Positions 1 through 29,889 of a stretch of DNA of 29,889 nucleotides are shown here, in pieces. The notes beneath the pieces are model-generated. The model did no database searches. It was not told the DNA's origin and saw only the letters and a program-made list of their open reading frames with translations. Source of the DNA: a bacterium (GTDB lineage: Bacteria; BMS3Abin14); NCBI GenBank assembly GCA_029210545.1, contig JARGFV010000023.1:1-29889 (forward strand), in the 5' to 3' direction. Position numbers and translations under genes: made by a program. Position 1 is the first letter of the stretch; every line of letters begins with the position of its first letter.

Positions 1-97
1 CACCGGTTTAATGCTCCTGTTTTCAAAAAAAGACCCAAAAAAGGGCTTTCCGAAAAACTTACAGCAGCGTGTCAAGATGTTTTCCGACACGCTGCTA
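1..97 (+). repeat. Left arm of a 97-bp inverted repeat
   Basis: This sequence recurs as a reverse complement at 3817-3913 with only a handful of mismatches. It holds an 11-bp stem (63-73 with 86-96, core AGCAGCGTGTC) around a 12-nt loop, preceded by an A-rich tract. The short reading frames through both copies are the same peptide read out of the repeat and are not genes. It resembles REP/MITE-type non-coding repeats. No transposase lies between the arms. Confidence 0.8.
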
Positions 98-223
98 GAG
101 CCCTACACAAGGTTATCCGCCTTTCTCCGTGACCTCCGTGGTGAATGCTTTCCCGGGCTTTATGGTGACACTTCTCAGGTACGTGTTATTGTGATGAACT
201 GAAATTTGGAATTGGAGAGTATC

Positions 224-697
224 ATGGAAAAATTTGACGTTTTGATCCTGATGGGCTCTGCCTCAGACGAAGAGGTCATGGAACAGGCGGCCAGGGTCCT
301 CGAAGAGTTCGAAGTCCCCTTCCGGGCGGCGGTGGCTTCAGCCCACCGGTCACCGGACCGTGTGCACCGCCTGGTCGCCGAGGCTGAGAAGGACGGCTGC
401 AAGGTTTTCATCGCCGGTGCGGGGTGGGCAGCCCACCTTGCCGGAGTCGTCGCTTCTCTCACGGTCAAACCGGTGATCGGCGTGCCCATCCCCTCCTCCC
501 CCCTGCAGGGGCTCGACTCCCTTCTCTCCACAGTCCAGATGCCCGGGGGTATTCCGGTGGCCACCGTGGCCCTGGGCAAGAGCGGTGCCCGGAACGCGGC
601 CCTCCTGGCCATATCGATCCTGGCCCTGGAAAATGAAAAGCTCTCGGAACAGCTGAATGCCTACAGAAAAGAGATGGCCGACGCGTTTGAAGAGTGA
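224..697 (+). CDS. purE: N5-carboxyaminoimidazole ribonucleotide mutase (PurE class I)
   Basis: PurE moves the carboxylate of N5-CAIR to C4 to give CAIR in cytosolic de novo purine synthesis. The 157-residue length fits the single-domain class I enzyme. Visible motifs are the N-terminal GSASD phosphate loop, SAHRSPDR, KPVIGVP, GLDSLLSTVQMPGG and ARNAALLA. The usual GAGGAAHLPG loop reads GAGWAAHLAG here, so one glycine is a tryptophan and the proline an alanine. The same loop with a bulky residue occurs in other PurE proteins as far as I recall. I chose the ATG at 224, not the upstream in-frame TTG at 206, because GGAGAG lies just before it and homologues start there. It is not next to purK; purM and purN are about 18 kb away on the other strand. 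Confidence 0.95.
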   Translation: MEKFDVLILMGSASDEEVMEQAARVLEEFEVPFRAAVASAHRSPDRVHRLVAEAEKDGCKVFIAGAGWAAHLAGVVASLTVKPVIGVPIPSSPLQGLDSLLSTVQMPGGIPVATVALGKSGARNAALLAISILALENEKLSEQLNAYRKEMADAFEE

Positions 698-859
698 CCG
701 GCACGCAGGGACACGGAGACGCGGGGAACTTCTCCAACTCCGTTCCGGGAATCACCGCCAAGGGCGGTAAGAAAACCGTTTATAAGCCTTTCTCGGTGTC
801 CTCTGTGACTCCGTGGTAAAATCAGCGATTGACACCGGTCGGTCGGGGACAAGACAACT

Positions 860-1498
860 GTGAAACTCCAGGAAGCCCTAGAGAGCCAGTTCCGCCAGGC
901 CATAAGGATCCTCGGCGAGGGCGGGCTGGTCATCGCCCCCACCGAGACCTTCTACGGGATCATCGGTGACGCCTGGTCGGAAAAGGCGGTCAAAAGGCTC
1001 GTCCATCTCAAGGGCCGGGATTACGGAAAACCGATCCCCCTCATCGCGGGCAGCACCGGGGTCGTCCTGAGCGTGGCTACCGATATCCCGCCCGTGTTCA
1101 AAAACCTGGCGGAAGAGTTCTGGCCCGGCCCCCTGACTGTGGTCCTCAAAGCCGCCAGGGGGTTTCCCAGGGGCATCACCGCGGGCACCGACAGCATCGG
1201 GATCCGGGTTCCCGCCCAGTCCCCGGCCCTCGACCTGGCCAGGTTCTACCGGGGCCCCCTGACCGCCACCAGCGCCAACTTCGCCAACCAGCCGCCCCCC
1301 AGGAGCATCAAGGAGCTGGACGGCGAACTGGCTGAAAGTGTGGACCTCGTCATCGACGGGGGGTGGACGCCCGGTGTCCAGCCTTCCACCGTCCTGAATT
1401 TGGTCCCGGATCGACCTGTTATATTGAGGATGGGGGTCCTGGGGAGGCAGGTGGAAGCACTTCTTGCTGAGCTGTCGTGGAGGCTGGATGATGATTGA
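860..1498 (+). CDS. tsaC: L-threonylcarbamoyladenylate synthase (TsaC/YrdC family)
   Basis: This enzyme makes threonylcarbamoyl-AMP from threonine, bicarbonate and ATP, the first step of the tRNA t6A37 modification, in the cytosol. The 212-residue protein is a single YrdC domain. It shows the entry motif APTETFYGI, the basic stretch HLKGRDYGKPIPL, WPGPLTVVL, GIRVP and TATSAN. It is the short TsaC type and lacks the C-terminal domain of Sua5. The start is a GTG at 860; no in-frame ATG lies near it and the ribosome site is weak. It sits 162 bp after purE in the same direction, separated by a repeat-like spacer, so shared transcription is possible but not shown. Confidence 0.92.
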   Translation: MKLQEALESQFRQAIRILGEGGLVIAPTETFYGIIGDAWSEKAVKRLVHLKGRDYGKPIPLIAGSTGVVLSVATDIPPVFKNLAEEFWPGPLTVVLKAARGFPRGITAGTDSIGIRVPAQSPALDLARFYRGPLTATSANFANQPPPRSIKELDGELAESVDLVIDGGWTPGVQPSTVLNLVPDRPVILRMGVLGRQVEALLAELSWRLDDD

Positions 1499-2130
1499 GA
1501 GAGGTTCACGGTTCATCAGCCTTTACGTAAAACTACGGCTGACAGGCGTGGTCCCTGTAAAAACGGCAAGAGCTTATTTACCACAGAGGGAAGAGCAGAC
1601 GCGGGGACACGGGGACACGGAGTCCAACATGATCCGCCTGCCACGGCGTAGTCTGAAAGACGAAGACGGGTCATCCCGGGCCGATCAATAGTCTCTTCCT
1701 TATTCTTCCTCCCCCTCCCAATAGCCCATTTCCTTACTCTCCCTCTCCCCCTCATGTAGGCTCCCTTCCTTATCCTTCCTCCCCCTACCAATAGCCCCTT
1801 TCCTTATTCTCCCTCTCCCCGCCGAGGGAGAGGGCCGGGGTGAGGGGGAAAGTTTTTCCTGAGGGGGGAGGATCGAGGTGGGGGTGAGAGTGATTTTTGA
1901 GTCACGCCAGCGGCGTGATCCCCTTGGTCCCCTCCCCTCAGCCGCCTTCGCATAGAGCTTCGTCGGGCCAGGAGGGAGGGGAAAATTAAGGAGGTTGGTC
2001 GCTGAAAGGAGGTGGGGGTGATAGTGTCCGGATCCGGAATCCAGGAAACACCGGTTCCTGTAAAGATGGCCCTGTTGGCCCACTCTCGGGGGCTTGATAT
2101 TCTGAATCTCCAGTAACTGCCGTAATAGGA
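1499..2130. repeat. Gene-free spacer with a 70-bp direct repeat and dispersed repeat fragments
   Basis: No credible gene is seen. A C/T-rich unit is repeated with a 70-bp period (1696-1750 and 1766-1820), followed by a stem (1811-1819 with 1826-1834, CCCTCTCCC) of a kind common between bacterial genes. 1637-1680 is a copy of a unit that recurs on the same strand at 9012-9057. 1580-1622 carries a degenerate 'cacagag...gacacggag' segment similar to ones near 777-825 and 112-145. Confidence 0.6.
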
Positions 2131-2168
2131 GAAAAAACAAACCCCGCATCAAAAAACGCGGGGTTTGT
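2131..2168 (-). terminator. Rho-independent terminator after the FadL-family gene
   Basis: An 11-bp perfect stem (2137-2147 with 2158-2168, core ACAAACCCCGC) has a 10-nt loop and, read on the minus strand, is followed by six T residues. It lies about 60 bp after the stop codon of the porin gene and should end that transcript. Confidence 0.88.
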
Positions 2169-2227
2169 CAGTGATCTGAGGGGGCTCCTTTCGGAGGCCC
2201 GCTATTGCATGCTGTAAACTTATTTTT

Positions 2228-3475
2228 CTAGAATCGGAACGTCACATCCATGGCAATAAGTGAAATGGAGTTTTTGTACTTTCCATCGAAGAGAGTCGGG
2301 AGAGCGGACGGTTCGTTGGAATCCACAGTCCGGTCTTTCTTTGAGAGCGCCATGTAAGCCAGGTTCACCGCGTAACTGCCTGCGTCGTAACCGCCGCCCA
2401 AGGTGATGCCGGTGGCATCCGCGCCGGGCAGTCTGGGATCAAAGGTCTCTTCCACCACCGGGGTCGGCTCGGTGAGGTAACCGGCCCGTACCGTCCACTT
2501 TTCGTCGATCTTGTACTGTCCTCCGAACCTGATGGCCAGAACGTCCTCGTAATCCTTGTTGATGGTCCGGATGGTGGTGCCGCCATCCTTGAAGACCAGC
2601 TTGTCGTAATCTGACCACTGGGTCTGGTCCAGGTCGAAGTTGAGAGACAGCTGCTCGTTGACCATGTACTGCACACCAATGGCCATGGTGTCCGGGATGT
2701 TTAGATCAACGGAGGCATTGCCGGTGTATGGGGCGCCACCGCTATCCGGGAACATGACGGCCTTGCCCGAAAGTTCCGCTGTCACACCACTGTGCCAGGC
2801 GAAACCGATCCTCAAGGCATCGGCGGGCTGATACAGGCCGCTGAGCACATAACCCAGGCCGTGACCGTCACCTTTCATGGAATAGTCCCACCCTGTGCCG
2901 GCACCGTCCGAAGAACCACCCTTGTACACGACCTTCTGGACATCGTAATATTCCGGGCCGAAACCGACCGAGAACTGGTCGTTGACCCTGTAAGCGGCCA
3001 CCGGAGCGATCTTGGCGATCTCCAAGGTCGTCTCGGTGACGACATCAACCGGATTGAGTGGAGTCACAGTCGTCCTGAAAAAGTCGTTAAAAGGCGCATT
3101 TTCGTTCCACTCCGTCCCCAGGCCAAATGGAGCGTTTATGCCAAAACCAATAAACCAGTCGCTCTCCTTGACCTGGTTGGCGTAAAAGAAATAGGGCGGA
3201 TAGAAAGTCTGTTTTTCCGCACTCACACCCTCAAACTCCGATTCAGGTGTGATGATCGTCAGCCCGGTCATTATCTGGATTCCCTCAAGACCGGTGATGG
3301 CAGCGGGGTTGTGGTGAACGGCGGACGGGTCGTCGGCCTGTCCAACAAAGGCGTTGCCCTGCCCCATGGCAGCAGCACCGCTTTCCGGAATGCGGAATGC
3401 ACCGGCCATGGCCGGGACAACGGCAAGGGCCAGCGCTGCGGCCGTGACCAGCAATACAACCAAGCTTCTTTTCAT
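2228..3475 (-). CDS. FadL/OmpP1/TodX-family outer-membrane transport protein
   Basis: This is a beta-barrel channel for hydrophobic molecules such as long-chain fatty acids, placed in the outer membrane. The 415-residue protein begins with a clear Sec signal peptide (about residues 1-24, basic start, hydrophobic core, AMA cleavage site). It continues with the family's N-terminal plug region, including the conserved NPAAI motif near residue 57, and ends in alternating strands with a terminal aromatic (TFRF), the usual signal for barrel insertion. The start at 3475 has AAGGAG eight bases upstream. A terminator follows. It is a single-gene unit, and its leader runs through a hairpin-repeat array. 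An acyl-CoA synthetase gene starts 2.6 kb away on the same strand, so import and activation of fatty or aromatic acids is a reasonable inference. The exact substrate cannot be read from the sequence. Confidence 0.92.
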   Translation of the reverse strand: MKRSLVVLLVTAAALALAVVPAMAGAFRIPESGAAAMGQGNAFVGQADDPSAVHHNPAAITGLEGIQIMTGLTIITPESEFEGVSAEKQTFYPPYFFYANQVKESDWFIGFGINAPFGLGTEWNENAPFNDFFRTTVTPLNPVDVVTETTLEIAKIAPVAAYRVNDQFSVGFGPEYYDVQKVVYKGGSSDGAGTGWDYSMKGDGHGLGYVLSGLYQPADALRIGFAWHSGVTAELSGKAVMFPDSGGAPYTGNASVDLNIPDTMAIGVQYMVNEQLSLNFDLDQTQWSDYDKLVFKDGGTTIRTINKDYEDVLAIRFGGQYKIDEKWTVRAGYLTEPTPVVEETFDPRLPGADATGITLGGGYDAGSYAVNLAYMALSKKDRTVDSNEPSALPTLFDGKYKNSISLIAMDVTFRF

Positions 3476-3563
3476 CGTTTCGGCTCCTTTCCCCTCCTAG
3501 TGTGATCAGGGTTGTGTTTTACGTGTCTGAGTGTCTATGTGTTTAGGTATCAAAGTATGATAG

Positions 3564-3714
3564 AGTCGCAAAAAGTCCAATCCGGGACTTTTTGCTCCAC
3601 GGAAAGGGAAAAGCGTCGTTTTCCCTTTCCTTACAAATCAATGACTTACAGTTTGAGTCATTGATTTGGGCGCCCCGCGCGGGGCGCGTTGATGGACTTT
3701 TTGCGAGTCCATCA
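3564..3714. repeat. Composite array of five hairpins/palindromes (family A)
   Basis: Five inverted repeats stand side by side: 3568-3578 with 3585-3595 (GCAAAAAGTCC); 3601-3612 with 3619-3630 (GGAAAGGGAAAA); 3634-3646 with 3656-3668 (CAAATCAATGACT); an 18-bp palindrome at 3670-3687; and 3691-3698 with 3706-3713 (GATGGACT). The outer units are also reverse complements of each other. The right part, 3656-3713, recurs inverted at 29783-29837, and the first unit recurs at 19691-19722. Confidence 0.85.
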
Positions 3715-3741
3715 AGTATCTACCTGACAAAATTTCCAAAT

Positions 3742-3817
3742 GCTCAGGTATCCGAGTTCCAAGTCTATAAAGTTCATACCTGCATATGCACACTGATACT
3801 CAGTTACTCGGGTACCT
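3742..3817. repeat. Imperfect inverted repeat next to the right 97-bp arm
   Basis: AGGTATCCGAGT near 3743-3754 pairs with ACTCGGGTACCT near 3805-3816 with one mismatch, enclosing about 50 bp. It joins the hairpin array on its left to the 97-bp arm on its right, so the whole of 3564-3913 is repeat-derived. Confidence 0.5.
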
Positions 3818-3913
3818 AGCAGCGTGTCGCGAAACCTCTTGACACGCTGCTGTAAGTTTTTCGGAAAGCTCTTTTTTGGGTCTTTTCTTGAAAACAAGAG
3901 CATTAAACCGGTG
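3817..3913 (-). repeat. Right arm of the 97-bp inverted repeat
   Basis: This is the reverse complement of 1-97, including the 11-bp stem (3818-3828 with 3841-3851) and the A-rich tract. Together the arms bracket purE, tsaC and the FadL-family gene. No protein-coding signal is seen in it. Confidence 0.8.
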
Positions 3914-3974
3914 AATAACTCCAGTGAATTACCAAATGTGCCATACAATTGTTCTTTTCGGTCTAAATGCTACT

Positions 3975-4028
3975 TCCGAAAAACTATATCCAGGAGCCTG
4001 CATGGGGTTCTCCGACAGGCTCCTAGAT
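3975..4028. repeat. Hairpin repeat with AGGAGCCTG stem (family B)
   Basis: The stem 3992-4000 (AGGAGCCTG) pairs with 4016-4024 across a 15-nt loop and is preceded by a TCCGAAAAACTATATC-like lead. A second copy with the same lead and stem is at 19783-19837, and a degenerate one is near 6662-6699. The rest of 3914-4122 shows nothing recognisable. Confidence 0.7.
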
Positions 4029-4122
4029 ACCTGGTCGCCCTGTTGGTCACATATAACACCGTTTTATTCTTGTTTTGTCAACATATTCGATAGATTTGAT
4101 CTCAAATCACCATCTCAAAAGG

Positions 4123-4234
4123 TTTCCCTGCGGCCTCTGCGGGATGAGCGGCCTACCAGCGAGCCGCTTTTGCGGCCCTCCGCGTTAGAGCTTTTGAACC
4201 AGATTGCTTCGCTCGGGGTCAGCTCGCAATGACA
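4123..4234. repeat. Dispersed composite repeat (family C), copy 1
   Basis: This stretch matches the reverse complement of 25764-25895 closely. It includes the segment around CGGCCTACCAGCG and CCGCGTTAGAGCTTTTGA, and the flanking GATTGCTTCG...GCAATGAC unit. It is non-coding. Stretches of this kind recur between genes in many bacterial genomes. Confidence 0.65.
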
Positions 4235-4290
4235 CCGTTTTCCCCCCGCATCTGCTCTTCCCCCGCGTCTCCGCATCGCCGTGTCAGCTA

Positions 4291-6126
4291 TCATTCGTAC
4301 AACGAGTCCAGTTCCTTCCAGTACTTCCGTGTGATCTCCTTGCGCTTGAGCTTCAAGGTGGGGGTCACCTCACCCTCCTCCTGGCTGAACTCTTTTTCCA
4401 TGATCCGGAACCGTTTGACCTGCTCATAGGGAGCAAACCCCTCCATGGCGGTGTCGACACGGCTCTGGATAAGCTCCACGATCTTCGGGTGGGAACAGAG
4501 CTCTACCCTCGTCGCGTCCTTTATCCTGTGCTCGGCGGCGTAATTTTCCACCCGCTCCCAGTCCGGGACGATAAGGGCCGAGATGAAATTCCTGGTGTCC
4601 CCGAAGACGAAGGCCTGGTTGATGAACTTGTCCGCTGAAAGGACGTTCTCCAGGGCCGCGGGAGCCACGTTCTTTCCACCCGCGGTGACGATGAGCGACT
4701 TCTTGCGGTCGGTGATAACGAGGGCCCCGTCCTCGTTGAAATGGCCGATATCCCCGGTGTAGAACCAACCCTCCCCGTCGATGGCCTCAGCCGTATCCTC
4801 GGGCCGGTTGTAGTACCCTTTCATGATATTGGGGCCCCGGGCCAGGATCTCACCGTCCTGGGCAATCCGGACCTCGACGCCCGGAACGGGCGGGCCGACG
4901 GTCCCGAACCGGAGCCTCTCGATGGTGTTGGCCGAGATAACCGGGGACGTCTCGGTGAGTCCATACCCCTCGAGAATGAGCAGGCCGGCCGCGTGGAAAA
5001 ATTCGGCGATGTGCTTGTTGAGGGGGGCGCCGCCGGAGATCATCAGGCGGATATTCCCGCCAAAGGTGGTCCGCAACTTGGAGAACACCAGTTTGTCGGC
5101 AATGCGGTGAGCCCTGGCAAGACCGCCGCTCAATGGCTGCCCGTCCTGGAGCTGCCGGCTCACCTTGCTCCCGATCTTCAGACAGGAAGCGAAGATCAGC
5201 CTGCGGACCGCCGAGCTTTCCCGGACCCGGTCAAGGATGCGCCCGTAGGCTTTCTCGTAGATCCGGGGCACGCTGACCATGATGGTCGGGTTCACCTCAC
5301 CCAGGTTCTGAACCACCGAGTCGATATTTTCGGCATAGTTGATGAGCCCTCCCACGTAGAGGAAAAGATATAGAGCGATGCGCTCGAAAACATGGGACAG
5401 GGGCAGGAAAGACAGGCAGCTGTCGTCTGAAGTCACGTGGATGACATCAAGGACTGCCCGGACGTTGGACAGGAAGTTGTCATGGGTCAGAACGACGCCC
5501 TTGGGCTCCCCTGTGGTGCCCGAGGTGTAGATAATGGTGGCAAGGTCGTCCTTCCTGCCCCCGGCGATGGATCGGCCCATGTTCTCCCACACCTCCCGGG
5601 GGGCCTCGTGTCCCAGGGCCACCAGCTCTTCAAGGTACATCACTCCCTCCGGGAGCCGGCGGCCTTCCGGAAGCTGGTCGAAAAGGACGATGATGGTCAG
5701 ATCGGGAAGTTCGCCGCGGATCTTGAGGATCCTGTCCAGGAACTCCTCGTTGGACACGAAGATGGCCCTGGCGGAACAATCCTTGAGGATATACCGGATC
5801 TGGGAGGGCGTCTGGGTCCAGTAAAGGGGAACGACCACTCCCTCCGTGGTGTAGATGCCAAGATCGGCAAACGCCCACTCGGGCCTGTTCTCGGAGAGGA
5901 TCGCGATGGCATCCCCCCTGCCGAGACCCCGCTGTATAAGGCCCCGTGCCACATCCCGGTAGGAACCGGCCAGCTGCTCCCAGGTGACTTCGAGCCAGGA
6001 ACCATCCTGCTTGTAGCGCATGATCGGGCGATCGCCGTAACTTTCGGCCCGGGCGTCCACCATCTGTACGATGGTCTCCTGGTAAGAGCCGGACCGCGTG
6101 GAAGCGGTGCCTCCGGTGTCGGCCAT
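4291..6126 (-). CDS. AMP-forming long-chain fatty-acid--CoA ligase (acyl-CoA synthetase)
   Basis: The enzyme activates a carboxylic acid with ATP through an acyl-AMP to acyl-CoA, at the cytosolic face of the membrane. The 611-residue protein has all signatures of the ANL superfamily in order: YTSGTTGEPKG (about residues 200-210), GYGLTETSP, the FYTGDIG aspartate motif, DRKKSLIVTAGGKN, and a C-terminal LKLKRKEI segment with the catalytic lysine region. The length and the long insert fit the FAA1/long-chain group. The gene overlaps or abuts the upstream gcvH-like gene. The first ATG (6135) overlaps its stop as ATGA, but the third ATG at 6126 has GAGGAGG ten bases upstream and is preferred. Chain-length preference cannot be read. 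The nearby FadL porin suggests fatty or aryl acid use. Confidence 0.93.
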   Translation of the reverse strand: MADTGGTASTRSGSYQETIVQMVDARAESYGDRPIMRYKQDGSWLEVTWEQLAGSYRDVARGLIQRGLGRGDAIAILSENRPEWAFADLGIYTTEGVVVPLYWTQTPSQIRYILKDCSARAIFVSNEEFLDRILKIRGELPDLTIIVLFDQLPEGRRLPEGVMYLEELVALGHEAPREVWENMGRSIAGGRKDDLATIIYTSGTTGEPKGVVLTHDNFLSNVRAVLDVIHVTSDDSCLSFLPLSHVFERIALYLFLYVGGLINYAENIDSVVQNLGEVNPTIMVSVPRIYEKAYGRILDRVRESSAVRRLIFASCLKIGSKVSRQLQDGQPLSGGLARAHRIADKLVFSKLRTTFGGNIRLMISGGAPLNKHIAEFFHAAGLLILEGYGLTETSPVISANTIERLRFGTVGPPVPGVEVRIAQDGEILARGPNIMKGYYNRPEDTAEAIDGEGWFYTGDIGHFNEDGALVITDRKKSLIVTAGGKNVAPAALENVLSADKFINQAFVFGDTRNFISALIVPDWERVENYAAEHRIKDATRVELCSHPKIVELIQSRVDTAMEGFAPYEQVKRFRIMEKEFSQEEGEVTPTLKLKRKEITRKYWKELDSLYE

Positions 6127-6131
6127 GGTCA

Positions 6132-6527
6132 TCATTCCTCCTCACCAAGGTCGGCGATATAATCCTCGTAATCTTCAGGGGCCAGGAGGACATCGAGCTG
6201 TACGGGATCGTCGAGCTCGACCCGGGCCAGCCACCCTTCTCCGTACGGGTCCTCGTTGATGAGTTCAGGATCATCCACAAGGCCGGTCCCGATCGCAATG
6301 ACCGTTCCTGTCACGGGGGCGATGAGATCGGCCACCATCCTGTCCGACTCGATGATCCCGAAGGTTCCAAGGGCCACGATATCGTCATCGATCTCCGGAA
6401 GATCGACAAAAACGATATGGCCAAGTTCTCCCTGGAAGTAGTCGCTGACCCCGATGACCGCCTCGTTGCCCTCGGGTTTCACCCAGAAATGATCTTTCGA
6501 GTAACGGCAGTTCCTGGGAACATTCAT
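6132..6527 (-). CDS. gcvH: Glycine cleavage H-like protein without the lipoyl lysine
   Basis: True GcvH carries lipoate on a lysine and shuttles the aminomethyl group between P, T and L proteins. This 131-residue protein aligns with the family along its full length: SKDHFWV, IGVSDYFQGELGHIVFVDLPE, GIIES, APVTG and NEDPYGEGW. At the lipoyl site, where the family has ESVKA, it reads ESDRM, so Arg63 (codon AGG) stands where lysine should be. It therefore cannot be lipoylated in the normal way. No gcvP or gcvT is in the window; instead the gene is coupled to an acyl-CoA synthetase gene. The ATG at 6527 follows an AGGGGG-type ribosome site. A structural, regulatory or carrier-like role is possible but unproven; the fold assignment is firm, the function is not. 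Confidence 0.85.
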   Translation of the reverse strand: MNVPRNCRYSKDHFWVKPEGNEAVIGVSDYFQGELGHIVFVDLPEIDDDIVALGTFGIIESDRMVADLIAPVTGTVIAIGTGLVDDPELINEDPYGEGWLARVELDDPVQLDVLLAPEDYEDYIADLGEEE

Positions 6528-6538
6528 CCCCTACCCCC

Positions 6539-6571
6539 TTTTAAAATTCACGCTCCGCCTGAATTTTAAAA
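6539..6571 (-). promoter_or_regulatory. 12-bp perfect inverted repeat in the leader of the gcvH-like gene
   Basis: TTTTAAAATTCA (6539-6550) pairs perfectly with 6560-6571 across a 9-nt loop, ending right at the G-rich ribosome site of the gcvH-like gene. It could be an operator or an mRNA hairpin that affects translation. The T-run on its downstream side is interrupted by G residues, so it is a poor terminator on this strand. Confidence 0.5.
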
Positions 6572-6661
6572 ATGATTTGAAAGTCCATCTACAGAAAACC
6601 AGTATTTGATATTGGATTACACTATTATTCCCCCCGTTTTTAACAACAGAACAGCATGTTC

Positions 6662-6945
6662 TGTCAGATATCCATCCAGGAACCTGCCCGACAGCTAGCC
6701 CGGACTATTCACGAGGTTCTTTTCCGTTCCGGCGGCGTTGCTGAGTCGTTCGCTTGTGCGGAATACTAAAGTATGCCTCCGCGCTCACTCCTCAGTCGCC
6801 TTGCCGGAACGAAAAACTCCTCTCGTGACTATGTCCGCTCAACCCCGCCTGATTCATGATGCTTATAGTGCCATTCCCATTTATCTTTAATTGCCACACA
6901 GTTAGCTGACATCTCATTTGCATCATGAATAATGCGGGCTAGCAG
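6662..6945. repeat. Large hairpin repeat between the gcvH-like gene and glnS
   Basis: 6702-6836 folds on itself almost end to end. GGACTATTCACGAGG... at the left matches the reverse complement of the right end, through GTTCCGGC/GCCGGAAC, CTGAG/CTCAG and GGAATACT/AGTATGCC. A second stem follows: ATTCATGATGC near 6851-6861 pairs with GCATCATGAAT near 6920-6930. The left edge carries a degenerate family B lead. The rest of the gap up to 7259 has an 8-bp stem (7023-7030 with 7033-7040) and GGATCTT-type short repeats, but no gene. Confidence 0.7.
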
Positions 6946-7259
6946 TAATTGCTGGCAGCTGAATCCAGGATCCAAAATCCAAGGTCCAAAATGAGAGCCG
7001 ACTCACGCATAGCGCCTGTGTTTGAAATCAAGTGATTTCATCCACGTTCGCTCTGCGGCTGTGTGAGCCAGGTTTTTTCAGGCTATCATTTGGTAGTTAT
7101 CAGCTGTTTTTCAGATTCCTTCCGGTTGCCATAGGCTACCTGCTGAGGTATGAAGGAGATTAGCTTTCATCTGTAAGCTGGCAGTACAAGCTTACGGTTT
7201 TTCATTTGGATCTTGGATCTTGGATCAGGATATTGGATCACTGTTTTCGGAGGCCTTCA

Positions 7260-8987
7260 TTGAGAACGGAAGAGAAAAAAGTTCCCACCGATTTCATCCG
7301 GCAGATCGTTGCCGACGACCTGGCCTCGGGCAGGCACACTACCATCGTGACCCGGTTTCCCCCGGAGCCCAACGGGTACCTGCACATCGGTCACGCCAAG
7401 AGCATCACCCTCAACTTCGGTATCGCGGCTGAGATCCCCGGAGGCCGCTGCCACCTGCGGTTCGACGACAGCAACCCCGAGACCGAGGACATGGAGTACG
7501 TCGAGTCGATCAAGAGGGACGTCAGGTGGCTGGGGTACGACTGGGGCGAGCACCTCTACTACGCCTCGGACTACTTCGAAAAGCTTTACGGATTTGCCGT
7601 CAGGCTCATCGAGGCGGGCAAGGCGTACGTGTGCAGCCTGCCGGAGGACGAGATCCGCCAATACCGGGGCACGGTGACCCGGGCCGGGACCGGCAGCCCC
7701 TACAGGGACCGCCCCATCGTGGAGAACCTGGATCTTTTCGCGCGCATGCGGGCAGGTCAGTTCGCCGACGGCGAACACGTTCTGCGGGCGAAGATCGACA
7801 TGGCCGATCCCAACATGAAGATGCGCGATCCCCTCCTTTACCGCATCCGCCACGCAGCCCACTACCGCACCGGAAATGAATGGTGCCTCTATCCCATGTA
7901 CGACTTCACCCACTGCCTGTCGGATGCTATCGAGGGCATCACCCACTCCATCTGTACCCTGGAGTTCGAGAACAACCGGGAACTTTACGACTGGATCATC
8001 GACAACGTCCCCGCGCCCGGCAGGCCGCGGCAGTACGAGTTTGCCCGCCTGAACCTGAACTACACTGTAATGAGCAAGCGGAAGCTCATCGACCTGGTCC
8101 AGGACGGTCACGTCTCGGGCTGGGACGACCCGCGCCTGCCCACCATCGCGGGGTTGAGGCGCCGGGGGATCACCCCGGAAGCGATCCGGTACTTCTGTGA
8201 GCGGATCGGGGTAGCCAAGGCCAACAGCGTCGTGGACGTGGCGCTCCTCGAACACAGCGTCCGGGACGACCTGAACACGAAGGCTCCCAGGGTCATGGGG
8301 GTCCTGGATCCCCTCAAGGTCGTCATCGTCAACTATAGGGAAGACCAATCCGACGAGTTCGACGCGCCATACTACCCCGACGATCCGCCGAAGATGGGGA
8401 CCCGCAAGGTGCCCTTTACCAGGGAGATCTACATCGAGCGCAAGGATTTCATGGAGGACCCCCCGAAAAAGTTCTTCCGGCTGGCTCCCGGCAGGGAGGT
8501 CCGGCTTCGGTGGGCCTACTTCGTGACCTGCGTGGACGTGAAAAAGGACGAGAACGGCGAGGTGGTGGAGATCCACTGCGTGTACGACCCGGAGACGAGG
8601 GGAGGGGACTCCCCGGACGGGCGGCGGGTCAAGGGGACGATCCACTGGGTTTCTGCGGAGCATTCCGTTCCCGCCGAGGTGAGGCTCTACGACCGTCTTT
8701 TCACGGAACCCAACCCCGACGGTGACAAGAACGTGGAATACACCAGGTACCTCAATCCCCACTCCCTGGAGGTGGTGAGCGCCAGGGTGGAGCCCAGCCT
8801 GGGAAGCGCCTTACCGGGAGACCGGTTCCAGTTCGAACGGACAGGTTATTTTATCGCCGATTCGGAAGACCATTCGGAAGGCAACCTGGTGTTCAACCGG
8901 ATCGTGCCGCTTCGCGATTCGTGGGCGAAAATGGTCGCCAAGGCGACGCCGGAAGAGGGAGGGGAAAAGGGGAAGAAACGGGATTAA
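7260..8987 (+). CDS. glnS: Glutaminyl-tRNA synthetase
   Basis: GlnRS charges tRNA-Gln directly with glutamine in the cytosol. The protein is class I with RFPPEPNGYLHIGHAKS (the HIGH signature) near residue 40 and VMSKRKL (the KMSKS signature) near residue 270, followed by the anticodon-binding beta-barrels. The N terminus (TDFIRQIVADDLASGRHTT) matches the usual start of bacterial GlnRS. I therefore chose the TTG at 7260, which has CGGAGG six bases upstream, over the TTG at 7206, whose extra codons read through short GGATCTT repeats. Length is 575 residues, slightly over the 554 of E. coli, with a charged tail. GlnRS in this kind of bacterium is often seen as acquired by transfer; that is general knowledge, not shown here. 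gltX is in the same window. Confidence 0.96.
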   Translation: MRTEEKKVPTDFIRQIVADDLASGRHTTIVTRFPPEPNGYLHIGHAKSITLNFGIAAEIPGGRCHLRFDDSNPETEDMEYVESIKRDVRWLGYDWGEHLYYASDYFEKLYGFAVRLIEAGKAYVCSLPEDEIRQYRGTVTRAGTGSPYRDRPIVENLDLFARMRAGQFADGEHVLRAKIDMADPNMKMRDPLLYRIRHAAHYRTGNEWCLYPMYDFTHCLSDAIEGITHSICTLEFENNRELYDWIIDNVPAPGRPRQYEFARLNLNYTVMSKRKLIDLVQDGHVSGWDDPRLPTIAGLRRRGITPEAIRYFCERIGVAKANSVVDVALLEHSVRDDLNTKAPRVMGVLDPLKVVIVNYREDQSDEFDAPYYPDDPPKMGTRKVPFTREIYIERKDFMEDPPKKFFRLAPGREVRLRWAYFVTCVDVKKDENGEVVEIHCVYDPETRGGDSPDGRRVKGTIHWVSAEHSVPAEVRLYDRLFTEPNPDGDKNVEYTRYLNPHSLEVVSARVEPSLGSALPGDRFQFERTGYFIADSEDHSEGNLVFNRIVPLRDSWAKMVAKATPEEGGEKGKKRD

Positions 8988-9346
8988 TCCACCAGACACA
9001 GAGCAAAGTTTGCTTGCCGCGGCGAAGTCCGAAGGACGGAGACGGGTCATCGCGAGCAACCCCCATGCGACGCAATCTCAGGTCTTATGGCTTTAATACT
9101 CGGATTTCACCACGGAGGCATCACGCCTTTGGCGTGACAGGCATCGAAAATCGGAGGAAGGCTGAAACTACAATCGTCATTCCGGACACGGCGACTTGCC
9201 ACCCAGAAGCTGCAAGCGAAGTCGGGAGCCGTGAGCCGGAATCCAGAGTAAGGGCATTTACTCAAAGACGCCAGGAAAATCTGTTTTTGAAATGCCAAGC
9301 CTGAGGGACTGAGGTCCAACCCCAAGAGGTTCTAATATTTGGTGTG
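8988..9346. repeat. Gene-free spacer with several dispersed repeat fragments
   Basis: No gene is supported. 9012-9057 is the second copy of the unit at 1637-1680. 9029-9075 resembles the GTCATTGCG...GCAATCTC part of family C. 9121-9137 is a perfect 7-bp stem (TCACGCC/GGCGTGA). 9177-9246 starts with GTCATTCCGG and ends with CCGGAATCCAG, the two ends of a hairpin repeat widespread in bacteria. Confidence 0.55.
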
Positions 9347-9746
9347 ATGATGAGTTCTCTTCCTACCGGATTATCGGTCAGTAATAAGGTCCTGTTGACG
9401 GGGGCTGGTTTTACAAAAGATTTCGGCGGCTTCCTGGCCAACGAGATATGGAGCTTAATTTTCAACAGCTCATCACTCGAAAATTACCCAAGGATAAAAG
9501 ATATTCTGCGCCGCGATTTTTCCTATGAGTCTGTCTACCATAAGGTGATCGCAGGTGAATACAGTGACGATGAGAAAAGAGCCATCCAAGAGGCAGTGAA
9601 ATCAGCGTATGACATGCTTGACAGCAACATCAGGGAATATAGGCTTAACGTGCCGACCCGTAAAGCCAACTCCACCAGCCTGGCCGCTTTTATAAGGCGA
9701 TTCGGCGGCGCGGGCAATTCAAGTGGGTTTTTCTTTACACTGAATC
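9347..9746 (+). pseudogene. Truncated SIR2-like domain gene
   Basis: About 130 residues look like the N-terminal half of a SIR2-like NAD-binding protein: NKVLLTGAGFTKDFGGFLANEIWSL near the start, a helical middle, and FFFTLNQ, where the family continues with a short acidic motif and the rest of the domain. From about 9745 the frame instead runs on antisense through the end of the nuoF-gltD gene, so the real gene ends there. It is clearly more AT-rich than its neighbours, which points to acquired DNA. SIR2-like proteins of this kind occur in anti-phage defence and as orphans. The start (ATG 9347 or GTG 9344) has no good ribosome site. Family call moderate; truncation well supported. Confidence 0.65.
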
Positions 9747-12700
9747 AGTTTTTCTCATCCAGATCACACCGGAGACAGCGGCGGGCCTCCTTCATGGCCA
9801 TCTCCACGCTAAACCCCAGGTCCACTTCAACCGAGGAATCCAGCCGTCGATGGGCATCGAGGGTAGGCATCTCCGGCCTCACCAGGAGCATGTCGTCGTC
9901 CGTCAGTTTTACGGCTTCAACCGGGTCGATGTCGGGCCTCATGATGTCGTAAAGGGGAGCCACATCCTCCCCGTTTAAAAACAGCTCCATGTGGGCGGCG
10001 GCCCTCTTTCCGGCTGCGATGGCGCCGATGACCATCCAGGGCCCGGTGACCACGTCACCCCCGGCGAAAACTCCCTCGAGGTTTGTCATCTGGGAGAAGG
10101 GGTGGGCCTGGATGGTATTCCAGTCGGTTGTCTCGAGGCCATTTCCTGTTCCAAGGAACGAAAGGTCCGAGCGCCCCCCGATGGCCACGATGAGGTTGTC
10201 CAGCGGGATCTCGAACTCGGAGTCCGGGATCGGGATCGGTCTTTGCCTCCCGCTGGAGTCCGGCTCCCCGAGTTCCATGCGTGTGCAGATAAGGCCTGAT
10301 ATCCGGCCGCCCCTGGTCTGGACCCTCGCCGGTGCCACCAGGGTCTGCAGGTCCACATCCTCCCTGAGGGCTTCGTGGACCTCCATGGCGTCCGCGGGCA
10401 TCTCCTTCTGCGTTCTCCTGTAGAGGATAGCGACGTGTGCCCCTTGCCTGCGGGCGACACGGGCCGCGTCGATGGCGGCGTTGCCGCCGCCCACCACCGC
10501 GGCCCTTTTTCCAAGATGGACATCTTCGCCCAGGTTGATCTTTCTCAGGAACTCCAGGCTCTTGATGACCCCTTCGGCATCCTCACCGGGAATGCCCAGC
10601 TCCTGGTCCACGTGGGCTCCCGTGGCGATAAAGACGGCGGCGTGCTCCCTTCTCACCTGGTCGAAACTCAGGCCGTTGCCGATGGGCGTGTTGTAGTGGA
10701 TCTTCACCCCCATGGACTCGATGAGCCCGATCTCGTGGTTGAGCACGTCCCTGGGCAGGCGGTATTCCGGGACGCCCAGGGTCAGCATGCCTCCGGCGAT
10801 CCTCTGGGCCTCGAAAATGACGGGAGTGAAATCTTTCATGGCCAGGAATGAGGCCGCGGTAAGGCCGGCCGGACCGGCGCCGATGATACCCACCATCTTG
10901 CCTTTGCCCGAGATCTTCCGCGTTTTGACGACGTACTTGCCGGTAATGGCCTCCTTTGCGGCGTTGTCGGCCGCCACCCTTTTCAGGCTGCAGATGCTGA
11001 CGGGCTCGTCCAGGTCAGCCCTTCGGCAAACGACTTCGCACGGGTGGTGGCACACCCTGCCGCAGACGGCCGGCAGGGGGTTCGTCATCCGGATGACATC
11101 CAGGGCTTCGCTGAACCTGCCAAGGGCGATAAGAGCCACGTAGGCCGGGACATCGGTCTCCGTTGGACAGTTGTGCTGGCAGGGGGTGGAGATGATATTC
11201 CGGCAGATGACCGCCGGACAGTGCTTTTCGACGATATGGGCGACGTACTCCTCCCTGAAGTAGCGGAGAGTGGACAGCACCGGGTTGGGCGCTGTCTGCC
11301 CGAGCCCGCACAGGGACAGGCTCTTGATCTGGTGGCCCAGGTCTTCCAGATTATCCAGGTCCTCCATGGTCCCTTCGCCGTCGGTGATCCTTGTCAGGAT
11401 GTCCAGCATGGTCCTGGTGCCCAGGCGGCACGGGACGCACTTTCCGCACGATTCCGAGGTCGTGAAGTTAAGGAAGAACCGGGCCACGTCCACCATGCAG
11501 GATCGTTCGTCCATGATGACGATGCCCCCTGAGCCCATCATGGCTCCCGCCTGGATGAGTGAGTCGTAGTCGATGGGAGTCTCCACGATCCCGGCCGGCA
11601 GGCACCCTCCGGAGGGGCCGCCCAGCTGAGCGGCCTTGAACCTTCCGCCTCCGACGATACCGCCCCCGATGTCGTAGATGATCTCTTTTAACCGTGTTCC
11701 TGCCGGGACCTCGATAAGGCCTGTGTGCCTGATCTTCCCGGTGAGGGCGAACACCTTGGTGCCCTTTGTCCCTTCGGTGCCGATGGAACTGTACGCGTCG
11801 GCGCCGTTGAGGATGATGGGAGGCACACAGGCGAAGGTCTCCACGTTGTTGATGTTTGACGGCTTGTCCCACAGCCCCCGGTTGGCCGGGAAGGGCGGGC
11901 GCGGGCGCGGCATCCCCCTGTCCCCCTGGATGGAGGCCATGAGGGCCGTTTCCTCGCCGCACACGAAGGCCCCGGCGCCCTTCTTGATGCTCAGGGTAAA
12001 GGAAAAATCAGTGCCGAGGATGTTCTCTCCGATAAAACCGCGTTCACGGGCCTGGGCGATGGCGGTCACGAGTCTTTCGATGGCAAGGGGGTACTCGGCG
12101 CGGCAATAGATGTAGCCATATCGGGCACCGATGGCGAAAGCGGCGATGGTCATCCCCTCGATCACCGCGTGGGGATCGCCTTCCAGGACGCTCCGGTCCA
12201 TGAAGGCGCCGGGATCGCCCTCGTCGGCGTTGCAGATGAGGTATTTAGGCTGCCCCGCGGCCTTGGCGCAGAACTCCCACTTCAACCCGGTAGGGAACCC
12301 GCCCCCTCCGCGTCCCCGAAGGCCGGAACTTTTGACGACCTCCCGCACCGTTTCGGGCCTCATCTGATTCAGAGCTTTTTTCAAAGCCTTGTAGCCGTCA
12401 TGGGCAAGGTAGTCGTCGATAAGGTCGGGATCGATGAACCCGCACCTTCTGAGCACCAGCCGGTGCTGCTTTTTGAAAAAATCGATCTCGCTGTAGAGGG
12501 GGATCCCCTCAAAGGGTCTGTCCCCGTTTCCCCCGATCTGTCCGATGGCGTATTCCAGGACCGGTTTGCCGTCGACCAGGTGTTCCCTGATGATACGGGG
12601 GACCATGTCGGGCTGGACCTTGTGGTAGGTCACCCTGGCCCGGTCCGGGATGTGGACATCCATGAGGACCTCCTGGTAGCACATCCCGATGCACCCGGTC

Positions 12701-12831
12701 CTGAGGATCTCCACCTCCCCCTCGATGGAGCCCAGTTCCTCCTTGACCCGAGCGAGGACGCTGTTGGCGCCGGAGGCCAGTCCGCAGGTCCCCATGCCGA
12801 TGATGACGCGTTTGCCGTTGCCGTTATTCAT
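9745..12831 (-). CDS. nuoF: NuoF/HymB-type NADH-oxidising flavoprotein fused to a GltD-type FAD/NAD(P) oxidoreductase
   Basis: Domains in order: a thioredoxin-like [2Fe-2S] domain (1-95; Cys16, Cys47, Cys51, only three cysteines); a NuoF core with the FMN loop GRGGGGFP (173-180), the NADH-site segment NADEGDPGAFMDRS (201-214) and the [4Fe-4S] motif SCGKCVPC (461-468) plus Cys508; a cysteine-rich helical domain as in GltD/DPD (Cys551, 555, 590, 594, 598, 602, 614); and a GltD-like flavoprotein with GAGPAG (651-656) for FAD, GGGNAA (781-786) for a second dinucleotide and GGDVVTGP (924-931). The ferredoxin tail of HymB is replaced by the GltD part. It should take electrons from NADH through FMN and Fe-S clusters to a second flavin, possibly by bifurcation. 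It overlaps nuoE by four bases. No hydrogenase, formate dehydrogenase or NuoG gene is near. Confidence 0.9.
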   Translation of the reverse strand: MNNGNGKRVIIGMGTCGLASGANSVLARVKEELGSIEGEVEILRTGCIGMCYQEVLMDVHIPDRARVTYHKVQPDMVPRIIREHLVDGKPVLEYAIGQIGGNGDRPFEGIPLYSEIDFFKKQHRLVLRRCGFIDPDLIDDYLAHDGYKALKKALNQMRPETVREVVKSSGLRGRGGGGFPTGLKWEFCAKAAGQPKYLICNADEGDPGAFMDRSVLEGDPHAVIEGMTIAAFAIGARYGYIYCRAEYPLAIERLVTAIAQARERGFIGENILGTDFSFTLSIKKGAGAFVCGEETALMASIQGDRGMPRPRPPFPANRGLWDKPSNINNVETFACVPPIILNGADAYSSIGTEGTKGTKVFALTGKIRHTGLIEVPAGTRLKEIIYDIGGGIVGGGRFKAAQLGGPSGGCLPAGIVETPIDYDSLIQAGAMMGSGGIVIMDERSCMVDVARFFLNFTTSESCGKCVPCRLGTRTMLDILTRITDGEGTMEDLDNLEDLGHQIKSLSLCGLGQTAPNPVLSTLRYFREEYVAHIVEKHCPAVICRNIISTPCQHNCPTETDVPAYVALIALGRFSEALDVIRMTNPLPAVCGRVCHHPCEVVCRRADLDEPVSICSLKRVAADNAAKEAITGKYVVKTRKISGKGKMVGIIGAGPAGLTAASFLAMKDFTPVIFEAQRIAGGMLTLGVPEYRLPRDVLNHEIGLIESMGVKIHYNTPIGNGLSFDQVRREHAAVFIATGAHVDQELGIPGEDAEGVIKSLEFLRKINLGEDVHLGKRAAVVGGGNAAIDAARVARRQGAHVAILYRRTQKEMPADAMEVHEALREDVDLQTLVAPARVQTRGGRISGLICTRMELGEPDSSGRQRPIPIPDSEFEIPLDNLIVAIGGRSDLSFLGTGNGLETTDWNTIQAHPFSQMTNLEGVFAGGDVVTGPWMVIGAIAAGKRAAAHMELFLNGEDVAPLYDIMRPDIDPVEAVKLTDDDMLLVRPEMPTLDAHRRLDSSVEVDLGFSVEMAMKEARRCLRCDLDEKN

Positions 12832-13343
12832 TTTGTTCTGGAATCCATTTCCCGCAGGTTTTCCATGATCTTTTGCGCCTTGACAGGATCCAACTGCCCA
12901 TAAGCGTCCTTGTCCACCATGATCACGGGTGCAAGGCCGCAGGCTCCCAGGCAGGCGACCCTCTCGAAGGAAGCGAAAAGGTCTTCCGTGGTCTCACCGT
13001 GGGTGATCCCGAGGATGCTTTCCATCCTGGAGATCACGTTCTTCCCGCCCCTGACGTGACAGGCAGTGCCGGAACAGGCCCTGATGATGTGGCGCCCTCT
13101 GGGTGAAAGGTGAAACTGGGTGTAGAAGGTCATGACGCCGTAGACCTTGCTCCGGTAAACGCCGATCTCGTCGGCGATCATGTTGGCCGCCTCTTCGGGC
13201 ACGTAGCCGTACACGTCCTGGACGTCCTGCAGCAGGGGGATGAGCATCCCTTTCGTGTCCGCGAACCGGGCAAGGATCTCCTGTACCGGTCCCAGGTCCA
13301 GGTTCTCTTCCGGCCCAACCGTTTTACCGAATCCGTTGTCCAC
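12828..13343 (-). CDS. nuoE: NuoE/HymA-type [2Fe-2S] NADH dehydrogenase subunit
   Basis: This 171-residue thioredoxin-fold ferredoxin pairs with NuoF-type proteins in complex I, HydABC hydrogenases and NAD-linked formate dehydrogenases, in the cytosol. It has the helical N-terminal bundle (LIPLLQDVQDVYGYVPEEA), FYTQFHL, the cysteine pair CSGTAC (90-95 region) and the second pair CLGAC, which together hold the cluster. The start is a GTG at 13343 with GGGAGG five bases upstream. The stop overlaps the ATG of the following nuoF fusion, so the two are translated together in fixed ratio. A terminator-like hairpin lies immediately before the ribosome site. Confidence 0.94.
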   Translation of the reverse strand: MDNGFGKTVGPEENLDLGPVQEILARFADTKGMLIPLLQDVQDVYGYVPEEAANMIADEIGVYRSKVYGVMTFYTQFHLSPRGRHIIRACSGTACHVRGGKNVISRMESILGITHGETTEDLFASFERVACLGACGLAPVIMVDKDAYGQLDPVKAQKIMENLREMDSRTK

Positions 13344-13354
13344 TGGCGCCTCCC

Positions 13355-13391
13355 AAAAAGCAAAAACCGTCTCCCTGCCAGGAAGACGGTT
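13355..13391 (-). terminator. Intrinsic terminator hairpin directly before the nuoE ribosome site (candidate attenuator)
   Basis: On the minus strand AACCGTCT (13391-13384) pairs with AGACGGTT (13372-13365) and is followed by TTTTTGCTTTTT, which runs straight into the GGGAGG ribosome site of nuoE. A terminator in this place would stop the gene's own transcript unless another fold forms. A near copy of its left arm (ACCGTTCTTC) lies upstream at about 13419-13429 and could compete for pairing. An insulator that simply ends upstream transcription is the alternative. Confidence 0.6.
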
Positions 13392-13493
13392 GTCATCTCA
13401 ACTTTCGCAAGGTTGCGAAGAACGGTGTTAGATCCGCCCGGATACGGCTTACCCCTCCTCTGATCCAAAGCGCATCCAGGGCCCTGGCAGAGT
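13392..13493 (-). promoter_or_regulatory. Structured 5' leader of nuoEF, no known riboswitch recognised
   Basis: Between the predicted start of transcription and the terminator hairpin lie a 12-bp palindrome (13476-13487, CCAGGGCCCTGG), an ATCCGGGCGGAT element (about 13433-13444) and a TTCGCAA/TTGCGAA stem (13404-13419). I compared it from memory with the Moco, cyclic-di-GMP and fluoride motifs and found no convincing match. Confidence 0.4.
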
Positions 13494-13499
13494 AGATAA

Positions 13500-13529
13500 A
13501 TTGTACTAGTAAGCTTAGCGTATAATCAA
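13500..13529 (-). promoter_or_regulatory. Candidate sigma70 promoter for nuoEF
   Basis: On the minus strand TTGATT (13529-13524, four of six matches to the -35 box) and TACAAT (13505-13500, five of six to the -10 box) are 18 bp apart in an AT-rich stretch. Transcription would start near 13493, giving a leader of about 150 nt. Confidence 0.5.
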
Positions 13530-13578
13530 CATATTTTTACAGTAAAACCAACAGTAAAAAAGTCGGGTAACGGGAGCG

Positions 13579-13746
13579 TCAATCCGTTAACGACCGGCCA
13601 TCAGCCTCGAAAGGGAGGATCTCGAAATATCGTGGCTCCCGGCTGCTTGGCCGGTCCTTGCGATACCTTGCCTGGGCCTGTTGAAGGGCTGGCCGGACAG
13701 CCGGCAGGACGCCCAGGGCAATGATCACGGTGAAAACTTTCCTCAT
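13579..13746 (-). CDS. Small exported protein, 55 aa, unknown function
   Basis: This reading frame is short but has a very strong ribosome site (GGAGGTGA four bases before the ATG at 13746). The peptide starts MRKVFTVIIALGVLPAV, a basic start followed by a hydrophobic core as in a Sec signal peptide, with AQA as a possible cleavage site near residue 26. The remaining ~29 residues are polar with several Arg and Asp/Glu, contain no cysteine and end in SLTD. It lies between gltX (with its terminator) and nuoE on the same strand. I do not recognise a family. The signal peptide plus ribosome site make it likely to be real; whether the mature part folds or acts as a peptide is open. Confidence 0.6.
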   Translation of the reverse strand: MRKVFTVIIALGVLPAVRPALQQAQARYRKDRPSSREPRYFEILPFEADGRSLTD

Positions 13747-13915
13747 GACTTCACCTCCAGTTCACCTCACTTTTCAAGGATAACGCAGATTGGGGGATAA
13801 GCTACAAGTTGAAATGATATTTTTTCGCCTGTCCCGGGTCTCAAAGGTCTTTCCCAATGCAGGCGGATACAGCGGCTTTTATAAATAGTGTAATGCTTTT
13901 ACCGCTTCTACCGGA

Positions 13916-13943
13916 ACAAAAAAGCCGGAGCAAAAGCTCCGGC
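13916..13943 (-). terminator. Rho-independent terminator after gltX
   Basis: GCCGGAGC (13924-13931) pairs perfectly with 13936-13943 around an AAAA loop. On the minus strand it is followed by TTTTTTG. It lies 28 bp after the gltX stop codon and ends the purM-to-gltX transcript, so the small protein and nuoEF need their own promoters. Confidence 0.88.
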
Positions 13944-13970
13944 CATGGTTTCATGTGACTTTGTCTGAGA

Positions 13971-15386
13971 CTAGGATCTTGCCGTGATCCAGTCGCGTGC
14001 GTTCCGGACCCGCTGCAAAGTCCGCTCTTTCCCCAGCACCTCCATCACCTCGAACAGCCCCGGGCTGTCCTTGCGGTAGGTCAGGGCGATGCGCATGGGC
14101 TGGGCCAGAGCCTTGAGCTTCAACCCTTCCCCTTCCAGCCACTCCCGGATCTTCTCGTGGAGGGTCTCGTGGTCAAAGGGGTCGATGGTGGAGATGAACT
14201 CGGCGGCTTTGCCCAGAAGCGGCTCGATCCCCGCAGTGAGGAACTTTTCGGCCGGTTCGGCCTCGTACTCCAACTCCCGGAAGTAGAAAGTGGCCTTTTC
14301 GGCCATCTCCACCAGGGTCACCGCCCGTTCCCTCAACGTGAGAACTACCATTGTGAGCCACTGGATGTCTGGTTTGTCCGCGATCAGCCCCTTCTTTTCC
14401 AGGAAGGGAACGAGACGCTCTGCGATGTCCCCGGCATCGCACAGCTTCATCCACTGGCTGTTGAGCCACTCCAGCTTGTGGTGGTCGAAAATGGAGGGAG
14501 ACTTGCCCTGGTCATCGAGGCGCCAGAGCTTCAGGATCTGATCAATGCTGAAGATCTCCTGCTCCTCGTGGGACCAGCCGAGGCGGACCAGGTAGTTAAT
14601 GAGCGCCTCCCGGAGGTATCCCATCTCCTGGAACTCGGCTACGGCCGCGGCTCCATGCCGTTTGCTGAGTTTCTCCCGGTCCGGGCCAAGGATGAGGGAC
14701 ATATGGCCGAAACTGGGGGCCTTGTAGCCGAGGGCTTCGTAGAGCTGGAGCTGCCTGGGCGTGTTGGAAAGGTGATCCTCTCCCCGGATGACGTGGGTGA
14801 TGCCCATGAGCGCATCGTCCACAACCACGGTAAGGTTATAGGTGGGGCTCCCGTCGGTTCTGCGGATGATCAGGTCGTCCATCTGGGTCTCGTCGAACAT
14901 CACTGTTCCGCGGATCATGTCGTCAACGACGATCTGTCCTCCCTGGGGGGCTTTGAAGCGGATGGTAAAATCACCGTCCCGTTCCCCTTCCCTGAGCCGC
15001 CGACAGCGGCCATCGTACTTGGTGGCCCGCCCCTTGACAAAGGCCTCCTTCCTCATGGCCTCCAGCTCCTCGGCGGTGCAGTAACACCGGTACGCTTTGC
15101 CTTCGGCCAGGAGACGGTCGATATGCTCATTGTACAGGTCGAACCTTTCGGTCTGTCGAAAAGGGCCCTCGTCGAAATCGAGATGGAGCCACTCGAGGCC
15201 GTCCATGATCCAGCCGATCGCCTCATCGGTGGAGCGCGTAAGGTCGGTGTCCTCAATGCGGAGGATAACCTTGCCGCCGTGCTGACGGGCATGGATCCAG
15301 TTGTAAAGGGCGGTCCGGACCCCGCCGATGTGCAGGTACCCGGTGGGAGAGGGCGCGAAACGGACACGGATGTTTTCGGAAGCCAT
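13971..15386 (-). CDS. gltX: Glutamyl-tRNA synthetase
   Basis: GluRS charges tRNA-Glu with glutamate, in the cytosol. The 471-residue class I enzyme shows APSPTGYLHIGG (11-22, HIGH signature), the RIEDTDLTRS motif, VIRGEDHLSNTPRQ, and EKLSKRHG (238-245, KMSKS signature), then the helical anticodon-binding domain. Cys101, Cys103 and Cys128 form the zinc-type cluster known from E. coli GluRS. The ATG at 15386 has AAGGA just upstream. With glnS present, this GluRS may be discriminating rather than non-discriminating, but that cannot be told by eye. It is the last gene of the run from purM and is followed by a clear terminator. Confidence 0.97.
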   Translation of the reverse strand: MASENIRVRFAPSPTGYLHIGGVRTALYNWIHARQHGGKVILRIEDTDLTRSTDEAIGWIMDGLEWLHLDFDEGPFRQTERFDLYNEHIDRLLAEGKAYRCYCTAEELEAMRKEAFVKGRATKYDGRCRRLREGERDGDFTIRFKAPQGGQIVVDDMIRGTVMFDETQMDDLIIRRTDGSPTYNLTVVVDDALMGITHVIRGEDHLSNTPRQLQLYEALGYKAPSFGHMSLILGPDREKLSKRHGAAAVAEFQEMGYLREALINYLVRLGWSHEEQEIFSIDQILKLWRLDDQGKSPSIFDHHKLEWLNSQWMKLCDAGDIAERLVPFLEKKGLIADKPDIQWLTMVVLTLRERAVTLVEMAEKATFYFRELEYEAEPAEKFLTAGIEPLLGKAAEFISTIDPFDHETLHEKIREWLEGEGLKLKALAQPMRIALTYRKDSPGLFEVMEVLGKERTLQRVRNARDWITARS

Positions 15387-15426
15387 TATTCCTTCCTCTC
15401 ATTTTGAGAATCCAGGCTCCTGTTGG

Positions 15427-16245
15427 TCAGGTAATAGTTATCCCGGCATACCCCACGACTTTCTCGTAATCGCCGCTGACTTCCCCGGAGGTGGCGTACC
15501 GGACCAGCCGGGCGCCTGTGGCCCCAAGGGCGATGGCTGCGTGGAGCATGGCTGCTGTGGGGAATATCCCGCACATGGAGATGCGCCGGCTGGCGACGGT
15601 GTCCAGGAGCCCGTCCGGGTCGAGGTCAAGGATCTTCGAGATGGCCTCCGAATCCTTGGCCCGGGCGGATTGATGGGTCTCGTAGTGGGTCATGTCGGAG
15701 CTGGCCACGAGGAGGATCTCGTCAGTTCGGCTGCTGATCACGTCCGCGAGAGCTTTCCCCAAAATACGGCACTCATCCCTGCCGAGCCTTGAAACGGTTA
15801 TGGGAACAAAATCGAGTTCTTCCCCCCTGGCGTACCAGAGGAACGGAAGCTGGACCTCGATGGAATGTTCCCTGAGGTGAGCAAACTGGTCGGGGTTTGC
15901 CAGTTCGCAGCGCTGAAGGATCTGGTCCGCGAGGCCATCGTTCACGGATACATCGCCGAAGGGCATACGCCAACTGCCGCCGGGAAAGACCGAGACGGCA
16001 GGGCCCATCCCCGTGTGGTTGGGACCCAGTATGATAACCGTTCGGGGGATCCTCACGGAGGCGGCTGTCCGGCCCGCCACACCTCCGGAGTAAATGTACC
16101 CCGCGTGAGGCATGATCGCCCCGATAGCCTTTTGGGGCTGTGTTTCAGAGGTGAGGTAACCTGCCACCACCTGCCGGAGCTCTGCTTCCGCAGCCGGGAA
16201 GAACGTGCCGGCAACGGCGGGATCTCTGATCGGTCCTGCAGCCAT
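15427..16245 (-). CDS. amrB: AmmeMemoRadiSam system protein B (Memo-family, DUF52)
   Basis: The Memo family has an extradiol-dioxygenase-like fold; in animals it binds copper, and in prokaryotes it often travels with an AMMECR1 protein and a radical SAM protein. The 272-residue protein has the motifs MPHAGYIYSGG (His47), LGPNHTG (His77), REHSIEVQLPFL (His127), SSDMTHY and MCGIFPT (Cys225), so the residues that line the metal site in Memo are kept. I chose the ATG at 16245 (GGAGGG five bases upstream), one base after the stop of the flavoprotein-like gene; the longer frame to 16323 would overlap that gene. Neither AMMECR1 nor the radical SAM partner is in the window. The true reaction is not known. 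Confidence 0.9.
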   Translation of the reverse strand: MAAGPIRDPAVAGTFFPAAEAELRQVVAGYLTSETQPQKAIGAIMPHAGYIYSGGVAGRTAASVRIPRTVIILGPNHTGMGPAVSVFPGGSWRMPFGDVSVNDGLADQILQRCELANPDQFAHLREHSIEVQLPFLWYARGEELDFVPITVSRLGRDECRILGKALADVISSRTDEILLVASSDMTHYETHQSARAKDSEAISKILDLDPDGLLDTVASRRISMCGIFPTAAMLHAAIALGATGARLVRYATSGEVSGDYEKVVGYAGITIT

Positions 16246-16246
16246 C

Positions 16247-17695
16247 TTATCCCTCCAGACCCATGGCTTTCCGGAGCAGGCCGGCTGTCGAAAGGGCGGC
16301 GAGGGCCTCCCCTTCGATCCCAAGTTCGTTTGGAATGGATTTGATGATCGCTACCCGTCCCCTGTACCTGGCCGCTACGGCCAGGCGGCCGATGATCCCG
16401 GGAGTCCAGGCTGCGATCCCGGTTCCCAGGGGACGGTTGATCGGGAACTCCTGGAAGTTCTCGAGGTCGCTTGATACGTGGTCGAGACCTTCTCCAAGGA
16501 AGGGGATCACCGATTCGAGAGCTGTCAGGAGATCCTCCGTGACTTCGTCGACCGTATCCCGGGTGAGGCCGGCCAGGACGTCGGCCGGAAGGAGAGAGGT
16601 TACGGTAAGAGAGCGCCTGCCGTCAGGCGACATGTTCGATCCGGAAGGACTGAGGGCCAGAAAACAGCATTTCAGGCCAAGGGGGCCTCCGTCATCTTCA
16701 CGCATCATGAGGAGGTTATCCTCCATTCCCAGGGGGACGATCTTTTCCTCTATCCCGAGGTAGAAGCGAACCGGGTGAACGGGCACAGGACCTTTGTCAG
16801 GTCCTGTTTTCCTGTTCTTCCACAGGCCTTCGATGGCGGATGCCAGCCCCTCGGTGGTGGACAAGGCCTTCGTCCGCACCCGGCCTCCGCCGGCGAGGAG
16901 GAGAGTCAGGCTGTCTCTTCCCGACTGCTCTATCCCGGTGACCTTCTCCGGTCCGAGGAGTTCACCGCCGTATTCCCTGAACCTCTGGAGCATGAGGTCC
17001 GTGATCCCTCTCGTACCCAGGGACTCCAGGAACGTTCCTCTCCTGCCCACGCTGTGAATGAGGGAGGTGGAAAGGGGCGGGATGACAGCGGAAAGGGGCT
17101 GGGCTCCCAGCATGTGGTTCTGAAGGGTGAGAAAGGCCATCTCGGGGGTTTCGGGGTCCAATGACCTGAACTGGTCGTTGAGCTTTCGGGCCTGCCATAA
17201 CCCCTTGAGACGGTGGGTAAGCCCCCTCGTGTAGAGCCATCTCTTCTCCAGTTCCTCGATATCATCCAGGCTCTTACGCCAGGTGTCAGCCACCTCATCC
17301 CACTCCCGGTACAGTTGCCGCATCTCCTCCAGTGAGGAGGGGAACTCCCTGGCCAACTCGGCCAGGAACCGGTCCCGATCGGGGTAGACGTTGATCCTGT
17401 GGCGGGGGAGGACCACCTGGTAACTCACATCGTGTTGAGGATACGACTGGTTCACGAGAACTTTGCCGATCCCTATCTCGTCCAGGAACTTCCGCAGGAA
17501 ACCATCACTGTCCAGGCCAAAAAGAGGCCCCGGACGTTTTCTGAAAAGGTATCCGTTTACGGAAACGTCAGCTGGAACATTGTTATCCAGTCCGTCGACG
17601 ATGAGTACTTTTCGTCCCCGTCTGGCCATGAGGGCGGCCAGGGCGAGTTGCGGGAATCGGGTCCCGATAACGGTGAGATGAAAGGATGATGCCAT
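16247..17695 (-). CDS. Amine-oxidase/phytoene-desaturase-like protein with a degenerate FAD-binding motif
   Basis: The 482-residue protein starts like an FAD/NAD(P)-Rossmann protein (FHLTVIGTRFPQLALAALMARRGRKVLIVDG), with the beta-alpha-beta shape and the acid at the end of strand two. The glycine motif that normally reads GxGxxG is GTRFPQ, so two glycines are lost. The end (VAAWTPG to AALSTAG, with GIAAWTPGIIGRLAVAARYRG) resembles the C-terminal FAD/substrate region of the same superfamily. The middle has a helical charged segment (about 115-165). It is in one transcript with purN (10 bp before it) and amrB (1 bp after). I cannot name a substrate. It may have lost flavin binding or use an unusual version of it. 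Confidence 0.7.
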   Translation of the reverse strand: MASSFHLTVIGTRFPQLALAALMARRGRKVLIVDGLDNNVPADVSVNGYLFRKRPGPLFGLDSDGFLRKFLDEIGIGKVLVNQSYPQHDVSYQVVLPRHRINVYPDRDRFLAELAREFPSSLEEMRQLYREWDEVADTWRKSLDDIEELEKRWLYTRGLTHRLKGLWQARKLNDQFRSLDPETPEMAFLTLQNHMLGAQPLSAVIPPLSTSLIHSVGRRGTFLESLGTRGITDLMLQRFREYGGELLGPEKVTGIEQSGRDSLTLLLAGGGRVRTKALSTTEGLASAIEGLWKNRKTGPDKGPVPVHPVRFYLGIEEKIVPLGMEDNLLMMREDDGGPLGLKCCFLALSPSGSNMSPDGRRSLTVTSLLPADVLAGLTRDTVDEVTEDLLTALESVIPFLGEGLDHVSSDLENFQEFPINRPLGTGIAAWTPGIIGRLAVAARYRGRVAIIKSIPNELGIEGEALAALSTAGLLRKAMGLEG

Positions 17696-17705
17696 GATCG
17701 CCGCT

Positions 17706-18329
17706 TCAGGCTTCGACGGAACCTGCGCCGAGGATCCTGACCTTTCGGCCTTCGATAAGGAGCCTGCCCTCGGACCAGAGCCGGAGCGATTCGGGGTAGA
17801 TGCGATGCTCCTCGATCAGGATGCGGGCGGACAGGTCCCCTACGGTATCGTCAGGAAGTATGGGGACGACGGCCTGCAGAATGATGGGTCCGGTGTCCGT
17901 TCCCTCGTCAACGAAGTGTGTCGTACAGCCCGAGAACCGCACGCCGTAATCGAGGGCCTGTTTCTGGCCGTGAGTCCCGGGGAAGGAGGGAAGGAGAGCG
18001 GGGTGAATGTTCATGATCCGGTGATGGTAGTGGTTGACGAAGCGGGGGGTCAGGACACGCATGAACCCCGCCAGGACGACCAGTTCAACTCCGTGCCCGT
18101 CGATGATCTCGATGAGCCTCGATTCAAAAGCCTCCCGGTCGGGGAATTCGCCATGTTTGACCACGACGGTGGGGATCCCGTGCCTGGCGGCCCGTTCCAG
18201 ACCATACACGCCTTCCTTGTTACTGAGAACGAGAGCGATCTCGACCTTGACGCGACCGGTTTCGACGGAATCGATGATGGACTGAAGGTTGGTCCCGCCA
18301 CCGGAGACGAGGACCGCGATCTTTTTCAT
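17706..18329 (-). CDS. purN: Phosphoribosylglycinamide formyltransferase (PurN)
   Basis: PurN transfers a formyl group from 10-formyltetrahydrofolate to GAR, the third step of de novo purine synthesis. The 207-residue protein has SGGGTNLQ for phosphate binding, LAGFMRVL, the catalytic set Asn107-Ile-His109 in NIHPALLPSFPG, and Asp145 in the HFVDEGTDTGPII loop, matching Asn106, His108 and Asp144 of the E. coli enzyme. AAGGAG lies six bases before the ATG. It follows purM by 155 bp, and both point the same way, the classical purMN order. Confidence 0.97.
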   Translation of the reverse strand: MKKIAVLVSGGGTNLQSIIDSVETGRVKVEIALVLSNKEGVYGLERAARHGIPTVVVKHGEFPDREAFESRLIEIIDGHGVELVVLAGFMRVLTPRFVNHYHHRIMNIHPALLPSFPGTHGQKQALDYGVRFSGCTTHFVDEGTDTGPIILQAVVPILPDDTVGDLSARILIEEHRIYPESLRLWSEGRLLIEGRKVRILGAGSVEA

Positions 18330-18484
18330 GAAAGCTCCTTACGCAGCTTTGGTCGTCGCTTTAGTGCGAAGATCAAAGAGCGAAGCTCGAAGAAAAGGTC
18401 ACAAGTAAGATAATCTTCGTTCATTGCCTGCCCTGAGCCTGGTCGAAGGGTGCTTCGCGCCCAGGTCAAACCTGATGACTGGCA
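18330..18484. repeat. Spacer between purM and purN with a CCTGAGC..GTCGAAGGG repeat fragment
   Basis: 18428-18463 contains CCCTGAGCCTGGTCGAAGGG followed by a small GCGCCC stem. This is a version of a short repeat found between genes in many bacteria. No terminator with a T-run is seen, so purM and purN may still be cotranscribed. Confidence 0.4.
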
Positions 18485-19522
18485 TCAGAGGAAAATCACT
18501 TTATCTTCTTCTTCAGAACGAATCTCTACAGATCCGATACGATACACTTTCTCCCCACGATCCAGCAAGACAGCAGCTATTTTATCAGCTTTGTCAGGTG
18601 AGACGATAACCAGCATTCCGAGGCCCATGTTGAAGGTGGCGTACATCTCATCCTCGGGAACGTTACCAAGTCTCGATATCAGGTCGAAGATGGGGGGACC
18701 CGGCCAACTGCCCTTCCTGATAATGGCCTTGAGGTTGCCGGGCACGACGCGAGGGATGTTCCCTCCGAACCCTCCGCCCGTGATGTGGACCATCCCGTGA
18801 ACCTCACCGCCGGCTATGACGGGGAGCAGGGAAGGCGCGTAGGAACGGTGGGGTTCCAGGAGCTCGTCGCCGAGAGGACGGCCGAGATCGGGGTGGATCC
18901 CGTTCAGGGGCAGGGCGGCCATCTCCAGGAGGACCTTGCGGGCCAGGGAGTAACCGTTGGTGTGAAGGCCCGAAGAGGCCAGGCCGAGGATCGTGTCACC
19001 GTGACCGATGGCATCACCCGTGATGATCTCGCCGCGGCCCACGACCCCGATGATGGTACCGGCGAGGTCATATTCACCCTGGTCGTAAAATCCCGGCATT
19101 TCAGCTGTTTCGCCCCCGAGGAGTGCGCATCCGCTGGCACGGCAGGCTGCACAGATCCCTTGTACAACCTTTTCCACAACGCCCGGTACCAGATGGCCGG
19201 TGGCCAGGTAATCCAGAAAAAAGAGGGGACGGGCGCCCTGGACCAGGATGTCGTTGATGCAGTGGTTGACGATATCCTGCCCGACTGTTTCGTGGCGGTC
19301 CATGAGAAATGCCACCTTGAGCTTGGTTCCCACGCCATCGATGCTGGAAACCAGGACGGCGTCGGGGGGGAACTGACTGGTGGAGAAGAGACCCCCGAAC
19401 CCACCGATGCCGCCCAGGACCTCTGGCCCATGGGTCTTTTTGACAAGGCTGCCGATCCTTTTCTTGGCCTCGTTGGCTGAAGAAATATCGACTCCGGCAT
19501 CGGAATATCTGGTTTCCTTCAT
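18485..19522 (-). CDS. purM: Phosphoribosylformylglycinamidine cyclo-ligase (PurM)
   Basis: PurM closes the imidazole ring of AIR with ATP, in the cytosol. From the ATG at 19522 the protein has 345 residues, the same as E. coli PurM, and begins YSDAGVDISSANEAK, the family start. Other signatures are GGFGGLF, SSIDGVGTKLKVA, VNDILVQGA-like HCINDILVQGARPLFFLDYLA, GGETAEMPGFY and the late HITGGGFGGNIPR. A longer GTG frame to 19558 adds 12 residues outside the family and has no better ribosome site. It heads the minus-strand run purM-purN-flavoprotein-amrB-gltX. Confidence 0.97.
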   Translation of the reverse strand: MKETRYSDAGVDISSANEAKKRIGSLVKKTHGPEVLGGIGGFGGLFSTSQFPPDAVLVSSIDGVGTKLKVAFLMDRHETVGQDIVNHCINDILVQGARPLFFLDYLATGHLVPGVVEKVVQGICAACRASGCALLGGETAEMPGFYDQGEYDLAGTIIGVVGRGEIITGDAIGHGDTILGLASSGLHTNGYSLARKVLLEMAALPLNGIHPDLGRPLGDELLEPHRSYAPSLLPVIAGGEVHGMVHITGGGFGGNIPRVVPGNLKAIIRKGSWPGPPIFDLISRLGNVPEDEMYATFNMGLGMLVIVSPDKADKIAAVLLDRGEKVYRIGSVEIRSEEEDKVIFL

Positions 19523-19690
19523 GGTCGGGATTCTCTCGAAAGGCAATGGGCCGGACACTTGATACCCGGCCAGCTGCGTGTCAATGTTTATCGACTCGCT
19601 GCTGTTAAGTATGTCGGAAACCTCTGATCGCCTTGGTACGTTAAGATACCGAATTACAGCGGGAAAATACTATAAAAACAGTTGATGACT

Positions 19691-19722
19691 TCGCAAAAAG
19701 TCCCGGATTGGACTTTTTGCGA
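19691..19722. repeat. Family A hairpin, single unit
   Basis: TCGCAAAAAGTCC (19691-19703) pairs perfectly with 19710-19722 across a 6-nt loop. The same arms are the first unit of the array at 3564-3714. It lies upstream of purM. Confidence 0.8.
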
Positions 19723-19782
19723 CCCTGTCACAGTTCAAATGCTCCGGGATTTTGCACGACAATTCACGATCGCAGTGTACGA

Positions 19783-19837
19783 TTTTCCGACAAACGATAT
19801 CTAGGAGCCTGGCAGATGTTCTCTGACGGGCTCCTAG
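19783..19837. repeat. Family B hairpin, second copy
   Basis: CTAGGAGCC (19801-19809) pairs with 19829-19837 after a TTTTCCGACAAACGATAT lead. It matches 3975-4028 in lead, stem and spacing. The remaining part of 19523-19956 shows no gene. Confidence 0.7.
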
Positions 19838-19956
19838 TTTCCGCCAAGGTAAAACAATTCCGGGGGCCTGTCAAACACCCAAAATCGCGAAAATAAGATC
19901 AATCGCGATTTGGGGGGGACGAAGCGCTTCCTTTGTCGGACGGTCGGTTGAAATAT

Positions 19957-19984
19957 TTGACAAAAATGGCAGATATGATATAAG
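19957..19984 (+). promoter_or_regulatory. Candidate strong sigma70 promoter for the cinA-like gene
   Basis: TTGACA (19957-19962, perfect -35) and TATAAG (19979-19984, five of six) are 16 bp apart in an AT-rich stretch. Transcription would start near 19991, inside the heptamer repeat. Confidence 0.65.
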
Positions 19985-19987
19985 TGC

Positions 19988-20036
19988 TAGTGAGTAGTGA
20001 GTAGTGAGTAGTGAGTAGTGAGTAGTGAGTAGAGAG
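19988..20036 (+). repeat. Heptamer tandem repeat (TAGTGAG), six perfect units plus one variant
   Basis: Six head-to-tail TAGTGAG units run from 19988 to 20029, then TAGAGAG. They lie between the promoter and the start codon, so they would be at the 5' end of the mRNA. The long reading frame through them on the other strand is a repeat artefact. Confidence 0.9.
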
Positions 20037-20086
20037 AAGGGATGATCGCTCTTCCCTCCTCCCCATGATACGAATTGGAGTTTCAC

Positions 20087-20803
20087 TTGACTATGACTAT
20101 TTCACGCGTAGCGCTGGCGGTTATCGGTGACGAGGTTCTGCTGGGCGAGGTCGCCGACCTGAATATCCACCTGGTGAGCCGGGAGATCTTCCGGGCAGGC
20201 GCCGAACTGGGTTACGTCTGCGTCCTGCCCGACGACGTGCGGTTCCTCGTGGAGCACCTTGGCTGGATGCGGGAGCGGTACGATTGGGTTATCACCACGG
20301 GCGGCATCGGGGCCACCCATGATGACCTCACAAAACAGGTCGTGTCCCGCATCATGGGTGTTCCCCTCGTGGTTGCGCCCGAGGCCGTCGATGCCCTCGA
20401 AGCGCGGCTGGGATCGCCCCTTTCGGCCAGGCTGCTGGAACTGGCCATGGTTCCGGAAGGAGCGGAGCTCATCACCAACGAATTGACGGCCGCTCCCGGG
20501 TTTGTCATCGGGAACCTCATCGTTCTGCCGGGAATCCCGAAGCTTGTGGAATCGATGCTCGGAATGATAAAAGGAAAATTCAAGGGATCAGAGTTCTTTA
20601 CGAAAACCGTTTTGACGCCCTTGAGGGAATCGGAGATCGCCAGCCATCTTGAAGAGGTCCAGGCAAGGTTCCCTTCGGTCAAGGTCGGCTCCTACCCGAG
20701 GATAGAACCCGGGGGACACCGGGTCAGGGTCGTGCTTCGAAGCAGGGATCCGGAATCCCTCGGAGAGGCGGAGGCTCTGCTTGTTGAAAGGATCGGTCAA
20801 TGA
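20087..20803 (+). CDS. CinA-N/MoaB-type molybdopterin-binding domain protein
   Basis: The 238-residue protein is a single MoCF-binding domain as found at the N terminus of CinA and in MoaB/MogA. It shows VIGDEVLLGEVADLN near the start and the family signature TTGGIGATHDDLTKQ near residue 85, followed by LPGIPKL. It lacks the C-terminal nicotinamide-nucleotide deamidase domain of full CinA. Proteins of this short type are often called competence/damage-inducible protein A, but their reaction is not established. The TTG at 20087 is six bases after GGAG; the ATG at 20093 (12 bases after) is the alternative. Its stop overlaps the ATG of the next gene by four bases. A strong promoter and a heptamer repeat lie upstream. 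Confidence 0.88.
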   Translation: MTMTISRVALAVIGDEVLLGEVADLNIHLVSREIFRAGAELGYVCVLPDDVRFLVEHLGWMRERYDWVITTGGIGATHDDLTKQVVSRIMGVPLVVAPEAVDALEARLGSPLSARLLELAMVPEGAELITNELTAAPGFVIGNLIVLPGIPKLVESMLGMIKGKFKGSEFFTKTVLTPLRESEIASHLEEVQARFPSVKVGSYPRIEPGGHRVRVVLRSRDPESLGEAEALLVERIGQ

Positions 20804-21780
20804 TCGGCCCCATTACGTCCGACATCAGGTTATTTGAACGATATCGGCCCCGGGCCGCCGGGATCATGCTGGTTCTTGCCGTGGCCATTTTCGGCTCCGG
20901 CTGCACCTTTATGGAAAACCTCCGGAAAGGGCCCGCTCCGGCCGGCGAGGCCCAGGAAATCGTCGGCCGCCGTGCCCGGGAACTTTCCGTTATCGGGGAA
21001 AAGGCCGGCAGGACGGCCCCGGAAGAACTCGGAGCCGCCCGGGTTGTGCTCGACGAGATGTCCTATTTCGGGGGACAGGGGAACAGTGGGGAGGTCTCGA
21101 GGCTGGATGAGAAGATGACCGGGATCCTCGATTCGATAAAGGCCAAGACTCCAGGATCCGGCGGCAACGGGGCTGTGGATCAACTGGCGAAACTCCGGCG
21201 GGAAAACAGCCGCCTCCAGCTCCAGGTAAAGGAACTCGAGGACAAGATCAAGGCCCGGGAACTTTCAGCCGGAATAGAGCGTGGCACACTCACCAGGCGT
21301 CTCGAGATCGTCCAGGCGGCACGTGATGAGGCCGTTGCCGAGGTGGTTCGTATCAGGGCCCGGATCCAGGGGATGGCCTCCAGGTCCGAAGCGTCGGCCA
21401 TGTTCGCCGAGGCCAGGGTTCTCATCGACAGAATGGTGGAAGAGGCCTACCGGGAACAGGCGTTAGAGGATGTGGAACTGGCAGAGCATTACCTGCGTTC
21501 GGGCAAGGAGGCTCTCGACCAGGATAACCCGGCAGGGGCGGCCTACCTGTTCGACCGTGTCTCGGAGCTTTACACCACGATGATGAAATCGGATCCCAGG
21601 CAGATGACGGTGAAGGTCAGGAACGCCGCTTTGAGGAAGTCCCCTTCCGACTCTTCCCAGAGCCTTGGCTACCTTTCCCAGGGCGATTACGCGAGGGGTC
21701 AGGAGAAGAAGGGGGGATGGATCCGGGTCGAGAGTCCTTCCGGTCTCGAGGGCTGGATCCTCCGGGAACAGGTCCAGTAA
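20800..21780 (+). CDS. Lipoprotein with coiled coil and C-terminal SH3-like domain
   Basis: The 326-residue protein has a hydrophobic segment (about 20-33) ending in GSGC with Cys35 as the likely lipid-bearing residue, though Gly at -3 is unusual for a lipobox. Then come a helical part, a strong coiled coil with many charged heptads (about 125-195), a tetratricopeptide-like helical stretch, and a bacterial SH3 domain in the last ~58 residues (TVKVRNAALRKSPS to LEGWILREQVQ). SH3b domains of this kind usually bind cell-wall peptides, so a periplasmic envelope role is likely. It overlaps the cinA-like gene by ATGA and is translated with it. Its last 164 bp overlap the end of the convergent cyclase gene. 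Confidence 0.82.
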   Translation: MIGPITSDIRLFERYRPRAAGIMLVLAVAIFGSGCTFMENLRKGPAPAGEAQEIVGRRARELSVIGEKAGRTAPEELGAARVVLDEMSYFGGQGNSGEVSRLDEKMTGILDSIKAKTPGSGGNGAVDQLAKLRRENSRLQLQVKELEDKIKARELSAGIERGTLTRRLEIVQAARDEAVAEVVRIRARIQGMASRSEASAMFAEARVLIDRMVEEAYREQALEDVELAEHYLRSGKEALDQDNPAGAAYLFDRVSELYTTMMKSDPRQMTVKVRNAALRKSPSDSSQSLGYLSQGDYARGQEKKGGWIRVESPSGLEGWILREQVQ

Positions 21781-23437
21781 ACGACTCGACGCGGTTGCGT
21801 CCAGCTTCCTTGGCAATATACATGGCTGTGTCGGCGGCCTCCACGATCTCCTCGAAAGATGAACCGTCTTCGGGGGCGGTGGCAAGCCCGACGCTGATGG
21901 TGATCCTGGTCTCTTTCCCCTTGAGCATGAAAACGTTTTTTTCAACGGCCTCACGGATCTTCTCGGCGATCAACGCACCGCCCCTCCCCTCGGTGTGGCT
22001 CAGGCAGACGATCCACTCCTCCCCTCCGAAACGGGCGACAACGTCTGTCTTTCGAACGCTGCTGACCAGAAGGTTAGCCAGCCGCCTGAGAGCTTCATCC
22101 CCGGCGATATGGCCGTAGGTGTCGTTGTAACTCTTGAACCTGTCCAGGTCGATCATGAGTACGGTCAGGGGCTGGCCGGTCCTGACCGACAGCTCCAGCT
22201 CCCGCGGCAGATAATCCTCTATGTAGCGCCTGTTGTAGCGGCCGGTGAGGGGGTCGGTAATGGTCATGACCCGCATCTGCTCGCTGTTGGCGCGGATCTC
22301 TTCCAGGCTTTCCTGGAGGCTCATGGACATGCTGTTGAAGGTCTGAATGAACTCTCCCAGTTCACCACCCGCCCTGGCACTGACCTCCAGCCCCGGTTTG
22401 CCGGACCTTATCTGGCGCGAGACCCGACTGAGTTCCTCGAGGGGCAGGACGATGGTCCTGGCAACGAGCAGGGCGGGGACGAGGAAAATACCCGCGAGGA
22501 TGAGGGCCATGAGAAACACCTGAGCCCTGAATATGAGCAGCGGTTTCATGGCTTCGTCGTAGGAGGTCTCCAGAATGACGCCCCAGGGGAACTCGTCGAT
22601 GTCGCTCCATGTGGCAATGACCTTCCGGCCGAGGACCCCCATGTAGACGGCCTGACTTTCCCTGCCGTCGATAAGGTCGCGCGTGCCTTTCGGTGCGTAG
22701 CCGTCATCCCCGACCTCAATGTTGGCGGCCTTTATCTTTCCGCTCCCGTCCAGGAGGTAAAGGGCCGCGTCCGGCTGGGACAGGGCGTTCACAGCTGACT
22801 GGAGCACCTCTCCCCTTACGATCGCCGCGAAGATGGTGGTACTGATGCCGCCGCCGTAACTCATGCGCTGCAGGATCATGATCCTGGGAGGGCCATCCCC
22901 GCTCAGCTCAACGAAGACCGATTGGAACCCTTTCAGCTCGGGCAGGGGGTCGGTGGGGATCATTTCCCCCTCATTGACCCGTGAGGCAAAAACGGTTCCG
23001 TCCGAATTGATGATGGCGAATCCGGAAAAGTCGTCCGTGTCCTCGAGAAGGTAAGTGAGGTAGCGGTCGATGTTGTTCATCGATTTTTCGTGCGTGTCTT
23101 TTCCCGCGCTGTTCTGAACGTTTCGAACTTCATCGTTGAGGAGAAAGGACGAGGAATAGGCGCGGACATCCTGTTCGAGGCGCCTGAGCTTGTCGCTCAC
23201 CTGCCGCGCCGCGTCGACGGTCCTGTTATTGATCTCCGTATGAACCTGGTGTATCAGGGTGTCCCCGATCCGGCCGCTGGCGAACCATCCTTCGAGGAAG
23301 GAGGGGACAAGGACACTGAGGATGACGATTCCCATAAGCTGAAAACGCAGGGTCTGGACCCGCTCCAGGATCAACCGCCACCATTTGCCCGCCAGCCTTG
23401 AAACGGTGCCGGACGGTTTTGGGAAAGGCGTTTTCAT
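21617..23437 (-). CDS. Membrane-bound diguanylate cyclase (Cache-HAMP-GGDEF)
   Basis: The 606-residue protein makes cyclic-di-GMP. It has a transmembrane helix (about 33-52), a periplasmic Cache-like sensor (55-300), a second helix (about 305-328), HAMP (327-380) and a GGDEF domain (390-553). The active motif reads GGEEW (471-475), with the metal aspartate in MIDLDRF (Asp430) and an RKTD inhibitory site (462-465) at the correct five-residue distance, so product feedback is expected. After the domain an extra tail of about 54 residues, rich in Ser, Pro, Arg and Lys, is encoded antisense to the SH3 domain of the neighbouring gene. No good ribosome site is seen at the ATG 23437. Confidence 0.92.
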   Translation of the reverse strand: MKTPFPKPSGTVSRLAGKWWRLILERVQTLRFQLMGIVILSVLVPSFLEGWFASGRIGDTLIHQVHTEINNRTVDAARQVSDKLRRLEQDVRAYSSSFLLNDEVRNVQNSAGKDTHEKSMNNIDRYLTYLLEDTDDFSGFAIINSDGTVFASRVNEGEMIPTDPLPELKGFQSVFVELSGDGPPRIMILQRMSYGGGISTTIFAAIVRGEVLQSAVNALSQPDAALYLLDGSGKIKAANIEVGDDGYAPKGTRDLIDGRESQAVYMGVLGRKVIATWSDIDEFPWGVILETSYDEAMKPLLIFRAQVFLMALILAGIFLVPALLVARTIVLPLEELSRVSRQIRSGKPGLEVSARAGGELGEFIQTFNSMSMSLQESLEEIRANSEQMRVMTITDPLTGRYNRRYIEDYLPRELELSVRTGQPLTVLMIDLDRFKSYNDTYGHIAGDEALRRLANLLVSSVRKTDVVARFGGEEWIVCLSHTEGRGGALIAEKIREAVEKNVFMLKGKETRITISVGLATAPEDGSSFEEIVEAADTAMYIAKEAGRNRVESFTGPVPGGSSPRDRKDSRPGSIPPSSPDPSRNRPGKGSQGSGKSRKGTSSKRRS

Positions 23438-23624
23438 GAAACCAACATAACCGAATCGGCGGGAGCCTGCAATAGCGCGGAATATTCGACCATCGGAAAA
23501 AATATCAATGACGATTGTGGGGAATTCTTCCGTCCCCGGAGTATTTGTGCTATAAGTTCACAAGGCTGATTTCCAGGCAGGCGGGGAGGGTCCGCCGCAC
23601 CAGGGTAACACAACGGAGGCAGGT

Positions 23625-23999
23625 ATGAGCTCAGACAGGAAGACAGTTCTCGTGGTTGAGGACAAGGCATCCCTGACGCAGATGCTCCAGTTCCTTTTCC
23701 TTTCCAAGGGTCTGAATGTCCAGATCGCCTTCAACGGCAAGGAAGCCCTGGAAAAGGTGGGCGGCATTGCACCGGACCTCATTCTCCTGGATATCATGAT
23801 GCCCAAGATGGACGGTTTCCAGGTGCTTGAAAAGCTCAAGGAAAACCCGGAAACTGAAATGATCCCGGTCATCATGCTCACGGCCCGCAGGTCCAGGGAG
23901 GACATGCAAAAGGCGAGAAACCTCGGGGCCGTGGAGTACATCACGAAACCTTTCAAGGCGGTGGAGGTCGTGGACAAGGTTCTGCGGCACATTCTCTAG
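23625..23999 (+). CDS. Single-domain response regulator (CheY-like)
   Basis: A 124-residue receiver domain without an output domain. The acidic pocket Glu12-Asp13, phosphorylation site Asp56 (LLDIMMP), Thr86 (MLTA) and Lys108 (TKPF) are all present, so it should be phosphorylated normally. GGAGG precedes the ATG by five bases. The sensor kinase gene follows in the same direction, which makes it the likely partner. Without an output domain it must act by protein contact or as a phosphate relay. Confidence 0.95.
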   Translation: MSSDRKTVLVVEDKASLTQMLQFLFLSKGLNVQIAFNGKEALEKVGGIAPDLILLDIMMPKMDGFQVLEKLKENPETEMIPVIMLTARRSREDMQKARNLGAVEYITKPFKAVEVVDKVLRHIL

Positions 24000-24071
24000 G
24001 TGCTGCGTGTGAAAAATACGGTAGCCGTTTCTGTCGGGCAGATCCTGACCCATCCCTTTCGATGGGTTTTC

Positions 24072-25613
24072 ATGAGCATCCGGCGGAAGGCGATCGCAGG
24101 CCTGCTCGTCATCCTCCTTTCAGCTGTTTTTGTCATCGGACTCTCCATCATCAGCCAGGCCAGGAACTTTATCCTGGCAGAGGTGCAGCGCCGAGCCGCT
24201 TCCGTGGCACGTTTCGTGGGATCTGACCTGAGCCTGGCAGCGACGGTAGAAGACAGCCGGCATACTGTGCGCGATGTGGTGCAGCGGATCTGCGAGGACC
24301 CGAGCATCATTTACGCCAGCGTCTTCGACCTGACCGGCAAGGTCCTGGAGCAGAACTGCTCGCGTCCCGGGTACGAGATCAGGAGGTCCCTTCCCTTAAG
24401 CGAGCTTTACGACCTTTCCGCAGACGATGTGAAGTACCACGTCTCTGAAGATGTCCTGGAGGTCTACAGCGGCTTTAACGTGTCTACGGAAGGGCAGACC
24501 TGGTTTTTTCTCCTCGGTTTTGACATCACAGACGTTTCCGCCATCGTTGCCAAGATCACCAGGCTTATCGCTCTAAACGCCTTTATCGTCTACATCCTGG
24601 GGCTCCTGGCTCTCATAGCGGCAGTCAACCGTCTTACGGAACCCCTGGAGAACCTGACGGAGGGGATCAAGGACCTCGGCCTGGGGAAGACACCTCCTCC
24701 GGTGCCGGTGAGAGGCTACGATGAGGTGGGCACATTGTCAGCCAACTTCAACAAAATGGTGGAGGAGCTGGTCCGGTACAGGCAGGAGGTGGATAACTAC
24801 CAGAAGCATCTCGAGGAGATGGTGGTGGACCGGACGGAGGCTCTTAACGTGGCCAACAGCGAACTGGTGCGGATCAACGAGAGCCTTAAAGGAGCCAACG
24901 AAAAGCTGCTGGAGCTCGACAAGCTGAAATCCAACTTCCTGGGGATCGCCACCCACGAGCTGAAAACACCTCTCTCGGTGGTGGGAGGCTACCTGGACAG
25001 CCTCCAGGACGGGTTTGCCGGGGAACTGAGCGACTCGCAGAGCGGGATCGTGAGTGAGGCCCTCGGCAGCTGTCACCGCATGGAGGCTCTCATCAGCGAC
25101 ATGCTGGACCTGGCGAAGATCGAGGCGGGCCGTATGCCCATGGAAGTCGGGGAGATGCCCGTGATCCGGGCGGTGCATAAAGTGGCTGGCCAGATGATCC
25201 CCCTTCTGCAGAAGAAGAAGCTGACCCTGGATATCCTGGAGGACGGGATGGAGGCCGCAGCCACTTTTGATGAGGACAGGGTCATCCAGGTCCTCATCAA
25301 CCTCGTCGGGAACGCCATCAAGTTCACACCCGAGAACGGAAAGATCACAGTATTGGCCAGGCACGGACGCCGAACCGACCCGGCGTTCCTGGAACTCATC
25401 GTCGCCGATACCGGTATCGGGATCAGCCGGGAGGACCTGCCCCACATCTTCGAGGAGTTCGCCCAGGTGGGCCCCCCCGGCAAGGTGGAAGGCACAGGCC
25501 TGGGTCTTGCCATCTGCAAGAGGATCGTTCAGGCCCATGGTGGGAAGATCTGGGCGGAAAGCGCTCTTGGTGAAGGGACCACATTTCATTTCACCTTACC
25601 GTTGGTGAAATGA
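24072..25613 (+). CDS. Membrane sensor histidine kinase (HAMP-HisKA-HATPase)
   Basis: The protein has a transmembrane helix (about 7-28), a periplasmic sensor part of about 135 residues, a second helix (163-185), HAMP, a coiled coil, HisKA with the phospho-accepting His295 in ATHELKTPLS, and a HATPase domain with the N box (INLVGNAIKFT), G1 (VADTGIGIS), F box (FEEFAQVG) and G2 (GTGLGLAIC). It lies just after the response regulator. The frame is open back to a GTG at 24000, directly after the regulator's stop. I prefer the ATG at 24072, because MSIRRKAIAGLL is the usual kinase start. A 6-bp hairpin followed by TTTT (24049-24070) sits before it. The signal sensed is unknown. Confidence 0.9.
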   Translation: MSIRRKAIAGLLVILLSAVFVIGLSIISQARNFILAEVQRRAASVARFVGSDLSLAATVEDSRHTVRDVVQRICEDPSIIYASVFDLTGKVLEQNCSRPGYEIRRSLPLSELYDLSADDVKYHVSEDVLEVYSGFNVSTEGQTWFFLLGFDITDVSAIVAKITRLIALNAFIVYILGLLALIAAVNRLTEPLENLTEGIKDLGLGKTPPPVPVRGYDEVGTLSANFNKMVEELVRYRQEVDNYQKHLEEMVVDRTEALNVANSELVRINESLKGANEKLLELDKLKSNFLGIATHELKTPLSVVGGYLDSLQDGFAGELSDSQSGIVSEALGSCHRMEALISDMLDLAKIEAGRMPMEVGEMPVIRAVHKVAGQMIPLLQKKKLTLDILEDGMEAAATFDEDRVIQVLINLVGNAIKFTPENGKITVLARHGRRTDPAFLELIVADTGIGISREDLPHIFEEFAQVGPPGKVEGTGLGLAICKRIVQAHGGKIWAESALGEGTTFHFTLPLVK

Positions 25614-25763
25614 CAACCGGGTCCCTTCACGCACGAGGGGGCGAGGGGGAGAATTGGCGAGGGGGAGAAAACCCGTATGGGAGTGTCGGTGTATCGGGGT
25701 AACGGGGTAAGTTCATTCTGAAACGGGGAATCGGTGAAATGGGGAAAATCCGGAGGTAACGTT

Positions 25764-25895
25764 TGTCATTGCGGGGAGTCACGGCTTCAGCGTGACGACG
25801 TGGCAATCTGTCTCAGGATCAAAAGCTGTAACGCGGAGTTACGCAAAGGTGGCCCGCTGGTAGGCCGCCCATTCCGCAGGGGGCCGCAGGGAAAG
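25764..25895. repeat. Dispersed composite repeat (family C), copy 2
   Basis: This is the inverted counterpart of 4123-4234. It reads GTCATTGCG..., then GCGTGACGACGTGGCAATC, TCAAAAGCT, AACGCGGAG, CGCTGGTAGGCCGC and CCGCAGGGAAA. The rest of the gap 25614-25973 has a G-rich 'gcgagggggaga' stretch and no gene. Confidence 0.65.
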
Positions 25896-25973
25896 CAAAT
25901 AAGTACTTTTGAATTTATTACCCCGGGCATCGCCGGTTTTGCTTTGGAATATGGAATGTGAAATCTGGAATTA

Positions 25974-26014
25974 GCGTCAGCACCATGATCGTTATACGAT
26001 CATGGTGCTGACGC
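25974..26014. repeat. 18-bp perfect inverted repeat spanning the HD-GYP stop codon
   Basis: GCGTCAGCACCATGATCG (25974-25991) pairs perfectly with 25997-26014 across TTATA, which contains the stop codon of the HD-GYP gene on the minus strand. One arm encodes the last residues VSTMIV. No T-run follows, so it is not a standard terminator. Confidence 0.9.
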
Positions 26015-27482
26015 CTGAACTCGTCATCGCGTTGACGATCTTCTTCAGGACAGCAACGACATCCGGGTCGAACTGTGTCCCGGTGTGCTTTTCCATCTCG
26101 CGGAGGGCTTCCGAGATGTTCATGGGATCGCGGTAGGGGCGTTTGGTGGTCATGGCGTCGAAGGCGTCAGCTGCTGCCAGGATCCTTGACTCCAGAAAGA
26201 TCTCCTCCTCCCGCATTCCGTTGGGGTATCCCTTTCCGTCCAGCCGCTCGTGGTGCTGCAGGACACACTGCTTGATCTTGTCGTCGAAATCGATCGGTTC
26301 GAGGATCCTGTACCCGGTGAGGGGATGGTCCATGATCTTGTCGTACTCTTCCGAATTCAGTGTGGTGGGTTTGTTGAGGATGCTCAGATCGATGGTGATC
26401 TTCCCGATATCGTGGAGGACGGAGGCCTGCTGGACCACCTCCAGCTGATCCATTGTCAAACCCATTTGCTCGGCGATGAGCAGGGAATACTGGGTCACCC
26501 GCTCGGAGTGGCCCTTGGTATACATGTCCTTGGATTCGACGGCCACGATGAGTGACTGGACCATGGAGAAGTAGCTCTTCTGGATCTTCTCGAGAAGAAG
26601 GGCGTTATGGATAGCCATGGCCGTTTCCGAGGCGATGGTGGCGAGGAGGGTCTTTTCCCCTTCGGAGAAGGGCATCCGGTTCCTGCGGTTGATAAGGGAG
26701 ATCACGCCGATGAGCTCATCGCTGATCATGACGGGAGCCGAGATGGCTGTTTTCCGTTCATACCCGATGCTGCTCACCGGCGAAAAGGTGTCCTGGGAAG
26801 AGAAATCCTCCACGAGGAGCGGTTTCCTGTTCGCGGCTACCCAGCCGGCAAGGCCCTGGCCAAGCGGAACCGAGCGCTTCCCGGAAACTCTTCTTTCGGG
26901 CATCCCCTGGGAGTACTCCACGACCAGTTCACCCCTTTCCGCGTCCAGGAGAAGGAGGTGCCCGATCTCGGCCTGCAGAAGCTCTGCAGGGAGGGAGACG
27001 GCCATGCTGTAGATCTGCTTTTTATCATGTTCCATGCCCATCATGCGGCTTATCTGATTAAGAGCCGAGAGCCTGTTGATCGCCTCGTTGAGGCTGACGT
27101 TCATGGTTTCCAGATTTATATTGAGGGTTGAAACGGTGAGGTTGGCCTGGCGGGTTTCCTCCAGCTGTTTTACCAGCTCACGTGAGAGTTCCTCCTTTTC
27201 GAGGAGGTGAGCTATCTCCTGTTTCTCGAAGGTGGTCACGCGTGTCTGGAAACTCTCCAGTCCTTTCTGCTCGGAGAGGGACTTCTCGGATTGAGCGTAA
27301 CGTTCGGCAATCCTGGACAGGATCGGGAAAAAAGTCGTTGGATAGGCGATCGGGCTTCCGGACCTGTCCTCACTGTCGGTGGCTTTGCCCAGTCGGCCCA
27401 GGAATATGAGGATGTAAAGAAGGCTCCCCCCCAGGGCGAGGACGGCGACAGCCAGAATTGCAAGGATCAGGTAGACGTTCAT
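25992..27482 (-). CDS. GAF/HD-GYP cyclic-di-GMP phosphodiesterase-like protein
   Basis: The 496-residue protein has one N-terminal transmembrane helix (about 4-28), a coiled coil (60-145), a GAF domain (150-298) and an HD-GYP domain (305-490). In the latter the metal and catalytic residues are kept: HSERVT, LHDIGKI (His357, Asp358), DHPLTGYRIL, QHHERLDGKGYP (410-420) and AAADAFDAM. HD-GYP domains break cyclic-di-GMP to GMP, so it is the natural counterpart of the diguanylate cyclase 2.5 kb away. No clear ribosome site precedes the ATG. Its last codons form one arm of a perfect palindrome. Confidence 0.94.
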   Translation of the reverse strand: MNVYLILAILAVAVLALGGSLLYILIFLGRLGKATDSEDRSGSPIAYPTTFFPILSRIAERYAQSEKSLSEQKGLESFQTRVTTFEKQEIAHLLEKEELSRELVKQLEETRQANLTVSTLNINLETMNVSLNEAINRLSALNQISRMMGMEHDKKQIYSMAVSLPAELLQAEIGHLLLLDAERGELVVEYSQGMPERRVSGKRSVPLGQGLAGWVAANRKPLLVEDFSSQDTFSPVSSIGYERKTAISAPVMISDELIGVISLINRRNRMPFSEGEKTLLATIASETAMAIHNALLLEKIQKSYFSMVQSLIVAVESKDMYTKGHSERVTQYSLLIAEQMGLTMDQLEVVQQASVLHDIGKITIDLSILNKPTTLNSEEYDKIMDHPLTGYRILEPIDFDDKIKQCVLQHHERLDGKGYPNGMREEEIFLESRILAAADAFDAMTTKRPYRDPMNISEALREMEKHTGTQFDPDVVAVLKKIVNAMTSSGVSTMIV

Positions 27483-27595
27483 CTGTTTTTCACAATTATG
27501 ACCTTCCGTTGCCGGCCGGCACTGTCAACGAGGGGCTAGCTGAAAGATTTCAATATTGTACTATTAGCAGAATAGTTCAAACCCTGCAATATGTG

Positions 27596-27749
27596 GGCGC
27601 AACACACCCTTCCATCCGCCCCATGTTGCGCCACGGCGGGGGATATGGTAAGGGCGTTGGAGCAAGTTCACAGTTCACGGTTTACGGTGTACAGTAATTC
27701 GTGAACAGACGAACGCCAACATTCACTGTAAACAGTAAACTGTAAACCG
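27596..27749. repeat. Spacer hairpins between the HD-GYP and DUF2065 genes
   Basis: An 8-bp stem (27596-27603 with 27625-27632, GGCGCAAC) is followed by a long imperfect hairpin (27678-27749) made of GTTTAC/GTTCAC-type short repeats (arms CGGTTTAC and GTAAACCG). No coding signal is seen. Confidence 0.55.
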
Positions 27750-27759
27750 CAGACTTCTT

Positions 27760-27972
27760 ATGCAATTCCAACTCGATATTTTTCTCGCCGCCCTGGGACT
27801 CGCCCTGATCATCGAGGGGATGCCCTATTTCCTCGGTCCGGAGGCTGTCAAGCAGATGGTGATCAAGCTGCTCGGCCTGCCTGCCGGGGTCCTCAGGGGA
27901 TTGGGTCTCGCCAGCATCGGGGCCGGCCTGCTCCTCGTCGCCCTTTCCCGATACCTGGGGTTGGGAAAGTGA
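27760..27972 (+). CDS. DUF2065 family small membrane protein
   Basis: The 70-residue protein has two hydrophobic helices (about 5-25 and 43-63) joined by a short loop with EGMPYFLGPEAVKQ, which is the pattern of DUF2065 (YjeT-like). It should lie in the inner membrane. Members often stand beside HflC/HflK or purA genes; that is not the case here. No function is established. The ribosome site is weak. Confidence 0.82.
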   Translation: MQFQLDIFLAALGLALIIEGMPYFLGPEAVKQMVIKLLGLPAGVLRGLGLASIGAGLLLVALSRYLGLGK

Positions 27973-28119
27973 GTCTCAGTTGCAGTTTCAATTACGGCAA
28001 TTCCGACCTCGCTCAACCGGGTCAGGGGCAGAGTCCGTGACTTGTTTAAAAAACCTCCTCCACCGCCTCGTAAAATTGCTCGAAGAGACTTTTGCGGGGT
28101 TGTCCTGAATACTCATGCC

Positions 28120-28565
28120 ATGTTCCCTGGATGCGGGTATTTCATGGGCTGTGTCCCGATAATGGCAGCTTCTTTGGGCATCACCTTTATCGTCTTCCAG
28201 GCCACCCCTCAAAAGGCATGCGCCGGTGCTCAGCCCGACATCCGTCTGCTCCTTGATGAGCACACTCCCAGGTCGGTGGTGAGGGGGGAGTCCTTTACCG
28301 TCGAGAGTTTCGATGACGGGCGATGGGGCACGGTAGTGAGCAAGGTCAGGCTTGCGGTGTTCAGTCCCGCCCCCTCGGGAGTCCGCCTCGACAACCGTTT
28401 CTCCCTGGCTGTATCCGCCGACCGGGTTATCTTCCGGGGGGCGGGGTACGGTCACGGCGTGGGGCTTTGCCAGTGGAGGCGAGGGGCGGAGCCCTCAGTG
28501 GGATGAGCTACCGTCAAATCCTCGCCAGGTACTACACGGGAGCGGAAGTCCGGCGCGCGTATTAG
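28120..28565 (+). pseudogene. SpoIID/LytB-domain gene with internal deletion and frameshift
   Basis: The front codes for a signal-peptide-like segment (MAASLGITFIVFQATPQKACA from the ATG at 28162) and PDIRLLLDEHTPRSVV, the usual start of a SpoIID-type protein. Near residue 80 it jumps straight to the family's C-terminal part (GVRLDNRFSLAVS, VIFRGAGYGHGVGLCQW). The central lytic region with the catalytic residues, normally about 200 residues, is missing. At about 28474 the frame breaks: CQW continues in another frame as ARGGALSGMSYRQILARYYTGAEVRRAY to the stop at 28565. Intact members cut peptidoglycan glycan strands; this one should be dead. A sequencing error could explain the frameshift but not the deletion. 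Confidence 0.75.
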
Positions 28566-28662
28566 CGGCGCCGCAATCTCAAATCTCAGATTTCAGATTC
28601 CTGCAAGTTGTTGTTTTTTTAAAGATTTGAGATAAATGTCCAGCATTACCGAATGACAGACG

Positions 28663-29712
28663 ATGACCAAAAAAAATCATACAGACATTGAAACCTACAA
28701 ATATTCCCTCCCCGGATCGCTTATCGCTCAGGTTCCGGCGGCCCGGAGAACGGGGTCGAGGCTTCTGCACCTGGATCGCGGTTCGGGCACCGTCGGGCAC
28801 CTGGGGTTTACGGACCTCGTCGGCCTCCTTCGGCCGGGAGACCTCCTGATCCTCAACGATACGAAGGTCTTTCCGGCGCGCATCACGTGCAGAAGGGTTT
28901 CGGGAGGCTCGGTGGAGCTGATGCTGAAGCACTATCCCGACGCCGGGGGGCAGGCCTCCTGCCTGGTTCGTCCCGGGCGCCGGATGCGGGACAGCGAGGA
29001 GGTGTTCCTGGGTGACGCGGGGGCCGACACGCTGGTGGTCCATCGCAAAGGGGAGCTTTTCACCGTGTCCGGGGGTGTGGTCTCGGTCGCCGAAGCGATC
29101 AGCCGGTATGGCCGGATACCCCTTCCGCCATACATCAGGCGGGACAGCTCCGGTCCCGGCGCCGAGGACGAGGTTCGCTACCAGACGGTTTACGCCGACC
29201 GGTTGGGAGCTGTGGCGGCCCCCACTGCCGGTCTGCATTTTGACACCGCCACCATCCAGGCCATCGCGTCTTCCGGGGTCGGGATCGCAAGTGTAACCCT
29301 TCACGTGGGTCCGGGCACCTTCCAGCCGGTCCGGGTCCGGGACATTTCCATGCATACCATGGAGATGGAGCTCTACCACATCCCGGAGGAAACGGCGGCG
29401 GCGGTGATGGCGGCAAAAAGGTCGGGTGGGCGCGTGATCGCAGTGGGCACGACCGTGGTCAGGACCCTCGAATCGGGGTCCGGCGGCCGGCATCTCAAGG
29501 CCGGTGATGGGAATACAGGCCTTTTCATCACCCCGGGATACCGGTTCAAGGTCGTGGACGCACTTCTCACAAATTTCCATTTGCCCCGATCCACCCTCCT
29601 CATGCTGGTGTGCGCCTTCGGCGGCACGGAACGGGTGATAGCGGCTTACGGGGAGGCGGTGAGGGAGAAATACCGGTTTTACAGCTACGGGGATTGTATG
29701 TTCGTCGAATAA
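28663..29712 (+). CDS. queA: S-adenosylmethionine:tRNA ribosyltransferase-isomerase (QueA)
   Basis: QueA transfers the ribosyl part of SAM to preQ1 at tRNA position 34 and makes epoxyqueuosine. The 349-residue protein shows the family marks: YSLPGSLIAQVPAARRTGSRLL at the start, LLILNDTKVFPARI, YQTVYA, VAAPTAGLHF, TLHVGPGTFQPV, VGTTVVRTLES and NFHLPRSTLLMLVCAFGG. The ATG at 28663 is the first in frame and fits the family start; the ribosome site is poor. No other queuosine gene is in the window. A long AT-rich inverted repeat follows it. Confidence 0.97.
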   Translation: MTKKNHTDIETYKYSLPGSLIAQVPAARRTGSRLLHLDRGSGTVGHLGFTDLVGLLRPGDLLILNDTKVFPARITCRRVSGGSVELMLKHYPDAGGQASCLVRPGRRMRDSEEVFLGDAGADTLVVHRKGELFTVSGGVVSVAEAISRYGRIPLPPYIRRDSSGPGAEDEVRYQTVYADRLGAVAAPTAGLHFDTATIQAIASSGVGIASVTLHVGPGTFQPVRVRDISMHTMEMELYHIPEETAAAVMAAKRSGGRVIAVGTTVVRTLESGSGGRHLKAGDGNTGLFITPGYRFKVVDALLTNFHLPRSTLLMLVCAFGGTERVIAAYGEAVREKYRFYSYGDCMFVE

Positions 29713-29778
29713 TTTCAAAATTCAAATCGCACATTTCATATGAATAATCCATGGTGTGCGTTTTTTGAATTTTGAAAT
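29712..29778. terminator. Long AT-rich inverted repeat after queA
   Basis: ATTTCAAAATTCAAA (29712-29726) pairs perfectly with 29764-29778, with CGCAC/GTGCG (29728-29732 with 29756-29760) inside it. It starts at the queA stop codon. It may act as a terminator, but it lacks a clean T-run and resembles the short TTTGAATTTTGA repeats found between genes. Confidence 0.45.
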
Positions 29779-29782
29779 ATGG

Positions 29783-29889
29783 TGGACTCGCAAAAAGTCC
29801 ATCAATGCGCCCCGCGCGGGGCGCCCAAATCAATGACTCACCGCGCCTGGGAGAGGCGCCCGGATCAATGACCGGCAAATATGTCAGTG
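29783..29889. repeat. Family A hairpin array, inverted copy at the window edge
   Basis: 29783-29837 is the reverse complement of 3656-3713 with very few differences, including the identical 18-bp palindrome (29807-29824) and the GGACTCGCAAAAAGTCC stem. It continues with a second ATCAATGAC unit and a GCGCCTGGGAGAGGCGC-like stem, and runs off the window. Confidence 0.8.

Follow-up and report, generated by a model that had tools for sequence, protein, structure and literature searches.

An H-protein-like gene that has mostly lost the lipoyl lysine is conserved beside a long-chain acyl-CoA synthetase gene in genomes lacking detectable lipoate machinery

The H protein is usually taught as a passive lipoyl shuttle. 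The window, by which we mean the whole stretch of 29,889 nucleotides analysed here, encodes an H-like protein with Arg in place of the lipoyl lysine, and raises the question of why such a protein is kept. The first-pass annotation, made from the letters alone, had described likeness to GcvH throughout and an Arg codon (AGG) at the lipoylation site. Both points were confirmed: the gene, which starts with ATG on the minus strand, encodes a full-length H protein of 131 residues. It passed the NCBIfam equivalog model for GcvH (TIGR00527) with 122.5 bits against a cut-off of 115.85. The alignment with the pea H protein was gapless over residues 2–123 and placed Arg63 opposite Lys63; hence, pea numbering applies unchanged. 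In the AlphaFold model (pLDDT 91, pTM 0.83), residues 62–64 join strands 55–61 and 65–69 as the tip of the lipoyl hairpin; the model matched the lipoyl-H structure 1htp with a TM score of 0.98 and an rmsd of 0.8 Å. A search of the source genome (2.7 Mb, 241 contigs, 97% complete) found no second H protein, so that the copy in the window is the only one found and a normal gcvH does not accompany it. The gap of about 680 bp upstream of the gene gave no Rfam match for a structured RNA.

Table 1. Positions of the H-like gene, its diagnostic codons and its neighbours in the window
Feature	Coordinates	Strand	Evidence
FadL/TodX-type outer-membrane fatty-acid transporter	2228..3475	minus	Toluene_X, E 7.2e-58
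Long-chain acyl-CoA synthetase gene	4291..6126 (longest ORF to 6135; likely start 6126)	minus	AMP-binding, E 3.4e-81; AMP-binding_C_3
Orphan lipoate-free H-protein-like gene, 131 aa	6132..6527	minus	GCV_H (residues 8–125), E 1.2e-31; sole H homologue in genome; AlphaFold model
GGAGGA ribosome-binding-type sequence for the synthetase, within the final H codons	6136..6141	minus	
Codon 69 ATC = Ile; other H proteins mostly Tyr/Phe, on the exit path of the arm	6321..6323	minus	
Codon 63 AGG = Arg at the lipoyl-lysine position	6339..6341	minus	Pea alignment, relatives
Codon 14 TTC = Phe replacing Glu of the HEW motif (aminomethyl-lipoate arm)	6486..6488	minus	Family comparison, PMC7733448

The absence of gcvP and gcvT from the window, noted in the first pass, was borne out for the whole genome. 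GcvP, GcvT, an LplA/LipB-fold ligase or octanoyltransferase (LplA/LipB/LipM), LipA above the cut-off and a 2-oxoacid-dehydrogenase E2 were each detected in 0 of 13 genomes searched and in none of the 12 genomes of the family described below; the genomes behind these absences include G001 (one contig, 100% complete), G004 and G009 (both 100%) and several incomplete MAGs. As a control, the LplA/LipB-fold model found its target in 13 of 14 control genomes. Judged by the length of their frames, matches to PF00364 (biotin/lipoyl) resemble biotin carriers and carboxylases. Neither a loading enzyme nor a client enzyme was detected, so that a lipoyl shuttle could be neither loaded nor used. On the same absences in the family genomes, hidden lipoylation was rejected. 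Loss of lipoylation in this H family is well supported.

All 11 other family members examined possess exactly one H orthologue each, with 49–69% identity to the protein in the window. The first-pass annotation had asked whether homologues without the lysine form one clade, and the 12 family H proteins did form one group in the tree (support 100/99). Site 63 is Arg in four of them, Lys in three (G004, G005 and G010), Leu in two and Thr, Asp and Gly in one each; it is thus non-Lys in 9 of 12, and ranks fourth in variability among the 131 columns of the family alignment. Lys63 is present in 115 of 118 other H proteins. Because three family members keep Lys63, Arg is not the new functional residue, and the spread of residues at this site argues against both a special role for Arg and a reading error. 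An error in sequencing or assembly could be imagined at codon 63, since the window comes from a draft assembly of 241 contigs, but Arg occurs in three more assemblies, another five have Leu, Thr, Asp or Gly, and a separate collection contains matching loci with Leu (L032) and Gly (L035). We rejected this explanation, whose probability is negligible, because the independent assemblies of relatives vary at the site, which shows that Arg63 is not due to chance or error.

The family also departs from other H proteins in the pocket that receives the lipoate arm. In E. coli, the aminomethyl group of the arm is held by two residues of the H protein, Glu-12 and Glu-14, and the exit path of the arm is lined by Ser-67, Asp-68 and Tyr-70 (PMC7733448). 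With the HEW motif and the lipoyl lysine as reference points, the matching residues of the window protein are 12, 14, 66, 67 and 69. Residue 14 is Phe or Leu in 12 of 12 family members, including the three with Lys63; it is Glu in 109 of 118 other H proteins. Residue 69 is Thr, Ile, Ala or Val in the family, compared with Tyr in 56 and Phe in 45 of the 118 others. At five positions (7, 14, 18, 53 and 69) the residues of the family are hardly ever those of other H proteins, and two of these positions belong to the pocket (hypergeometric p 0.012, for positions picked post hoc). Separately, three Lys63 H proteins (L022, L153 and L177) have Leu for Glu14; two of them come from ligase-positive genomes (G031 and G022), and they may represent another H subtype.

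The retention of Lys63 in three members suggests a further explanation, namely that these are still lipoyl carriers, loaded by an unrecognised enzyme, and that the carrier role was lost elsewhere recently. Alternative machineries such as the LipS1/S2-type pathways do exist (PMC10332631). However, no LplA/LipB-fold ligase was detected in any member with a model that performed well on the controls, no GcvP, GcvT or E2 was detected to use the arm, and Glu14 is lost in the Lys63 members too. We therefore regard a surviving carrier role as very improbable.

The gene order around the H gene was compared across the family. The first-pass annotation had described a link of 4 bp, or a spacing of 5 bp, to an acyl-CoA synthetase gene, and the junction proved to be as described. 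In its longest form the synthetase ORF shares 4 bp (ATGA) with the H gene. A start at the ATG 5 bp past the H stop is likelier; it yields a protein of 611 residues, as long as those of G002, G003 and G011. The adenylation motifs of the synthetase were intact when its translation was read by eye. The H gene ends GAG GAG GAA TGA in the window, and 10 of 12 family genomes carry GGAGG at the corresponding position. It had also been asked whether the homologues stay beside an acyl-CoA synthetase gene; the same synthetase orthologue lies directly downstream of H in 12 of 12 family genomes, with 64–78% identity where it is full length. In G007 the two genes are separated by 361 bp, and in G008 the H gene is intact and only synthetase residues 17–179 were matched. 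Nine family loci extend far enough to show what follows the synthetase gene, and in eight of them it is a FadL gene. In the other sampled genomes, by comparison of coordinates, the best synthetase homologue does not adjoin H.

The genes upstream of H differ among family members, being REC-GGDEF/transaldolase, MetF/FolE/LarC/FolD or, in the window, glnS (named from sequence alone). In 7 of 12 members, but not in the window, the gene immediately upstream of H encodes a REC-GGDEF response regulator (L113:8411-9343 and its equivalents). A protein of 215–220 residues with a signal-peptide-like start recurs upstream of H in several family members (L116:6253-6903, L117:1783-2430 and L118:4928-5575); the one copy scanned had no Pfam match.

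The ribosome-binding-type sequence within the last H codons raises the question of whether the H frame is a decaying relic that survives only because its 3' end carries the synthetase ribosome-binding site and translational coupling. The presence of GGAGG there in 10 of 12 genomes speaks for this. In contrast, the dN/dS of the H gene was about 0.09–0.2 (unsaturated pairs only), the 30 invariant columns of the 131 in the family alignment are spread along the whole protein and not just at the 3' end, no stop codon or frameshift was found in the H gene in 12 of 12 family genomes, and the H fold is predicted confidently by AlphaFold. The H gene is under purifying selection, and we consider a relic improbable. 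These results reveal a conserved H protein family on which purifying selection acts even though no lipoate machinery was detected in its genomes.

We propose, as a tentative reading with a probability of about 0.45, that the H fold is kept without lipoate as a protein-binding module whose likeliest partner in this family is the coupled synthetase. The family ancestor would have lost GcvP, GcvT, the E2 proteins and the synthesis and attachment of lipoate, and the H protein would have been retained thereafter under purifying selection with its fold in place. Freed from lipoylation, it would first have lost Glu14 from the pocket (12 of 12), with drift at Lys63 following (9 of 12), in an order that we infer. 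A lipoate-free H protein could not serve as a lipoyl shuttle and would most likely work by binding other proteins. Its partner in this family would be the translationally coupled long-chain acyl-CoA synthetase, together with FadL, and binding would tune the stability, location or activity of the synthetase. The pairing of the two genes in every member and the ribosome-binding site that they share suggest that the synthetase is most likely the best candidate partner. A stronger form appears doubtful: H would have a cofactor-free function of its own and survive, in two or more deep bacterial lineages after the loss of lipoic acid, as a binding protein independent of lipoate, which in this family would be an obligate subunit or regulator of a FadL-fed long-chain acyl-CoA synthetase.

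A close rival is that apo-H has a general lipoate-independent function, for example regulatory or chaperone-like binding, in several lineages without lipoate, and that the synthetase is a mere operon mate; this is quite possible. It draws on a second lineage, consisting of G032 and its relatives in families f22, f271 and f217, which have one clear orphan H orthologue each where one was found. Site 63 is Arg in six of eight of these proteins, Trp in one and Lys in one, and residue 14 is Ser, Thr or Cys instead of Glu. No lipoyl ligase was detected in G032, G171 or G293, and no GcvP, GcvT or E2 in G032. Across the three families the H gene adjoins, and in some cases overlaps, a CCA-adding/poly(A)-polymerase-type gene with PolyA_pol and HD domains (loci L173, L170, L171 and L172); hence, the acyl-CoA link is not general. 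A single clade for both lipoate-free lineages is compatible with the data (p-AU 0.36), being neither shown nor rejected. Divergent H homologues in the ligase-negative genomes G266, G150 and G185 (L184, L186 and L187) also have no Lys at the lipoyl site, where they carry Glu, Ser and Glu, respectively. On the other hand, each lineage has its own tight neighbour, which suggests lineage-specific partners, and no common third gene was identified.

The first-pass annotation had suggested a repurposed H fold acting in acyl activation or as a scaffold. The single clade, the constant synthetase neighbour and the lack of a second gcvH agree with that annotation, and the undetected lipoylation and glycine-cleavage apparatus and the lost Glu14 go further than it did. 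Acyl activation is not supported as put there, given the members with Lys63, the different neighbour in the second lineage and the partial synthetase match in G008. An acyl-activation role would be a guess, and a scaffold or partner role is what we would infer from gene order.

The relation between lipoate attachment and the two residues was also surveyed more widely. At E 1e-3, 49 of 389 genomes had no ligase match; some of these genomes probably have gaps, because their relatives have the ligase. When 40 of the 49 were searched for H, 20 matched, 14 of them strongly. Lys63 was lost in five of seven consistently ligase-free families versus 0 of 23 ligase-positive genomes (Fisher p 1.5e-4), and Glu14 in five or six of seven versus 2 of 23 (p 0.003–0.0003), in a small census whose families (all sampled members ligase-free) were chosen by hand, with neither sampling nor choice blind.

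Comparison with known H-type proteins places the family near GcvH (TIGR00527/PF01597; pea 1htp, E. coli 3a7l), with which it shares sequence, fold, hairpin, the NEDPYGEGW segment and the C-terminal helix. Unlike GcvH, it has no lipoyl lysine in 9 of 12 members and no pocket Glu14 in any of the 12, and its genomes have no detected GcvP/GcvT or lipoylation enzymes. LbpA, the lipoate-binding GcvH homologue of sHdr sulfur oxidation, likewise uses the H fold outside glycine cleavage, but it works only with its lipoyl lysine and with an sLpl(AB) ligase dedicated to it (PMC6067878, PMC10332631). In the family described here no ligase was detected and the lysine is mostly absent, and the neighbours of H in the window are a synthetase and FadL rather than an sHdr gene cluster. 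GcvH-L of the SirTM/macrodomain operon (PMC4518038; S. pyogenes 5a35) is another GcvH-like fold outside glycine cleavage, but its sequence similarity to the window protein is much lower (16% identity, TM 0.76). No sirtuin, macrodomain or LplA gene was found among the annotated neighbours of H (part of the neighbouring ORFs scanned), and LplA was not found genome-wide. Two further models cover GcvH relatives that are annotated as separate from GcvH itself. Membership of TIGR03077 ('not_gcvH') was rejected at 61.6 bits against a cut-off of 144, as was that of NF045810 ('GcvH-related protein') at 39.1 against 150. No report of a lysine-less H protein kept without lipoate machinery was found among the freely accessible papers searched.

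It seems that a well-known carrier protein has a further role independent of lipoic acid. Lineages that keep H under purifying selection without detectable lipoate attachment would show a cofactor-free function of the fold, and such a function bears on unexplained roles of H, for example in a study whose title implies a function beyond glycine cleavage (PMC7868403). There is also a consequence for annotation: the NCBIfam GcvH model passes these proteins, automatic annotation calls them functional GcvH, and glycine cleavage or lipoate use may thus be wrongly inferred for uncultured bacteria.

Elsewhere in the window, the minus-strand interval 9745-13343 contains a NuoF-like protein of 1028 residues fused to a GltD/NfnB-like oxidoreductase. 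Its gene overlaps a NuoE-like gene, and it looks like a flavin-based NAD(P)H/ferredoxin module.
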